From Metallosphaera tengchongensis (GTDB taxonomy: Archaea > Thermoproteota > Thermoprotei_A > Sulfolobales > Sulfolobaceae), in assembly GCF_013343295.1 (NCBI RefSeq), contig NZ_CP049074.1:477501-541500 (forward strand): a stretch of DNA of 64,000 bases. The letters run 5' to 3'. Under the pieces are notes generated by a model. It was not told where the DNA came from and made no database searches. It saw only the letters and a program-made list of their open reading frames with translations. The number at the start of each line of letters is the position of its first letter. Position 1 is the stretch's first letter. The position numbers were made by a program, and so were the translations under genes. Positions 1 through 64,000 of this stretch are shown piece by piece.

Positions 1-545
<545 letters not shown>

Positions 546-764
546 AACGTCTCTAGGTGGCTGGGTGTAATTGGTCACGGTTAGCCTCTGGCAACTTGAT
601 GGATAGTTTTCGGTTCTGCTTCTTGAAGTGCTTTTTGTTCTGTAAGGTCATGTTTTCTCGTCAAGTGTTGTATAATGAGTATTGCATGTGCATTTCCTGG
701 AAGTAGAGGCCTCCTACATTCCGTGCTTGTCAATACGTCAAGGCTGGGGGAAGCCTAGGAGAGT

Positions 765-965
765 AGTAGACTGTCTTCTATGTCACGGACTTTGCAGTGA
801 CGTAAACGGCAATCTCAACGAGATGAAGTTAGGGATAATAAATGATGTTAACGGGTAAAGGAAACCTCTCTCCTTTCTAGTCCCTTCAAACGAAGTAACC
901 TTAGAATGTAGAGCTTTAGACTTAAGCAAAATCCCTTCAGGGCAGAGAGGTCAGTTTGTTATGAA
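765..965 (+). pseudogene. TnpB tail remnant with omega-RNA-like right end
   Basis: Near 768-840 the plus strand reads VVDCLLCHGLCSDVNGNLNE followed by MKLGI. This matches the C-terminal zinc-ribbon and DxNGALN segment of IS1341/IS607-type TnpB, with one of the paired cysteine knuckles already altered. About 100 bases later comes a right-end-like tail, CCCTTCAGGGCAGAGAGGTC (942-961), the same motif as at 3457-3478. Nothing upstream resembles the rest of TnpB. I read it as a decayed, 5'-truncated element. The rest of 546-1039 holds nothing else recognisable. Confidence 0.6.
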
Positions 966-1039
966 CTTACTCGTATGGTCCTCGTTCTGTGGGCATTAAC
1001 CTCAGACAAAAAACGGAAGGCTCATGGAAACTGTAGGGT

Positions 1040-1366
1040 TCAGCTCTTGCCCCTCTCCATTCCGTACATGACCGAAAAATTGGAGAGAACCCCTAACGCG
1101 AAAATTAAGTGAACTATGAGGAGGAAGCTGTTCAGATGAGCCCCTATTATTCCGTTAGCTATCACTAGGAAGGCGTTGCCCAGCGACATTCTTCTTTCTA
1201 CCCCTTTGGTACTCATTGCGAAAATTATTGAGAGTACCAGAAGCACAGCTCCAACTACCCCGTGCAAGATAAGTAGGTCATACCCTAGGCCAATCAAGGC
1301 CCCAATAACTATCTGGAGTACTGAAATACCCGAGGAGATGAGGGCTAAAGTGGTCAACTTCACCAT
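1040..1366 (-). CDS. Small four-helix membrane protein, function unknown
   Basis: The ORF encodes 108 residues from an ATG and is almost entirely hydrophobic. There are four predicted membrane segments at about residues 5-27, 31-51, 62-80 and 83-100, with a short basic loop (KGVERR) between the second and third. I do not recognise the family; small four-helix proteins of this kind are common and uncharacterised in Sulfolobales. It stands alone between decayed sequence on both sides. A/T-rich sequence directly upstream of the ATG suggests a leaderless transcript. It is probably real because the reading frame is clean and the helices regular, but no function can be inferred. Confidence 0.6.
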   Translation of the reverse strand: MVKLTTLALISSGISVLQIVIGALIGLGYDLLILHGVVGAVLLVLSIIFAMSTKGVERRMSLGNAFLVIANGIIGAHLNSFLLIVHLIFALGVLSNFSVMYGMERGKS

Positions 1367-1513
1367 TTGGATTTCGAGTCTAAGCTTAATACCTTTTCTA
1401 ATCTAACCTAAGGTAACGTTATCTTTCATATCACCAGTTGAAGGGGATCCCATCACGACGTTAGGAAAGAAGACCCTCAACGCAGAGTTGCGTCCCTGTT
1501 TGATGTAAACTTC

Positions 1514-1750
1514 TTGAAGTCGTCCGTTCAAATTATACCTCACGGAGAGGTCACATTATTACAGAGATTATATGTTCTGGCAAACTTTTATGTAATTCTG
1601 ACCTCCCATCTTATGCAACTTTTACCTATCTACGAGAATTTTACTGTAGAGGTCTACAACGAGGTGGTGAGGAGAGTTAAGCTTACGTCTAAGTACGAGT
1701 CTGTAGGGTTGCCATCGTCCCCGTTCATGGCCTTCCTGTACCCGAGCTAG
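1514..1750 (+). other. Short ORF of doubtful status, possible gene fragment
   Basis: This is a 78-residue open frame lying in decayed sequence between 1.4 and 2.5 kb. It contains a plausible amphipathic stretch (EVYNEVVRRVKL) but no recognisable domain, ribosome binding site or promoter. It could be the N-terminal scrap of a transposon protein or a chance ORF. No function is assigned. Confidence 0.2.
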
Positions 1751-1911
1751 GGGTTTAACTAAGAGCTCGATCTAGTGAAGTCAGGTTGGTTCATGACCCT
1801 TCCTAAAGCAGGAAGGTTGGCGCGTCTAAACTTGTCCTTTCAGAGCGGAGCCCTGAAAATAACGTTAAGGAACTGAGGAACCTGAAATTGGGCTAGGAGG
1901 CGATCCATCAA

Positions 1912-2483
1912 GTGGTGACCTCTGGAAAGAACGTCAAGACTGTCGAGATAACGGTGAAATCCTTGGACTTCTGGCATAGGGAACTGGAGCGCAGGTACTC
2001 CTTGAGAGTGCCCCACGAGATCTGGATAGTTCTAGACGAGGGGTCAGAGAGTGGGGTTAAGGAGAGAGCAGGCGAGACCTCTCGTCTAGTTGTAGTTCCC
2101 AGGGAGGTATGAGACGAAAAACGGTAGCATGTTTAAGGTTAGAGCTCTCCGGTACACCATGGAAGTGAGGGAGTCGAGGAAGAGAACCTTGTTTACTTGC
2201 ACGACAAAGAGACCGTGTTGGGACAGAGTTGGGATTGCTGAGTTCTTGAGAAACCCCCACAGAAATCGGGGTTCACCCCATAACCTACCCGGTGAACTGG
2301 AGGGGTGACGTAATATCCAAAATAGAGAGTCTTAGGATCTCCAATGACACTGTTAACCTCTCCTTGTCTCCAAAGGGGGTATGGCACGGGCCTGGCTTCA
2401 TAGTGAGGTCTGATGTGGAGAGAGGTGGGTCGGGACTTTGGGTTAACCAGAGCCGTGGACCTGCTTTTCCACCTGAGAGCTAA
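1912..2483 (+). pseudogene. Broken coding region, family unknown
   Basis: Open stretches in different plus-strand frames follow each other here. 1912-2112 encodes 66 residues ending VVPREV. About 2175-2230 reads EEENLVYLHDKETVLGQ. 2292-2483 encodes 63 residues. Codon choice (AGG, GAG, GTG) resembles that of real genes nearby, but the frames are interrupted by stops and shifts, so this looks like one decayed gene or two. I do not recognise the parent protein. Confidence 0.3.
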
Positions 2484-2592
2484 GGAGAGTTACACCTATT
2501 AGGTCATGAGGGGCTTTGCTTATGAGATGCCGTAGTCAACAGTTTCAGTGATCTAATTAAGTTTATATCGTCTCATATCGCTATCTTATACG

Positions 2593-3174
2593 ATGCTTAG
2601 ACCAAAGGAGGTATGCGAGAGGCTAGGCATAACCTACACCACACTCTGGACTTACGTCAAACAGGGTAAGATTAAGCCAGTAGTCCTAGAGACAGGTAAG
2701 TGGAGGTTTAGGGAGGAGGACGTGGAGAGGTTGATGGGTGTGGTGAAGAAGAGGAAGGTAGTCCTCTACGCTAGGGTGTCCTCAAACAAGGAGAAGGACG
2801 AGCTAGTCAGACAGGTCTCTTTCCTCCAGGAAAAGGTGAAGGAGTACGACCTAGTCATCACTGACGTCGGCTCAGGCCTCGACATGAAGAGGAAGGGGTT
2901 CCAAAAACTTCTAAGGATGGTCCTCGACAACGAGGTCTCTAAGGTAGTCATTGCGTCTAGGGACAGGCTACTCACGTTCGGTTTTGAGGTAATGGAGGAG
3001 GTGTGTGGGGCCCACAACTGCGAAGTCGAAGTGTTGGAGGAGGACAAGACGCTAGGGCAGGAGCTGGTAGAGGACTTGATCAGTGCACTTTTGTCCTTCA
3101 GCGAGAAACTGTACGGGGTGGGGAGCAATAAGTACGAGAAGGTGAAGGAGTGCGTCAAGGAGCTTAAGGATTAA
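2593..3174 (+). CDS. tnpA: IS607-family serine recombinase (TnpA)
   Basis: The product is a 193-residue transposase of the IS607 family, which uses a serine nucleophile and leaves no target duplication. Residues 1-50 form a MerR-like winged helix (LRPKEVCERLGITYTTLW) that binds the element ends. The resolvase-type catalytic domain starts at about residue 55 with LYARVSS, which holds the nucleophilic serine, followed by an Arg-rich strand (ASRDRLLTFGFEV) typical of this family. The C-terminal helix (EDLISALLSFSEKLYG) also matches. Length and motifs are complete, so it may still be active. The ATG lies about 35 bases downstream of the TATA-like AAGTTTATAT, giving a very short leader. Confidence 0.92.
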   Translation: MLRPKEVCERLGITYTTLWTYVKQGKIKPVVLETGKWRFREEDVERLMGVVKKRKVVLYARVSSNKEKDELVRQVSFLQEKVKEYDLVITDVGSGLDMKRKGFQKLLRMVLDNEVSKVVIASRDRLLTFGFEVMEEVCGAHNCEVEVLEEDKTLGQELVEDLISALLSFSEKLYGVGSNKYEKVKECVKELKD

Positions 3175-3375
3175 TAAGCTCTACGAGTGTAGCATAAAGG
3201 TATTCCTCGTTGTCGAGTATAACACTTCTAGGCTCTTTGCTTTCCACGACATTGGAGTGAGGAGACGTCCTAGGAGGTCGTCAGCTGCCCAATAGGTAAC
3301 AGACTTCACAGCGACGTCAACGGAGCTTTAAACGTAATGAAGAAAGGAATAGAGAAAACCGTATGCTCACTAAAG
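3175..3375 (+). pseudogene. TnpB C-terminal fragment (IS607 partner gene)
   Basis: Directly after the tnpA stop the plus strand reads IKVFLVVEYNTSRLFAFHD, the RuvC-III and linker part of Sulfolobales TnpB. After a frameshift in the zinc-ribbon region it continues RLHSDVNGALNVMKKGIEK. Only about 60 of some 400 codons remain, so the guide-RNA nuclease is not made from this copy. The deletion joins tnpA almost directly to the tail of tnpB. Confidence 0.8.
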
Positions 3376-3394
3376 AAGCCTTTCTCCTCTAGTA

Positions 3395-3482
3395 ACGTCA
3401 AACGGAGTAGCTCCCACAAAGGGGAGTAACGCTTTAACCCTGGTGGAACCCTCGCCCTTCAGGGCAGTGAGGAGGTCAGACT
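3395..3482 (+). ncRNA. omega-RNA-like 3' region / IS607 right end
   Basis: Downstream of the tnpB fragment is the motif ACGGAGTAGCTCCC followed by a complementary GGGGAGTAA, then CCCTCGCCCTTCAGGGC and GAGGAGGTCAG. The same order of hairpin blocks recurs after the other TnpB tails in this window. In IS605/IS607 elements the RNA that guides TnpB is encoded by the 3' end of tnpB plus the right end, so this segment is the expected scaffold. Whether it is transcribed here is unknown. Confidence 0.5.
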
Positions 3483-3484
3483 GG

Positions 3485-3762
3485 GCCGTGGTAAGCAGTT
3501 TCAGTGAGAGTATTAAGTTTATATAACTCCATACTGACATTTCTGCATAATGCCGGATGTGGGTATGTATCCCGAAAGGCTTGTATATGGACAGCCCAAG
3601 ATGTGCGGGTTCCCCCACTTAGACGCTACCCCGTCTAGGTGGGTCGGGGTTACCCCGCTAATGGGGCGGAGGAGGGTGAAGGAAAACCCGCTCGACTCCC
3701 GTGAAGCCCAAGGGTTGAGGGTTGATATCAAGTTATATGAGACCCGATGAAACCCAAACCCC
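3485..3762 (+). repeat. 275-bp structured repeat, copy A
   Basis: The repeat begins with the IS607-like left end GCCGTGGTAAGCAGTTTCAG and a TATA-like ATTAAGTTTATATA. It continues through a conserved core (GGGTATGTATCCCGAAAGGC), a strong hairpin (CCCACTTAGACG ... CGTCTAGGTGGG), a second hairpin (CCCCGCTAATGGGG) and GTGAAGCCCAAGGG, and ends at GATGAAACCCAAACCCC. Other copies lie at 28647-28918, 29021-29290, 44743-45028 and 61118-61387 (minus). It looks like a non-autonomous element moved by the IS607 recombinase. The 66-codon ORF inside it is not conserved between copies. Confidence 0.8.
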
Positions 3763-3841
3763 TTAACCACTCCCCATGTCAGATGAAAACAGTTTAATGT
3801 TCTCAATATTATCTTAACGTTCAAACCGTCTTTGATCTCTT

Positions 3842-5305
3842 ATGGACAAGACCGCTTCAGAGGTTATAGCTAGGCTGGACAGACTCTCTGTCTGGTCCCT
3901 CCCCTCACTTTTCATAGGTATTCTAGGAACTGGGTTCCTCTTTACCTTTTTTGATATCTTTGACGTAAACGTGTCTTTCGTTCAGACAGCTATAACTACC
4001 TTCGGAGCAAATTCCCCTTCCTCTCCCTTGATCCCACAGTTACTCGGGCCTGTGGTTCTTTGGAACCTAGTGGGGTACGTCATTGGCGCCTTAGGCTTAA
4101 CCCCATTTGCGGATAAGTACGGAAGGAAGAGGATGCTCATGCTAACCATGGCTATCACTGGGCTCGGGTCGCTATACAACGCCCTTTCCCCTGACTACCT
4201 CAACTATCTAGTTGCAAGGACAATAACAGGTATAGGCGTTGGAGCTGACCTGGCAATTGTGAACACTTACATAAACGAGGTGTCCCCCATAAACGGTAGG
4301 GCTAAGTTCACTTCCCTGGTCTTCCTTTTCGCCACTCTTGGAGCTTTTCTAGGACTGTGGGTAGGGCTTCTCCTGACCACTCCACCAGCTCCTTTCCCTC
4401 TAGGTCTTCCCTTTGCCTTGGGTGGTTCTGGGATATTCGAGCACGATGGGTGGAGGATAATGTATGGGATTGGATCCCTCCTAGCGTTAATAGGGTTACT
4501 CTTGAGGTATGAGCTCCCAGAGTCCCCACGGTGGTTGGTCTCCAAGGGGAGGATAGAGGATGCGTTAAGGATTGTAGAGAGAATGGAGGAGATAGCTAGA
4601 GGAAAGGTCGGCGAGTTACCCCCGGTACCCCAATACATTGAGGTTAAGACCAACACTGAGGTCTCCTTCAAAGAGGCTATGAAGACAGTCATAGGGAACA
4701 AGGTATACTTAAAGAGGTGGCTCATCCTCCTTGGACTATGGTTCTTCGGCTACATTACAGTCTACACCAACGCTGCGGGTTTAACCACCATACTCTCAGC
4801 CTTAGGTTACCCAGTACCCGAGGCGGGGATGATAGCGTCCCTTGGGGTGCTGGGATTCATAGCTGTCCCAGTGTTCTTAATCTTCTTTGGGGATAAGTTG
4901 GAGAGGAAGACATGGGTTCCCATCTCAGCTGTCCTGAGCTTGGTGGGAGTGCTAGTCATGGCGAGCTCAAACAACTTCCCTTTGGAAGTGTTAGGGGCTA
5001 TACTCCTGTTCTTTGGGATAGACCTATGGGTTCCGGTCTCCTATACGTGGACTACGGAGAACTTCCCAACCAGGGCTAGGGTGACTGCATTTGGCTTGGC
5101 GGACGGTTTGGGGCATGTGGGAGGAGGGATTGGTGCCTTCGGAGTATCTCTAGAGATAGGGAACATAATACTCCACAACCCTGGTGGGCACGTCAGCTTA
5201 GAAGTCTTGACACTAATGGTCTCCTTCCAGCTAATCTCTGCCTTAATTTCTATAGCAGGGATAAAAACTGCCAATAGACGTCTTGATGAGATCTCTCCCC
5301 ATTAG
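3842..5305 (+). CDS. MFS transporter, probably for aromatic or organic acids
   Basis: A 487-residue major facilitator with about 12 membrane segments. The loop between helices 2 and 3 carries the MFS signature in the form ADKYGRKR (near residue 93), and LPESPRWLVSKGR follows helix 6, as in the sugar-porter and metabolite:H+ symporter branches. Helix 4 has the conserved RTITGIGVGADLAI. Its position upstream of a regulator and the aromatic-degradation genes suggests uptake of 4-hydroxyphenylacetate or a related acid. That assignment is by context, since substrate cannot be read from sequence. Start chosen at ATG 3842, with A/T-rich DNA just upstream. Confidence 0.85.
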   Translation: MDKTASEVIARLDRLSVWSLPSLFIGILGTGFLFTFFDIFDVNVSFVQTAITTFGANSPSSPLIPQLLGPVVLWNLVGYVIGALGLTPFADKYGRKRMLMLTMAITGLGSLYNALSPDYLNYLVARTITGIGVGADLAIVNTYINEVSPINGRAKFTSLVFLFATLGAFLGLWVGLLLTTPPAPFPLGLPFALGGSGIFEHDGWRIMYGIGSLLALIGLLLRYELPESPRWLVSKGRIEDALRIVERMEEIARGKVGELPPVPQYIEVKTNTEVSFKEAMKTVIGNKVYLKRWLILLGLWFFGYITVYTNAAGLTTILSALGYPVPEAGMIASLGVLGFIAVPVFLIFFGDKLERKTWVPISAVLSLVGVLVMASSNNFPLEVLGAILLFFGIDLWVPVSYTWTTENFPTRARVTAFGLADGLGHVGGGIGAFGVSLEIGNIILHNPGGHVSLEVLTLMVSFQLISALISIAGIKTANRRLDEISPH

Positions 5306-5388
5306 AGCTTTTTTGACCATTATAATTTTATTAAGATATATATTGGACCATCAACACTTTTAAACTATAAGTTATTCATATAATTTAT

Positions 5389-6018
5389 ATGGGAACCTTA
5401 AAGCTGATGACAGTTTCAGTCCAACATGAGGACTGCTGGACTAGTGAAGTTAGGGAGGTTGAAGCCAGCACCCTGAACTATCAGGTTTACCCGGAGAGGA
5501 ATTATCTTAGGTCTAGGATAATCTTTCAAAATGGAGGGAAGAGTGTCCTCAACAAGTTTAAGAAATCAGCAGGAGTAATAGGTGTAAACAAGGTCGTTCA
5601 ACAGGACGGTCTGTTTCTCGTTGACTTCCTCAACCAGTATAAGGGGTCTATGGCAGGTTTACTGTACGACATGGAGGTGATGATTATTTACAATAGGATC
5701 TTTGGAGGGATCGAGAGCTGGAGCTTTGCCCTAACGAAGGACAGGATATCTGAGGTGCTGAGGGAAATTTCCTCCCACGGAAAGGTAGTGGACTACGTGG
5801 TTGACGACTTCAGGATGAGCCTTGGGCCAAGGCTTTCCCCCTCGGAGAAGAAAGTCTTGAAGGCTGCTTACGCCAACGGTTACCTCGAGTATCCCAGGAG
5901 GGCGGACGCAGATGAGGTCTCCTCGCTTTTAGGGCTCAGCAAGGTGACCTTCCTCCATCACCTGAGAAACGCTTATAGAAAGCTCACAAGTTACTATTTA
6001 TCAACTGTTAAGGATTGA
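5389..6018 (+). CDS. HTH_10-type (Bat-like) transcriptional regulator
   Basis: A 209-residue protein with an N-terminal mixed alpha/beta sensory region (about 1-145) and a C-terminal HTH_10 domain (about 148-203). The latter begins LSPSEKKVLKAAYANGYLEY and includes LLGLSKVTFLHHLRNAYRKL as recognition helix and tail. This is the layout of archaeal bacterio-opsin-activator-like regulators. It lies between the MFS gene and the dehydrogenase gene on the same strand, so it probably controls the aromatic-acid cluster; its ligand is unknown. The ATG at 5389 directly follows ATAATTTAT, so the message is likely leaderless. Confidence 0.85.
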   Translation: MGTLKLMTVSVQHEDCWTSEVREVEASTLNYQVYPERNYLRSRIIFQNGGKSVLNKFKKSAGVIGVNKVVQQDGLFLVDFLNQYKGSMAGLLYDMEVMIIYNRIFGGIESWSFALTKDRISEVLREISSHGKVVDYVVDDFRMSLGPRLSPSEKKVLKAAYANGYLEYPRRADADEVSSLLGLSKVTFLHHLRNAYRKLTSYYLSTVKD

Positions 6019-6261
6019 GGCCTGTACCTTCTTCTTGACTCGACAGACGTCTCTAACATTTTATGGATGCCTGAGCCCTCACGTTGGGACGCATAGATGA
6101 CCAGGGCTGGGCCGTGACACTTAGTTGGGAAAACTACACGTTTGATTTCATGAAAGACATCAAGGGAGTGTGACATTGTGCAAGGTATTATATTAAAACT
6201 GTCATGAAACGGGTTAACGGAAATACTTTAGACCTTGAAAGGGGGCTATATTTTGAAGTTT

Positions 6262-7704
6262 ATGTTGCCTATAATTCTAGGCGGAGAGAAAGTGGAAACG
6301 GAGGCCTCAGTGGACGTGGTCAACCCTGCAAACGGGCAGGTCATTGATAGGGTCTGCGTGGCAGGTAGAGAGGAGACTAAGAGGGCGGTTGAGGTAGCTG
6401 AAGAAGCGTTCCAGGAGTTCTCAAGGCTCCCCCTTAAGGATAGGACTAAGATCCTCCTAAGGGTCGCGGACTTAATTGAGGAAGATAGGGAGAAACTAGA
6501 GGTAACCCTCTCTAAGGAGTCCGGGAAACCCATCAGGGACGCGCGGGTTGAAGTGACCAGGGCGATTCATCTCTTCAGGTCGACCGCTGAGGAAGCAAAG
6601 CTGATCCTAGAGGGTAAAACCTATAGGGTAGACGGTTACGAGTACCCACCGGGTAACGAGAGGAGGCTGGTCTTCTCGGTGAGGGAGCCTCTGGGGGTTG
6701 TGGGAGCGATACTCCCGTTTAATTTCCCGGCCAACAGCTTCGCCCACAAGGTTTCACCGAACATTGCAGTTGGGAACGCCATCGTAGTTAAGCCGTCCAC
6801 CTCTACGCCTATCACTAGCCTCATGTTGGGAGAGATAATGTATAGGGCAGGACTACCCAGGGGTGTTCTGAGCGTCCTGCCCGGGGGAGGGGAAACGGTG
6901 GGTTCTGAGATAGTTGAGAACAGAAAGGTAAAGGGAATAACTTTCACTGGTTCCACTGCAGTGGGTGTAGGAATAGCCTCAAGGGCCGTGTTAACGGGAA
7001 AGAGGATTATGATGGAAATGGGTGGATCGGATCCCATTATCGTCATGAAAGACGCTGATTTGGGGAAGGCCGTGGACGTTTCCGTGAGGGCCAGGTTCGA
7101 GTATTCGGGTCAGAACTGTAATGCGGGGAAGAGGATAATCGTCCACGAGAGTGTTTACCATAAGTTCGTCCAGGAGTTCACGAGAAAGGTCAAGTCCCTG
7201 AAGGTGGGAGATCCACTGGAGGAGAGCACGGATTTGGGGCCTGTAATATCCCATAACGCTGTGATGGACATGGAGAGAGTAGTTAAGGACTCCATACAGA
7301 GAGGAGGGAAGGTCTATGAAGGCTCTAAGCCAGACCACGGTTTCTACTTCCCACCGACGGTAATTGAAAACGCGAACCTCGATATGGTCGCCATGAGAAC
7401 TGAGGTCTTTGGGCCCATAGCTCCGATAGCGATGTTCTCAGATGTTGAAGAGGCGGTACAAATGGCGAACGCAACGGATTACGGTCTTCAGGCGTCCATA
7501 TTTTCCTCTGACGTGAAGCTAGCCTTGAAGGTGGCAAGGGAATTGAAAGCTGGAGCTGTGATAATAAACGATAGCACTAGGTTAAGGTGGGACTCATTAC
7601 CCTTCGGCGGAGTTGGCATGAGCGGGTTGGGGAGTAGGGAGGGGATAAGGAACACCATGCTGACCTTAAGTGAGGAGAAGATCGTTTCCGTAGACCTGAG
7701 CTGA
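6262..7704 (+). CDS. NAD(P)-dependent aldehyde dehydrogenase, likely CHMS dehydrogenase
   Basis: A 480-residue member of the ALDH superfamily. Visible are LPFNFP near the cofactor site, the GFTGSTAVG Rossmann segment, EMGGSDP with the general-base glutamate, and the catalytic cysteine in GQNCNAGKR (codon at 7117). In the 4-hydroxyphenylacetate pathway HpaE oxidises 5-carboxymethyl-2-hydroxymuconate semialdehyde made by the ring-cleavage enzyme. The adjacent dioxygenase, monooxygenase and FAH-type hydrolase make that the best guess, but succinate- or lactaldehyde-type substrates are possible. The start is ambiguous: ATG 6262 is preferred, while TTG codons at 6235 and 6253 are in frame. Confidence 0.85.
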   Translation: MLPIILGGEKVETEASVDVVNPANGQVIDRVCVAGREETKRAVEVAEEAFQEFSRLPLKDRTKILLRVADLIEEDREKLEVTLSKESGKPIRDARVEVTRAIHLFRSTAEEAKLILEGKTYRVDGYEYPPGNERRLVFSVREPLGVVGAILPFNFPANSFAHKVSPNIAVGNAIVVKPSTSTPITSLMLGEIMYRAGLPRGVLSVLPGGGETVGSEIVENRKVKGITFTGSTAVGVGIASRAVLTGKRIMMEMGGSDPIIVMKDADLGKAVDVSVRARFEYSGQNCNAGKRIIVHESVYHKFVQEFTRKVKSLKVGDPLEESTDLGPVISHNAVMDMERVVKDSIQRGGKVYEGSKPDHGFYFPPTVIENANLDMVAMRTEVFGPIAPIAMFSDVEEAVQMANATDYGLQASIFSSDVKLALKVARELKAGAVIINDSTRLRWDSLPFGGVGMSGLGSREGIRNTMLTLSEEKIVSVDLS

Positions 7705-7929
7705 ATCATAGGGTTGAAGACCAGAGTTTAGGGTTAGTTTGCAGGGTTTCATGCCATGTTTACTACGTTTAATTAGATGAAAGTGATGAAGACCGAGTTC
7801 AAGAAATACAGGTCGAGATCTAAGACTGTCCGTAGGGGAAGTCTAATCCCTCCGTGGAGTTCAGGAGATCTAGGAGCTGAAATCCGTTTCATTTGCAGTT
7901 TATCAATAGCAGTGTCCACATGAGAGACT

Positions 7930-8874
7930 ATGATAGACATACTTAGGGTTTCCCACGTCGTTTACAGAGTGACCAATTTAGAGGCTTCACTTCGTTTTTA
8001 TAGGGATCTCTTGGGATTCGTAGAGACAGAGAGGAACGGGGACGAAGCTTACCTCAGGGGAGTGGAGGAGGGGCAGCACCACAGTCTTGTGCTTAAGAGG
8101 GCGAGCTCCCCAGGTCTCTCTTACGCAGCCCTTAGGGTTAGGAGACCAGAGGTCCTGGATCAGGCCAGGAACGTGTTTGACGAGATGGGGATTAGGTATA
8201 GGAGGCATAAGGAAAGGGGGGTCGAGGACGCTGTACTATTTGAGGATCCTCAGGGAATTCCCATCATGCTTTACTACGACATGGAGTACGTTGAGAACAT
8301 CAGGCTTAGGTTTCATCTTCATAGGGGAGTTTCCCCAGTCAGGTTGGATCATATAAACTTCATGGTCAAGGACCTGAACGCCGAGATCGAGTTCTACACG
8401 AAGATCTTTGGGTTCACGGAGACCGAGAACTTCCTGGATAAGGAGGGCAACAAAATGGTGTCTTGGATGACAAAGATCGGCCATTCACACGAAATTGCAG
8501 TAGCCAGGAGCTCCAAGAACGTTCCAGGATTTCACCACGCGACGTTCTACGTTCACGAGGTTAGGGATATACTCAGGGCTGCGGACTTAGTCTCCTCAGC
8601 CCAACTCTGGGACAGCTTAGAGAGGGGACCTGGGAGGCACGGAGTGACTCAAGGCTTCTACGTGTATCTGAGAGACCCTGATAGGAATAGGCTCGAGTTC
8701 TTCACTGGAGACTACTTGGTCCTCGACCCAGATAAGTGGAAGCCAATCTCTTGGACCTGGGATCAGCTTAAGTACAGGGCCGACTTCTGGGGAAAGGACG
8801 TCCCCGAGTCCTGGTTGAAGGAGTGGGTTCCCGTGGAGGACATCACGGGTAAATTAAGGGGGTGGAATTCTTGA
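7930..8874 (+). CDS. hpaD: Extradiol ring-cleavage dioxygenase, homoprotocatechuate 2,3-dioxygenase type
   Basis: A 314-residue type I extradiol dioxygenase built from two glyoxalase/VOC modules (about 5-118 and 138-260). The metal ligands of the catalytic module are His141 (RLDHINF), His203 (FHHATF) and Glu256 (RLEFFTGD), and the second-sphere acid/base is His187 (HSHEIA). The spacing agrees with the Brevibacterium homoprotocatechuate enzyme. So does the C-terminal lid, where [13 protein letters not shown] resembles the WG..V..SW segment of that family. It opens the ring of 3,4-dihydroxyphenylacetate next to the diol. Its 3' end overlaps hpaB by 13 bases. Confidence 0.88.
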
Positions 8875-10352
8875 TCCGAAAGGGAATAGACTTCGTAAGG
8901 AGCATGAAGGATGGGCACCACGGAGAAATATTCTACAACGGAGAGAGAGTAAAAGACGTGACGGAGCACCCTGCCTTCAGGGCTGCGGTCCGCACTGTGG
9001 CGGACTACTACGACCTCCATTGGAAGGACGAGTACAAGGAATACCTCAAGACTTACAACCCTGACGTCGGGGAGGAAACCAGCATCACCTTCTTCAGGCC
9101 TAGGAATAAGGACGACCTCAGGAAGTTGAGGATTGGGATAAGTAAGATATATGACTTCTACAAGGGCTTCTTCGGGAGGAGCCCCGACTACCTCAACGTC
9201 TGGACCATGCTGTTCTACGCGCACGCCGAGGACTACTTCGGAAAGGTATTTGGAAGCAGGATGATGGAGAACGTCATCGAGATCTACAAGGAAGCGGCCA
9301 GGCAGGACCTGTTCTACACCCACGCTATAGTCGCTCCCATGTACGATAGGTCAAGACCACCTTCCCAGTGGGAAGACCCTTACATTCAAGTTGGAGTGGT
9401 CAGGGAGGACAGCGAGGGTTTAGTGGTCAGGGGTGCGGCGTTACTTTCAACGGCAGGTCCGTACTCTGAGAGGTTGTGGTACTTGCCCAACATAAGGAGG
9501 GACAGCGATCCGAGGTACTCCGTGTTCTTCTCCCTTCCGACGGAGAGTAAGGGCGTGAAGTTCGTATCCAGGAGGGGTTTCTACCCGAGAGATAACCTAG
9601 GAGAGTTTGAGTACCCTATAACCTCCAGGTATGAGGAACCAGACGCAATAATGGTCCTAGACAACGTCTTGATCCCTTGGGATAGGGTGATATTCTACAA
9701 GAAACCTGAAGAGATCGAAGGGTTCATGTGGCACACCGTTAACCTCAGGGGTTGGTTTAACTGGCACTTCGTAATCCAGCACTACTCCAGGACTAAGTTC
9801 CTAGCTGGACTTGCCATAGCCATAGCGGAGGCTGTAGGGATTAATAACTTCATAAACGTCCAGGAAAAGCTCGGAGAGATCCTCATATACCTAGCCATGT
9901 ATGAGGCCGGGATGGTAGCCTCTGAGGAGCTGGGCGAACAGCTCGACAGCATTTACAGGCCCAACCCCCAGATAGCCATTGCGGTGAGCTCAATGGGGAT
10001 GAAGGCATTGCCCAGGATAAACGAGATACTGAGGTCCATTAGCGCCGGTTCCTCCATCCCTGTCCCAGCTGGAATCAGGGACTTTGAGAACCCCGAGGAG
10101 AGGCCTCTCCTAGAGAAGTATATGGCCTCCAAGGGTCTGCCTGCCCTAGAAAGGGTGAAGCTGTTTAACGTGCTCTGGGACACCATTGGGTCGGAGACCG
10201 GGATAAGGTATGAGCAGTACGACAGGTTTAGTAGGGGTGACCCAACCATAAGGTGGGCACAGATGTACACTGAGGTCTACAGGGATAAGAAGCACGAATT
10301 CGTGAAGATGGTCAGGGACATCATGGATCAGATGCCAAACCCTAAAGCCTAG
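8862..10352 (+). CDS. hpaB: 4-hydroxyphenylacetate 3-monooxygenase, oxygenase component
   Basis: A 496-residue flavin-dependent monooxygenase of the HpaB family with acyl-CoA-dehydrogenase fold. Family landmarks are [34 protein letters not shown] and the long C-terminal helical region. It hydroxylates 4-hydroxyphenylacetate to 3,4-dihydroxyphenylacetate using reduced FADH2 from a partner reductase (HpaC), which is not in the window. GTG start at 8862, overlapping the end of hpaD by 13 bases with GGGGGTGG around it, so the two genes are translationally coupled. Length is normal for the family. Confidence 0.92.
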
Positions 10353-10371
10353 TTCTCCAATTGTGAGACAT

Positions 10372-11226
10372 ATGAAGCTAGTCTCTTTTAAGGTCGGAGA
10401 GCAGGTCAAGTTCGGGGTCCTGGAGGGTGGGGAAATAGAGGTGACTGAAGGCTTCAACGGGAGGAGGACAGGAGAGACTCTCAAGTTGAGCGACGTTTCC
10501 CTGACCTTCCCCATTTATCCTACTGCTATATTCTGTACCTTGGTCAACTCCCCCAGGATGTTGGGAGTTGAAAGTAAGGAGGAGGCCAGGAATATGCTAG
10601 GGTCCCCAAAGTTCTTCATCAAGCTACCGCAGACGGTCATAGGGTACAGGGACACGATACTAGCTCCAAGGTCTGGGGTCAGGCCTGAGGTAGAGATAGG
10701 GATAGTTGTGAAAAGACCCATCAAGAACGCCTCAACACAGGAGGTTAGGGACTCCATCTTGGGCTACGTAGCCTTCAACGATGTGACTGCACCCGGGGAG
10801 ATGAAGGAGGACATGTACTACGCCTACAGGAGGGACCCAGCTGACGGAAAGGTCAAAAGGATGGCAGTGAGGGGTTCTCACTTTAGGAACAAGAACAGGG
10901 ACACTTTCTCCCCCATGGGACCTTTCGTGGTCACTACAGATGAAATGAGTGACATCTCAGGGCTCGAGATGAGAAGTACCTACGGAAACGCCGTAGTACA
11001 AATGGGCAATAGCGACGAACTTGTGTACGGTGCGGAGGAACTTCTTAGGGAGTTGTCAAAGGTGCTCACTGTACCCAAGTTCAGCCTTGTCACAACTGGG
11101 ACAATAGGTTACTCCAATGCGGAGGAGGCTTCGGAGTACAAGCTGGAGGCTAAGGAAGCAGTATTGAGTGTGGAGGTTGAGGGTTTGGGGAGGCTAGAAA
11201 ACCCAGTGAAAGTGGCCGAGAGATGA
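10372..11226 (+). CDS. Fumarylacetoacetate-hydrolase family protein, HpaG-like
   Basis: A protein of about 284 residues in the FAH family. The metal-binding region is recognisable at GVRPEVEIGIVVKRPI and GYVAFNDVTAPGEM, and the C-terminal strand pair at TTGTIGYSN and VEVEGLGRLENPV. In the homoprotocatechuate route HpaG isomerises and decarboxylates the ring-cleavage product after HpaE; that is the likely role here. It lies 19 bases after hpaB in the same operon. ATG 10372 is preferred over GTG 10363 because the conserved N-terminus starts MKLVSF. Other FAH substrates, such as acylpyruvates, cannot be excluded. Confidence 0.85.
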   Translation: MKLVSFKVGEQVKFGVLEGGEIEVTEGFNGRRTGETLKLSDVSLTFPIYPTAIFCTLVNSPRMLGVESKEEARNMLGSPKFFIKLPQTVIGYRDTILAPRSGVRPEVEIGIVVKRPIKNASTQEVRDSILGYVAFNDVTAPGEMKEDMYYAYRRDPADGKVKRMAVRGSHFRNKNRDTFSPMGPFVVTTDEMSDISGLEMRSTYGNAVVQMGNSDELVYGAEELLRELSKVLTVPKFSLVTTGTIGYSNAEEASEYKLEAKEAVLSVEVEGLGRLENPVKVAER

Positions 11227-11290
11227 GACCCGTTACCTAACTGCTTAGCCTCAAGGGTAACCGTTTTCAACAGTTATCTGGACTTCCCGG

Positions 11291-12022
11291 TTACAGAGAG
11301 AACTTATCCACTAACCTGTAGGTTATCTCCTGCGCGACGTTGGCTAACTTCAAGAAGTAGGGGTCTACCCTTAACTTGGAGGGGACGTAGATCTCTCTCT
11401 TCCCAGTCCTAATTCCCTTCAGTATTGCCCTCGCCACTGCCTCTGGCTCCACAGCGTACTTGGGGGTAATCTCCCTACCCTTAAAGGAGGGGTGGGAGCT
11501 GAAGTTCGTCTTGACCGGTCCAGGGTAGACCCCGGACACTTTCACTCCGTACTTCCTGGCTTCACTCCATAGGCCGTTGGTGAAGCTTGAGAGAGCTGCC
11601 TTGGTAGCAGAGTACACAAGTAAAACCGGGGAGTTAACGTATGCTGCCTCTGAGACAACGTTGACGATTGAACCCATCCTTCTCTTTGCCATGTGGGGGT
11701 ATACCATCTTAGTTGTGTAGATTGGACCCAGGAAATTGGTCTTGACCATGTACTCCTCCTCTTCCACAGGAGTCTCCAGAAATGATCCGTAAACCCCGAA
11801 ACCTGCGTTATTTACCAGTACATCTATTTCCCCTATCTCCTCCATTACCTTCCTGACAACCTCCTCAACCTTACCCCTGTCGCTCACGTCCAACTTGATC
11901 CTGTGGTGCCCCACTTCAGGTTCGCTCCTCGAAGTCGCTACTACCTCATACCCTTCCTTCATGAGGAGCTCCACGGTAGCCTTTCCTATACCCTTGGAAG
12001 CCCCTGTAACTAAGGCTAACAT
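11291..12022 (-). CDS. Short-chain dehydrogenase/reductase
   Basis: A classical SDR of about 243 residues. The nucleotide-binding glycine motif is GASKGIG near the N-terminus, the structural motif is VNNAG, and the active site is YSATK preceded by the catalytic serine in VNVVSEA. An N-terminal extension is possible, but the conserved start MLALVTGASKG at 12022 lies 4 bases after the stop of the upstream TatD gene, which fits operon translation. The substrate is unknown. The pair is convergent with the aromatic cluster and need not be linked to it. Confidence 0.9.
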   Translation of the reverse strand: MLALVTGASKGIGKATVELLMKEGYEVVATSRSEPEVGHHRIKLDVSDRGKVEEVVRKVMEEIGEIDVLVNNAGFGVYGSFLETPVEEEEYMVKTNFLGPIYTTKMVYPHMAKRRMGSIVNVVSEAAYVNSPVLLVYSATKAALSSFTNGLWSEARKYGVKVSGVYPGPVKTNFSSHPSFKGREITPKYAVEPEAVARAILKGIRTGKREIYVPSKLRVDPYFLKLANVAQEITYRLVDKFSL

Positions 12023-12026
12023 GACC

Positions 12027-12704
12027 CTATACCTCCACGATGTTATACGCCCTCTTAAAGTTTGACTCAATAACCCTTTCCACTTCCCTTTCCTCCAACC
12101 CCTTCGCCCTCGAGATAAAGGATATGGACTCCCTCACCATCCAGGGCTCAAGTAGCCTACCCCTATACACGTAACCCCCATCGCTCTCTGTCAGCAGGAT
12201 CTCCATAGGGGCTTCGCTCACCACCTTCTGGTGTTTTTCCTGGAACGTTACAGAAGGGTTCACCGAAATGAAGTATCCAGCCCCCTCTATGTCCTTAATC
12301 AAGTGGAGGGGACCTGTGTACCAGTGGAATATCGCTCTCCTTATCCCTCTCCTCAACAGTAGGTTGAGGGAGTCCTCCCAGGAGTCTAGAGCGTGTACGT
12401 TCACCGTCTTATCTGGCCAGTCCAAGAACGCGTTAAAGTACGCGACCTGGGTCTCCCTGTCGGCCTTGGATAGCCTGTAGTCTAAACCGACCTCCCCTAT
12501 GAAGTCAGCCTCCTCCACTAGGGCCCTTACCCTCTCTAGCTCGCCATTTCCTGCATTCCAGGGGTGTATCCCAACTCCCCTGAGGACCTTACCCCCCATC
12601 TTCAACGTTTCCAGTGACGACTTGAGGTCCATAGACACTGATGCCACGAACACGTCGTAGTCGGTTTTAAGGCCTGAACAGTGACAATGGGCGTCGTAGA
12701 GCAT
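12027..12704 (-). CDS. TatD-family metal-dependent hydrolase
   Basis: A 225-residue TIM-barrel hydrolase of the TatD family, which includes 3'-5' deoxyribonucleases. Metal ligands visible are His6 and His8 in DAHCHC, Glu71 in GEVGLDY, His in VNVHALDSW and FHWYTG, and Asp in LTESDGG. It is shorter than bacterial TatD (about 260) but typical of crenarchaeal members. It is the first gene of a two-gene minus-strand operon with the SDR. Its start abuts the A/T-rich divergent promoter region shared with the tungstate transporter. Confidence 0.88.
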   Translation of the reverse strand: MLYDAHCHCSGLKTDYDVFVASVSMDLKSSLETLKMGGKVLRGVGIHPWNAGNGELERVRALVEEADFIGEVGLDYRLSKADRETQVAYFNAFLDWPDKTVNVHALDSWEDSLNLLLRRGIRRAIFHWYTGPLHLIKDIEGAGYFISVNPSVTFQEKHQKVVSEAPMEILLTESDGGYVYRGRLLEPWMVRESISFISRAKGLEEREVERVIESNFKRAYNIVEV

Positions 12705-12757
12705 TTAGAACCTATCCCCATTTTAAAATTTTTTAAGATATGCTAAATATGAACCGT

Positions 12758-12803
12758 GGAAAATATTTATAAACAACTATATCTCACTTTATCGTGGTAA
12801 AGC
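12758..12803 (+). promoter_or_regulatory. Promoter of the tungstate/molybdate transporter genes
   Basis: An A/T-rich block ending AAAATATTTATAAACAAC (12760-12777) has a clear TATA box (TTTATAA) 27-35 bases upstream of ATG 12804, implying a leader of only a few bases. It sits in the 99-bp divergent space between this operon and tatD. Confidence 0.6.
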
Positions 12804-13892
12804 ATGAACAAGGGTCTAATAATAGGAATAGTTGTATTGATAATAATTATAGTAGGCGTTTTAGCCTATGTAGAGGTTGGTATGAGCCACCACGTTTCCC
12901 CGAGTAAGACCACTACCAACACTACCACGTCCACCCCTCCAACTACGTCCTCTACCCCATTATACATCTGGGTAGCCGACGCATACACTGCCGAGGCGCA
13001 GTTCCTAGGTTCCTCCTATCAGAACTCCACTGGAATATCAGTCCCTACTCCTAAGGGCGGAGGGTCCTTCGGTCTAGCTAGGGAGATAGCGTCTGAGGGT
13101 AGCAACGCCCAAGTTACGGTTTTCCTGCCTGTGGCGCTCTCAGCAGCGTCCTCTCAGTACCTCGGGAACTACTCCTCAGGGTGGGCAATAGCCTTTGTCG
13201 CTGACCAGTTGACCATTGCCTACACGAACTCCAGCATTAACAACCAGTATGCTAAGGAAGCCCTCGCTTACGCTAAGCAAGCTGAGGCCGGTAACACCTC
13301 GGCTTGGTACGACTTCTTCAACGTGTTAAGTAGCGGAAAGGTAAAGGTAGGGATATCTGACCCAAACACAGACCCAGCTGGGTTCAGGGCTTGGATAACC
13401 CTGGAGTTGGCAGGTTACGAATACGCCAATAACACCTTTCTGTTCTACAATGACATGCTAAAGAACAGTGGAAACGTCACGGCTGCTAACGCAGCTGAGT
13501 TAGTATCCCCGCTCGAGGCTGGGCAGATCAACTTCCTCTTCATATACAAGTCAGCAGCGATCGCAAAGGGCCTCCAGTACGTGCAGTTGCCCCCACAAGT
13601 GAACCAAGGAGACCCCAAGTACGCCTCGCTCTACTCCGAGTTTGAGTACAACCTCTCCACTGGACCAGTGAAAGGATCTCCCATCTACTTGTTCATTACT
13701 GTCCCTAAGAACACCAATAACCCCACTGAGGCCTTGAACTTTGTGGTATACGTGGTGGAGAACTCCCAGGCCCTCTCAAAGTTCGGGCTCCTACCTCTCT
13801 CCCCAGCTATCCTGTTCAACTCCACAGCTGTTCCACAGCAGATAGCCTCATTACTGGCTCAAGGTAAACTAGTGGAAGGAGGTCCCATTTGA
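12804..13892 (+). CDS. wtpA: Tungstate/molybdate ABC transporter, substrate-binding protein
   Basis: A 362-residue oxyanion-binding protein. The hallmark is GISDPNTDPAGFRAWITLEL, equivalent to the SDPNxDPxGYR segment of WtpA/ModA that contacts the anion. The N-terminus, MNKGLIIGIVVLIIIIVG, looks like a class III (pilin-type) signal with the KG|L cleavage site used by PibD on Sulfolobales solute-binding proteins. A Thr/Ser/Pro-rich stalk (about 32-50) and many N-glycosylation sequons follow. It is followed with a 4-base overlap by its permease gene. Tungstate and molybdate cannot be told apart by eye. Confidence 0.85.
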   Translation: MNKGLIIGIVVLIIIIVGVLAYVEVGMSHHVSPSKTTTNTTTSTPPTTSSTPLYIWVADAYTAEAQFLGSSYQNSTGISVPTPKGGGSFGLAREIASEGSNAQVTVFLPVALSAASSQYLGNYSSGWAIAFVADQLTIAYTNSSINNQYAKEALAYAKQAEAGNTSAWYDFFNVLSSGKVKVGISDPNTDPAGFRAWITLELAGYEYANNTFLFYNDMLKNSGNVTAANAAELVSPLEAGQINFLFIYKSAAIAKGLQYVQLPPQVNQGDPKYASLYSEFEYNLSTGPVKGSPIYLFITVPKNTNNPTEALNFVVYVVENSQALSKFGLLPLSPAILFNSTAVPQQIASLLAQGKLVEGGPI

Positions 13893-14659
13893 ACTGGGTA
13901 AAGGTAATTTCCGTTTTTTCCGTTCTTCTCCTCTCAGCACCAGTGCTCTTCATCTTGATCGTCGGCTTCACAATTTTCAGGTCACAACAGGCCTTCTCGT
14001 CCTACTTCCTGGACGGGGTTGAGCTTTCCCTCCTATCCTCAGTTGTGGCTGGGGTGCTTGACGTAATAGCCTTCACTCCCCTAGCTTACTACCTATCTAG
14101 GAGTAGGGACCCTGTTGTAGATGCCCTAGCTGACGTCCCAGCTTCCATACCGCACCCCATTGTGGGTGTAGCCCTAGTGTTTCTAGACGGGAGCTTCTCA
14201 CCAGTGGGCAGGTTTCTTCAGTCCATTGGGATAAACTTTTTCGACACCTTTCAGGGCCTAGTCGCAGCCCTTGTCATAGTCTCAGCCCCCATATACGTCA
14301 GGGGCATGAGGTCCTACTTTGACGCCTTACCTAGGTCCTACGAGAGGTACGCCATGGGCCTAGGCGCAGGGCCTCTAAGGACGTTCATTTACGTTGTGTT
14401 GCCCGAGTCGCTTAGGGGGGTAATACTCTCCAGTCTGACCAGCATTTCCAGGGCTTTAAGCGAGTTCGGCTCCATAGCTATCATAGCCTATTACGTCCTG
14501 GGGGGCCCATTCAAGGACGTCTCCCCAGCCTCTATCCAGATCTACAACTACTACGGCTACTACGGTCCTCAGGTTGCCATCTCGGCCTCAGCAGTCATGA
14601 TCTTGGTCGGGTTAGTTTTATTGGTAGGTCTAAAGGTGTTAAACTTCAAGATCACCTGA
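13889..14659 (+). CDS. wtpB: Tungstate/molybdate ABC transporter, permease
   Basis: A 256-residue inner-membrane permease with about six helices. The cytoplasmic EAA loop appears as YAMGLGAGPLRTFIYVVLP (near residue 150), the docking site for the ATPase. It has a TTG start inside the wtpA stop, preceded by a good Shine-Dalgarno (GGAGGTC, 13877-13883). The usual third gene, the ATPase wtpC, is absent: the next 280 bases hold a TnpB tail remnant and then a tRNA. Either the ATPase lies elsewhere or a multi-use ATPase serves this transporter. Confidence 0.85.
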   Translation: MNWVKVISVFSVLLLSAPVLFILIVGFTIFRSQQAFSSYFLDGVELSLLSSVVAGVLDVIAFTPLAYYLSRSRDPVVDALADVPASIPHPIVGVALVFLDGSFSPVGRFLQSIGINFFDTFQGLVAALVIVSAPIYVRGMRSYFDALPRSYERYAMGLGAGPLRTFIYVVLPESLRGVILSSLTSISRALSEFGSIAIIAYYVLGGPFKDVSPASIQIYNYYGYYGPQVAISASAVMILVGLVLLVGLKVLNFKIT

Positions 14660-14721
14660 CTGGGCTTTATGTTCAGGCTAACCAGTGACGTTAACTCTGC
14701 TCTGGACTCACGAGGGTAAGG

Positions 14722-14850
14722 TGAAGAAAATCATCAACGTGTTGAGAGAGCTCATCTCTTTCCCGCTCTCTTCAGACGGAGTAACTCCCGTAATGGGAGT
14801 GAAGCCCAAGACCTCGGTGAGACTCCCGTCCATTGAGGTCGGGTAACTAA
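14722..14850 (+). pseudogene. TnpB tail remnant with omega-RNA-like motif
   Basis: The segment KKIINVLRELISFPLSSD is the extreme C-terminus of a TnpB. It runs into GACGGAGTAACTCCC, GTAATGGGAGTGAAGCCCAAG and a G/C-rich tail, the order seen at the other IS607-type right ends. No upstream part of the gene remains. It lies immediately downstream of wtpB, where wtpC would be expected. Confidence 0.6.
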
Positions 14851-14937
14851 GGGTCATCTCATCTACTTATGTCAAGACAAACTCACGCTGCAGGGTGTGC
14901 GTGCCCTTGAGTACACTGTTCTGAGGTAACTAGTAGG

Positions 14938-15034
14938 TGGGGCCGCCGGGATTTGAACCCGGGACCACCAGCGTTCTGGTGGTTAGGGATATCTCCCCAG
15001 GCTGGCATCCTAGTCCAAGCTAGACTACGGCCCC
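14938..15034 (-). tRNA. tRNA-Pro (GGG) with a 21-base intron
   Basis: The minus strand folds as a tRNA: acceptor GGGGCCG/CGGCCCC, T-arm CCGGG-TTCAAAT-CCCGG, and anticodon stem CCAGC/GCTGG. The anticodon loop is interrupted. A central helix CTGG/CCAG flanked by 3-base bulges (GGA and AAC) forms a bulge-helix-bulge. Removing the 21-base intron leaves the loop CTGGGGC with anticodon GGG and a 76-base mature tRNA. The discriminator base is A and CCA is not encoded, so the cca product nearby is needed. Confidence 0.92.
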
Positions 15035-15216
15035 CTTGCCGGAATTAGGTTTGCGAGGTTTATAAGTTAATCTCCTGGTAATACTAAATGGTAAAAATAG
15101 GGGAGGGAGTTAACCGAAAGTGAATTTCAAGGTGACCTCTCCTCTAGGTCGTTAGGGGTATCACGCCCAGAGCCTTTAAGCGTTGTGGAGGATAACTTTC
15201 ACTATCAGGTGGGATT

Positions 15217-15426
15217 TTGGCGGTTGTTTACAGGTGTAGGGAATGTTCACATGAGCTCTACAGGTTTGAGAAAGTGGGGCAAGACTTTTACGGAGTTAGA
15301 ACTCCATCCGAGATAAGTTCCATTTACGGTGGGAAATGCCCCAAGTGCGGAAGGAGACTCGGGGTCCCCGGGGAAGACGAGATAAAGGTGAGCTTTAAGA
15401 AGACTAAGAGGTTGATAAGGTACTGA
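15217..15426 (+). CDS. Small zinc-ribbon protein
   Basis: A 69-residue protein with two CxxC knuckles, CRECSHE near residue 7 and CPKCGRR near residue 41, forming one rubredoxin-like zinc ribbon, followed by a basic tail (KKTKRLIRY). Proteins of this size and pattern are conserved in Sulfolobales without known function; nucleic-acid or protein binding is plausible. TTG start at 15217, with AGGTGGG 9 bases upstream. It stands alone between tRNA-Pro and TnpB debris. Confidence 0.7.
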   Translation: MAVVYRCRECSHELYRFEKVGQDFYGVRTPSEISSIYGGKCPKCGRRLGVPGEDEIKVSFKKTKRLIRY

Positions 15427-15429
15427 GTT

Positions 15430-15735
15430 TAGTCCTGAGGTCCTCCCCTAAAGGGGGAGGGTCTTGCTGGGGCCTGAACGTTACTCCCCTCTGTGGGGGA
15501 TACTCCTTTGGAAGATACTTTAAAGGAAAGGGGACTTCTTCAGTTTACATGCAACTCTTTTATGCCCAGTTTCATCATGTTAAAACCACCGTTAACGCCA
15601 CTGTGCAGTCTGTGGCCTAGAGGGCAGTTGATGACTCCTTTGGGTTCCTTCTCACTCCGACGTCGTGGAAAGCACAGGATCTAGAAGTGTTATACTCGAC
15701 CACTAAGAATACCTTTATACCATACCCGTAGAGTT
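15430..15735 (-). pseudogene. TnpB tail remnant, minus strand
   Basis: Read on the minus strand from about 15735, the sequence gives GIKVFLVVEYNTSRSCAFHD then VGVRRNPK, NCPLGHRLHSGVNGGFNMMK and LGIKELHVN, with a frameshift between the blocks. This is about 75 residues of TnpB C-terminus including a damaged zinc ribbon. It continues into GGAGTATCCCCC...GGGGAGTAACG and CCCTCCCCCTTTAGGGG, an omega-RNA-like right end. It is convergent with the zinc-ribbon gene and back to back with the next remnant. Confidence 0.75.
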
Positions 15736-15834
15736 CGTGCACTATAACCTCTATGAGTTACAAAGCGAGGAAACCCTCGCATGGTTGGGAGGAAGTCAGC
15801 ATAGGACGCCATGTCTGAGCAAAGAAAAGAGGTG

Positions 15835-16020
15835 ATCACGCCCCGTTGTCCTTCGTCAGTGAAGCCAACGACGCCCTCAACCTAATGAACCTTGGAGTAA
15901 AGAAAATTATAGGCACGTTGAAAAGCTCCTCTCTCCTAGTCCCCGTCAACGGAGTAACTCCCGTGAGGGAGATGAACGCCCAAGACCTGGTGGGACCCTC
16001 GCCCTTTTGGGGAGGTCAGA
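15835..16020 (+). pseudogene. TnpB tail remnant, plus strand
   Basis: Plus-strand residues SEANDALNLMNLGVKKIIGT from about 15858 correspond to the SDVNGALNxMKLG...KI end of TnpB. They are followed by ACGGAGTAACTCCCGTGAGG, GCCCAAGACCTGG and CCCTCGCCCTTTTGGGG, the omega-RNA-like right end. The right end stops within a few bases of the 3' end of the COG2112 kinase gene (16016). Confidence 0.65.
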
Positions 16021-16651
16021 ACAGGGACCTTATCCGTGACACTACCTCCTGGATGGATAAGCCCCCTCTTTTGTACTCCTTAGCCAGTTCGTGGAAACCG
16101 AAGGCGTTTAACACCCTGTTGACGTTAAATGCCCTCTCCTTCATGGAGACTGAGTCGTAGTCTAGGATGTAGGTCTCCTCTCCCCTCACGAGCACGTTCT
16201 TCCAAGGGTGGACGATCTCCTTGTGTTCCAAGTTCACCTCCTCAAGTCTCCTCGCCTTCGTGAGTAGGTCAATTATAACCCCAGGGCTCTCCCTGTACTC
16301 CAAGTGCCTCCCCTCCACGTACTCCATGAGGATGAAGTTTTTACCGTACTTCATTACCTTGGGGGCTACTTCTCCAGCCCTTACCTGCATCTTAGCCTCC
16401 ATCTCGAGGCTCTCCTTGGGGGAGTCGGTGCGCCTTATCTTTAGGGCTAGCCCCTCCTGGGTCAGAACCACGACCCCAGTCTTGCCCTTACCGAGGACCT
16501 TGAGCTTCCCCAGGATGGTCCCACCGAAGGAGTAGGCTGCGTTTATCCCGAGCGAGAGTAGCTCCTCCTCTATTTCCTCGCTGTACCTAGGAAAGATGAA
16601 GTTCCTTATTTCAACCAGGTCGGCGTTTTCCTTAGGAAGGACCTCTCGCAA
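16016..16651 (-). CDS. COG2112-type predicted Ser/Thr protein kinase
   Basis: A 211-residue compact kinase-like protein. A glycine loop and lysine (LGKGKTGVVV and LALKIRR), a hinge (ILMEYVEG), a catalytic-loop equivalent ending WKNVLV, and a metal-binding YILDYDSVS are in the order of the archaeal COG2112 family. These lack much of the C-lobe of classical kinases. The 5' end overlaps the 3' end of cca by 46 bases, so the two are translationally coupled. Its partner or substrate may relate to tRNA ends; that is inference. A TnpB tail ends at its stop codon. Confidence 0.75.
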   Translation of the reverse strand: MREVLPKENADLVEIRNFIFPRYSEEIEEELLSLGINAAYSFGGTILGKLKVLGKGKTGVVVLTQEGLALKIRRTDSPKESLEMEAKMQVRAGEVAPKVMKYGKNFILMEYVEGRHLEYRESPGVIIDLLTKARRLEEVNLEHKEIVHPWKNVLVRGEETYILDYDSVSMKERAFNVNRVLNAFGFHELAKEYKRGGLSIQEVVSRIRSLF

Positions 16652-17859
16652 TTGCCCTCCGCCTCTTGGAGTGTGTATTGGGATACCGTGTGGGCGTATT
16701 TAAGGGAGATGGATTCCAGGATAACCCTCTCGGGGCTGAGCTGTTTCCTCCTCCTCAGGGTGTATAGCCTCCCGTCCTCTCCAACCCAGACCTTATCGTT
16801 GGCGTCCACGAAGGAGAGGGCCTGCTCTAGGTAGAAGGGAGGTCCTTGGGAGAGGAAGAACTCCCCAACCTTAGATGTCTCCAACTGTACCAAGATCTTT
16901 ACGGTTTCACCTTGACAGATACCTATATCCATGACCTTAAAACCGGCTGAGGTCAGGGAGTTCCTGACTTTCTCAGCTGTCCTCCTAAGCTGGCCCCAGA
17001 GCACGTCGTCCACATAGGGCTCGTTTAGCTTGACCTCAGTCACTATTACCTCCCCCTGTACCTCTTGGCCCTCAGGAGGCCTTGGAAAGAAGAAGTTAAG
17101 GCTCGGGCTCCTCAGGAAAGCCCTAGAGGCTATGGAGAATGTCGAGAGCGACTTTAGGGACACGGCCGCTGCAGCGTTCCTCCTTGGGTCAACAGGGTCT
17201 GGGATAATCAGAGGGGAGTCGAATTCCCTCTCCATCCCCTCCAGGACTATGAGGTTCCTCTCCCTCCACTTGGAACTGCCCTCTAGGACCTTAAGGAAGG
17301 AGCCGTAGTATATTGTCAGGAGCTCGGACACGTAACCTGAGAACCCCATGACCCTTATCTCAGCCCCGTAGACCCCTATCCCCTTCAGGAACCTCTTGAG
17401 TATCCTGACCTGATCCCTCCCGTCCTCGTTGAGTTTCCCCTCAACATACTTAGTGTGGAATGGTGTCCTGTCCACTGCGGTAATTGCCTGGTCTCCCCTA
17501 TCCACCCTCAGGGCGGGGACCACGTCAATCTCCACCCCGTCCACCTCCACTATAAGGTATGGGTGTTCAGCATAGGCTAACCTGGTGTTCAGTTTGGAGA
17601 GCCTCTCGTGAATGAGGGCGAGCCCCCTGTCCTTAATCCCCTCTTTCCCCATTTCCTTGGGGAAGAACACGAAGACGTCCACGTCAGTGTCCCCCTTCAG
17701 CCAGGTCCCCTTCCTGAAAGACCCGTGGACTTCAGCGTCAAGGCCTGAGAGCAGGTTTAATACCTTGTCCGCAGCTGAGGACAGCTTCCTCTCCTCATCT
17801 TTCCCTGGTTTTACCCTCCTCAGGACCTCGTTAAGGATCCCTTGAACTTCCTCGGTCAT
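16606..17859 (-). CDS. cca: CCA-adding tRNA nucleotidyltransferase (class I, archaeal)
   Basis: A 417-residue enzyme that builds the CCA end on tRNAs, which is needed because neither tRNA gene in this window encodes CCA. The nucleotidyltransferase head carries GSFRKGTWLKGDTDVDVFVF near residue 47, with the two metal-binding aspartates of class I enzymes and a third carboxylate in GVEIDVVPA. Tail and body domains follow to normal length. It is the second gene of a minus-strand string (thpR, cca, kinase) with overlaps of 4 and 46 bases. Confidence 0.95.
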   Translation of the reverse strand: MTEEVQGILNEVLRRVKPGKDEERKLSSAADKVLNLLSGLDAEVHGSFRKGTWLKGDTDVDVFVFFPKEMGKEGIKDRGLALIHERLSKLNTRLAYAEHPYLIVEVDGVEIDVVPALRVDRGDQAITAVDRTPFHTKYVEGKLNEDGRDQVRILKRFLKGIGVYGAEIRVMGFSGYVSELLTIYYGSFLKVLEGSSKWRERNLIVLEGMEREFDSPLIIPDPVDPRRNAAAAVSLKSLSTFSIASRAFLRSPSLNFFFPRPPEGQEVQGEVIVTEVKLNEPYVDDVLWGQLRRTAEKVRNSLTSAGFKVMDIGICQGETVKILVQLETSKVGEFFLSQGPPFYLEQALSFVDANDKVWVGEDGRLYTLRRRKQLSPERVILESISLKYAHTVSQYTLQEAEGNCERSFLRKTPTWLK

Positions 17860-18416
17860 TTCGCTCCTCTTTCCTCTGCTAGCCTTCTGTGTACCTCCTC
17901 GTATATCGGCCCCTTGGGTGTGAGGGTGCTCTTGAAGAGGACGACTTCCCTGACCTCCTGTTCACCGAAGTCCCGGTCGGACATCTGCTCCACCAGGAGG
18001 GCTAAGTTTTGGACGCCCCTAGGCCCCTTTATCCTCCCTAGGGTGACGTGCGGGACGAACTGCTCCTCCTCAACCCTGACCCTCCTCATGGACAGGGATT
18101 TAACCAGTGAGTTCCTCATCCTCCTAATTTCGTTTGAGCCCTCAGTTATCCCTATCCACACTACCCTAGGTCTGGAAATGCTGGGGAAAGCCCCCATCCC
18201 CCTGAAAGCCATCTTGAAGGGGCTGAAACTTAGCTCCTCAAGGCTCTCCTTGACCAGTCCTACTTTACCCTCAGGGACCTCACCTAGGAAGGCTAAGGTC
18301 ACGTGGACATTTTGGGGTTCAACCAACTTGATGTCTACCCCCGTCCTCTCCACTAGGGAGAGCGCTTCCCTGAGCCACGGTGAGTCCTCCACTGGTATAC
18401 CCACGAATAACCTCAC
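17856..18416 (-). CDS. thpR: RNA 2',3'-cyclic phosphodiesterase
   Basis: A 186-residue 2H phosphoesterase (LigT/ThpR family). The two catalytic HxT motifs are visible as VHVTLAFLG near residue 42 and PHVTLGRIKG near residue 127. The enzyme opens 2',3'-cyclic phosphate RNA ends such as those left by tRNA splicing. It leads the string with cca and the COG2112 kinase, a grouping consistent with tRNA end metabolism. It is divergent from the UPF0200 kinase across a 39-base gap. Confidence 0.93.
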   Translation of the reverse strand: MRLFVGIPVEDSPWLREALSLVERTGVDIKLVEPQNVHVTLAFLGEVPEGKVGLVKESLEELSFSPFKMAFRGMGAFPSISRPRVVWIGITEGSNEIRRMRNSLVKSLSMRRVRVEEEQFVPHVTLGRIKGPRGVQNLALLVEQMSDRDFGEQEVREVVLFKSTLTPKGPIYEEVHRRLAEERGAK

Positions 18417-18455
18417 GTTTTTTAACCCCTCAATCCTAAGGAAAGGTGGTCTCCA

Positions 18456-18983
18456 ATTAAAGTCATTCTCATAACTGGTATGCCAGGTTCAGGGAAGTCC
18501 CTCCTCTCATCCCTCCTAAAGGAGAAGGGGTTCAGAGTAATCGTCATGAGCGACTCAGTAAGGAAGAGGTTCGAGAGGGAGGCTAGACACGGCGAGAGGT
18601 TGATGGACTACGCCAAGAGGATGAGGGAAATTTACGGAGACGGAATAGTAGCCAGGCTAAGCATTGAGGAACTGAGGGGGACGGAGGACAGGGTGGCCTT
18701 CGACGGGGTGAGGAACCTGGCTGAAGTTGAGGAGTTCTCAAGGCTAGGGAACCCAATACTCATAGCTGTCCACTCCCCCCCAAACGTCAGGTACGAGAGG
18801 CTGATGAAGAGGTTGAGGGCAGACGACTCCAGTAGGGTGGAGGACCTGAGGAGGAGAGACATGGAGGAGATATCCCTGGGGATAGGGGGTGTAATAGCCA
18901 TGGCGGACTACGTGGTGGTAAACGATGGGACTGAGGAGGACTTTAAGAGGAGAGTAGCTGAGCTAATGGGGAAGATAGGTTGA
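18456..18983 (+). CDS. UPF0200 P-loop nucleotide kinase, probable ATT start
   Basis: A predicted nucleotide kinase of the UPF0200 family. The conserved N-terminus [13 protein letters not shown] contains the Walker A loop, but the first ATG (18480) falls inside it and would remove the leading glycine. In frame upstream, ATT at 18456 gives the family's usual beginning ([15 protein letters not shown]). It is preceded by AGGTGGT (18442-18448) at proper spacing. The remainder has an adenylate-kinase-like helical lid ([14 protein letters not shown]) and the C-terminal ADYVVVNDG. It overlaps the COG1325 gene by 4 bases. The substrate is unknown. Confidence 0.8.
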
Positions 18984-19411
18984 CTAGGGTAGTGGTCACG
19001 GCAGAGCTAAGGCCTTCAGAGGACGAGGACAAGGTAAGGGTAGCTATGTTTAACTTCTTCACGCCTGAGGCAGTCAAGGTGGAGGAGGGGAAGTACAGCC
19101 TCCTAGTAGCTGAGTCTAGGACCTTGAGTAGTCTGTCGAAGTTGCACAGGGGTTTAAGGGAGGAGAGGATACTGGACGCGGCCAGGAGGTACCTCAGGAG
19201 AGGGCTCCAGGGCGACAGGCTACAGTTCATGTTGCACAAGCAGGCTGCGACAGTGGGGAGGATCACGTTCGTGGACAGCGAGAGTGAGTCCCCCCTAGGG
19301 CCGATAACCTTCACCTTGTTCCACAGGGACTTGGAGGCTGTGGTGGACTGGTTAGCCCCCAGGACTGCCAGGGGCAGGCCCCTCTGGGAGAACCCTATGC
19401 CTGAAGACTGA
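18980..19411 (+). CDS. COG1325 RNA-binding protein
   Basis: A 143-residue protein of the COG1325 family, long predicted to be RNA-binding and associated with exosome or ribosomal-protein gene strings in archaea. Recognisable segments are the N-terminal strand [16 protein letters not shown], the central RAARRYLR-type basic helix ([13 protein letters not shown]) and the C-terminal [11 protein letters not shown] start at 18980 within the stop of the kinase gene (4-base overlap), hence one operon. Its 3' end overlaps the convergent RNase Z gene by 17 bases. Confidence 0.78.
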
Positions 19412-20270
19412 GGAATGACAGGTCGTCTGGGAGGACTGTCATGGGGAAGACCCTCCTGGCCTGCTTTAGCAGTTCGCTAGGGTCGGGGTACCTGGAGCTC
19501 ACGTGGACTAGGGCTAGCCTCTTAACCTTAGCCTCTAGGGCTACCTCAGCTGCCTCCACTGAGGTGGAGTGACCGTACTCGCCCGCATCTATGCCCTTCT
19601 CGAAGGTGGAGTCGTGTAGGAGCAGGTCCACGCCTGAGACTGCCCTCACCACTTTCTCGCACGGTCTGGTGTCGCCAGTGTAAGCGAGCTTTACCCCCCT
19701 TTTGGGGATCAGGAAGTCCTCCGGTTTCAGGGTCCTCTCCCCGAGTCTGACTTCCCTGCCCTCCTTTAGGGCCCTCATGACCCTCCAGTCAGTGACCCCT
19801 TCGCTCCTCAACCTATCAGCGTCGAGGTTGAAGGAGTCCGCCTCCTGGACCAAGTAGCCCTGGGAGGGGACTACGTGACAGGTGGGGAACGGGGTCACCT
19901 TAACGTTACCTTGTTCGTAGGACTCAACGAACTCTATGGGGAAGTTGGGCCTGAAGTAGGTCCTCTCGAAAACAGTCTCCAGGAAGTCTTTCAGCCCCTT
20001 AGGTCCCATGACCGTCAATTTCTCCCTTCTGTCGTACATCCCCATGGTCTGGATCAGGGAGGGAAGACCCAGGACGTGGTCTGCGTGGAGGTGGGTGATG
20101 GCTATCAGCTTCACGTTCATGACGTTGAGCGAGTGGTTGACCATGGTTATCTGGGTCCCCTCCCCGCAATCGAGGAGGGCTGAGAAGTCGTCCCTCTTCA
20201 CTAGGAAGGCTGGCAGCCCCCTCCTTGAGGGTGCACCTCCTCCAGTGCCCACGAAAACTACCTTGATCAC
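19395..20270 (-). CDS. rnz: Ribonuclease Z
   Basis: A 291-residue metallo-beta-lactamase-fold tRNA 3' endonuclease. The zinc site is THLHADHVLGLP near residue 60. Further ligands sit at CHVVPS, LAYTGDTRPC and the C-terminal LVHVSSRY. It cuts precursor tRNAs after the discriminator base, after which cca adds CCA. Length matches archaeal RNase Z. The ATG at 20270 starts the conserved IKVVFVGTGGGAPS. It is convergent with COG1325. Confidence 0.95.
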   Translation of the reverse strand: MIKVVFVGTGGGAPSRRGLPAFLVKRDDFSALLDCGEGTQITMVNHSLNVMNVKLIAITHLHADHVLGLPSLIQTMGMYDRREKLTVMGPKGLKDFLETVFERTYFRPNFPIEFVESYEQGNVKVTPFPTCHVVPSQGYLVQEADSFNLDADRLRSEGVTDWRVMRALKEGREVRLGERTLKPEDFLIPKRGVKLAYTGDTRPCEKVVRAVSGVDLLLHDSTFEKGIDAGEYGHSTSVEAAEVALEAKVKRLALVHVSSRYPDPSELLKQARRVFPMTVLPDDLSFLSLQA

Positions 20271-20412
20271 TTAGTCCACCTAGAACGAGCTGGTCATTAG
20301 TGTGCTCGGTCGGGTTTAAGTTTTCCGCTGGTCTTCCACCCCTTTCTCCTCTACGTTGCTAACGCCAGGTTTATACGCGACCTAGCGTCCTTGACGACGG
20401 AAAGGGAGGCCC

Positions 20413-20454
20413 CTTAGGGCTGGGAGGGGTTAGCTTAGGGCTGGGAGGGGTTAG
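20413..20454 (+). repeat. Perfect 2 x 21-bp tandem repeat
   Basis: Two adjacent exact copies of a G-rich 21-mer beginning CTTAGGGCTGGGAGGGG sit in the 325-bp space between rnz and the methyltransferase gene. There are only two units and no spacers, so this is not a CRISPR. The rest of the gap (20271-20595) contains only A/T-rich flanks. Confidence 0.9.
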
Positions 20455-20595
20455 AGTTCAAACCAGTGGACTAGACTTGTATCTTCGACCTCCATGTGAA
20501 CAGAAGACAGGCTATCCAGTACCTCCGTTAAACACGGTCGATTCTCTGGGTAAGCTTTAAGTGAAACTTTTCCCACAAGTTGTTGTCGTATACCC

Positions 20596-21510
20596 GTGAA
20601 ATACGCTAAACTCAGCAACGACGAGATGTTCACCTCCATGGCTGAACTTAGAGCCCTCGTAGAGGGGGAAGTCCACTTCCTTACGGGAGTCGGTCTTTTC
20701 CAGGCTGGGGGAGGTATAGCCAGGAGGTCCTCAACGATCAAGGCTGTAGGGGAGGTCGTCTCCATCTCCAGCGACCCAGGGGAGGTCAACAAGGAGTTGA
20801 GGGGGAAGTGCTTCTCGATACAGCCCGATGTGATCTTGGGGGTAGACAAGGCCTCCTTTAAGTCCCTCTACGGCGAGCTGGTGGAAGGCGTTAAGACGTC
20901 AAGGGAGTGCCAGAAGTTGGACCTGATCTATACGGACGGAGTTTTAATAGCCGGGTTAAGGGAAGAGGAGAGGGACAGCAAAAGTCTGCTGGACCACTCC
21001 AGAAAGCCCTTCTCCCAGTCAGGGACCATGGACCCCTATACTTCCAGGCTGATGGTCAACCTAGCTAAGCCATCTGGTAAGGTCCTAGACCCCTTTGCGG
21101 GCCTGGGGTCTATCTTAATAGAGGCCTCATGGATGGGCTTTAGCTGTTACGGGCTAGACGTGGAGGTCAGGGCGTTGGAGAAGGCCAGGACAAATCTCAA
21201 TTTCTTCGGCCTAAACTGTGAGCTGAGCCTAGGGTCAGCTACCTCCCTCCCCTTTAGTGGGAAGTCCGCGGTCGTCACAGACCCACCTTATGGGAGGTCC
21301 AGTAACGCTAGGGGGATGAAACTCCGTGAGCTCTACGAGGGTTTCTTCTACGCGGTTCCGGATATCCTTGAGGGGAGGTTGGTCTTCGCCACCGACTCTA
21401 ACCTAGATTGGAGGGACCAGATAAGGTCTGCTGGTATGAGGGTCTTGAGCACCCACTACATTTACCTACACAAGAGCTTATCTAGGGCAATATACGTAGT
21501 GGAGAAGTGA
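20596..21510 (+). CDS. tRNA (guanine-10 N2) methyltransferase, Trm11/TrmG10 type
   Basis: A 304-residue SAM-dependent N2-methyltransferase. A THUMP-like N-terminal region (about 1-125) precedes a Rossmann domain with the SAM site DPFAGLGSILIEA (near residue 168) and the catalytic DPPYGRSS (near residue 233), the pattern that acts on exocyclic amino groups of guanine. Archaeal homologues form m2G/m22G at tRNA position 10. GTG start at 20596, where the protein begins MKYAKLSNDEMF; no ATG exists upstream in frame. It stands alone as a transcription unit. Confidence 0.82.
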   Translation: MKYAKLSNDEMFTSMAELRALVEGEVHFLTGVGLFQAGGGIARRSSTIKAVGEVVSISSDPGEVNKELRGKCFSIQPDVILGVDKASFKSLYGELVEGVKTSRECQKLDLIYTDGVLIAGLREEERDSKSLLDHSRKPFSQSGTMDPYTSRLMVNLAKPSGKVLDPFAGLGSILIEASWMGFSCYGLDVEVRALEKARTNLNFFGLNCELSLGSATSLPFSGKSAVVTDPPYGRSSNARGMKLRELYEGFFYAVPDILEGRLVFATDSNLDWRDQIRSAGMRVLSTHYIYLHKSLSRAIYVVEK

Positions 21511-22253
21511 GGTCAATCCTTCTTAGTCTCTAGCGGTCGGCGTTCTCCATTCTAGGACTAAATATCTTTGGATTTTGAAAAGAATATTTTAAAAATTTCA
21601 ATTCTATTTAGTTTTAACGTTGCCCTTAATAGAAAAAATGTAACCTAGTCTTTCAAGGTGGGGTAAAGGGTTTTAGACATAGGTATATTCCAGGGGACAG
21701 TCCCCTTTATTGAACTCCCCTCTCGTCGACCCCATGGATGAGGAGCTGGAACCGGTCTCTCCCGCAATACGCGGTCGTCAGAACAGTAGTTAGACTATCC
21801 CAAACGTGTATCAACATAGGGAGATAGGCCTAGTTAACGTGTAGGGCACTACTAGCCCAGACCTGGGATGCCAAACACCAAGGTAGTACTGCTGGTTATC
21901 AGCCCCAAAGACCTTAGTCCGCCTACAGCTGACGTCTCCCGTCCCCGACGTCAGCCTAACACCGTAACCGACACGGGCCAACTCATGAAAGCAATATAGC
22001 GAGGTAGTGTCAGAAAATAACGTCCACGGACCGAAAAAGCAAGTGAGACGTCAAGGCTAAAGCAACCTCGTCCTGGGAGCTAAGGTCTATCAGGACCCTA
22101 CTTTAAAAGGGTAGAGGTTACCGTGCGCTGGAGAGATGGTAGCCCCACCCATATCCTCGCCAAATGGAGGGCCTTACCATAAAACTTTTCCTAGTAAAGA
22201 AAATTCAATTTATATCAAAAAAGTTGTTGTCTGCACTTAGTTTTGAATTAAAG
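21511..22253. other. 743-bp gene-free segment with inverted repeats
   Basis: No convincing ORF is present on either strand. Two structured spots stand out: a perfect 9-bp hairpin GCTGACGTC/GACGTCAGC (21928-21936 and 21947-21955), and ATGGTA...TACCAT arms (22136-22141 and 22175-22180) with further pairing inside (GCCC/GGGC). A smaller CCCAG-CTGGG hairpin lies near 21860. I tested for RNase P and SRP RNA motifs and found none. It may hold an unrecognised structured RNA or a decayed insertion sequence. Confidence 0.4.
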
Positions 22254-22543
22254 TTTGCCCTGAGCGTTATAAGCCAAACCCAGTAACCTGTGCTGTTACT
22301 CACTTTAGGGGTCTCATGACGCAAATAACAGGGCCTACATAGACATTAAGTTTATATAGATGATTTCCCATCTCTCTTCGGATAGAACATGAGAAGGTAT
22401 CTCAAGTCTAAGAGGGCAATCTCAGGAGCAGTAACAGCCCTAATCCTAGTAATAGTGAGCGTAGCCTTAGCCTTAGCAGTAGCCGTCTTCGCCTTCGGCC
22501 TCTTCGGGACCTTCGGTAGTAGCGGACAAGTACAGGCAATCGG
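22254..22543 (+). repeat. 290-bp duplicated promoter plus pilin 5' coding region, copy 1
   Basis: Bases 22254-22543 are identical to 22951-23240, with no difference found by direct reading. The block covers 135 bases of upstream DNA and the first 52 codons of the pilin genes, and stops abruptly at CAATCGG. A third, diverged copy lies at about 25440-25730. The pattern suggests recent gene conversion or duplication limited to this block. Confidence 0.92.
22345..22388 (+). promoter_or_regulatory. Promoter of pilin gene 1 (shared by all three pilin genes)
   Basis: CATTAAGTTTATATAGATGA contains an archaeal TATA box (TTTATATA at 22351-22358) about 31 bases before the ATG, so the leader should be only a few bases. 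Upstream, TCATGACGCAAATAACAGG is conserved in all three pilin copies (also near 23010 and 25501) and is a candidate regulator-binding site. Confidence 0.6.
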
Positions 22544-22892
22544 CACACCTGTAGTGAACGTTTATAGTGTCAACAATAAAGCTGGCGTAGGAGTAGCAGA
22601 AGTCAGCGTTTCCCTTAACCTCAAGAACTCAGGTACTAACGCTGCGTCCATAACCAGCATCACTGTAGGAGACCTTACCAACTCTTCAGGCTTTAAGGTA
22701 ATCCCAGCCACCATACCAGGAGGATATGACGGTCAGGTCACGGTCTTGTTCAACGTTACTCCAAGCCAGCTGCCAGGGACTCTCAACACCACTAACATAG
22801 GTGGTTCTGTACCAATCACCATAGTCCTGAGTGAGGGGAGTCTCTCGCCCACCTTGACCCTACAAGGAGTGCTTAACTCCACTAAGTTCTAA
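22389..22892 (+). CDS. Archaeal type IV pilin, copy 1
   Basis: A 167-residue pilin precursor. A basic leader (MRRYLKSKRA) is followed by ISGAVTALILVIVSVALAL, matching the class III signal peptide cut by PibD after Ala10. The mature hydrophobic helix builds the pilus core. The remainder is Ser/Thr/Asn-rich beta-type sequence with N-glycosylation sequons. It ends in the conserved SVPITIVLSEGSLSPTLTLQ. Length fits Sulfolobales adhesive pilins better than archaellin. No assembly ATPase or membrane platform gene is near, so it must use machinery encoded elsewhere. Confidence 0.82.
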   Translation: MRRYLKSKRAISGAVTALILVIVSVALALAVAVFAFGLFGTFGSSGQVQAIGTPVVNVYSVNNKAGVGVAEVSVSLNLKNSGTNAASITSITVGDLTNSSGFKVIPATIPGGYDGQVTVLFNVTPSQLPGTLNTTNIGGSVPITIVLSEGSLSPTLTLQGVLNSTKF

Positions 22893-22950
22893 GCTATAGA
22901 GGTACGCAAGAGCTTTAAAACAAAGTTACCATTTTTTGAGAGTTTCACAA

Positions 22951-23240
22951 TTTGCCCTGAGCGTTATAAGCCAAACCCAGTAACCTGTGCTGTTACTCAC
23001 TTTAGGGGTCTCATGACGCAAATAACAGGGCCTACATAGACATTAAGTTTATATAGATGATTTCCCATCTCTCTTCGGATAGAACATGAGAAGGTATCTC
23101 AAGTCTAAGAGGGCAATCTCAGGAGCAGTAACAGCCCTAATCCTAGTAATAGTGAGCGTAGCCTTAGCCTTAGCAGTAGCCGTCTTCGCCTTCGGCCTCT
23201 TCGGGACCTTCGGTAGTAGCGGACAAGTACAGGCAATCGG
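22951..23240 (+). repeat. 290-bp duplicated promoter plus pilin 5' coding region, copy 2
   Basis: This is the second copy of the block described at 22254-22543, identical over its whole length including TATA box, start codon and the coding sequence for the signal peptide and core helix. Sequence on both sides is unrelated. Confidence 0.92.
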
Positions 23241-23574
23241 GACCCCAACAGTGAATGTTACCACGTCTAATGGTAAATACAATGTTACGGTAACTCTTGA
23301 TCTTAAGAACTCAGGCACCAATGCAGCCTCGATAACTAGCATTTCTATAGGAAATATCACTGAATCTACTGGCTTTACCGTTATTCCTTCTACAATCCCT
23401 GGAGGTTTCGACGGCATTGTGACTGTTAAACTGACTGGTCTGCAGAATCTTCCTGGCTCACTCACCAAGACTAATGTAGGCGGGTCTGTGCCCATAACTG
23501 TAGTGCTTAGCGAGGGGAGCCTATCACCCACGCTCACGCTACAGGGAGTCCTCAACGACACAAGTGCACCCTAA
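23086..23574 (+). CDS. Archaeal type IV pilin, copy 2
   Basis: A 162-residue paralogue of the preceding gene. The first 52 residues are identical, including the PibD site and core helix. The middle (about 53-120) differs in sequence and length. The end (IGNITES..., then SVPITVVLSEGSLSPTLTLQ) is again conserved in protein, though with many synonymous base differences. It thus pairs an identical 5' half with an older, diverged 3' half. It has its own identical promoter and is followed by T-rich DNA (TTTTTT near 23618) that may terminate transcription. Confidence 0.82.
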   Translation: MRRYLKSKRAISGAVTALILVIVSVALALAVAVFAFGLFGTFGSSGQVQAIGTPTVNVTTSNGKYNVTVTLDLKNSGTNAASITSISIGNITESTGFTVIPSTIPGGFDGIVTVKLTGLQNLPGSLTKTNVGGSVPITVVLSEGSLSPTLTLQGVLNDTSAP

Positions 23575-23693
23575 ATAAAGCTATTTTCTATTTTTAATAA
23601 AATTCTAGAAGATAATCTTTTTTGTACCCATATTAACGATCCATATTTATTACACAGGGTTCTATACAGATCCCACCACTCTGTTCCTTCACC

Positions 23694-24458
23694 CTACTGC
23701 CTGCTGTTGTTCTCCTCAGTGGCGAAGTCCTCCCCTCCAGCCACGACCCTCTGTATCTCAGCGTAAAGTTCGTCGAAGCCCTCCCCGGAGTTTGAGGACA
23801 CTGGCACCGGGGGGACCTCCATGTTCTCCAGGAGGGCCTTGACCAACTCAAAGGAGTATTCATCAATTACACCTAGGTGGTCTACTATCTCCTCCCCCTC
23901 CCCCCACCTCATCAGGGCGTCCAGCTCGTCCCTTGATAATAAGTCGACCTTGGAGAGCACGTTAACCTGGGGCATACCCAGCTTAAACCTCACTGAACTC
24001 GAGAGGAGTAGCAGGGAGACGTAACTCCTAGCCTCCTTGGCCAGGGAGGAGTCCATGAGGAAGACGTTCACGCTCTTGTTCCCACCCACGAGTAGGGAGG
24101 AAAAGTACCTCCCGGTCTCCCTGTAAGCGAAGAGCTCCACCTGACCTGGGGTGTCCACCAGCACGTAATTTGCCTCCACGCTGTCCAGGTCCCCCTTTAT
24201 CTCGCTTGCCTTCGTGAGCAGGAGGTCTATCGACGCTATCAACGAAGAGTTGGGCCCTAGTCCGTACCTCCGCATCACTTCGGTAGCGTCCACGTATTCC
24301 CTCACGTCTAGGTCCGGGTAATACGGCAGTCCCTCCACTGCCGGGTCCATGTTGATGACCGCCACGTCCATGTCCTGGTCCAGGAGGTAACCCTGGAACT
24401 CCTTCACCATGGTGGTCTTCCCGGAGCCAGCAGTCCCAGTGAAGAAAACGTAATACAT
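23694..24458 (-). CDS. GPN-loop GTPase
   Basis: A 254-residue GTPase of the GPN family, whose eukaryotic members assist RNA polymerase assembly. The P-loop is GTAGSGKTT, the family-defining loop is GLGPNSSL (near residue 76), switch II is VDTPGQVELF and the base-recognition motif is LSKVDLL. The C-terminus is acidic. It is divergent from prs with 51 bases between starts, and transcribed towards pilin copy 2. Confidence 0.92.
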   Translation of the reverse strand: MYYVFFTGTAGSGKTTMVKEFQGYLLDQDMDVAVINMDPAVEGLPYYPDLDVREYVDATEVMRRYGLGPNSSLIASIDLLLTKASEIKGDLDSVEANYVLVDTPGQVELFAYRETGRYFSSLLVGGNKSVNVFLMDSSLAKEARSYVSLLLLSSSVRFKLGMPQVNVLSKVDLLSRDELDALMRWGEGEEIVDHLGVIDEYSFELVKALLENMEVPPVPVSSNSGEGFDELYAEIQRVVAGGEDFATEENNSRQ

Positions 24459-24509
24459 GGGTTTACATGACCGCTTAACCTTTAAAACTTCACCCTTACA
24501 TTTTGCTTA

Positions 24510-25382
24510 ATGATAATAGTAGGAGGAACTGCGACCAACGGGATAGACGAGAGGTTGGCCAAGATCACCAAGTCTAAACTCGTGAAGGTAGTCCATAAGG
24601 TCTTTCCAGACGGGGAGTCCTACGTCAGGGTCCCTGAGCCATTGACTGGGGAGGAGGTTGCCGTTGTCCAGACTACGCAGCCCCCACAGAACAAGAACTT
24701 GGTCGAGCTACTCCTCGTCCTCGAGGCCTTGAAGGACACCGGGGCCACAAAGATAACTGCAGTTGTACCTTACTTGGCCTACTCCAGGCAGGACAGGAGG
24801 TTCCTGGACGGGGAGGCGATAAGTGTGAAGACCGTGCTCAACTTGATCTACGCTGCCGGGGCTTCTACACTGGTGGTGGTGGAACCACACCACCCTGAGT
24901 CCCTTTCCTATTTTCCGGGGGAGGCTAGGGTAGTGGATCCCATACCGGCCTTAGGTAGGGAGCTCAGGGGCAGGGTGAACAGCCCCTTCGTTCTAGCCCC
25001 GGACAGGGGAGCAGTGGACAGGGCGGAGAGGTTGGCCAGGGAACTAGGGTGTGGTTACACCTACCTGGAGAAAGAGAGGGACAGGATCACGGGTGAAATA
25101 AGGGTGAGGGGGATCTCCATAGGTTCACTCAAAGGGAGGGACGTCATCTTGGTGGACGACATAGTCAGCACGGGCGGGACGCTCGTCGAGGCGTCAAAGG
25201 TAGCTTACTCCCTTGGGGCGGAGGGCGTATATGCAGCAGCTGTCCACCTCCTCATGGTCAAGGACACTCTCACTAGGCTTAAGGAAGCTGGGGTGAGAGA
25301 CCTGGTTGGGGTAAACACAGTTGTGCCTCAAGACAACGTGAAACTGGTGGACGTATCTGACCTGATCGCCCTGAAGCTGTAG
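24510..25382 (+). CDS. prs: Ribose-phosphate pyrophosphokinase
   Basis: A 290-residue PRPP synthase, which makes the activated ribose for nucleotide, histidine and tryptophan synthesis. Motifs include the ATP-binding YLAYSRQDRRF, VVEPHHPESLSYF with its metal-binding histidine, and the PRPP loop VDDIVSTGGTL. It is shorter than bacterial enzymes (about 315), as is usual in archaea. The ATG is preceded by TTAA-rich DNA, suggesting a near-leaderless message. Confidence 0.95.
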   Translation: MIIVGGTATNGIDERLAKITKSKLVKVVHKVFPDGESYVRVPEPLTGEEVAVVQTTQPPQNKNLVELLLVLEALKDTGATKITAVVPYLAYSRQDRRFLDGEAISVKTVLNLIYAAGASTLVVVEPHHPESLSYFPGEARVVDPIPALGRELRGRVNSPFVLAPDRGAVDRAERLARELGCGYTYLEKERDRITGEIRVRGISIGSLKGRDVILVDDIVSTGGTLVEASKVAYSLGAEGVYAAAVHLLMVKDTLTRLKEAGVRDLVGVNTVVPQDNVKLVDVSDLIALKL

Positions 25383-25574
25383 CGCCAAGGTGGGCTTTAG
25401 GTGGAACAGCCTAGTTCCGTTGGGCCTTAAAGCGAAGTCTGTCCTGAGCGTTAAAACGCTTAACCGAGTCACCGGTACTCTCACTCACTCTAGGGGGGTG
25501 TCATGACGCAAATAACAGGACTTACATAGACATTAAGTTTATATAGATGATTTCTCATTATTTTCAGATACAAC

Positions 25575-26075
25575 ATGAGAAGGTATCTCAAGTCTAAGAG
25601 GGCAATCTCAGGCGCAGTAACAGCCCTAATCCTAGTAATAGTCAGCGTAGCGCTAGCCTTAGCAGTAGCCGTCTTCGCCTTCGGCCTCTTTGGCACCTTC
25701 GGTAGTAGCGGACAAGTACAGGCAATATCGACCCCTATAGTTAACGTTACTGGTACGAATGGTATGGCTCCATACAAGATAACTGTCACCGTAGACATCA
25801 AGAACTCTGGTACCACTCAAGCGTCAATAACGAGCATTTCAGTGGGTGACATTACAAACACTTCGCCAGAGTTATATTATAATGGAAAATTACAAAGCAA
25901 TATCCCAGGAGGTTTTGACGGCCCATTGTCCATAGTCATTTATTCCAATAATCTGCCAGGTACTTTAACTCCTACTAACATAGGCGGTTCAGTCCCAATA
26001 ACTATCATTCTGTCCGAGGGAAGTCTATCTCCCACCCTAACGTTGCAAGGAGTCTTGAACGCCACTGTTAAGTAA
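25575..26075 (+). CDS. Archaeal type IV pilin, copy 3
   Basis: A 166-residue member of the same pilin family, 2 kb from copy 2 and separated from it by the GPN GTPase and prs genes. The leader and core helix are identical in protein to copies 1 and 2, but a few synonymous base changes exist (CGCTAGCC for CCTTAGCC). The middle domain is again different (NTSPELYYNGKL), and the end SVPITIILSEGSLSPTLTLQ is conserved. The upstream block is related but diverged, while the distal TCATGACGCAAATAACAGG and TATA regions are kept. Confidence 0.82.
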   Translation: MRRYLKSKRAISGAVTALILVIVSVALALAVAVFAFGLFGTFGSSGQVQAISTPIVNVTGTNGMAPYKITVTVDIKNSGTTQASITSISVGDITNTSPELYYNGKLQSNIPGGFDGPLSIVIYSNNLPGTLTPTNIGGSVPITIILSEGSLSPTLTLQGVLNATVK

Positions 26076-26099
26076 CTCATGAACCAATACTAAACAAAG

Positions 26100-26145
26100 T
26101 CTTTTTTAATATAATTCTATTTTTACTAGATTCTATTTTTACTAG
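26100..26145 (+). terminator. T-rich tandem repeat after pilin 3, possible terminator
   Basis: After the pilin 3 stop come CTTTTTTAAT and two exact adjacent copies of ATTCTATTTTTACTAG (26114-26129, 26130-26145). Runs of T are the main archaeal termination signal, so this is a reasonable terminator between the pilin and the convergent gins15 gene. Confidence 0.5.
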
Positions 26146-26266
26146 GTTTCTCCAACAGGGACTTTGAGTCCTAAGAAAAGGAACTCTAAGTCTAAAAAAG
26201 GGTCATCCGCACGCATCTCCATGGCTACTCTCCCCTCTGTACTCCCCTCCAACAAACCCTTCTACT

Positions 26267-26695
26267 TCAAGAGGACCTAGCAGGCTCAACCAAGTCCTGT
26301 AGCCAGAGGTAGAGAGCGGTCTTAGCTGGAGTCAAGAGGTAGTCACCAGGTTTCAAGGAAATCCCCCCGTGCGCCACCTCTGTCTTCACGTGGCACAGTA
26401 CCTTGTTCCCCTTGGTCACGTAGCCTCCAGTCAGTAAGTTGACGTAGAACTCCCTCATCTTTGTCACTACCTCCTGTATCCACGAGTCGAAGCTACTGTC
26501 AAGCCTCTTCCCCTCGACCACCTTCATCAGCCTCACCTCGAACAGGGACTCTGCTATCTCTGAGTACACCTTCAGCTCGGCGTCGTGGACCTTGTCCCTC
26601 TTCCCCCTGACCTTCCTGAATGCAGAGATGGCTTCCTCAGCCTCCTCCTCCGTTATCACCTCAGCCTCCTCTCCCTTAAGTTCCCTAGCTAGCAC
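26267..26695 (-). CDS. gins15: GINS complex subunit Gins15
   Basis: A 142-residue replication protein of the GINS 15/51 class. An N-terminal helical A domain (EEAEEAISAFRKVRGKRD...) is followed by a small B domain (about 95-140: KVLCHVKTEVAHGGISLKPG). In S. solfataricus the orthologous gene lies next to priS and a PCNA gene, exactly the order here. GINS bridges the MCM helicase to primase and polymerase. It starts 1 base after the priS stop, at the end of a three-gene replication operon. Confidence 0.85.
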   Translation of the reverse strand: MLARELKGEEAEVITEEEAEEAISAFRKVRGKRDKVHDAELKVYSEIAESLFEVRLMKVVEGKRLDSSFDSWIQEVVTKMREFYVNLLTGGYVTKGNKVLCHVKTEVAHGGISLKPGDYLLTPAKTALYLWLQDLVEPARSS

Positions 26696-26696
26696 G

Positions 26697-27665
26697 TCAT
26701 CTAACGTAGTAGGTCACCTCACCTAGGCCCTTCATGTACCCAAAAAGGGCGTAACCGGCGTGCATCTCCGTTGGTACACCTCTCTCCAGTACAAACTTCT
26801 TGTCCAACAGGTTAAACTCCCCCGACAGGTAGGGCTTAAACACGGCGACACCGGTGAAGGGGGAGAGGGAGAGGTCGTACCTGAACTCCTCCATTTCCCT
26901 TACCACCAGTGAGCTCTTTGCGTGTATTGACCCAGGTATCCTGACCAACCTGTGTACGTCAACGGTCACCTGTTGGTCTACCTCTACACCCTTAACACCC
27001 CTAGCCTTCCTCCCTGGCCACCCTGGGTCCCCCTGTTGCCCTGCCTCGGGTGAGGACTCCCCCTTCACGTACTTCACCACCTCCCTCCTGTCCTCTGAGT
27101 CCATGAGCGCGCAGTCCCCTGTGCACTCCACCAGCACGTGGAACCCCCTGTTCCCTGAGAAGTAAACTCTTGGCCTCAGGTCAAAGTCCTCCTCCAGTAT
27201 ATCCCTCAAGTCCCTGGCATCCTCCCACGCCTTCCTCATGCACTCCTCCCCTATCTCCACGTATTCCTTGGACTCGACCCCGTGCTCTGGGCACTTGTCG
27301 GCGACCTCCCTACCGCACACGGGGCAGAAGACGATCCTCCTCACCTCGCACAGGTCGTCCGCGTCTATGTCAAACTGGAGGTCCGACCCCATCCACCCCT
27401 TCTCCTCCATGTCCTTAGCTGAGGGCCTCTGGTACTTGGCTGAGGAGTAGAAGACGTGCCCCGGGGTCTCCCTGACTAGGAACATCTTGAGCTCTAGTGG
27501 TGAGGCGAAGGACATGTGTCTAACGTAACTCCCACCGTTCAAAGGTTGGAAGCCGAACTCCCTGAGCTCCATATCGAAGGGTAGCTCGAGCTCGGCCCTC
27601 TCGTAGTATTCCCTGAAAAGTGTCCTAATTATCTTATTCTGCCCTGGGGGCAATATAGAAATCAC
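26697..27665 (-). CDS. priS: DNA primase small (catalytic) subunit
   Basis: A 322-residue archaeo-eukaryotic primase catalytic subunit. The metal site is LQFDIDADDL near residue 95, followed by a zinc knuckle (CPVCGREVADKCPEH). SGNRGFHVLVE and VTVDVHRLVRIPGSIHAKS are nucleotide-binding family motifs. It makes primers and, in Sulfolobus, also longer DNA with PriL. It overlaps the upstream pcna gene by 32 bases and is followed directly by gins15, so the three proteins should be made together. Confidence 0.95.
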   Translation of the reverse strand: MISILPPGQNKIIRTLFREYYERAELELPFDMELREFGFQPLNGGSYVRHMSFASPLELKMFLVRETPGHVFYSSAKYQRPSAKDMEEKGWMGSDLQFDIDADDLCEVRRIVFCPVCGREVADKCPEHGVESKEYVEIGEECMRKAWEDARDLRDILEEDFDLRPRVYFSGNRGFHVLVECTGDCALMDSEDRREVVKYVKGESSPEAGQQGDPGWPGRKARGVKGVEVDQQVTVDVHRLVRIPGSIHAKSSLVVREMEEFRYDLSLSPFTGVAVFKPYLSGEFNLLDKKFVLERGVPTEMHAGYALFGYMKGLGEVTYYVR

Positions 27666-28368
27666 CGTACCCTTCCTGGGGTAGCTGGAACCTGAGCTTG
27701 AGGGGGAGCTGTGAACCGAACATCACCTCCACTACGTCGGAGGAGTTCCTCATCTTAGCTGTGCTAAACACGTAGTTCATACCGTAACTGCTGGACGACT
27801 CGGTCCCTGAGGCCTCCAGTAGGGTTCCTGCCTCCTCAGACAGCTCAATCCTTGTCCTCCCGACGTCACCCTCCACCGAGAGGGCCAGCTTCCCCTCCTG
27901 GGACGAGAAGTTTACCGAGTCCCCCATATCTGCCAGTACCGTCAACGCCTCGGAGAAGGTCGAGGTCAGCAACTTCGCCTTGAAGGGGAACTCCAGCTTG
28001 ATGGAGGGCGTCTTGGGCTCTTCCCCTGAGAGGAGGGGCAGGTGGAAGGTCCTCTCGAAGTCCCCGTCGAGGTTGATGAGCATCCTGTCCTCAGTGGTCT
28101 GGAAGGAGAGGCTGTCAGTCTTCTTGACGTACTTCAGGGAGTTAATGACCTCTTCCAGTTTTACCGTGACCAGCTCCTTCTCCCCAGACTCGTACTCGTG
28201 GAAGTAGCCCTGGGGGATGAACACGTCCACGAACGCCACCCTAGCCGGGTCGATACCGCTTATCCTCAAGCCCTCCTTGAGACCTAGGACCGTGACCTCA
28301 GGCATTAGGCTCCCTAGGGTCTTGAATATGGAGGCTATGGACAGGGCATCAATTACCTTAAACTTCAT
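27634..28368 (-). CDS. pcn2: DNA sliding clamp subunit (PCNA2-like)
   Basis: A 244-residue PCNA with the usual two-domain clamp fold; the interdomain loop is near residues 115-130. Crenarchaea build a heterotrimer from three PCNAs. The one encoded beside priS and gins15 in S. solfataricus is PCNA2, and synteny suggests the same here. Recognisable stretches are GLRISGIDPARVAFVDVFI and the C-terminal LPLKLRFQLP. It is first in the operon, with ATG at 28368 about 70 bases from tRNA-Ile. Confidence 0.92.
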   Translation of the reverse strand: MKFKVIDALSIASIFKTLGSLMPEVTVLGLKEGLRISGIDPARVAFVDVFIPQGYFHEYESGEKELVTVKLEEVINSLKYVKKTDSLSFQTTEDRMLINLDGDFERTFHLPLLSGEEPKTPSIKLEFPFKAKLLTSTFSEALTVLADMGDSVNFSSQEGKLALSVEGDVGRTRIELSEEAGTLLEASGTESSSSYGMNYVFSTAKMRNSSDVVEVMFGSQLPLKLRFQLPQEGYGDFYIAPRAE

Positions 28369-28439
28369 AAGTAAATGAATGGGGGACTAGATTAAAAGTC
28401 AGTCGCTCTCGCGGTCGGGGAGTGCCAGTGGACTAGAGT

Positions 28440-28528
28440 TGGGCCCGGAGGGATTTGAACCCTCGACCTCCCGGTATCTGACCTGTAGTTATCAGCCGGG
28501 CGCTCTGACCATGCTAAGCTACGGGCCC
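28440..28528 (-). tRNA. tRNA-Ile (GAT) with a 14-base intron
   Basis: Minus-strand cloverleaf: acceptor GGGCCCG/CGGGCCC, T-arm GAGGG-TTCAAAT-CCCTC, and anticodon stem CCCGG/CCGGG. The anticodon loop contains an insertion. A CTGA/TCAG helix with 3-base bulges (TAA, ATA) forms the bulge-helix-bulge, and removing 14 bases leaves the loop CTGATAA with anticodon GAT. The mature length is 75, the discriminator is A and CCA is not encoded. Confidence 0.93.
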
Positions 28529-28646
28529 TCTGGGCACTTGGCTCAAAGCCTCAGTACCCTTACCACAATTTGAGGAAATTTTATTTTAAATCTTTTGTCC
28601 GTCCACTAATTACCGTGCTGTGTAGAAAGGTTAGGTCGACACGTTC

Positions 28647-28918
28647 GCCGTAGTTAACAGTTTCCGTTAGACTATTAAGTTTATACAAATAGACTCCTGA
28701 AGGCTTTATACATCACAAATAAGTCTTGCCTTAGCTGTGGGCTTTAACTAGAAAGGCTGGTTAACCTCAAGGACAGTCGAGGTGTATGTTCTCCCAAAGT
28801 CTAGGTAGGCCGAGGTCACCGCTTGGGGGGGGGGTGAGAGTGAGTTTCCTGCTCAACCCCGTGTCAAGGGCCGAGGGCCTATATTAAACGACATGAAATC
28901 CGGTGAGACCCAGACCCT
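28647..28918 (+). repeat. 275-bp structured repeat, diverged copy E
   Basis: It starts with GCCGTAGTTAACAGTTTC and TATTAAGTTTATAC, as in the other copies. It ends AACGACATGAAATCCGGTGAG then ACCCAGACCC, matching copy D (44743-45028). The core is diverged and includes a run of ten G (28825-28834). It lies 102 bases upstream of copy B in the same orientation. The whole 28569-29526 gap otherwise contains no gene. Confidence 0.6.
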
Positions 28919-29020
28919 CCTTGAAGATGGTTTCAACGCCATAGACTGGGGACCTGGCTTGAATACTCCTTGGTACCCTTTTCAGTTTGATGGGAGGTTC
29001 CAATACCTAGTCTCGAGAGA

Positions 29021-29290
29021 GCCGTGGTAAGCAGTTCCAGTGAGAGGGTTAAGTTATGTATAACTCGATGCTAATATCTTTGCGTAATGCCAGGTGTGGG
29101 TATGTATCCCGAAAGGCTTGCATATGGACAGCCCAAGATGTGCGGCTTTCCCCATTTAGACGGTATCCCACCTAGGTGGGTCGAGGTTACCCCGCTAATA
29201 TGGCGGAGGAGGGTGAAGCAAGACCTGTTCGACCCCCGTGAAGCCCAAGGGTATCAAGTTATATAAGATCCGATGAAACCCAGACCCCCA
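29021..29290 (+). repeat. 275-bp structured repeat, copy B
   Basis: Close relative of copy A: left end GCCGTGGTAAGCAGTTCCAG, core GGGTATGTATCCCGAAAGGC and CATATGGACAGCCCAAGATG, hairpin CCCATTTAGACG...CACCTAGGTGGG, the CGTGAAGCCCAAGGG block, and end GATGAAACCCAGACCCCC. Relative to copy A it has base changes in both hairpin arms that mostly keep G-U or Watson-Crick pairing, and a deletion of about 11 bases near the 3' end. Confidence 0.8.
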
Positions 29291-29526
29291 AGCCTGGAGT
29301 AGTCTCAAGGAACTAGCAGACCATGTTGAGAGACGGCACCTAGACTTAAAAATGAACTCTAGGACGAGAGGACGGGGTACCTTTACCCTGGGTGAGAGGT
29401 CTTCAGAAAAACTGAGATTCGAGGTCTATCTGCACCCCATCGTCAGGTGGGTTTCCAAGGAATTGCACTCCTGCGTCTCGTCTTTGTTCTCAACCTTTAT
29501 TAGGAAATGAGGGCTTTACTTAACCC

Positions 29527-32010
29527 ATGAGACTGACTTACAGGGGTAAGGCAAAGTGGTCTAGGATCTTGAAGGTAGTGGGAGGGCTTGAGGTCTCCTT
29601 GGTCTTCGGGCTTTACCTTTACACCCATGTGTTTAAGGGACTTTCCGCTTTGGGCCCCATCCTTGGATCGCCCAAGTCATTGGTAACCTATTTAGTGATC
29701 TCGCTCCTCTGGGTCGTGGCTCTGATCGCGTTCACAAAGCATAGAGCGAAGAACTACGGTCTGGCTCTATCCCTGTGGGTGGGGATAGTAGTGGTATTAG
29801 TAGCTTTAAGCACGATCTTTACCAACTCCACGGGTAACTCTTCAAACACGAGTTCAACCGAGGAGAGCCTTCTTCCAGGTTCAATAGGTCTTCTACTCCT
29901 CCTGCTCATCTCATCCCCGGTAATCTATAATGCTGCCAAGACCTGGAAAGGGTACTTAGCCTCGGTCCTGGTCTACCTATTTCTAGTACTCCCGACATTC
30001 ACTTTCCTCACGGTCACTTACCTAGGGGAGAATTTCCAAGATTACGTCAGTGGTCTTACCCATGGAGGACTTGGGTCCATCCAGTCCCTCTTTTCCCCTA
30101 TGACCTCCTCTAAGCAAGGTCAGTTCTGGCTTACGCTCGCCGCGCTGAGCCTAATCTCCTTCATAATGATGTCGTATTACTCCCCCCGCGATAAGCCTTA
30201 CATGTCGCTAAGATCTGTTGGACTGACCTATCCTGCAATTCCAGTGCTGAGCTCTATCTTGGCCTTCGTCCTGGTATACGAGGATCAAGTTAACCTATAC
30301 ACGACCCCACTACTCGTCACCGCAGCGGTCTCTCTGGTCTCCATACCGCTCTCCTTAGTCCCTGCTCTTAAGGCGAAGTCAGTACTCCTAGGTCTCTCGA
30401 TCTCCACTGCCTCCCTCATCTCATCAGCACTGGTCTTTCTCTTCTCACTTACTCTAAGCCCCTCACTTACTCCAAGCCCTACCCTAGCGGCTACCTCACT
30501 GGCCCTAGTGGCTACCTCACTGGTCGTGGCTGGGGCAGGTGCGTCAGTTATCCCGAGGGGACTAACGGACCCGGATAAGGTGAAGGCTAAGCTGTCCGAG
30601 GCCTTGAGGGCCAAGCACTACTCCATGGCTAAGAGGTACATCTCTTTCCTCAACACCGTCGGCGTGACCCCTACTGAGGTGGCCTGTCAGCTCTCCAGGC
30701 AGGGGGACTGCTCAGCCCTGATGTGGATAGTCAAGAACTACAAGGTGCAGTACGAGAGCTGTCAGGACCTAGTGGGGTTCGCGGACTGCATAATGAGGGG
30801 AGACGAGCTCCCAAGTGACGTCGGGACTCTCCTGGAAGTCCTAGCCAAGAGGGACAGTGTTTACAAAGAAAGACTAGCCGGGTTAGTCCTAGTCAAGTCA
30901 GGAGACGAGAGGACTAGGGACATAGCCAAGAAGGTACTCTCAGTCCCGGTGCCTTCACCAGCCCCTGTCAGGGAGGACCTTAACCTACCGCCCTTGACCC
31001 AGTGGGACCCAAACCTTTGGGTTGGTCGGGAGATTTACGGTTATCAGGTGAAGTCTGTCCTAGGCAAGGGGGGCACAGCATACGTCCTCATGGCGGAGAG
31101 GGACTCCAAGAGGTTCGCCGTGAAGGTACCCTTCGTCTCTCCTCCTGGTTCCTCCGAGAGGACCAGGATGAGTAGCCTAGCCTTCACCGACATGGCCGGG
31201 GAATCCTCAAAGTTGCAGGAGATATCCTCCAAGACTGAGGACATGGTAAACCTGTACGGTGTATTCGTGGACAAGGTTGCAATAAAGGAGATCATGTCGG
31301 GGAAGACCTTGGTCTACCTCAAGTCGCCCCCTGCCATGGTAATGGAGCTCATGGAGGGCGGAGACGCGGAGGGCCTCTTGAAGGAGCAGGCAGTATTCTA
31401 CTCGGAGAAGTGGGAGAAGGTAGTCGCTTACATACTCTGGAGGGTGTCGAGGGCCCTCTCCATCGTACACAGCGAGGGGTACGTCCACCTGGACGTAAAG
31501 ACTAAGAACGTGTTCTTCACGTCACCTCCCGGGAGGAGTGGAGAGGAGGTTTTGAATAACCTGCTCTCGGGTAAGGTCAAGGTAAAGCTTGGGGACCTGG
31601 GGGCTTCGAGGAGGGTAGGGTCAACCTTCGACCAGTACACGCCCGAGTACTGCCCTGTCGACCAGGTCCAGGCGATGCTCCTGAGGAAGGGGGCTAGCCC
31701 ATCCATGGACATATACGCGTTAGGGGCTACAGGGTACAAGTTGCTCACCAGTTCCCCCTTGAACCCACAGGAGGTAGTAGAGCTCATGGACGTAGCAGTG
31801 GAGAGGTTCATGAACAGGGGAAACTACTCTGAGCCCCTGGACAGGGCGTTCAAGGTCTATAGGGAGTTCTACTCAAACATTTACGTGTCCAACGTGAGCC
31901 AGGACCTGCTAAGGGTTATAAAGGCCATGGTGGACCCAGACCCTGAGAGGAGGCCTAGAGCTGACCAAGTTGAGAGGGAGCTGGAGAGGCTCCTGGCTTC
32001 CTCCAAGTAG
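29527..32010 (+). CDS. Membrane-bound eukaryote-type Ser/Thr protein kinase
   Basis: An 827-residue two-part protein. Residues 1-350 contain about nine to eleven membrane helices. A cytosolic linker (350-495) with helical hairpins and several Cys is followed by a kinase domain (about 500-820). Kinase motifs are the glycine loop GKGGTAYV, the catalytic lysine in FAVKVP, the catalytic loop VHLDVKTKN (HLD in place of HRD, residue ~653), metal-binding GDLGAS (for DFG) and a CPVDQV/DIYALG segment near the APE-helix F region. Archaeal kinases of this layout exist in Sulfolobales. The sensed signal is unknown. No partner gene is evident. Confidence 0.85.
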   Translation: MRLTYRGKAKWSRILKVVGGLEVSLVFGLYLYTHVFKGLSALGPILGSPKSLVTYLVISLLWVVALIAFTKHRAKNYGLALSLWVGIVVVLVALSTIFTNSTGNSSNTSSTEESLLPGSIGLLLLLLISSPVIYNAAKTWKGYLASVLVYLFLVLPTFTFLTVTYLGENFQDYVSGLTHGGLGSIQSLFSPMTSSKQGQFWLTLAALSLISFIMMSYYSPRDKPYMSLRSVGLTYPAIPVLSSILAFVLVYEDQVNLYTTPLLVTAAVSLVSIPLSLVPALKAKSVLLGLSISTASLISSALVFLFSLTLSPSLTPSPTLAATSLALVATSLVVAGAGASVIPRGLTDPDKVKAKLSEALRAKHYSMAKRYISFLNTVGVTPTEVACQLSRQGDCSALMWIVKNYKVQYESCQDLVGFADCIMRGDELPSDVGTLLEVLAKRDSVYKERLAGLVLVKSGDERTRDIAKKVLSVPVPSPAPVREDLNLPPLTQWDPNLWVGREIYGYQVKSVLGKGGTAYVLMAERDSKRFAVKVPFVSPPGSSERTRMSSLAFTDMAGESSKLQEISSKTEDMVNLYGVFVDKVAIKEIMSGKTLVYLKSPPAMVMELMEGGDAEGLLKEQAVFYSEKWEKVVAYILWRVSRALSIVHSEGYVHLDVKTKNVFFTSPPGRSGEEVLNNLLSGKVKVKLGDLGASRRVGSTFDQYTPEYCPVDQVQAMLLRKGASPSMDIYALGATGYKLLTSSPLNPQEVVELMDVAVERFMNRGNYSEPLDRAFKVYREFYSNIYVSNVSQDLLRVIKAMVDPDPERRPRADQVERELERLLASSK

Positions 32011-32203
32011 TAGAGGGAGAGGTTTTCGTTAATTATGAGTAAAGCTTAGGGTTTGCAAATTTTGTCATGTCGTCTAGTGTCCTGGTAGTCAGAGCCCCCT
32101 GGGGGCACACCTGGATATGGGGGCCATGCAATTTCTGAAGACGTGGCTGGGATATCGAGGACTTGTGATCAACGTTTAATATATCCTGGTGTTATCATGT
32201 CCC

Positions 32204-32719
32204 ATGAAGCGATGGATTTGGGTTCCTGTGGGGATAATACTCGTAGTGTCACTCCTAGTCCTCCTCCTAGCAAGGGGTCATGGTCTACCCCAGCCCATGG
32301 GGGAGGGCTTCATTAACTCCACCTTCGGCCCTGGAGAAGTCCTACCGACGAGCGGGTATCTCTCAGTCTCTCAGGGCCAGTTAGTAGTGCACGAGGTCAG
32401 AGGCGACTCAGTGAACACTACCCCGGCCCTCCTGGGCGTGATCTACCAGGCTTACATGATTAATCGCGGTTACGTGGAGTACGTCAATGGGTCGGACTAT
32501 CACTTCTACCTCGTGGTCTTGTTGTTAAACCCAAGCCAGGTAGTTTCCTCAAACTACACCCAGGTAATGAACGAGACCAACACAACTTTGATAATAGTAC
32601 ACAGGGGGTTCGCTGAGGCTGACTTTACTTTCTACGGGCACCAGCTCTCCTTGGCCCAGGAAATGGAGGTAGTGTCGTATTTATCTGGTTACTTGGAGAG
32701 GGTACAGTCGACCTTATGA
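32204..32719 (+). CDS. Membrane-anchored extracellular protein, function unknown
   Basis: About 171 residues. The N-terminus MKRWIWVPVGIILVVSLLVL is an uncleaved anchor or signal, and the rest faces outside with several NxS/T sequons (NSTFGP, NTTPAL, NGSDYH, NETNTT). No domain is recognised. ATG 32204 is chosen because the basic residues precede the helix; a GTG at 32189 is in frame. It follows the kinase gene after 190 bases and could be linked to it, but there is no direct evidence. Confidence 0.6.
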   Translation: MKRWIWVPVGIILVVSLLVLLLARGHGLPQPMGEGFINSTFGPGEVLPTSGYLSVSQGQLVVHEVRGDSVNTTPALLGVIYQAYMINRGYVEYVNGSDYHFYLVVLLLNPSQVVSSNYTQVMNETNTTLIIVHRGFAEADFTFYGHQLSLAQEMEVVSYLSGYLERVQSTL

Positions 32720-32904
32720 GTATAGCAGGGTGGATGGGCTTTAACTCTAGGACTTAACGCTCTGCTGGATACCCCATACCTCTTTACTAGGAAGTTGTCT
32801 CTTCCTAGTTCTAGATAAGTCCATGGAGCTAAGTTTTACGACTTCTCAAGGCCTCCTGGGCGCTGTCCATCTCAACATTTAAGTTCTCAGAACAATATGG
32901 TCTC

Positions 32905-33798
32905 ATGAGGGTATTCTCTGATCAGGACCTCATCGCGGCTTTAACCCCGGCTACTGCGGTGGAGGCAATGAGGGAGGCCTTCTCCCTCCTCAAGAAGGGG
33001 GAGGCTGAAATACCCCCCAGGGCCGTCCTCACGGTTAACGGGAACTGGTGGGGCGTTATGCCCTGCAAGACCAAGTACGCGTTCACAGTAAAGGTCGTGG
33101 CCGTGATCCCGGAGAACAGGGCGAGGGGCCTCCCGGCAGTCAACGGCTCAGTCCTGGTCATGTCCCCTGAGACCGCTGAACCACTAGCCCTGGTCCCCGG
33201 GTCGACGCTCACCGCCATAAGGACGGCGGCTACCAGCGTCCTCTCCACAGAGCTAGCAGTGGGTAGGAGGGTTGAGACCCTTGGAGTCATAGGTGGTGGA
33301 ATGGAGGCCGAGTTCCACGTCAGGACCGCCCTGGGTTACCTCTCCGTGGGGAGGGTGCTCATCTCAGCGAGGAAGAGCCACGTAGAGTTAGCGAAGAAGG
33401 TAGGGGGTGAGGCTGTGGACCTGGAGTACCTCCTGAGGAACTCTGACGTCATATTCTCTACAACTTCCTCCACAACCCCTGTGGTCAAGGGTGCTCTTTT
33501 GAAGGACGGCTTTCACGTGGTCAGCATAGGGGCCCACACCCCGGAAGCGAGGGAACTTGACGACGACGTGGTGAGGAGGGCAAAGACCTTTGTGGCTGAC
33601 TCCCTTGACGCGGTGTCCAGGGAGAGCGGGGACTTCATTGAGCCCAAGGCGAAGGGCCTCCTCCAGGGTAAGGAAGTCACTGAGCTGGGAGAGGTGTTAG
33701 AGCGAGGTAGTATTGTGAGACCATCAATATTCAAGAGCGTTGGGGTGGCAGTCCAGGACAACTTGGCTTCATATTACGCTCTGAAGTACTCCGACTAG
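32905..33798 (+). CDS. Ornithine cyclodeaminase / mu-crystallin family dehydrogenase
   Basis: A 297-residue NAD(P)-dependent enzyme of the OCD/mu-crystallin family, which includes archaeal alanine dehydrogenase and ornithine cyclodeaminase. Motifs are the substrate-side PPRAVLTVN, KVVAVIPENRARGLPAVNG, GSTLTAIRTAATS, and the Rossmann loop VIGGGMEAEFHV, where family members usually have GxGxQA. The C-terminal DDDVVRRAKTFVAD follows. It is shorter than average (about 320). Its substrate cannot be assigned: alanine, ornithine and imino acids are all handled by relatives. Confidence 0.82.
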   Translation: MRVFSDQDLIAALTPATAVEAMREAFSLLKKGEAEIPPRAVLTVNGNWWGVMPCKTKYAFTVKVVAVIPENRARGLPAVNGSVLVMSPETAEPLALVPGSTLTAIRTAATSVLSTELAVGRRVETLGVIGGGMEAEFHVRTALGYLSVGRVLISARKSHVELAKKVGGEAVDLEYLLRNSDVIFSTTSSTTPVVKGALLKDGFHVVSIGAHTPEARELDDDVVRRAKTFVADSLDAVSRESGDFIEPKAKGLLQGKEVTELGEVLERGSIVRPSIFKSVGVAVQDNLASYYALKYSD

Positions 33799-34184
33799 AG
33801 GATAACACCTAGAGGTTTGTTCTACCACGCCCCGTTGGCCCGTCGAGGGCTTTACGGATAAGAACCGTTTACCTTAATGCAGGTAAAGGGGCCGTGTAAA
33901 TTGGAAACCGGAAACCAAGGGCTCAGTGCTGCAGTGTCTCATCACAGCTCTAGCCGCCCATCGGACCTCATAGCCCGAGATTAAAGGGGTTTCCCAAGTA
34001 TTAATTTGATTTTACAAAGTGAGGAGAGCCTCGCAGGGCGTGGAGCAAGTAGGATATGCATCGCCCGAGTCCAGTTAGTCTCAACGCGAGGGAGAGGAGC
34101 AAATCGTGGCTAATGACTCCACAAAACTCAAATCCTTGGAGTTAACAGTACACTTTTTAACTACTCCGTCATAACTCCATTGAA
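33799..34184. other. 386-bp intergenic segment, no gene seen
   Basis: This is the space between the OCD-family gene and the ribosomal protein operon. No ORF, tRNA or repeat is visible. The last 50 bases are A/T-rich (CACTTTTTAACTACTCC near 34150) and probably contain the rpl44e promoter. Confidence 0.4.
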
Positions 34185-34472
34185 ATGAAGTTCCCTAAAC
34201 TAGTCAAGGTCTACTGTCCTAAGTGCAAGGCCCACACTGACCATTCGGTCTCCATCTACAAGGGAGGTAAGAGGAGGGCCCTCTCTGAGGGTCAGAGGAG
34301 GTACGAGAGGAAGAACCTGGGCTACGGGAGCACAAGGAAGCCAGAGCAGAAGAGGTACGCAAAGGTGACCAAGAAACAGGTCCTTACCTACAAGTGCCAG
34401 AAGTGTGGTTACACAATCATGAAACATGGGCTCAGGGTCAAGAAGTTGGAGTTGGCTGAGGTGATCAAATGA
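34185..34472 (+). CDS. rpl44e: Ribosomal protein L44e
   Basis: A 95-residue large-subunit protein. Two zinc-binding CxxC pairs ([10 protein letters not shown] near residue 11 and [12 protein letters not shown] near residue 72) bracket a very basic middle ([21 protein letters not shown]), the L44e pattern contacting the E site. It heads the four-gene translation operon L44e-S27e-aIF2alpha-Nop10, with a 4-base overlap to rps27e. Confidence 0.97.
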
Positions 34473-34666
34473 AGAAGCTGAGAATCCTAATACCGGAGCC
34501 TTCCTCGAGCTTCTTGAGGGTCAAGTGCACCAACTGCAACAACGAGCAGGTCGTTTTCTCCAACTCCTCCTTCCCAGCTAGGTGTCTCTCCTGTGGGACT
34601 CAACTCGTCTTCCCCAACGGTGGTAAAGCAAAAATAGCCGGGGAGATACTTAGACAACTAGGTTAG
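34469..34666 (+). CDS. rps27e: Ribosomal protein S27e
   Basis: A 65-residue small-subunit zinc-ribbon protein. The four cysteines lie in [15 protein letters not shown] and [16 protein letters not shown], the S27e signature. The ATG overlaps the rpl44e stop (ATGA) and the next gene starts 1 base after its stop, so the string is translationally coupled. Confidence 0.96.
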
Positions 34667-34667
34667 C

Positions 34668-35438
34668 ATGATATACAACAAGTACCAACTTCCCAGGGAA
34701 GGGGAGATCCTAATAGCTACTGTCAAACAGGTTTTTGACTACGGTAGCTACGTTTCCTTGGACGAGTACGGGGGCCTCCAGGCTTACCTACCGTGGAGCG
34801 AGATCAGCACCAGGTGGGTAAAGAACATAAGGGACGTGGTCAAGGAGGACAGGAAGATAGTAGTCAAGGTCATTAGGGTCGATAGGAGGAAGGGGACGGT
34901 AGACGTCTCACTGAAGAAGGTGAATGACGACGACAGGAAGAAGAAGAACGCCCAGTGGAAGAGGATACAGAAGACGGACAAGATCCTCGAGCTAGTTGCA
35001 CAGAAGCTGAAGAAGAGCGAGAAGGACGCTTGGGAGCAAGTAGCTTGGAAGCTTGAGGACAGGTACGGGGACGTCTTCAACGCTCTGCAGAAGGCGTTGA
35101 AGGAGGGGGACAAGGTACTCCTTGACGCTGGAGTCCCTGAGGTCTGGGTGAAACCCCTCCTCGAGGAGGCGTCAAAGCACACTGAGGAGAAGAAGGTCAA
35201 GGACAGCAAGGTGGTCCTGTTGAAGACCCTAGACCCAGAGGGTGTAGAGAAGATAAGGAAGGTCTTCGACCTGGAGGACGAGGGTGACATAAAGATTTTC
35301 ACCATAGGTGCACCGAGGTACAGGGTCGAGGTGTCTGGGACTGACCCCAAGTTGGTCGCCCAGAGGCTAGAGGAAGTTGTCCAGAAGATAATCGAAAGGG
35401 CGAAGGAGGAGGGGGTCTCAGCGGAGGTCGCAAAATGA
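34668..35438 (+). CDS. eif2a: Translation initiation factor aIF2 alpha subunit
   Basis: A 256-residue alpha subunit of the aIF2 trimer that delivers initiator tRNA. The S1 domain (about 8-85) has EGEILIATVKQVFDYGSYV and LKKVNDDDRKKK. A helical domain (90-170) and a C-terminal alpha/beta domain (175-256) that binds the gamma subunit follow. The position between rps27e and nop10 is widely conserved in archaea. Confidence 0.97.
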   Translation: MIYNKYQLPREGEILIATVKQVFDYGSYVSLDEYGGLQAYLPWSEISTRWVKNIRDVVKEDRKIVVKVIRVDRRKGTVDVSLKKVNDDDRKKKNAQWKRIQKTDKILELVAQKLKKSEKDAWEQVAWKLEDRYGDVFNALQKALKEGDKVLLDAGVPEVWVKPLLEEASKHTEEKKVKDSKVVLLKTLDPEGVEKIRKVFDLEDEGDIKIFTIGAPRYRVEVSGTDPKLVAQRLEEVVQKIIERAKEEGVSAEVAK

Positions 35439-35596
35439 GGTTAATCAGGAAGTGCCTGAGGGACGGGAGGTACACCTTGAAGGAGAACTGCCCCGTCTGC
35501 GGTGGGGAGACCAGGGTTGCACACCCACCGAGGTTTTCGCCACAGGACAGGATGGTGAGGTACAGGGTCATAGCGAAGAGGGGGAGGGAGTGTTAA
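35435..35596 (+). CDS. nop10: H/ACA RNP protein Nop10
   Basis: A 53-residue gene overlapping the aIF2alpha stop by 4 bases (ATGA). The protein begins MRLIRKCLRDGRYTLKENCP and ends RMVRYRVIAKRGRE plus Cys. One CPVCG zinc half-site and the AHPPRFSPQDRMVRYR core match Nop10, which joins Cbf5 and Gar1 in RNA-guided pseudouridylation. Context and size agree with archaeal Nop10. Confidence 0.93.
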   Translation: MRLIRKCLRDGRYTLKENCPVCGGETRVAHPPRFSPQDRMVRYRVIAKRGREC

Positions 35597-35700
35597 GCTA
35601 AAGTTGTAACACTGACCATGCAGAATCGCGCGGTCTTTCCATCCTAAAACGGATACATAAACAAACTTAACTTTTGAGCTTTCACATTTCCCTTTTGAGC

Positions 35701-35748
35701 CTTCACGTGGATCCTACTATTAATCTTCACGTGGATCCTCCTATTCAT
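35701..35748 (+). repeat. 2 x 24-bp tandem repeat
   Basis: Two adjacent units begin CTTCACGTGGATCCTACTAT and CTTCACGTGGATCCTCCTAT, differing at two or three positions. Just upstream, TTTTGAGCTTTCACATTTCC and TTTTGAGCCTTCACG form another imperfect duplication. This is the only structure in the 389-bp gap between nop10 and aglB; its function is unknown. Confidence 0.75.
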
Positions 35749-35985
35749 GTTCATACACCTCTGGTCAATCCTGAAGTGGGTTTTTAGCGTCTCCACCCCA
35801 AGAGATGTCGATCTAGATCGGAGAGGGTACCACGCACAAGCTGGGAAGAAGTCGGTATGGGCATGCGCTCAACGCTCTCCATCCCCTATCTCGATAGACC
35901 TAAACTGTAAAACTTCATAAAAGGGATCAAGTCCTTAGACGGAAATCTGGATTAAGCTTAATTATATGTCATCCTATTTCACTCA

Positions 35986-38202
35986 ATGGCTCTTAAGGAA
36001 GTCTCCAACGCCTTGAGGAAAACTGTTGTTGTCGACCTAGTCTCAGTACTAGGTATTTCCCTAGTCTCCATGGTAATACGCGCCCTGAGCGCTGCCTACC
36101 CCCTCTCCATCAACGGGTTCGACTCATGGTACCTCTTTTACAACGCCCTACTCATAGCCCAGGCCCACGGTAACTGGTACGCAGTCCCTCCTGACGTCCA
36201 CTCTTGGTTCCCCTCAGGTTTCTTTATAGAGCTCGGGGACACCATAGGCCTGCCATTCATTTCGGCACTCCTCGCCCTACCCTTCTACTCAACCTATGGC
36301 CCAAACGCCGTGTATACAGTTGTACTCTTTCTAGACCTAGCGCTAGCAGGTCTTGGCGTCGTGGCGACCTACCTGGCTGTTGAAGGGCTCACCAAGAGCA
36401 AGGTCGGTGCAATAGTTGCTTCCCTAATCATAGCTGTCTCCCCTGCGTTGACTTACAAGAACTTGATAGGCGGACTCCCCAAGACTTCTTGGGGGGGCGT
36501 CTTCGTCCTCTTCTCCATATACCTCTTGAACCTTGCCATAGAGAGGAAGAAACCGTGGTATGGGGCCCTAGCCTCTGTACCCCTGTTCCTAGCGGAGGTA
36601 TCCTGGGGCGGTTACACCTACATCGACATAAGCCTCCTGGCTGCCGCTTTCCTCCTGATCCTCCTCAACAGGAACGACGAGGTCACAGCGAAGTCCTTTA
36701 CCCTGATGGGGGTCTTCACTGGGTTCCTAACGTCCTTTGCCCCGAACAACATAGGCTTCCTCTCAGGTGCAGCACACGGTCTTTCAATGGTCTTGATCTC
36801 CCTTCTCCTCTTCCTGGACATCTACCTCAAGAAGGTCATCCCTAAGGAGAGGGTCATGAGCAAGTCCTTGATACTCTCATCCCTGATCCTGTTTATCTTC
36901 GTCTTGGCCATGGACGGTCTGTCCGTTTTAGGGAAGACGCCAATACCCTCAAGGTATTACGCTATCGTAGACCCGTTCTTCCAGTTCACGGTACCCATCG
37001 ATAGGACGGTGGCAGAGTACATCCCCCAGTCCATAACTAGCATGTTAGTGGATTTTGGGGTCGCCATCTTCTTGTCCATCATTGGGATGTACTACTTCAT
37101 AAAGGAGGGGAACCTAGCTGGCATGTGGTTACTAGTCCTGGGAGTTGCCAGCATTTACGGTACTTCTGAGCAACCCTACCTCTTTAACTACACTGCCTAC
37201 ATGGTAGCTCCCCTCGCCGGAGCTGGGGTCTACTACGTTGTGTCTAGGCTGAGGCAGTCCAACGTGAGGGTCGCCCCAATACTGCTGCTCGTGGTCGTTG
37301 GGGTGTCCCTGGTAGCTGACGCGGGGTCAGCCATAGTTGCGAGCAACACCCCTAACGCCATTATCACTTCAGCTTCACCTTACCCCATCCCGAACTACGC
37401 CTGGGTCACCACGTTGGACTGGCTGAGGTACGACACACCCTCCCACGCCTTTGTCCTGAGCTGGTGGGACTACGGTTACTGGATAGAGGTCTTGGGGAAC
37501 AAGACGGTAATAGACGAGAACAACACCCTCAACGGTACACAGATAAGGCTCATGGCCGAGATCTTCCTGAACAACGAGACCTACGCTGCCTACGTCCTTG
37601 AGCACGACTTCCACGTCTACCCTTACGGGAGCCAGAACTACACTATCCCAACATATATAGTCGCATATGACGCGGTCACAGTGTACAGGGGGGAGGGTTT
37701 CCTGGGCTACCCGACCAACCTCGGGGGCCAGTTCCTTGGGTACACGTCTAGCCTGGGTGATATAGGGAAGGCAATGGGGGCTATGACTGTGATCGCAGGT
37801 TACCCCGTCCAGGACTACGTGAACATCACCCTGTTGAACCAGACTGAGACCCAGATAGCGACTGAGTTCCAGTCCAACCCAACCCTAGCCCAACAGCTGG
37901 TAGGGCTAGTGAGTAACTCCTTCCCATTCGCTTGGACCCATAGGGCTTACCAGTCCCTGATAGTCAACATGTTCGTTGAAGGTCTCCAAGTACAGGGTTA
38001 CCCAGTGGTGGCACCGTTCTCTGGAGGGATAACGAGTACTGGTGTGAACCTGGGGTCACCTCTACCCCAAGTGAGGATGGAGTATTTCCAACCAGTCCAG
38101 ATATCCATGGCCCCACTTTACGGCAACGGCCAATACGAAGTGTACGTCATGGTGGTGGTATACCAGTTCGTACAACCCGGCACGGTGATCCAGGTAAGTT
38201 AA
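35986..38202 (+). CDS. aglB: Oligosaccharyltransferase AglB (STT3 family)
   Basis: A 738-residue membrane enzyme that moves the dolichol-linked glycan to Asn of NxS/T sequons on S-layer proteins, pili and binding proteins. The N-terminal half has about 12-13 helices. The first external loop carries GFDSWYLF (Asp46, the first metal-binding motif). The hallmark WWDYG sits at about residue 492 in [12 protein letters not shown]. The C-terminal globular domain follows. It lies 850 bases upstream of slaA, which encodes the major glycoprotein substrate. Confidence 0.95.
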
Positions 38203-39056
38203 GTAACATGTTTCTCCCTTGTCCGTTGGACTCGTGACACGTGCTATGTCTTGGGGTTCAGGTTAGTCAGGGAATTGGGCTCTTGGGTCTTTTGCTAACT
38301 TGTGACCTACACCAGAAATGGGCTCCGTGGTCTAGATCGGTCCGTCTGGTATGGGCTGAGGGTACCTAAGGGTCCGAGATAGGCGGGTGGGATGAGTCAC
38401 CTCCCTAGGTAGGACAGCCACGAGGTGACTACATACATCCCTTGAGACTGTCATAGCGGGAGAGGTAGTTAGTACAAAGTTGGGGAAAGCCCCGTCCTTC
38501 AGGCTGGGATGACAAATTGTAAACTCTTTTTCCCTATACTTCTTCATCACGGCAGATGGGCTAAAAGAGTGGGAACAAAACCAGAGCTACGGTCTCAATG
38601 GGAGTTCCTACACAGCCCCTATTCTAAGCCTAATCCACTAACGTTCTTGCTAGGTGGGGTAGCAAAAGTCCCGTACTACTAAGTAGGTTCAAGGTTAAGT
38701 CCGGTGAAGGGCCTACTCCAACGCCCAGTTTCCAGCGTTAGGTCCCTGGAGGTTCTCAGGACTCACTTCAGTCTGTAAAGTACGGCAACCATTCTCTGGA
38801 AGCGGTCACTCTTAACGGAGAGACTAGGGTAAAATGAATACCGTTGGACAACTCTCAGTTATACTGTACTAAGTATAACGGCTGCCTCGATGATATTCCC
38901 ACGTCCAACCCTACCGTCAACGGCGTAAAGCCTGTTGTTACTCCCCAACGAGGAGGACGGTGACGTAGCTACCTTTACCCATTTGGGGTCTGTATACAGA
39001 TGTAGTCAATCATCTTTTATATTATTACCCCTTATGGTGATTTCAGTGAAAAAAGT
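38203..39056. other. 854-bp gap upstream of slaA with an IS right-end trace
   Basis: No ORF is supported. GGGGAAAGCCCCGTCCTTCA followed by GGCTGGGATGAC (about 38484-38513) resembles the right end of an IS605/IS607-type element. The remainder is unassigned. The last 60 bases hold the slaA promoter. Confidence 0.4.
39012..39056 (+). promoter_or_regulatory. slaA promoter and ribosome binding site
   Basis: ATCTTTTATATTATTACCCC (39010-39029) contains a TATA-like TTTATATT about 33 bases before the ATG. GGTGATTTCAGTG lies 10-20 bases before it and can serve as a ribosome binding site, so this message probably has a short leader. Confidence 0.5.
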
Positions 39057-42000
39057 ATGAACTCTAAGGCGATAAGATATCTATCGCTCCTCCTTGTTTT
39101 ATTGATGGGAGGTTCATTCCTATCTGGTGTTATAACTCAAGCGCAGACTAGCGGAACAGCCGGAGGTGTAACAATATCGGTCAGCTCGAACTGGGTGAGC
39201 TATGGTCAAGTGGTTTTAGTGTCTGTCTATGACCCCAACGTCCCCCAAAGCGCTGTAGGTGCCAAATATGTAGAGGGTAACATCACCATTTCAAACGGCA
39301 CAGTGACTTTACCCTTGAACAGTACTGAGTTTGAGAACCTTTCATCTGTTTACTACCTTCAAAACGGAGGTCACTACTTCTGGTTCTTTATCACCATGAC
39401 TCCAGTCATGAGTACTCCTACAGTGACCGTAACTCCTTATAATGTAACTGTAACTAAAAAATTGACCATAAACGGGAGCACTAGTAATGTTATGTTAGTG
39501 AACAACAATTTAGTTGCGTCCATGGGAACTAAAAACGTACTGCATTTTACGATACCCTCTTCGTTCCCAGATAACCTGATAAGTATCTATGGTATGACAG
39601 TGAAAGGAGGTGGCTACGTTAACGTTACAAGCCTGTATTACTTTAGTACTAGCAAGACCATAACTATCCAGTACAGCACAGGTGCAAGCGTCACCATAAA
39701 CAACTACGAGGCTAACTCCGGCAACTATCAAGTAACGGCTATTAGTTCACAGTCTACAGTACCGCTGAACTCGACCTGGACAGTATTGGTAAATGACCAG
39801 ATAATGCAAGCTGACCCATTAGTGGGCGGCAATGGAGGTTATACAGTATATGTGATGAATAATTATCCCGGTGTGTATTCCCCAATCATACAGAACGTGT
39901 CTTACGTAGCGATTAAGAACGGTGTGTATGTAAACACGACCATATTCTCCGATAACCCCATATCCAATGCACTATCAATGTTCGGCTACGGCAATGTATA
40001 CAACGGTAACTATACTATGTACACTTCATCTGTAGTTACTAACAGTACCTATGCCACGTTAACACCTGGAGGTAAAACACCTTCTTACTCTCCGTCCAAA
40101 GTTGAACCTTATCAATATTATAACCTGACGATAAGGGATAGGTATTTCACCACCTCAACCCCGATCACGATTTACTTTAGCGATTGGTTAGCAAATAACG
40201 CATCCGTGTCCGTAACCGGGACAATTAAGGAGACTCTGCCACAACCGTTGAAGCTATCCGTACTTAAGGGGGAGAACCTCACAGTTGACGCATTTGACAA
40301 CATATCCAACTTCAGCGTTAATGAGGCCATACCGGTTAAAGTTTCACTCTTGGGCCAAAACGGTGAGACATTTAGTAGTAAAGTAATAAATTTGAGCGAG
40401 ACTTACGCAGGTTCAGGAGTATTTAGTATGCCTGCAGTGCTTGAAATAGGTATGAATTATAGTATAGGCCCCAATTCTGCGGGCACGGAGATCGTTATCA
40501 CATTGCCACCCTATGATTTCAGCAATACATCAATCTTGGTTACTGCTACCAATGATATTGGGGCTTCGTTCTATTATCTAGGACAAAATAAACCGGTTAA
40601 CGTATCCACTCCAGGCCAGATAGTTGTGGGACAGCCGAGTCTGGAGCCTGTACCTCAGGTGACAGTGTTACCTAATGTCAGCACTGGTGTAGAGTTAGCC
40701 TACTACGAGCCTAACCTAGCCTTTGGGACTCCCACGACCCTTAATGTGCAGCCCGTGGCAACTAAAACTTACGACGATATAGTGTATAATGGAGTTACTA
40801 TAGCGTTGGCAAATATCACTTATGTGTTACCTAACGGAACTTCCAACACGGTACCCCTATCCAATGCAGGCATCAACATATTGTCCTCCGCTAATGGGAA
40901 CGGGACGTTCTTCATAAACCTACCGAGGACTACGATAGTAACCGAAGTTCTAAAACTTGGCTACATACCTTCCGGGACTCAGTTAACCTTCAAGATATAT
41001 GACGAGTTTGCAGCCCAGACCCTCACAGTGACCTACAAGTTCCAGACTATTGCCCCGGTCATTACCATAGAGACCCCTACATCAACTTCCTTCTCCTCTG
41101 GTGAGGTCGCATACCTGCCTCCTCTGCCGTATAACGTTCTACCAGAGAAACACTATATACTGATCAACGTTACGGATCAGTTATACGCAAATAGCATACC
41201 TTCCACGGCTCTCCAGGCCACGTTGAATGTAATTGTTGAAAATGCCTCAGGCAAGGCAATAAAAGGAACTTCACCAATTCTCGTCACGTTAACGGAGACC
41301 GGACCTGGCACAGGCTTGTTCACTGGTCAGATTTACTACACTGTAGTGAAAAATAGTAACGGTTACTATCTAGATATTAATGGTATAAGTGTAACAAACC
41401 TTGAGAACGTTATAAACGGCTTCTTAGTGTTCAATTATACCTCTCCGTCTTCCAACCAGCAAGTTAACGCAACTGCATCGTTGAAGACCTCTACCTACAC
41501 TCTTACAGTAAACCAGACGTCAGCTAACCCTGGCGCTTATGTGAAAGTGACAGTTAATAGCCCAGGACTTGTGGAGGGGGCCAATATGAGGTACACTGGA
41601 TACCTCACTGCCTACGTGCAATACGTACCTTGGAACGGATATAGCTCGACGTTAACTCCGTCAGTAGCCCCAATATCTTTGAGTGAAGATGGTGCAGGAT
41701 CTCCATTGTTCGTTGGAACTGTGGTCCTAGGTAACTCCAGCGTGGTGACCTTGAATAACCTCACAAGTATAATTAACATGGCCGGTTATACTGTGGCTCC
41801 AGGATCAGTAGTCCTAGTGAACTCCAACGCGAGTATAGGTCCGACGAGTACCTCCTCTTCAATTACCCCATACTATCAGCAGCAGACAATATCAATTAAT
41901 GTCCCGTCCTTGACAGTGTCTATCCTCAACCCGTCCCCTGCATCCCCGTTCGCCAAGCTTGAGATTGAGCTGAACTCCACGTTATTTAACCTGTATTCTC

Positions 42001-43184
42001 ACCCATCTCCTGGCAACTATACTTCAATATCTGGATCGGGAGCCGAACTCTTACTGGAAAATATAATATCCACGGTAACCACTCAGCAGTCCCAGCAATT
42101 GATAACTGGAACCGCCTTGATAAGCTCAAGTGACACCAGCTTCTACTACAACAACTCCATATGGGTGATTAGTGTCCCCATGACTTTGTGGAGCGGAACT
42201 CCTGGGAGTTACGGTGTCCCCATCAACGTGAACCTCACTGACTTGTTGCAGGTCACTCATAACGTCTACACGGTACATACCGTCGAGGTCCCCAACGTGT
42301 CCACCGGAACTGTGAGCATAGTTTCAGCGTACGCAGTCCCATCGGTGTCTGGTCAAGTTGCCACTCTCCAGATCAACGGTCTGGTGAAACCTATAATATC
42401 CGTTTACTTTAACAACCAGAACATAACTCAGTCCGCAGCAGGAGCAGTCCCATACCCCAACACCACTGCAGGTGAACTCGTAAACATCACGGTTTACGCC
42501 CCAGATGCAGTGGATAACCCCAACGTACCTGGTTCAGGGTCGACCTTCAACGTTACCATACTGAACACAGCGAACGGTGAGACTACGACCTTGGTCCTCA
42601 GCCAAGAGACCAAGATAGTCTCAGGTGTTCCAATCGGCACTCCCTACTACACAGGTCAATTGAAAGTCGTGGAGCCTGATGTGTTCACTCCTGGAGTGTC
42701 AGGTGAGATATCAGCCTCTCCTGGGTTAGTCAATAAGGTTCTAGTAAACATGAACGTGGTAGAAGGAACATACTTCAACTACAATGGTCTAAAACAACAG
42801 CTGACTATGAAGTCCTCCACCTACTTCTACGTGGGAGTTATCAAGGTTAGCGTCTTGGTGTCCCACTTCACCTTGACCTACAACGGGACCCCAACGACCA
42901 GCATGATGGTAGGTAAGACCTACAGTATACTCTTCAACGTGACTGACAACGGGAACGTGAATGAGACGGTCTACGGAACGCTAGAGGTACTTCTTAATGG
43001 AACACCAGTCCAGCCAGAGGTCATTGCCGTAGTTACATTAGCCCCAGGACAGAGTACTCAGGTAGGTGCCCTGTTCACTCCCACAATGCCCGGTAACTAC
43101 ACCATAGTATTCATACCCTTCCAGAACAACCTACTTAGCATACCCTACAACCAGGGACTGACTGAGGTCGTAAGCGCAAGTTAA
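39057..43184 (+). CDS. slaA: S-layer protein SlaA
   Basis: A 1375-residue secreted protein that forms the outer S-layer lattice. A signal peptide (about 1-30, with LLLVLLMGGSFLSGV and cleavage near AQA/Q) is followed by long Ser/Thr/Asn/Val-rich beta-sandwich sequence with dozens of NxS/T sequons and no membrane anchor, as in Sulfolobales SlaA (1200-1450 residues). It is followed by slaB after 43 bases, the standard arrangement. Codon use is more A/T-rich than in neighbouring genes. Sequence of SlaA evolves fast, so assignment rests on size, composition and synteny. Confidence 0.9.
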   Translation: MNSKAIRYLSLLLVLLMGGSFLSGVITQAQTSGTAGGVTISVSSNWVSYGQVVLVSVYDPNVPQSAVGAKYVEGNITISNGTVTLPLNSTEFENLSSVYYLQNGGHYFWFFITMTPVMSTPTVTVTPYNVTVTKKLTINGSTSNVMLVNNNLVASMGTKNVLHFTIPSSFPDNLISIYGMTVKGGGYVNVTSLYYFSTSKTITIQYSTGASVTINNYEANSGNYQVTAISSQSTVPLNSTWTVLVNDQIMQADPLVGGNGGYTVYVMNNYPGVYSPIIQNVSYVAIKNGVYVNTTIFSDNPISNALSMFGYGNVYNGNYTMYTSSVVTNSTYATLTPGGKTPSYSPSKVEPYQYYNLTIRDRYFTTSTPITIYFSDWLANNASVSVTGTIKETLPQPLKLSVLKGENLTVDAFDNISNFSVNEAIPVKVSLLGQNGETFSSKVINLSETYAGSGVFSMPAVLEIGMNYSIGPNSAGTEIVITLPPYDFSNTSILVTATNDIGASFYYLGQNKPVNVSTPGQIVVGQPSLEPVPQVTVLPNVSTGVELAYYEPNLAFGTPTTLNVQPVATKTYDDIVYNGVTIALANITYVLPNGTSNTVPLSNAGINILSSANGNGTFFINLPRTTIVTEVLKLGYIPSGTQLTFKIYDEFAAQTLTVTYKFQTIAPVITIETPTSTSFSSGEVAYLPPLPYNVLPEKHYILINVTDQLYANSIPSTALQATLNVIVENASGKAIKGTSPILVTLTETGPGTGLFTGQIYYTVVKNSNGYYLDINGISVTNLENVINGFLVFNYTSPSSNQQVNATASLKTSTYTLTVNQTSANPGAYVKVTVNSPGLVEGANMRYTGYLTAYVQYVPWNGYSSTLTPSVAPISLSEDGAGSPLFVGTVVLGNSSVVTLNNLTSIINMAGYTVAPGSVVLVNSNASIGPTSTSSSITPYYQQQTISINVPSLTVSILNPSPASPFAKLEIELNSTLFNLYSHPSPGNYTSISGSGAELLLENIISTVTTQQSQQLITGTALISSSDTSFYYNNSIWVISVPMTLWSGTPGSYGVPINVNLTDLLQVTHNVYTVHTVEVPNVSTGTVSIVSAYAVPSVSGQVATLQINGLVKPIISVYFNNQNITQSAAGAVPYPNTTAGELVNITVYAPDAVDNPNVPGSGSTFNVTILNTANGETTTLVLSQETKIVSGVPIGTPYYTGQLKVVEPDVFTPGVSGEISASPGLVNKVLVNMNVVEGTYFNYNGLKQQLTMKSSTYFYVGVIKVSVLVSHFTLTYNGTPTTSMMVGKTYSILFNVTDNGNVNETVYGTLEVLLNGTPVQPEVIAVVTLAPGQSTQVGALFTPTMPGNYTIVFIPFQNNLLSIPYNQGLTEVVSAS

Positions 43185-43227
43185 AAAATTTTTATATTAT
43201 TTTTAAAATTATGAAAGGTGAAAATGA

Positions 43228-44478
43228 ATGAAATATAGTTTCCTTCCCTTAGTATTACTGGTGTTGATAGCTTCCCCGCTTTTGGCCTTATCTGCAGCTA
43301 CTACCATAACTGTTACGACGCAACCGGTGTACCATCCTGGACAGACGGTTTTCATAGAGGGGACTGCGCCGGCTAACACTCAGGTCGGAGTGACAATATA
43401 TAACCCACAGGGTAAAGCTGTCTTCTCTAACGTGACTACCAGTAACGCCAACGGTGTGTACTCCCTAAAGGCCTTTACTTTCCCAAGTCAGGCTACTACG
43501 ACTCTACCTTACGGCACTTACACTGTACAGGTTGGGACGAGCACTGGGTTCACGAACTCCACTACGTTCCAGTTCCTCCCTCTAACTGCTACAGTTAGGG
43601 TTTTGGTAGTTAACCCACAGGGAGTCCCCGTTAGCGGGGCTACTGTCACAGCAGATAGCGTTTCGGCGACAACTAACTCTTCCGGGGTAGCAGTGCTATC
43701 TCTACCCACAGGGAACTACACCCTAAAGGTGGTCCCACCTTCGCCTTATGCCCCGACTAGCGAGTCCATAAGCGTAGTAGCACCGAATATGTATAGTTTC
43801 ACTGTAACAGTACAGATCCAGGAGCTGTCCTTGACCGTGGTTAAGGCTGTCTCACCTAACGTTAACCTACAGGACCTGACTTCCGGTACTGGGATCACCA
43901 TGACTGGAGGGACTACCCTTACAATTTGGAGCACTGTAACTTTCGCTGGAGCTCCAATATCTACAGCTACTGTCATCGCCATGTATAACGGGACGAACTA
44001 CACGGCTACTTACATGAACGGTTATTACGTAGTGAACATATCTGTTCCTAACGTACAGTATGAGACCGACTTGATCCTTACGGCCTCTTACTCAGGAATG
44101 ACATCCACTCCTGTTGTGCTACCACTGACCGTTAACCTCAACGAGCAGAAAGTGATAGAGAGCTTAAACGCTACTGTCACTTCCCTTAGTCAACAGGTAA
44201 CGTCACTCTCGTCAACTGTAAGCTCCCTATCGTCTACTGTGTCCTCCCTGTCATCGACGGTCTCCTCCTTGTCAACTACCCTAGGCAAGTTGAACTCTAC
44301 CTTAGGCTCGTTGCAACAGAGCGTGAGCACATTGAGTAGCGAGTACACAACGTTGAACAGTAAGGTCAACGCGTTGTCCGGTCTGTCTGGAACCGTGGAT
44401 ATAGCCCTGGCAGTGAGCATCATAGCTATAATTATTTCAATAGTGGTACTAATACTACTCTTTAGAAAGGTAAGTTAA
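43228..44478 (+). CDS. slaB: S-layer stalk/anchor protein SlaB
   Basis: A 416-residue protein that fixes the SlaA lattice to the membrane. It has a signal peptide (1-24), beta-sandwich domains (about 25-300), and a coiled coil with repeated SSLSSTV units (about 315-385). A C-terminal membrane helix (IALAVSIIAIIISIVVLILL) ends in RKVS. The coiled-coil stalk and tail anchor are diagnostic. A Shine-Dalgarno AAAGGTGA precedes ATG 43228, downstream of A/T-rich DNA that could hold its own promoter. Confidence 0.92.
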   Translation: MKYSFLPLVLLVLIASPLLALSAATTITVTTQPVYHPGQTVFIEGTAPANTQVGVTIYNPQGKAVFSNVTTSNANGVYSLKAFTFPSQATTTLPYGTYTVQVGTSTGFTNSTTFQFLPLTATVRVLVVNPQGVPVSGATVTADSVSATTNSSGVAVLSLPTGNYTLKVVPPSPYAPTSESISVVAPNMYSFTVTVQIQELSLTVVKAVSPNVNLQDLTSGTGITMTGGTTLTIWSTVTFAGAPISTATVIAMYNGTNYTATYMNGYYVVNISVPNVQYETDLILTASYSGMTSTPVVLPLTVNLNEQKVIESLNATVTSLSQQVTSLSSTVSSLSSTVSSLSSTVSSLSTTLGKLNSTLGSLQQSVSTLSSEYTTLNSKVNALSGLSGTVDIALAVSIIAIIISIVVLILLFRKVS

Positions 44479-44490
44479 TTTTTTTCCACC
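44479..44490 (+). terminator. T-run after slaB
   Basis: Seven T directly after the slaB stop (44479-44485) form a typical archaeal termination signal. An imperfect direct repeat CTAAATTCATAAA occurs at about 44491 and 44569 in the A/T-rich stretch that follows. Confidence 0.5.
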
Positions 44491-44742
44491 TAAATTCATA
44501 AAGGTTTTACCAGAGGTGCTCTTCTTTATAGAAGAAATTTTACACTATTTATCAAAAGTTATTCGCTCTAAATTCATAAAAGTTAGATTTTACATTCTAA
44601 GATGGGAGTATTATTGCTCTTTTGGTCTGGATTTCGTTAAGTTACGACCTTACCCTTTTTAGGATTATAGTTAGGAATTATGAGATAAAACGAATTTTAA
44701 GAGATTAGCAGTACCTTATACAGTTTACCCTCTCTCTAGAGT

Positions 44743-45028
44743 GCCCATAGTCAACAGATTTTGTTTGAACATTAAGTTTATACAATCTGGGTTGTTGAGC
44801 ACTTTACATACCGCAAGGAAGTTTTACCCAGGATGTGGGTATGTATCTCGGAAGGCTGATAAGCGCTATGGAGAGTCCAAGATGCTCGAGATATCCTACA
44901 GTCTAGGTGGATTGGAGTCCCCCTTTAGACCAGCAGGGGGTAAGGACGAGTCGGTACCTTGACTCTCGTAAGCTAAAAATTGAGGATTGATATCGGACGA
45001 CATGAAATTAGATGAGACCCAACACCTA
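44743..45028 (+). repeat. 275-bp structured repeat, diverged copy D
   Basis: The left end (CATAGTCAACAGATTTTG, ACATTAAGTTTATAC), the core (GGATGTGGGTATGTATCTCG) and the end (ACATGAAATTAGATGAGACC) match the family. The hairpin region has drifted (TCTAGGTGGATTGGAG... CCCCCTTTAGACC) and extra bases follow. It lies downstream of slaB. Confidence 0.65.
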
Positions 45029-45099
45029 ATTTTCTAACTCCTTCTTTTGTTTGGTTGATGAAAACCTAGAGCACACACCTTTCTTCCTAACTACACTCA

Positions 45100-45306
45100 T
45101 TAGCCTTTCGGTGTCCTCCTCCACCACTTGTCACTCCTGAACCTAAACAACGTAGTTCCAAAGTACTGTGTAAGATACAACCTAGCTTGTAAGAAAGGTG
45201 TCTTGTGGACATAACGTGAGATCCCCCATGAGGTAAGGGTTAGTAACCTGTTGAACTCTACATAACTATCTAAAGAAATAAGATCAATGCTGACGGTATC
45301 TCTCAT
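45100..45306 (-). other. Short minus-strand ORF, doubtful
   Basis: A 68-codon frame with an ATG start (SIDLISLDSYVEFNRLLTL) and a basic end (RFRSDKWWRRTPKG). It lies next to a repeat and just upstream of a large divergent gene. No family is recognised. It could be a gene remnant. Confidence 0.25.
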
Positions 45307-45372
45307 CCTCCACTAGCATAGGCTAGTCAGTATCAACAATACCTTTTTATCCACAGGTTACATCTTCAGCCA

Positions 45373-47439
45373 GTGGGGTACAGATCAGTTCTATTCTATA
45401 ATTTGAGGATTTTCCAAAAGTATTTGGACGTGATAGTGATATTTTTGGTAACATTTTTAGTGTTCCATGAACTATTGCTAAACTATTACGTCTCATACTT
45501 TGACATGAGTACGAACCCCCCATTCGTTGACACCTCCTTTAACCCCTCAATTTTAACCGGTGTGATCAACTCTCCACCCATATTCAGTATTAATCTCAAC
45601 CCAGGCCTCAACGTTTTTGAGGCCCTGTTTTCCCTACTTTTCGGGGGGTATGGGATTAACCTGGTTTACTTCATCTACCTCCTTTTCTTCGCCTTAGGTT
45701 TAAGACAGTTAGGACTAGTTTTTACCGAGAAAAGAGTGTTTACTACCCTTGGGGCGTTGATAGGACTACTAAATCCCGGGACTATATCAGTTATCATAGA
45801 CAGCCCTCTGACGTTGTATGTCGCCCCAATACCATGGTTTGTGGCCTTCTATTACAAGTACAGGGTCATTACCTGGGACAGACGAGATTTCCTCCTGTCC
45901 TTAGCTCCCCTCACTGTCTTAGGGGTGTATGGACCTCCAATACCCGCTCTAATTGTCTCGTTGTTATCTGTGGAACTCTTTTCCCTTATAAAGAGGGGGA
46001 GCGGGGAGCTGTTGAACACTCTGACCTCTTCAACTAAGGTCTTACTGTTCTTTTCGTTTACGCATATAAACGTCCTTTACCTCGTCCTGAGCCACGGTTC
46101 CCAAGTATCCTCGTACAGCTTTGCCGAGGAGTACTTTTTTAATGGGGGCTATGACCGCGCATTTAACCTTCTACAGGAGGTTTCTCTATTAGTTTCATCT
46201 AAAGTTTTATTTTTCTATAGTTTGTCTGATAGATGGTTCCCCTCTGCAATCCTCTATATTTTCTCGTGGCTTTTTATATTATTATTCGTAGCAGGGACAA
46301 TAAACTTTATACTAAAGAGAGAATTTTTTCCGTTGATCTTTGCTGGGTTTCTCCTCTCCCTGGTAAGTTACGAGAATAACTACTTAGGTGTTTACAATCT
46401 AGTACATAAGTTCATTCCCATATTTTCCGGGGTCGATCCGTACGAGTACACACCTTTGATTGCTATGCTCTACACTCTTGTGGTAGTTAACTTATCTAAG
46501 GGGGATTTAGTGAACCCTAAACACCTCCTAAATCATATCCGTAGGGTTGTTCTAGTCACCGTTGTTATCCTAGTATCTATAGCGGGCTTTGTATCAACAG
46601 TCGATTTCGCAATGATATGGCACCAGTTTGAAGTTCCTAATTACGTCATCCAGACATATGATGAGTTATACAACAGTGGTAAAGGGGGATCTGTCCTTAT
46701 ATTACCACCTGTTATAAAGATCCCTCTTTCCAAGTATTTCCTGAACTTGACCGTTCTTGGGTTTAGTTACACTGCGCCTTATTCTCCTGGGATTAACGTC
46801 TTTACGTATTCTGATAACGCCATAACAATAGACTCTTTGGGTTCACCTCAAAGCCCCTACACTTTTCTATATTTTTACCTGTTATCAGGTAATATATCTG
46901 GCGTACAATTTTATAGCAAGGAACTTGATGTTAGATCTATCCTATGGGCAAACTCTTCCTTGTTTTTTGGTTACGCACAGGTTTTTACTACGCATCTTAA
47001 CTCCTCGAGTCCCTCTGGTGTATATGCCGCCTTAACTTCCTTCGTTTATTACATTCCAGAGGTGAGCGTCTTTAATAACTCGAATTTTTCTATAATATAT
47101 AAAAATAATAATTTCCTAGTAATAAAGGTGAATACGCCACCTGCCTATGAGGTCAAGGAAGAGTGGTACGGGGTCAAAATAATACCGGAGGAGAGGACGA
47201 ATTCAATCATCACCCCAGTAGGGGAAGGGACGGGGGCTATAGTCTTTGGTTATAAACAGGTAAACTATAACGGTCAATTAGAGGTCGTATCTAGCTCTGG
47301 GATTAGACCATTTATTATAACCTCGTATTCCGTAATCTTTAATATTATCAGTGAATTTCTAATTGTCCTATTTTATATATATCTAATTTATAGTATATAC
47401 AAAGATAGAGGGAAAGGTAAAGACCACGTTATTACTTGA
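45373..47439 (+). CDS. Large multi-spanning membrane protein with external domain
   Basis: A 688-residue protein. About 11 helices fill residues 15-410, an external domain with several NxS/T sequons spans about 420-640, and a final helix (VIFNIISEFLIVLFYIYLIY) ends in a short basic tail. This layout is shared with GT-C glycosyltransferases and oligosaccharyltransferases, but I see no DxD or WWDYG motif, so no enzyme function is claimed. The gene follows the S-layer genes. GTG 45373 and TTG 45403 are both possible starts. Codon use is A/T-rich like slaA. Confidence 0.7.
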   Translation: MGYRSVLFYNLRIFQKYLDVIVIFLVTFLVFHELLLNYYVSYFDMSTNPPFVDTSFNPSILTGVINSPPIFSINLNPGLNVFEALFSLLFGGYGINLVYFIYLLFFALGLRQLGLVFTEKRVFTTLGALIGLLNPGTISVIIDSPLTLYVAPIPWFVAFYYKYRVITWDRRDFLLSLAPLTVLGVYGPPIPALIVSLLSVELFSLIKRGSGELLNTLTSSTKVLLFFSFTHINVLYLVLSHGSQVSSYSFAEEYFFNGGYDRAFNLLQEVSLLVSSKVLFFYSLSDRWFPSAILYIFSWLFILLFVAGTINFILKREFFPLIFAGFLLSLVSYENNYLGVYNLVHKFIPIFSGVDPYEYTPLIAMLYTLVVVNLSKGDLVNPKHLLNHIRRVVLVTVVILVSIAGFVSTVDFAMIWHQFEVPNYVIQTYDELYNSGKGGSVLILPPVIKIPLSKYFLNLTVLGFSYTAPYSPGINVFTYSDNAITIDSLGSPQSPYTFLYFYLLSGNISGVQFYSKELDVRSILWANSSLFFGYAQVFTTHLNSSSPSGVYAALTSFVYYIPEVSVFNNSNFSIIYKNNNFLVIKVNTPPAYEVKEEWYGVKIIPEERTNSIITPVGEGTGAIVFGYKQVNYNGQLEVVSSSGIRPFIITSYSVIFNIISEFLIVLFYIYLIYSIYKDRGKGKDHVIT

Positions 47440-47639
47440 CACGAGAAGGTCCTCTGCAGTTTTAAGACGAAATTTTAGGTGGTAGTGTGCAAATAGTCAC
47501 TGGGTAGGTTTTTTAAAAAAAGTAGGTGTTTCAAACGCTTACTCGAGCTTCTCTCACAACATCTCGCAAAATCGACAATAAGTCGAATGTGAACACTAAG
47601 TAGTGCAATCCCTACAGAGTTTTTGCTAGGTAGGAAGCA

Positions 47640-47930
47640 AAGGTCATACAGTCTTATCGAAAACTAGCAGAGATTCTCGCGTCCAAGCCCCATGAGAAAG
47701 GTATAAAGACGCTCTTGGTCGTTGAGTACAACGCTTTTGAACTTGCGCTTTTCACAACGTCACAGTGAGAAGAGATCCCAGAGGGGCAGTCATTTGCCTG
47801 CAACACTACAGGCTTCACAGTGACGTCAAAGGTGCCCTGAACATGGCGAAGTAAGCCTCCAATTCAACGAGGGAGTTAACATCACCGTGCGACGGACCCT
47901 CGGGGATCGTGTCTTTCCTCAGCGCCTCTT
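47640..47930 (+). pseudogene. TnpB tail remnant, plus strand
   Basis: From about 47657 the frame reads SYRKLAEILASKPHEKGIKT then LLVVEYN, a clear TnpB RuvC/linker block. After stops and shifts comes RGAVICLQHYRLHSDVKGAL then NMAK, with the zinc knuckle degraded. A faint right-end region (ACGAGGGAGTTAAC...ACCCTCGGGG) follows to about 47920. The remnant abuts the 3' end of the 926-residue membrane protein gene. Confidence 0.75.
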
Positions 47931-47949
47931 CATGTCACTCTAGTTAAAA

Positions 47950-50730
47950 TTAAATCTTTTCGAGATAGTTTGCAATTCTTTCTAAAGCGTCCCTTATCAC
48001 GTCACTTAGGATAGCTATGGCGAAAGAGTAAATCGTGATGAACATCCCTATAACCACAGCCACCGTCCCCTGGAAGTCGATAAGCAAGTAGTTTGTCCCA
48101 GGGCCCAACTCTGTTGTCGGACCACTGAAGGGATGGCCGTCTAACTTTAGACCTATATTGTTCAAGGGGATCACTGTCATGTTTAAGGAGAGGCTAGACT
48201 TGATGATTAGCTCCTCTCCCCCGAAAATTTGTTTTACCTTTACAGTGTAGCTAGTGTTTACAGGGAATCTCCCTACAAGGTAGTAGTCAACACCATTGTT
48301 CTCCACAAAGACCCTAGTTACGTTAACGAAACCCGGGGGAGAGTAAAGGGTGAACTCTTTTACCCCTGAGATATAGGACCCGTTGTGCAGCGTTTCTCCT
48401 TGGGCCTCCACTGTAATTGGGACGTTACTATCGTAGTATAGAGTACCGTTCAGTCCCTCTGAAGGGGTTATACTCACGTAAAATGGAGTGCTCGAGTTCC
48501 AAGACATCCAGTTCTCCGTGATGTTGACTGAGACGTTCCGGGACACCTCTATCCCAGTTAAGTTGACCTCATTATCGATAGGAAGTATGAGGCCAAAGGT
48601 CCTCACGTCTTGCCACGGTAGTGACGTGTTCAAGTCAAGTGCGGTAAACTTACCGTTTAAGATCTCGCCCGAGATGAAAGTGAAGTTACCCTCCTTGCTG
48701 AATTCAAGTGTGAAGTTGAAAGGTCTACTTACATTAAAAGGGGTCACATCTCCTACAAGCTTTATCTCCCTGCTGTAGAGGAGGACGGTAGGCTTGCCAA
48801 GTTCTACTGTCAATGCCGCGAAATTTATAGGGGTCACGGAGCTATCCTCTGTGGCATTACCTATGAACAAAGAGGGATAGGGAAAGTAGTTGACCCATTT
48901 ACCCGATAGGGTCACGGAGAAGGTGGGCGGCGGGGTCAAGTTCCAGAAGAGGAACTGAGAACCTAACAAAGACTTGATGACTATCGAGCGGGATAGGTTA
49001 ACCTGGAGTTGCCCTGAGGAGTAACTTGGGTGGAAATTACTGGAATTAATCTCTAGGAAGGGAAAAGCCTCTGGAGAGACGTTAAAGTCCACTCTCTTTA
49101 AGTAACTAGGTATAACCACAGTGAAGAACGCTGGGAAACCGAGGAAATCTGGGTTACTCTTAACTTCTCCTGTGTTGGTGACAACGTACTGTAACCCCTG
49201 AGTGACCACGGGAGAGCTGTTGGTCGCAACTGGGGAAAGGTAAGGAAAAGAGTAGTTCCACCACACTAGCGAGGCGTTCTCTACCCTGTTTGAGATTTCA
49301 AAGACCTGTTCCGGGATAGAAGTGGGTTGGTAGTTAACAAACTGAAGCAAGGAACTGGAGAGCAATAGGACCACGACTAACGCAATTAACACCTCCTTTA
49401 CTCCTTTTCCCCGCACTGCCAGTAGCGTAGACATGACAGCTACAGGGTACATCGTTTCGGAGTAAGGGAGTCCAGACACTAGGAACGCGAGGGAAATCAC
49501 CGAGATGATGGCAGAGGCTTTGTCCCCAAACTTAGTAAGGAGGGTAGCTACTGGGAGTAGGAGGACAAAGGTGATGTACGGAGTAACTTCGCCCACATTA
49601 GGAGTCCCGTAAAGTATATATGGGATTATCCAGAATGCGTTTGCCCCCAGAACGGAGAGGACCAACCAACTTAAGCCTCTCCTGTACGTGATAAGACCCA
49701 TTAACGCTACCGAGACTACCAGGGGGAAGAACGAGGAACCTAGGATGGAGATAAACATAACAGCTGGATATTTCACGGAGTTTCTCAGACTAGTTAAGAC
49801 CAAGGATATAATGAAAGGTAGGACAGCGTACCCGAAGAGTAAGTATGGGTCCTGAAAGGGCGAAAGTAGCTCATAAACTAGGGAGAACATGGGGACATGT
49901 CTTAACCCCAACTTCCTAAACATCATGAACGCTCCTAACCCTGATAGGTAAGAGAGGCAAGCAATGTAAACGTCTACACCAAAGTAGCCTAGATGGGAGA
50001 GCAGGTGAGAGAGGGGCCAGCTACCTAACACCTGGTTCAGCTGAGGGAAGTACCTGACAGGGACCCATAGGTTGAAGGGACTTACATTGAAGAGGTAGGA
50101 CTTTTGAGACCACCAGTAGTAAGCGTAAGGTAACCCGAGAGAGAGGGAGGCGAGAGGGTATATCGCTAGGAGAACGGGCGTCCTAGGAAACTTGCGAGGT
50201 AACCTCTTCCCCTCAATAGCCATCCCTACTATACCGAAAAAGAGGCTGTAAAATGCCCCGTCTGATAGCGAGGAGACCAAGGGAGACGAGAGCCCTTGTT
50301 GGATGGAGACCGCTGAGGCAGTGAGGAGCAGGGATATCCCGTTAATTACTGCACCCCTCAGATCGAGCTTCAGGTACAGGAGGGCGACTAGGGCAAGCGC
50401 GAAGGCTAGGACTTGCATGTAGGCGTTTAAGTCCATCATCACTAGGGAGATAGCAAAGAAGAGGAGGAAAGATGTGGACCTTTCCTTGAGGTAGTAGGAG
50501 GTGATCGAGGTCAGCCCAGACAGCGCTATCACTGAATAATTCTTTGTAATTAGAGAATATGGCAATAGCGAGAGGGGAAGGGTCACCGACAGCTCAGGTG
50601 AGAGTATGGAAAAGGCAGCGGAGGAGAGAGCTATCAGACCGAAGCTGTACTGGAGGGGGATAACCAAGGAAAGGACTCCTGTAGTCAGGTCTATCAGCAG
50701 AGAGGTTAGGTAGTAGTTTAGTTTATCCAT
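47950..50730 (-). CDS. Giant membrane protein with large external domain, paralogue 1
   Basis: A 926-residue protein with about 14-16 helices in residues 5-470, a long external beta-rich domain (about 480-880) with more than 20 NxS/T sequons, and one C-terminal helix (TVAVVIGMFITIYSFAIAIL). The transmembrane half shows distinctive blocks such as YYLKERSTSFLLFF, LYLKLDLRGAVINGI and GSWPLSHLLSHLGYFGVDVY. These recur almost unchanged in the 952-residue protein at 52151-55009. I do not recognise the family. Location among glycosylation genes suggests a surface or envelope role. No catalytic motif is obvious. Confidence 0.78.
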   Translation of the reverse strand: MDKLNYYLTSLLIDLTTGVLSLVIPLQYSFGLIALSSAAFSILSPELSVTLPLSLLPYSLITKNYSVIALSGLTSITSYYLKERSTSFLLFFAISLVMMDLNAYMQVLAFALALVALLYLKLDLRGAVINGISLLLTASAVSIQQGLSSPLVSSLSDGAFYSLFFGIVGMAIEGKRLPRKFPRTPVLLAIYPLASLSLGLPYAYYWWSQKSYLFNVSPFNLWVPVRYFPQLNQVLGSWPLSHLLSHLGYFGVDVYIACLSYLSGLGAFMMFRKLGLRHVPMFSLVYELLSPFQDPYLLFGYAVLPFIISLVLTSLRNSVKYPAVMFISILGSSFFPLVVSVALMGLITYRRGLSWLVLSVLGANAFWIIPYILYGTPNVGEVTPYITFVLLLPVATLLTKFGDKASAIISVISLAFLVSGLPYSETMYPVAVMSTLLAVRGKGVKEVLIALVVVLLLSSSLLQFVNYQPTSIPEQVFEISNRVENASLVWWNYSFPYLSPVATNSSPVVTQGLQYVVTNTGEVKSNPDFLGFPAFFTVVIPSYLKRVDFNVSPEAFPFLEINSSNFHPSYSSGQLQVNLSRSIVIKSLLGSQFLFWNLTPPPTFSVTLSGKWVNYFPYPSLFIGNATEDSSVTPINFAALTVELGKPTVLLYSREIKLVGDVTPFNVSRPFNFTLEFSKEGNFTFISGEILNGKFTALDLNTSLPWQDVRTFGLILPIDNEVNLTGIEVSRNVSVNITENWMSWNSSTPFYVSITPSEGLNGTLYYDSNVPITVEAQGETLHNGSYISGVKEFTLYSPPGFVNVTRVFVENNGVDYYLVGRFPVNTSYTVKVKQIFGGEELIIKSSLSLNMTVIPLNNIGLKLDGHPFSGPTTELGPGTNYLLIDFQGTVAVVIGMFITIYSFAIAILSDVIRDALERIANYLEKI

Positions 50731-51058
50731 ACCCGCAGAAATATTCTCTGAGCGATTAAAGGTTATCGTAACGCTTGGGACCTGAGGATTCTACAGTTTT
50801 CTGTTTCTAGGTTTGTATTGACGTACCTAGGGTAGAGCTTTATACTTAGAGTGACTCTATCGTTAAGTGTAGCTCCTACTCCAAGTGGTGAGGGAACTTG
50901 TTTTCATCGACCTGCTTCTTGTTTAAAGCGAAATGTCCTTGGGTTGCACGTAGGCGTTAAAGTCTCTTACAGTAAAACTTTTTGAAGGAAACCCTTCCTT
51001 CAGCGGTTATGTAATCAGTCCGTTGAATATATATCTATGGTTTTCATTTATTCTTCTG

Positions 51059-52099
51059 ATGGATTTACTTTTTGTCAACCACAGGGACATTTATCATCCT
51101 CACGCTGGGGGCGCTGAAGAGGTACTTTTTCACGTTACCACAAGGTTGTCCAAGACCAACGAAGTTACTTGGCTTACCGAGAGGGTGAAGGGGAGGAGTG
51201 ACGAGGAGGAAATAGACGGGGTCAGGGTCCTAAGGAGAGGGACCAGGATATCCCTTCACCTTCTCTCGTTGCTGGAAGCTAGACGTCACGAGGTAGTCGT
51301 AGATAGTGTAGCTCACGCTGTCCCGTTCTTCTCCTATTTGGTTAACGAGAGAAGCGTTGCTCTTGTCCACCATGTTCACCAGGACGTCCTAAAGTTTGAG
51401 GTGGACCCAATTACCAGACTCGCGATAAGCAGTTTGGAGAAAAATCTGAAGAATTACTCCCATGTCATAGCTGTTTCACATGCGACCAAGAGGGATCTAG
51501 TCAAGAAGATAAAGGTGGAGGAAGACAAGATCAAGGTTATACATAATGGGGTAGACCACGTTAAATATAGGCCCGGGAAGAAGTCCTCTTCTCCCCTGGT
51601 CCTCTGGGTAGGTAGGATGAAAAGGTATAAGAACCCCTTGGACTCCGTGGAGATATTTAAGAGGCTTAACAAGAAGGCGGAGATGGTGGTAGTAGGTGAA
51701 GGGGACCTGGAGAACGAGTTCAGGAGAGCAGCTGAGCCATTGGGCGTAAAATACCTAGGCAGGGTGAGTGAGCAAAAGAAGATAGAGCTTTACCAGAGGG
51801 CGTGGGTGGTACTCTCCACCTCGTTTATTGAGGGATGGGGTATGACGATTGTCGAGGCGAACGCTTGTGGTACACCAGCACTGGCTTACAACGTTGGGTC
51901 AATGCCTGAAATTATAAAGGAAGGTAAAAACGGTTTCCTAATAGACTACAAGGATTACGTTAAGGCCTCTAAGACACTTGAGTACATGCTCGAGGAGGAC
52001 GTCATGTTAAGCCTCTCCAAGAGTTCCTTGGAGGAATCCATGAACTATGATTGGGATAGGACTGCAAACGAGTACGAGACTTACCTAAGGTCTATTTAA
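51059..52099 (+). CDS. Family 4 glycosyltransferase
   Basis: A protein of about 346 residues with GT-B fold. The N-terminal domain begins MDLLFVNHRDIYHPHAGGAE, where HAGGAE is the acceptor-side glycine loop. The C-terminal nucleotide-sugar domain has VLWVGRMKRYKNPL, VVVGEGDLE and the EX7E motif in EGWGMTIVEANACGTP. It is a retaining enzyme that transfers a sugar from a nucleotide donor, probably in glycan assembly for AglB. ATG 51059 is preferred to 51023, because the 12 extra residues are hydrophobic and not family-like. It lies between the two giant paralogues on the opposite strand. Confidence 0.9.
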   Translation: MDLLFVNHRDIYHPHAGGAEEVLFHVTTRLSKTNEVTWLTERVKGRSDEEEIDGVRVLRRGTRISLHLLSLLEARRHEVVVDSVAHAVPFFSYLVNERSVALVHHVHQDVLKFEVDPITRLAISSLEKNLKNYSHVIAVSHATKRDLVKKIKVEEDKIKVIHNGVDHVKYRPGKKSSSPLVLWVGRMKRYKNPLDSVEIFKRLNKKAEMVVVGEGDLENEFRRAAEPLGVKYLGRVSEQKKIELYQRAWVVLSTSFIEGWGMTIVEANACGTPALAYNVGSMPEIIKEGKNGFLIDYKDYVKASKTLEYMLEEDVMLSLSKSSLEESMNYDWDRTANEYETYLRSI

Positions 52100-52150
52100 G
52101 AGGAGTAACGACTATATCCAAAGGGGAGACTATAGTGCAGACCGGTTTCG

Positions 52151-55009
52151 CTACCCCGCCTCATGGTCCGGTTTTTCGTACTTTTCAAGAGCTTTACCCA
52201 TCCTAGATACTACTAGTTCCAACCTTTTGGAGAAAACAGAGATAACAAAAGCCAAGATGAATGAGATTACTGAAAGGTATAGGCTTGGATAGACTAGTCC
52301 TTGTCCCAAGAAGTACATAATTACTGTGTGGTCGCCAGGGGGTAAAATGATCGAGGTGTTGTGCTCTACCTTACCGTCAACTATGTACTGGACAGAGGAG
52401 TTGAGAGGTCCAGACAACGGGAGGAGCGTAACGTTAAGTTTCACAGGGGTGTCTATCTTATCCAGTATACCCCCTGCAACTAGAGTTTGGTTGACCGTGT
52501 AATTAGTAGATACGTTAAACTTTCCTACAACGTAGTACTCCATCTCACTGCTTAACACTACTAAAGAGGTTAAATTGACAAGACCAGGAGGGGAAGATAC
52601 TGTCAGTTCCCTCAACCCAGACACTCTCTCCCCAGATCTTAGGTCGAGGTAGCTCCCGTTTAGTAGGAGCGCGTGTAGTTGAATCCGCTCCGGGCTGGAA
52701 AAGTACACAGTCCCGTTCAGGGTTGAAGAGGGTACGAAGGTCACATTTGAAGCTGAGGTAGAGTACCAAGACACCCAGCTCTGGGTTATGTCCAACGGGA
52801 GTAACGTGGATATGGAGAAGGACTTTATTTCCACTCTATTGTCCAGGGGGAGTATTAGAATTACGTCGGTTACGTTATTCCATGGGAATCTAGATGGTAA
52901 GGAGAGTTGGTGGAGCTCTCCGTTGAACCGCTCCCCGTAGAGTTCTACGTATCCATTAGCGTTTTGGAAGTAAAGGGTAAGGCTAAAGTTCTTGGTTAAG
53001 TCTAGCGGGGTTCCGAAGCCCAACAGGCTTATCTTAGATGAGGAAAATTGGAAGAACGGGCTCCTGTTCCCTAAGGTCAAGGCTAGGGCGTTAAAGGAGA
53101 TTGGTGCAAAACCTGTCGTGTTCGTGACGTTGTAGGCGATTGCTAGGTACACCTGCGGAAAGAGCTGTATCCAGTCTCCTGATATAGAGATCGAAAAGGC
53201 GGAAGAGTTACCTGGGGAGAACTTCCAGTCCAAGTACTGAACCCCAGATCTGGAGTCCACCAAGACGAAACTGTTGGTACGCTCTAGGGAAAGGTTCTCA
53301 GACTTATAGGAATATGTGAAGTTATCTGGGCCAACCGAAAAGACCGGTGCGCTTTCTGGATACCAAGACCCGTTAATCCTAACGAAAGTGGAGGGAAGTA
53401 TTACCCTTATGGACATGGGGAAACCGGTGTAGTCTGGGTTCTCCTTTGCGGTGTTGTTAGTCACTATATACTGGATGGAGTTTAAGGGTAGTTGAGTCCA
53501 ATTTGATGGAACCGGGGAAAGTAGTGGAAAACTGTCGTTCCACCAAACTAGGGTAGCGTTCTCGACCTGGTCTTGGGCTTTCAATAGAGGAGATGGGATA
53601 TTCACTGGATGAAAGGATATGAACTGATAGGTTGACGAGGACAGCAGAATGAATAGGGTAATCGCTGTTATCAAGGTCTTCCCTTTGTTAACTGCTAAGA
53701 GCGTTGACAGTATGGCTACAGGGTAGAGGGCCTCGGTATAAGGTAGGGAGGATGATATATAGGCCAGTGAAGCTATGGAGAGAATGGCAGCCCTCCTCTC
53801 TCCGTTAAAGTGGATCACCGAGACCATTAGGGGAAGAAGAAGGGCTAGTGGTACAACGTTACCTAGTCTCCCAACGCTCGGCGACCCTAAAAGGGTGTAG
53901 GGTACTATCCAGAAGAGGTTTGCTCCTATCATCCCAACAACTGCCCAGCCTATTCCCCTCCTAGACGTTACCCCTCCCAGAAGGGAAGCCTGAAGAGGGA
54001 AAAGGAAGTAAGAGGAACCTATCACTGAAGTGACCATTATGGCGGGATATTTCAAGTACGCCCTAGAATTGCTGTTCATCAGCCAGACAGTGAGTGGGAG
54101 TATGGAATAACCCAATAAGAGGTAAGGGTGGTCGAATGGGGAAAGGACCTGATAGATGAGGCTAAATAGAGGCGCATATTTCATCTTCAGTCCCGTAAAC
54201 ATGAGGAATGAGGCTAGTCCTGCCACATAAACTAACACAGCTATGTAAGCGTCTACCCCTAGGACGCCCAACCTCAAGGTAAGGTGTGAAAGGGGCCAAC
54301 TCCCCGCTAGTCCGTTGAGCTGAGGAAAGTACTTTAGAGGAGCCCAAAGGGAGAGAGGACTTGTACGGAAAAATAGGGATTTTGGGTCCCACCAGTAATA
54401 AGCCTGTGGTAAACCAACGGTAAGACTTAGCAAAGCATAGGGGACGAACAACATGGGTATCCTTGGGAACCTCTTGGGGAGACTGGTCCTCTCGACGGCA
54501 ACTCCTAAGACGCCGAAGAGGAGGGAGAAGTAAGCAACGTTAGAGAACTGGCTCATAAGAGAGGGCTGGGAAATGGAGTAGAACAGGGCTGCCAGTGTAA
54601 GGAGAAGAACACCATTGACCACAACCCCTCTCAAGTCCAACTTCAGGTAGAGGACGGATGCAGTTAGTACCAAGAAACCTAGGACTTGTAATACATCACC
54701 AGAGTTAACTAGTGCTAGGGATAGGGAAAGGGCTAGGAGAAAAGAAGTTGAGTGCTCCCTCAAGTAATATGATAAAACTGATAGGACTGAGGCTAAAACT
54801 AAGGGGGTAGGGGATCCTCCTAGAAGGAGAGATGGGACTAAAGATACGGGAGCAGTAAATGTAAATTCCCTCATGGGGAGGATGGAGTAAAGGGCCAAGA
54901 CAAGGGATATTATAGCGAAAAGTTTTAGATTGCCTAGATCGAGAAATGAGGAAGAACCTAGGACAACGTCCAAGATAATCGCGATGACAGCATATCCTAT
55001 TCTGTCCAT
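52151..55009 (-). CDS. Giant membrane protein with large external domain, paralogue 2
   Basis: A 952-residue paralogue of the protein at 47950-50730, with the same order: about 14-16 helices, a long Asn/Ser/Thr-rich external region (about 490-905) and a final helix (GLVYPSLYLSVISFILAFVI). Shared blocks include YYLREHSTSFLLAL, LYLKLDLRGVVVNGV, FPQLNGLAGSWPLSHLTLRL, YPVAILSTLLAVNKGK and ATLVWWNDSFPLLSPVPSNW. The extracellular halves are far less alike than the membrane halves. Its function is unknown. It is adjacent to sugar-activation genes on the other strand. Confidence 0.78.
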   Translation of the reverse strand: MDRIGYAVIAIILDVVLGSSSFLDLGNLKLFAIISLVLALYSILPMREFTFTAPVSLVPSLLLGGSPTPLVLASVLSVLSYYLREHSTSFLLALSLSLALVNSGDVLQVLGFLVLTASVLYLKLDLRGVVVNGVLLLTLAALFYSISQPSLMSQFSNVAYFSLLFGVLGVAVERTSLPKRFPRIPMLFVPYALLSLTVGLPQAYYWWDPKSLFFRTSPLSLWAPLKYFPQLNGLAGSWPLSHLTLRLGVLGVDAYIAVLVYVAGLASFLMFTGLKMKYAPLFSLIYQVLSPFDHPYLLLGYSILPLTVWLMNSNSRAYLKYPAIMVTSVIGSSYFLFPLQASLLGGVTSRRGIGWAVVGMIGANLFWIVPYTLLGSPSVGRLGNVVPLALLLPLMVSVIHFNGERRAAILSIASLAYISSSLPYTEALYPVAILSTLLAVNKGKTLITAITLFILLSSSTYQFISFHPVNIPSPLLKAQDQVENATLVWWNDSFPLLSPVPSNWTQLPLNSIQYIVTNNTAKENPDYTGFPMSIRVILPSTFVRINGSWYPESAPVFSVGPDNFTYSYKSENLSLERTNSFVLVDSRSGVQYLDWKFSPGNSSAFSISISGDWIQLFPQVYLAIAYNVTNTTGFAPISFNALALTLGNRSPFFQFSSSKISLLGFGTPLDLTKNFSLTLYFQNANGYVELYGERFNGELHQLSLPSRFPWNNVTDVILILPLDNRVEIKSFSISTLLPLDITQSWVSWYSTSASNVTFVPSSTLNGTVYFSSPERIQLHALLLNGSYLDLRSGERVSGLRELTVSSPPGLVNLTSLVVLSSEMEYYVVGKFNVSTNYTVNQTLVAGGILDKIDTPVKLNVTLLPLSGPLNSSVQYIVDGKVEHNTSIILPPGDHTVIMYFLGQGLVYPSLYLSVISFILAFVISVFSKRLELVVSRMGKALEKYEKPDHEAG

Positions 55010-55134
55010 GTTAGTCTAAGGAAAAGATCGTTCTTTAATGTTTTTGGTTTTTAGAAGAATACGATCCTGTTGTTGTATGGGTGGCTCAGTCAATTCCCTT
55101 AAAACCTTTTATAAAGAAACTATCATTCTCAAAT

Positions 55135-55806
55135 ATGAAAGCCATAATCTTAGCTGGAGGTTACGGAAAGAGGCTGAGACCTTTCACTGACGATAAACCG
55201 AAGCCCCTTGTGGAGATAGCAGGGAAGCCCATCCTAGAGTGGCAAATACTCTGGTTGAAGAAGTATGGGATTCTAAACTTCCTTATCCTGGCAGGGTACA
55301 AGAAGGAGGTCTTAGTGGACTGGAGCTCCCAGAACGCAGACAGGTTGGGGGTGAACGTGATGTTAGGGGTGGAGAACGAACCCTTGGGGACAGGGGGTGC
55401 GATCAAGAGGGTAAAGAACTTCCTGGCTGAGGACTTTCTGGTGCTGAACGGCGATATATTGACCAACCTTGACGTAAACCAACTTTCAGGGAAGGGGAAC
55501 GTCATCGCCCTAGTCCCACTTAAGAGCCCCTACGGAGTAGTAGAGGTCAGCGACAGTAAAGTCACTAGGTTTATTGAAAAACCAGTCCTATACGAGCATT
55601 GGATCAACGCAGGTGTGTATCACCTCACTCCCGAGGTCTTTGAGTACCTACCAGATAAGGGGGACCTGGAAAAGACTACCTTCCCCAACCTCGCGGAGAG
55701 AGGGCTATTAAAGGCTGTGAAGTTCAAGGATGCTTACTGGAGGTCCATAGACTCTATCAAGGACATGGAGGAAGCTTCCCAGGAGGTCGAGAAATTTGTA
55801 CGATGA
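55135..55806 (+). CDS. Sugar-1-phosphate nucleotidyltransferase
   Basis: A Rossmann-like nucleotidyltransferase of about 223 residues starting [20 protein letters not shown] and then KPKPL, the signature of mannose-1-phosphate guanylyltransferase and glucose-1-phosphate thymidylyl/uridylyltransferase enzymes. Later motifs are VLNGDIL (metal-binding Asp), FIEKP and NAGVYHL. It lacks the C-terminal left-handed beta-helix of longer family members. The product is probably a nucleotide sugar for glycan synthesis; with the isomerase next door, GDP-mannose is likely but unproven. It overlaps the next gene by 11 bases. Confidence 0.88.
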
Positions 55807-56611
55807 CTGGGGCCATCAGTACCGGGAAGCCATGGGACTGACCGTACCCTCCCTTGCAGGAAAGGTCTCCTGTACGGGGATGGGGGGCAGTGGGGTAGTA
55901 TGTGAAGTAGTAAAGGCGTTTTATCCCCTGAGGACTGACGATCCGGACGTGCTAATAGCTGTTAGCTATTCAGGGAACACTTGGGAGACCGTGGAGAGGG
56001 CTAAGCAGGCCATGTCCCAGGGTATAAGGGTTGTAGCTGTGACCTCCGGGGGAGAGCTCTCCAAGTTGACCAGAGAGGTCATCTTAGTGAAGCAGGGTAA
56101 CCAGCCAAGGTATTCCTTTCCCTACCTCTTCCTTCCTGTGGTAAAGATGTTGAGGCCTGACCTGATTCCTGAGGTAGTGAGCGGGGTTGACAACGCCAGA
56201 GCAGTGGAGGTGGCTAAGGAACTACTGGACTTTATAGGGGGCAGGATCCCGGTCTTTTATGGAAGCAAGTACCTCGGTGTAGCTAAGAGGTTCAAGCAGG
56301 AAATTAACGAAAACGCTAAGTACCCTGCATTTTTCGGGGAAATACCGGAGGTGAACCACAACGAGGTGGAGAGCTACACCCACGGAGAGGGGATAGCCCC
56401 AATAGTCCTGGTGGGGAGCGAGATTGACCAGGTCACTGCAGAGCTGATTAACGCCTTTGTCCTCAAGGTGACGGGGATGAGGGACGTGTCCTTTCTAATT
56501 CAGGTAGCCGGTTTCCTGTCAGTAGAGTTGGCTAAAAAGCTCGGTGAAGATCCCTCGAAGCTAACGAAGATCCCAGAGGGAAAGAGGCTTGCCCAAAGGA
56601 TTGGCCGTTGA
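55796..56611 (+). CDS. Phosphoglucose/phosphomannose isomerase
   Basis: A 271-residue bifunctional PGI/PMI with two SIS domains. The first has [14 protein letters not shown] and [14 protein letters not shown] (phosphate-binding Ser/Thr). The second has the catalytic glutamate and histidine region [11 protein letters not shown]. It interconverts fructose-6-phosphate with glucose- and mannose-6-phosphate. It is slightly short of the usual 300 residues at the N-terminus. The TTG start at 55796 overlaps the preceding nucleotidyltransferase gene, supporting one operon for sugar-nucleotide supply. Confidence 0.9.
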
Positions 56612-57512
56612 GGGTGGAGGAACTAAGACCATTGCAGTCGTGTTCCACGGTGTAGAAATATTAGGGGTAGGCATGGCCGGCTCCTCCAACTTGGTAGAGG
56701 TGGGAAGGGACAGAGCTGAGAGGGCCTTGAGGGAGGCCATAGGTGAGGCGTTGAGTGAAGCTTCTACGTCGATGGAGGAAGTCCAGGAGTCAGCCTTCGC
56801 CTTAGCTGGGGTCGGGGATTCCCCCGGTTTTACGAGGGAAGTTGTGGAGCTTGTGAAGAGCATAAGGGAGGGCGCTGTTATCATGAACGACGGTGAGGCT
56901 GCAGTCAGGCTTGCCCACCTCTTTGAGGACGGTGGAGCAGTAGTAGCTGGGACCGGGAGCGTAGGATATATCCAGAGGGGAGGGTCAATGAGGAGGCTTG
57001 GGGGATGGGGGTGGTTCTTCGGGGATGAGGGTTCGGCGTCCTATATAGGCAAGAGGGCAATTACCATGGCAACTAGGGCGTTGGACGGCCTTTTGGAGAG
57101 TAGGTTACCCGGAGAACTGGAGCGGTTTTACGGGATGGAAATTAGGGACATAATTGAGATGTTTACGAGGAGACCGGACAAGAGCAGGATAGCCTCGTTC
57201 GCGAAGGTAGTGGATAGACTAGCAAAGGAAGGAGATCCTACAGCAGTTCAAATCATGAACGAGACTGTGGAATACATCAGCGCAGTCCTGGAAAGGATGA
57301 AAAGGGAGGTGACCAGAGTAGCTGGGGTTGGAGGGGTGTTCAACTCAGCATACGTAAAGGAAAGGCTGAAATGGTTGAGAACGTACAGGGGGTACCAGGC
57401 TGTTGTGGGTTGCGTGGTGAGCTTGAGGGTTGGATTAAAAGAGGAGGACAGGGATAACCTTCTAACCCAGCTGGAGAAGTTCATGAGCAGGCTAGGAGCT
57501 AGGACTGGTTAG
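56601..57512 (+). CDS. BadF/BadG-type sugar kinase (hexokinase / GlcNAc kinase)
   Basis: About 303 residues of the ASKHA fold. The first phosphate loop is [14 protein letters not shown], the second is VVAGTGSVGY, GGWGWFFGDEGSAS is the sugar-contact segment, and VAGVGGVFNS the adenosine motif. The Sulfurisphaera tokodaii hexokinase belongs to this group and phosphorylates glucose, mannose and glucosamine. TTG 56601 (or 56589) starts inside the end of the isomerase gene, so the three genes are coupled. Substrate range here is inferred. Confidence 0.88.
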   Translation: MAVEGGGTKTIAVVFHGVEILGVGMAGSSNLVEVGRDRAERALREAIGEALSEASTSMEEVQESAFALAGVGDSPGFTREVVELVKSIREGAVIMNDGEAAVRLAHLFEDGGAVVAGTGSVGYIQRGGSMRRLGGWGWFFGDEGSASYIGKRAITMATRALDGLLESRLPGELERFYGMEIRDIIEMFTRRPDKSRIASFAKVVDRLAKEGDPTAVQIMNETVEYISAVLERMKREVTRVAGVGGVFNSAYVKERLKWLRTYRGYQAVVGCVVSLRVGLKEEDRDNLLTQLEKFMSRLGARTG

Positions 57513-57663
57513 CCAAGCTAATTATCTCCCCAGTCTAGTTACCTCCCTGATAAGATAACGGTAGACCTTACCCTTTTAGGCTAGGGGGTACATCTCTTTT
57601 ACTCAATAAACGAGAAAGAGTTAGCCAATCCTTTTAATACTTCCTTGCTTGACTTAACCTCGC

Positions 57664-58500
57664 ATGATCCTTGCAGAGGGATTAACCAAGGTTTTAGGTG
57701 GGAGGGAGGTCATTAACCTTAGCTTTAGGGTCGAGCCTAGATCCGTCACGGGTTTCATTGGTCCCAACGGGGCTGGAAAGACCACTACTATTAAGGTCAT
57801 CTCTGGCCTCTTGAGGAAGACCTCAGGTAAAATTGAAGTTTTAGGCGAGGACCCTTGGGACAACCCCAGGATTTACGAAAGGATGGCCGTGATCTTTACA
57901 TCCATTTACCACCCGCAAGAGGTAAGGGTGGTGGAATATCTCAAGGACTTGGGGAGGATATACGGTAAAGACCCCAGGGACATTATACAGGAGTTTGGAC
58001 TAGAACAGCACCTCAATAAAAGGTTAGGCCAGCTCTCCTCTGGGTTAGCCCAGAGGGTTCAATTGGCTTCAGCTCTACTGAAGGAACCTGAGCTCATTGT
58101 AGCAGACGAGCCCACAGCTAACCTAGACCCCAAAGCACGGTCGGAGTTCTACGACCTTGTGAGGAGGCTCTCGAAGAGGGGAGTTACCCTCTTCATATCC
58201 TCCCATATCCTATCCGAACTGGAGAAGGTTGTAACTCACGTGGTTTTCATATCCCAAGGGAAGGTAACCTTTTCTGGAAGGATAAACGAGGCAATGAATG
58301 CAGGGGAGGAGATTTACCTCCTTGTGGACGACCCGGAGAGGGCTATCACTATCCTCAATGGGGAAATGGAGGGCGGGTACATCAAGGTTAGGGGTGACTT
58401 AAGGGAGATCGTTAATAAACTGGACGGTGAAGGGATAAAGATAATTAGCTTAAGGAGGTATTCCCTCGATGAGGCTTTCAAGAAATTTTCAGGTATTTAG
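57664..58500 (+). CDS. ABC transporter ATPase
   Basis: A 278-residue ATP-binding subunit. Walker A is [10 protein letters not shown], the Q-loop region is [12 protein letters not shown], the signature is [12 protein letters not shown], Walker B is [14 protein letters not shown], and the switch histidine is in ISSHILSE. The C-terminal regulatory stretch (200-278) resembles export-type ABC-2 ATPases. It is first of three overlapping genes (ATPase, permease, external protein) that form one operon with TATA-rich DNA upstream (TTTTAATACTTCC near 57630). Confidence 0.92.
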
Positions 58501-59209
58501 GGTTATTTTCAAAGAAAGGTACAGGGAGCCAACCCTAGAGCTTGTCCTGCCTACCATGCTTGTGTCCAACATATTCCTCACAGCGTTTTACGAAAGGTCC
58601 GGGTTTCAGCCTTTAGGGATAGTGCTTAGTTTCGTCCCCGTGATCAGCGTCTCCGAGACCTTGGCTTTCGCTATTGGGTTGAGGAATTTGGTATTCGTAA
58701 CGGGAGATCACCTATATAGGGGTAGCATCATCTCTTTCCTTACCATGCCCGTAAAGAGGGAGCTCCTCTTCCTATTCGTCTACGTAACAGATAACTTTGT
58801 ACCGTTGGCCATCTGGGTCCTCACCGAGTTCCTCTACTCGTATCTGTCCGGAATAGGGGTACCATCGCTCCTCTTGGTTACCTTTGTGGTTGGGTACTTC
58901 TTCTCCGAGAACTTGGTGTTTTTCCTCACTCTCCTTTTTAGAAGCCCTGGGGTCTCCACCCTGCTCGCGATGTTCATCCTAGGTGGGGTGTTCGTATTTG
59001 GAGGGGCTATCCTCTATTATCAGCTATTGCAGGGTGCAACAACAGGTCTCTACGCCCTGTCCTTTTCCAACCCTTTTGTCTTGTGGATAGCCAACTCCCT
59101 TGGTAAAGACCTGGTCCCTGAGATAGTGACAGGGTTGTTGGTCGACGGGATCCTTGGGACTTTGTTCCTTTTGGTCGACTTTATGATGTTTAGGAGGTTG
59201 GAACTATGA
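58469..59209 (+). CDS. ABC-2 type transporter permease
   Basis: A 246-residue protein with six predicted helices (about 25-45, 50-70, 98-118, 125-150, 160-185 and 220-242), the usual size for ABC-2 permeases. ATG 58469 overlaps the ATPase gene by 32 bases. It probably exports a membrane component, drug or surface molecule; no substrate motif is visible. It overlaps the next gene by 4 bases. Confidence 0.82.
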
Positions 59210-59730
59210 GGGGAAGCTTGATCATAGCCTTGGGCATAGCGTTGCTTAGCCTTAGCGCTGTGTCGATAACCCAACACGTGACAATGAATCAGGTTTTGGT
59301 AAAGCCTTTCAGCATCCTTGTACCTTCTACTGCCCAGGGAGAGATCCAGGTAGAGGAAAATGCCAGTAATGTCACAGTTTACGTCGAAGTAATACACAAC
59401 GGTGTGGGGAGCGTGGAACCCCTACCACTTGTCTTGCCCCTCTCCCAAGGGAACTGGACCTTGATACCTTACAGTGAAACTTACGCAGAGGTAGTGAGCA
59501 AGGTAGTTAACCAAACTGAACAGCTTAAGTGCGGTAACGTCACCGTACAGAAGGTAGTGAACCAGACCGTGGAGAAGGTATCAGGAAAGGTCAATGTTCC
59601 CATTTACGTTAAGATTGACATTTACAGGATGAGGTTAGTGGTAAACCCAGAACTGGTGGGAGGAGTTGGGGTTGGAGCTCTCATTGTGGGTGGAATCCTC
59701 CTATCAGGAGAGAAGGTATTAAAACATTAG
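59206..59730 (+). CDS. Membrane-anchored external protein of the ABC operon
   Basis: A 174-residue protein with an N-terminal signal or anchor (LIIALGIALLSLSAVSI), an external beta-rich domain with NxS/T sequons (NASNVT, NQTEQL, NVTVQK, NQTVEK) and a C-terminal helix (VGGVGVGALIVGGILLSG). No family is recognised. It overlaps the permease gene by 4 bases, so it is probably an accessory subunit exposed at the surface. Confidence 0.72.
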   Translation: MRGSLIIALGIALLSLSAVSITQHVTMNQVLVKPFSILVPSTAQGEIQVEENASNVTVYVEVIHNGVGSVEPLPLVLPLSQGNWTLIPYSETYAEVVSKVVNQTEQLKCGNVTVQKVVNQTVEKVSGKVNVPIYVKIDIYRMRLVVNPELVGGVGVGALIVGGILLSGEKVLKH

Positions 59731-59744
59731 GGCAGTCTATCTGA

Positions 59745-60005
59745 CTTTCTCCCACTCCAGAAGGGCTAGGGTTCCGCTGAGGTCTTGAGCCTTACTCCCC
59801 CCGCGAGAGTTACTCCATTTGACGTTACGAGGGAGGAAGGAGCTTCTTCAACACGTTTACGGTTTTCTTTATTGCTTTCTTCATTATCCCCTTGGTATTG
59901 AGGTAGAAATCGACTCCGGCCCTCATCTTTATGGAGTTGACCAGAAGGGAGCGCCACAAAGAAGGGTATGTAGAGAGAGGTTCTTAAAATACTACCCGGC
60001 TTAAA
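59745..60005 (-). pseudogene. TnpB tail remnant, minus strand
   Basis: On the minus strand from about 59935 the sequence gives AGVDFYLNTKGIMKKAIKKT then VNVLKKLLPPS and a stop, the very end of a TnpB with a drifted DVNGALN motif. It runs into ATGGAGTAACTCTCGCGGGG, GGCTCAAGACCTCAGCGG and CCCTAGCCCTTCTGG, then GAGAAAGTCAG, an omega-RNA-like right end. It lies just after the ABC operon. Confidence 0.65.
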
Positions 60006-60033
60006 AGGCGAGGTTTCCCTTCGTTTATAAACC

Positions 60034-60768
60034 TTATCTCAGTAGCTGAATTATTGTTTTCTCCATCTGAAGATAAATTCTTGACCTAAGTACGCCCCTA
60101 AAGGGTGAATAGAAAGTTCTGAGTTTAATCAGGGAAAGAAGCATCATGAGAGATACCTTGGCTATTTTTCTTGATACCTTACTACCCTCCTCCATATGGC
60201 TCCATGGGATCTCCACTTCCACGACCTTAAACCCCATCCTCAAAAAGGAATAGACCAAATTCACGTCAAATATCCAGTCGTTCATAATCAGGTCATCCAT
60301 GACTTGAGCCACCTTGTCCCTTTTCATCACCTTCAATCCGGCTTGAAAATCCCTGATCTGGCCCAGGGACGGAAAGAATAACTTGGTTGTTAAAATAAAC
60401 GCTCTGTGTAGGAGACCTCTAGATACGGGAAGGGTGTTAAATACTCTAGTGGTTATTACTAGATCAGCTTGCTCTAATTTCTTTATTACGTTAAATAACG
60501 ATTCAACCTGAACAGGAAGGTCTGCGTCCAATAAAATGATTATGTCGCCCTTGCTTCTCTTTATTCCCTCTCTCAATGCCCCTCCTTTCCCGAGCCTGGA
60601 ACTGCTCACGTAAAGGTCCACCGGAAATCTACTTACGATCTCCGGGGTCCTATCGTTCCCATCAAATACGACTATAATCTGGTGGTTCTTAAAGAAACTC
60701 GTTAAAGTCTGCAACGTTCTTCCGATCCTTTTCTCCTCATTGTATGCTGGGATAACTATTGAAAGCAT
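60034..60768 (-). CDS. Family 2 glycosyltransferase, dolichyl-phosphate sugar synthase-like
   Basis: A 244-residue GT-A enzyme: IVIPAYNEEKRIGRTL at the N-terminus, GKGGALREGIK, the metal-binding DADLP (near residue 79) and the acceptor-side RDFQAGLKV with DWIFDVNL. The group includes dolichyl-phosphate mannose/glucose synthases, which make lipid-linked sugar donors used outside the membrane. It has no membrane helix of its own beyond a hydrophobic C-terminal segment. It fits the glycosylation island. The precise sugar is unknown. Confidence 0.88.
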   Translation of the reverse strand: MLSIVIPAYNEEKRIGRTLQTLTSFFKNHQIIVVFDGNDRTPEIVSRFPVDLYVSSSRLGKGGALREGIKRSKGDIIILLDADLPVQVESLFNVIKKLEQADLVITTRVFNTLPVSRGLLHRAFILTTKLFFPSLGQIRDFQAGLKVMKRDKVAQVMDDLIMNDWIFDVNLVYSFLRMGFKVVEVEIPWSHMEEGSKVSRKIAKVSLMMLLSLIKLRTFYSPFRGVLRSRIYLQMEKTIIQLLR

Positions 60769-61117
60769 GTTATCTCTAATATTTACTAATATTTAATGTT
60801 TACTAGGTAGAAATGGTGTTGATTCAAATTATTCTGTAGCTATAGATCCCTCCTATGCCATAAAGGTAAGGCTAGAGGCTTTCCAGGGAACTAAGGCTTG
60901 TTGGTCTTGCGCTTGTGCAAATATCTAGTATTATCTAGTACATGGTCTCGCGCTTTAGTGATCATGCAATGTCCACTTGTCGCGAAACAAGGTTTGACCT
61001 CTGAAGGGCACAATTGAACAGTATAGTCGAATAATGAATGGTTTTCGGAAGCAACCCACGCAATTACGAAACGGTTAAAGGCCTCACCCCTTAGTACGTG
61101 GAGGAAGTCAGTAGAAA
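60769..61117. other. Gap with no clear gene
   Basis: The 349 bases between the GT2 gene and repeat copy C contain only an 80-codon minus-strand frame (60891-61133). Its start lies inside the repeat and it matches no family I know, so I leave it out as a gene. The first 40 bases are A/T-rich and probably hold the GT2 promoter. Confidence 0.35.
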
Positions 61118-61387
61118 GGGGTTTGGGTTTCATCGGATCTCATATAACTTGACATCAACCCTCAACCCTTGTCACGGGAGTCGGGCGGGTCTTCCTTCAA
61201 CCTCCTCCGCCCCAAGGGCTAACCCCAACCCACTTAGATGGGGTACCGTTTAAGTGGGGGAACCCGAACATCTTGGGCTGTCCATATGCAAGCCTTTCGG
61301 GATACATACCCACATCCGGCATTTTACAAAAATATTAGTACGGAGTTATATAAACTTAATACTCTCACTGAAACTGCTTACCACGGC
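61118..61387 (-). repeat. 275-bp structured repeat, copy C (inverted)
   Basis: On the minus strand it runs GCCGTGGTAAGCAGTTTCAG, ATTAAGTTTATATAACTCCG, GGGTATGTATCCCGAAAGGC, hairpin CCCACTTAAACG...CATCTAAGTGGG and then GATGAAACCCAAACCCC. It is closest to copies A and B. One arm position changes from G-U to A-U pairing relative to copy A, and small indels break the reading frame seen in A. Confidence 0.82.
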
Positions 61388-61559
61388 AAGGATACACCAG
61401 AGGGTTGAAAAGAGCAAAGTCCCTTGCTCTGACGAGGGCTAGTCCTGAAGTCTTATGAACCCATTAACTCAGACCCAAAAAGGTTTCGTCACCAACTGGG
61501 AAACCACGAGCGAACCTCCTTGAGCTGTCAAGACCAGTTTGTGGAAATTTATACGAATT

Positions 61560-62228
61560 CTACGCGTAGTGTTTCAAGATCTCCATCATCTTTCTTCCGT
61601 TCTCAAGCATCCATTGGTCGTTATTGAAGAAAACGTAGACCCTTTTGGGGCTCAGTTCCACTATTTTCATGACGTCTTCCCTCAAATCTTCATCCCGGTA
61701 ATTGTAAAGGTACCAGTCTCCTCTTCCGTGCATCCGGAGATATACAGTGTCGGAACTCATGGCAATGATGACCCCGATAGGCGAGTCGATAGACACCTGA
61801 GTGGATTCTAGGTGTAGATTTGCCTTGTACCACTCAGTGTCTCTGAACTCAATAGCCATTTTCCTCCCTACCTCATGTTCAAACTTGATCACTCTGTCCA
61901 TGTTTTCCTGGTTTAGCTTAAAGGAAGGAGGAAGCTGGAAGAGGTAGAAGTCAGGGTTCAGCCCTTCAACGCTTTCCTTGAACTGATGCCAAGCATCAAG
62001 ACTACTAAGCCTCTCCACATGAGTGATGGACCTGTGGACCTTAATTGACCACCTTATTTTGTGTTGTTTCCATTCATCCACTTGCCTTTTAGTCGGGACA
62101 CGATAGAAACTGAAGTTAAGTTCTACCGCATTGAAACCCGTGTTCTCTTCATACCAAGATAAGTTCCTACCCTTGTTCCAGCTGTAGGACCATCCGGACG
62201 TACCTACATAGATTTCCATGAATTTCAT
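61560..62228 (-). CDS. DUF72 family protein
   Basis: About 222 residues with the DUF72 TIM-barrel pattern: EIYVGTSGWSYSWNKG at the start, GFNAVELNFSFYRVP, WSIKVHRSITH, FQLPPSFK, MAIEFRDTEWY, YLRMHGRGDWY and VYVFFNND. The family is widespread and uncharacterised biochemically. ATG 62228 (or 62219, giving the exact family start MEIYVG) is preferred over the in-frame upstream codons, since the extra 24 residues are hydrophilic and not conserved. The gene stands alone. Confidence 0.88.
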   Translation of the reverse strand: MKFMEIYVGTSGWSYSWNKGRNLSWYEENTGFNAVELNFSFYRVPTKRQVDEWKQHKIRWSIKVHRSITHVERLSSLDAWHQFKESVEGLNPDFYLFQLPPSFKLNQENMDRVIKFEHEVGRKMAIEFRDTEWYKANLHLESTQVSIDSPIGVIIAMSSDTVYLRMHGRGDWYLYNYRDEDLREDVMKIVELSPKRVYVFFNNDQWMLENGRKMMEILKHYA

Positions 62229-62448
62229 CTTCTTTACAAGGGTTAAATTCCTCTTGTCTTGAGTTCGTTCTTTTGCAGGGATCTCCTGAGACGTTCCCAC
62301 CCTAGCCTTTCATTACCACTTCGCCTTACTTGTGTACCATTTGGTTATGTATGCTATCTAGGAACAGCTGGTAAAGTTGGAATAACTACTTCTTCGTGCC
62401 TAAGGTCAACTCGGTGACTAGATCCCCTTGTGGTGGTTAAGGATAGGC

Positions 62449-62486
62449 TATGACCTCCTCCCCGCCATAAATGCAGGGTTTCCCAT
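62449..62486 (-). repeat. IS605/IS607 right-end trace
   Basis: On the minus strand CGATGGGAAACCCTGCATTT precedes ATGGCGGGGAGGAGGTCATA. That is the G/C-rich right-end motif also present at 62962-63000 and 3457-3480. No transposase sequence is attached. The 348-bp gap 62229-62576 contains nothing else. Confidence 0.5.
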
Positions 62487-62576
62487 CGTTTATAACTAAC
62501 GTATAGCACCAAGGAAATTATTCGTGATGAGGTGTCATACCTTCACACTTTGGGCATGTCTAGGACACTATCCCTA

Positions 62577-62906
62577 TTACTCATACTCCCTCCATACCTT
62601 ACCGCAACTTGTGCACTTGTAGAACCTAGTTGGAGGTTCATCTGCAGCCCTGGTCTGTAACATCCAGAAATAGACCTCATCGTTCTTGCAATTTGGACAT
62701 ACTACCCCCTTCATTCTTTGCGTCCCTGTTGGCATTTCCGTCTCAATCACAATCATTCTTTCGTGTTCCGAATGCTTTATTTTAGACGAAATCACGTCCG
62801 ATTTAACTGCCTCCTCTTCATATCCGCACTTGATGCATCTGTAAACGGACTTACCGTTAACTTTCCTTGGAGTCATCATGGATTTACATTTAGGGCAAAA
62901 CTTCAA
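62577..62906 (-). CDS. tfs: Transcription factor S (TFIIS-like RNA cleavage factor)
   Basis: A 109-residue protein with two zinc ribbons. The N-terminal one (CPKCKSM...CIKCGYEE) binds RNA polymerase. The C-terminal one (CPNCKNDE...CTSCGKVWRE) reaches the active site. The acidic DE pair in TRAADEPPTRFYKC, essential for stimulating transcript cleavage, is intact. That argues for a genuine cleavage factor rather than an inhibitory TFS4-type paralogue. Confidence 0.95.
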   Translation of the reverse strand: MKFCPKCKSMMTPRKVNGKSVYRCIKCGYEEEAVKSDVISSKIKHSEHERMIVIETEMPTGTQRMKGVVCPNCKNDEVYFWMLQTRAADEPPTRFYKCTSCGKVWREYE

Positions 62907-62961
62907 GGTGAGTCAATCATACTACGTTGTCATCTTTTTTTAACTTTTTGGATCTTTTGAG

Positions 62962-63219
62962 GTTGACGTCCTCCCCGCCATGGCGAGGGCTCCCCTCATC
63001 TGTCCGGTTTACATCCCTCATCTGGGGGGATAGTCGAGAGGCTCAGAGAACCCTCCCATACAGGTTCATAACTGCGGTGACGTCCCTGTCCTCATAACCA
63101 CAGTTAACATAACGATAATATACATGGGCCAGGTCTGGGCAAGACTTCTTTAGGTACAAAGTCCTTAGCAATCCAGATCATATAGACATAACGGTCTCAC
63201 GGAAACTGTCGACTACGGC
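62962..63219 (-). mobile_element. 258-bp internally deleted IS607/IS605-type element
   Basis: Minus strand: left end GCCGTAGTCGACAGTTTCCG at 63219-63200, then about 80 bases of unassigned sequence. A TnpB C-terminus follows (RYVNCGYEDRDVTAVMNLYG then RV) and the right end finishes CGCCATGGCGGGGAGGACGT. The TnpB type (DRDVTAVMNLYG) differs from the SDVNGALN type of the other remnants, yet the left end is the same. The left end overlaps the 3' end of the next gene and supplies its stop codon. Confidence 0.7.
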
Positions 63220-63452
63220 TTATCTATGGGTTTATCTAAACTCCTCTTTATCATCTGGACTATCCTTCCACACTCCTCCACCAAGGCGCCCTGGTAACCT
63301 CTCCCCACGTGAAAGTTACTGAAATTTACTTCCATCTTTACCCTGCTCTCCTCGAACTCCTTCAAAGACAGGAAGAGGTGCTCAAGAAGGTTACCCCTAA
63401 AGACGCAGACCTCCCCTGTAGGAAGGAGTATTGCAGTCCTGGTCTGTTTCAA
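63213..63452 (-). CDS. Small conserved-looking protein downstream of rpoL
   Basis: A 79-residue protein starting 4 bases inside the end of rpoL, hence in the same operon. It has a short beta/alpha pattern (TAILLPTGEVCVFRGNLLEH) and a C-terminal helix (CGRIVQMIKRSL). I do not recognise the family. The last few codons and the stop (CCG TAG) lie within the left end of the adjoining transposon fragment, so the original C-terminus has been replaced. Confidence 0.6.
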   Translation of the reverse strand: MKQTRTAILLPTGEVCVFRGNLLEHLFLSLKEFEESRVKMEVNFSNFHVGRGYQGALVEECGRIVQMIKRSLDKPIDKP

Positions 63453-63721
63453 ATCTTCTCCAGGTCCTTAATGAAGGAGTTCCCTAAGCTTATTACGTCC
63501 TCGATTGCCTTGTTAATTGCCTCCTTTGGGGAAATTGAGCCGTCCGTAGAGATCCTTAAGATTATCTCGTCCTTTAATGGGTGCGGTAGAAAGTAAGTAG
63601 CTAACAGCACTCCCTTCACTTGCCTAAGCCTGTTGGCTAGGAGGTTCCCCAGGGTGTGGTCCTCCCCCATGATCCTTAGCTCTAAGTAGTCCTGGGACTC
63701 CTTTTCAACTGCGATTTCCAT
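63449..63721 (-). CDS. rpoL: RNA polymerase subunit Rpo11 (RpoL)
   Basis: A 90-residue subunit homologous to eukaryotic Rpb11 and to the bacterial alpha N-terminal domain. The family signature is LRIMGEDHTLGNLLANRLRQ, followed by ATYFLPHPLKDEIILRI. It pairs with RpoD to seed polymerase assembly. It overlaps csl4 by 17 bases and the following small gene by 4. Confidence 0.96.
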   Translation of the reverse strand: MEIAVEKESQDYLELRIMGEDHTLGNLLANRLRQVKGVLLATYFLPHPLKDEIILRISTDGSISPKEAINKAIEDVISLGNSFIKDLEKI

Positions 63722-64000
63722 TTCCCCTCACCGAATAAGGACCGACTTTTCTACTCTCCACATTACCACACAAAGGGCACTTTAAATGTTCATCGTCTAC
63801 TTTAAGCATGGGGGTTCCGCACACTGAGCAGAGGGCGTAAATAACCCCCAGATCCTTCCCCCTTAGACTGAGCTGAAGGGGATAGGTGAAGGATATGGGT
63901 CTAGCCCTAATTACGTCACCTGGTCTGACCAAATCCCTTATGTTCTTGGCGTGCTTGTGGGAGGCTTGGGATACGTGTAGGTAACCCGTAATGGAGGGGC
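63705..64000 (-). CDS. csl4: Exosome subunit Csl4 (partial)
   Basis: The 3' part of the gene runs off the window edge. The frame continues upstream of the TTG at 63932 with GYLHVSQASHKHAKNIRDL, so the true start is outside. Visible are the end of an S1 domain (RPGDVIRARPISFTYPLQLS) and a C-terminal zinc ribbon (CSVCGTPM...CPLCGNVE), the Csl4 order. Csl4 forms the RNA-binding cap of the exosome. It precedes rpoL with a 17-base overlap. Confidence 0.9.
   Translation of the reverse strand, partial: PSITGYLHVSQASHKHAKNIRDLVRPGDVIRARPISFTYPLQLSLRGKDLGVIYALCSVCGTPMLKVDDEHLKCPLCGNVESRKVGPYSVRGNGNRS

Follow-up and report, generated by a model that had tools for sequence, protein, structure and literature searches.

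The three complete genes for archaeal adhesive (Aap-type) pilins predicted in the 64,000-bp stretch of Metallosphaera tengchongensis DNA analyzed here (the window) have probably been shaped by recurrent segmental concerted evolution, with gene conversion as the agent. Within one sharp-ended segment, the paralogs are closer to each other in this genome than to their orthologs, silent sites included. The best reading of this pattern, as judged from sequence comparisons, is that a familiar evolutionary process is seen here in a new setting, the archaeal pilins; the freely accessible literature searched yielded no description of gene conversion among them. The three genes, designated c1, c2, and c3, and their parts occupy the following window positions, with codons 1-51 referred to as the tail and the diverged remainder as the head.

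22254-22543, + strand: first copy of the identical block, holding promoter, signal peptide, and core helix; all 290 bp match 22951-23240
22351-22358, + strand: TATA box TTTATATA of c1, read in the sequence
22389-22892, + strand: pilin gene c1, 167 aa, predicted Aap-type type IV pilin; ORF with matches to 8q30 by phmmer (E 1.7e-10) and Foldseek (E 5.8e-7)
22544-22892, + strand: head-domain part of c1, diverged; synonymous saturation versus c2 and c3, predicted beta head from residue 48
22951-23240, + strand: identical block, copy 2; exact 290-bp match to 22254-22543
23048-23055, + strand: TATA box of c2, read in the sequence
23086-23574, + strand: pilin gene c2, 162 aa; ORF matching the pilin-family profile
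23241-23574, + strand: head-domain part of c2, diverged; synonymous saturation
25440-25729, + strand: older diverged block, copy 3; identity to copy 1 is 78% for the distal promoter, 90% for the proximal one, and 95% for codons 1-51
25538-25545, + strand: TATA box of c3, read in the sequence
25575-26075, + strand: pilin gene c3, 166 aa; ORF matching the pilin-family profile
25730-26075, + strand: head-domain part of c3, diverged; synonymous saturation

The original prediction held that c1 and c2 share 290 bp without a single difference across the promoter and the start of the coding region, and pairwise comparison confirmed this: positions 22254-22543 and 22951-23240 are identical, and of the 290 bp in the block, 135 lie upstream of the gene and 155 are coding, amounting to 51 codons and 2 nt. 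No differences are present at the approximately 40 synonymous sites of the tail (pS 0.00). When c3 is included in a three-way alignment, the agreement between c1 and c2 extends over 29 polymorphic columns, a run that was matched in none of 20,000 shuffles, the longest shuffled run being 15. The two blocks form direct repeats 697 bp apart, and simple crossing-over between them could delete or duplicate those 697 bp. Copy 3 had been described as an older form of the same mosaic, and this was borne out by the graded identity of its promoter and tail to those of copy 1 and by its tail pS of 0.17 versus c1 and c2, compared with 0.64-0.72 outside the tail. The head of c3 is 64% identical to that of copy 1, and the limits of its block are nearly equal to those of the c1/c2 block.

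In the heads, synonymous sites are saturated among all three copies (pS 0.64-0.78). Between c1 and c2, 47.8 of 60.8 synonymous sites differ in the middle part and 19 of 25.5 differ in the C-terminal block, or about 0.75-0.78 per site, and their heads contain no exact common run longer than 11 bp. As the original prediction stated, the C-terminal block is conserved in protein and rich in silent changes (pN 0.08-0.12, pS 0.64-0.75 across the copies). The middle domain had also been called unrelated between copies, which proved not to be so, as it is diverged yet homologous and alignable (pN 0.27-0.36). The suggestion that synonymous and nonsynonymous change be compared across the three segments was followed, and the resulting disparity, a tail pS of 0.00 and 0.17 versus head values of 0.64-0.78, together with the same signature in relatives, lends good support to the proposal that gene conversion lies behind the mosaic. 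With synonymous sites saturated, these figures are no guide to diversifying selection in the window heads.

Identity of this kind could in principle be held in place by selection on the 5' DNA, through regulatory or codon constraint and without any recombination. The tail protein is indeed nearly invariant across the five other Metallosphaera genomes compared, a point in favor of such selection, but the silent sites of the tail differ by around half or more between these congeners (pS 0.48-0.89), and by 80% between the paralogs of one of them, G002 (tail pS 0.80), though the tail proteins of that pair are virtually identical. Given such silent divergence behind an almost unchanged tail protein, codon constraint does not account for the c1/c2 identity, and constraint at the codon or DNA level is excluded as the cause of the block. 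The promoter is likewise not conserved between species: the 135 bp upstream has no visible counterpart in congeners apart from the TATA box, and a TTTATATAG-like box is found upstream of most congeneric pilins. With tail silent sites this divergent in congeners and the promoter block absent there, the identity is genome-specific and recent. The congener silent-site and promoter figures thus refute selection on the 5' DNA for this genus, and we regard that explanation as extremely improbable. A still simpler possibility, an assembly error in which one copy was built from the reads of the other, carries a negligible probability: the genome is a single contig of 2,176,897 bp with 99.99% completeness, each copy possesses its own flanks and its own head, and the same pattern recurs in independent assemblies of other genera.

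The setting of the genes bears on a third account, a recent partial duplication or import, arising either by recent copying of the promoter-tail block or by duplication of an entire gene, after which one head gave way to a foreign allele from another strain. On their 3' sides, c1 and c2 have flanks that bear no relation to each other, the genes around them have been reordered and pilins sit right at the junctions, and a saturated head difference could have been imported, all of which would be in keeping with such an event. However, the c1-c3 heads cluster together and not with those of other species, forming one clade in the head tree (support 0.968) adjoining G005, which makes them in-paralogs; c3 represents an older round with nearly equal block limits; and syntenic relatives have been homogenized in place without any new duplication. 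We therefore consider a recent duplication or import unlikely. The tail DNA tree within the genus was poorly resolved and was left unused for direction.

All five congeners carry the genes that surround the window pilins in the order mbl(-) trm(-) prs(-) gpn(+) pcna(+) priS(+) gins(+), or in the mirror image of this order. Relative to these five, the window (20596-28368) shows in-place inversions of three blocks, trm, gpn-prs, and gins-priS-pcna. Of the four junctions of this rearrangement, the two inner ones are occupied precisely by pilins, one by c1-c2 and the other by c3. The pilin locus of the window has no syntenic counterpart in the other Metallosphaera genomes, where the pilins occupy other loci. 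The pilins may have had a part in the rearrangement, but simple inversion between c2 and c3 does not account for it, as the two are in direct orientation. An outer junction, between mbl and trm, carries two exact tandem copies of a 21-nt unit (20413-20454). Elsewhere in the window, an aIF2-alpha-like gene (34668-35438) is flipped relative to its neighbors when compared with G003 and G004, and inspection of the ORFs at 35986-44478 shows S-layer-like genes, large ones and coiled-coil ones, after an oligosaccharyltransferase-like gene, placing genes of cell-surface type near the pilins.

The reading of segmental concerted evolution draws further support from the family. Fourteen Sulfolobaceae genomes possessing at least two such pilins were surveyed, and tail pS is 0.17 or lower in ten of them (the genome of the window, G000, along with G010, G014, G017, G019, G024, and G041-G044). 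In four of these ten (G019, G041, G042, and G043), identity or near-identity of the copies covers most of the gene, and six are mosaics with diverged heads. Little or no homogenization is seen in the remaining four multi-copy genomes (G002, G012, G020, and G022), indicating that not every genome undergoes the process. Near-identity of the DNA extends to the 3' end as well in G010 and, to a lesser degree, in G044 and G017, with only the middle differing. The two pilins of G042 and the two of G043 lie between flanks that are orthologous and collinear on either side at 88-90% identity, yet pilin identity is 100% within a species and 81.6% from one species to the other. Within-species identity at orthologous positions is a textbook sign of concerted evolution, and the conserved positions in these sister species show the pilin pair to be older than its homogenization. 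DNA between inverted pilins is flipped within collinear flanks in two comparisons, G017/G024 (3.6 kb at 86%) and G042/G043 (1.1 kb at 91%), the flipped stretches being the interiors of L047/L048 and L055/L056; crossing-over between copies, as well as conversion, would appear to have taken place there.

The assignment of c1, c2, and c3 to the Aap-type pilins is based on sequence and on a structural model. A Pfam search of the three proteins returned no significant family, but they match archaeal pili of solved structure, the best match being the Aap pilus of S. acidocaldarius (8q30; phmmer E 1.7e-10). The AlphaFold model of c1 (pLDDT 81.5) consists of a helix at residues 2-45 and strands at 48-166, and its best PDB match in Foldseek is again 8q30 (E 5.8e-7). 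A class III signal peptide with a prepilin-peptidase site precedes the hydrophobic helix (KSKRA/ISGAVTALILV), and the mature chain of 8q30 begins at aligned pilin residue 11. The hinge between tail and head in 8q30 is formed by G51-I53 (PMC11178815), and the identical block ends close to it, at codon 52. The genome also encodes assembly components, a T2SSF protein of 615 aa followed by a T2SSE ATPase of 572 aa, which are 41% and 54% identical, respectively, to the AapF/AapE-position genes that the two G020 pilins enclose. This AapF/AapE-like platform is the only T2SSF platform in the genome. The pilins of the window thus resemble S. acidocaldarius AapA/AapB (PMC11178815, PDB 8q30) in pilin family and fold and in the presence of AapE/AapF-like machinery in the genome. 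In S. acidocaldarius (presumably G020), however, the machinery sits between the two pilins, which show no homogenization (tail pS 0.69), whereas c1-c3 lie far from it.

The original prediction interpreted the mosaic as a possible surface-variation system that would allow the exposed domain to be swapped under a constant promoter and core helix. In a dedicated system of this kind, heads would be shuffled between copies at high frequency, with the tail block acting as a recombination anchor. In Neisseria pilE/pilS, a single expression site receives variable cassettes from silent copies that lack a promoter. The window shares with that system a constant N-terminus, a variable head, and conversion between pilin copies, and the 290-bp direct repeats 697 bp apart, with promoter and core constant and heads variable, are what such a system might use. 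Other genomes offer some further encouragement, in that G010 has homogenized gene ends on both sides of a variable middle, as do G044 and G017 to a lesser degree, and the middle of one G010 pair has a pN of 0.15 versus a pS of 0.05. However, c1-c3 are all complete, and the part copied between them is the constant part and not the variable one. The count of further paralogs that had been called for was run genome-wide and yielded exactly three complete genes of the c1-c3 type, each with its own TATA box and start, plus one distant pilin; DNA, whole-pilin profile, and head-protein searches of the genome revealed no silent, promoterless, truncated, or partial copies, and so the silent donors that are a hallmark of pilE/pilS are absent. 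A second hallmark, homology on both sides of the variable part, is absent in c1/c2, present in G010, and partly present in G044. Since the c1 and c2 heads share runs of at most 11 bp, there is no 3' anchor for head swaps; moreover, the heads are saturated and not recently mixed, and ORF inspection showed no dedicated recombinase adjoining the pilin genes. The cassette or antigenic-variation reading is therefore unsupported in this genome, and we judge it very unlikely. Elsewhere in the family a switching system may exist, though this genome provides no positive evidence for one.

Two other elements were noted in these searches. The distant fourth pilin-like gene (145 aa) is located at G000:C1:266219-266545 (L042). 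A short match between G000:C1:2135165 and the c1 upstream region was rejected as a pilin copy, being a diverged intergenic match of 66 bp at 79% identity; the corresponding 66 bp belong to a 740-bp stretch without a convincing gene that lies upstream of c1 (21511-22253).

Under segmental concerted evolution, an old duplication in this Metallosphaera lineage would have given rise to the three complete Aap-type genes, and ectopic homologous recombination between the copies would then have repeatedly overwritten their 5' half, which carries the promoter, signal peptide, and core helix. The enzyme responsible is presumably RadA. Only two conversion events are visible in the window, the most recent apparently between c1 and c2 and an earlier one involving c3. 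Conversion is expected to last only where copies stay alike: the helix, under strong protein constraint, would remain a good recombination substrate, and the heads may be too diverged to serve as one, such that tracts end at the hinge, the constant tail and promoter are locked in, and the heads are left free. The likely outcome would be several pilins with differing exposed surfaces, presumably co-expressed from the same promoter and feeding one Aap assembly machine, with pressure from viruses or adhesion as a plausible reason for the head differences.

A comparison with S. islandicus is instructive, as pilA1 and pilA2 are also paralogous Aap-type pilins. According to the published account (PMC7217056), these genes are needed for infection by SSVs and SIRVs, the two copies are identical in 7 of 12 strains, and signs of diversifying selection are present. 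The S. islandicus pairs described there are near-identical over the whole gene, unlike c1-c3, which share only promoter and tail and have old heads. It is possible that virus pressure also acts on the pilin heads considered here. A broader proposal, which we advance tentatively and regard as rather unlikely, is that Sulfolobaceae pilins constitute a slow surface-diversification system, in which a recombinogenic constant tail and promoter (constant ends in some genera) is combined with heads that are lost, duplicated, or re-assorted and with intervening DNA that is flipped, the whole being driven by viruses that enter via pili. As pilins of this family are required for infection by several Sulfolobus viruses (PMC7217056), diversification of the heads bears on host range. 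Homogenized tails, free heads, and flipped DNA would also provide a natural locus, one with a clear phenotype, at which ectopic gene conversion can be measured in Crenarchaeota.
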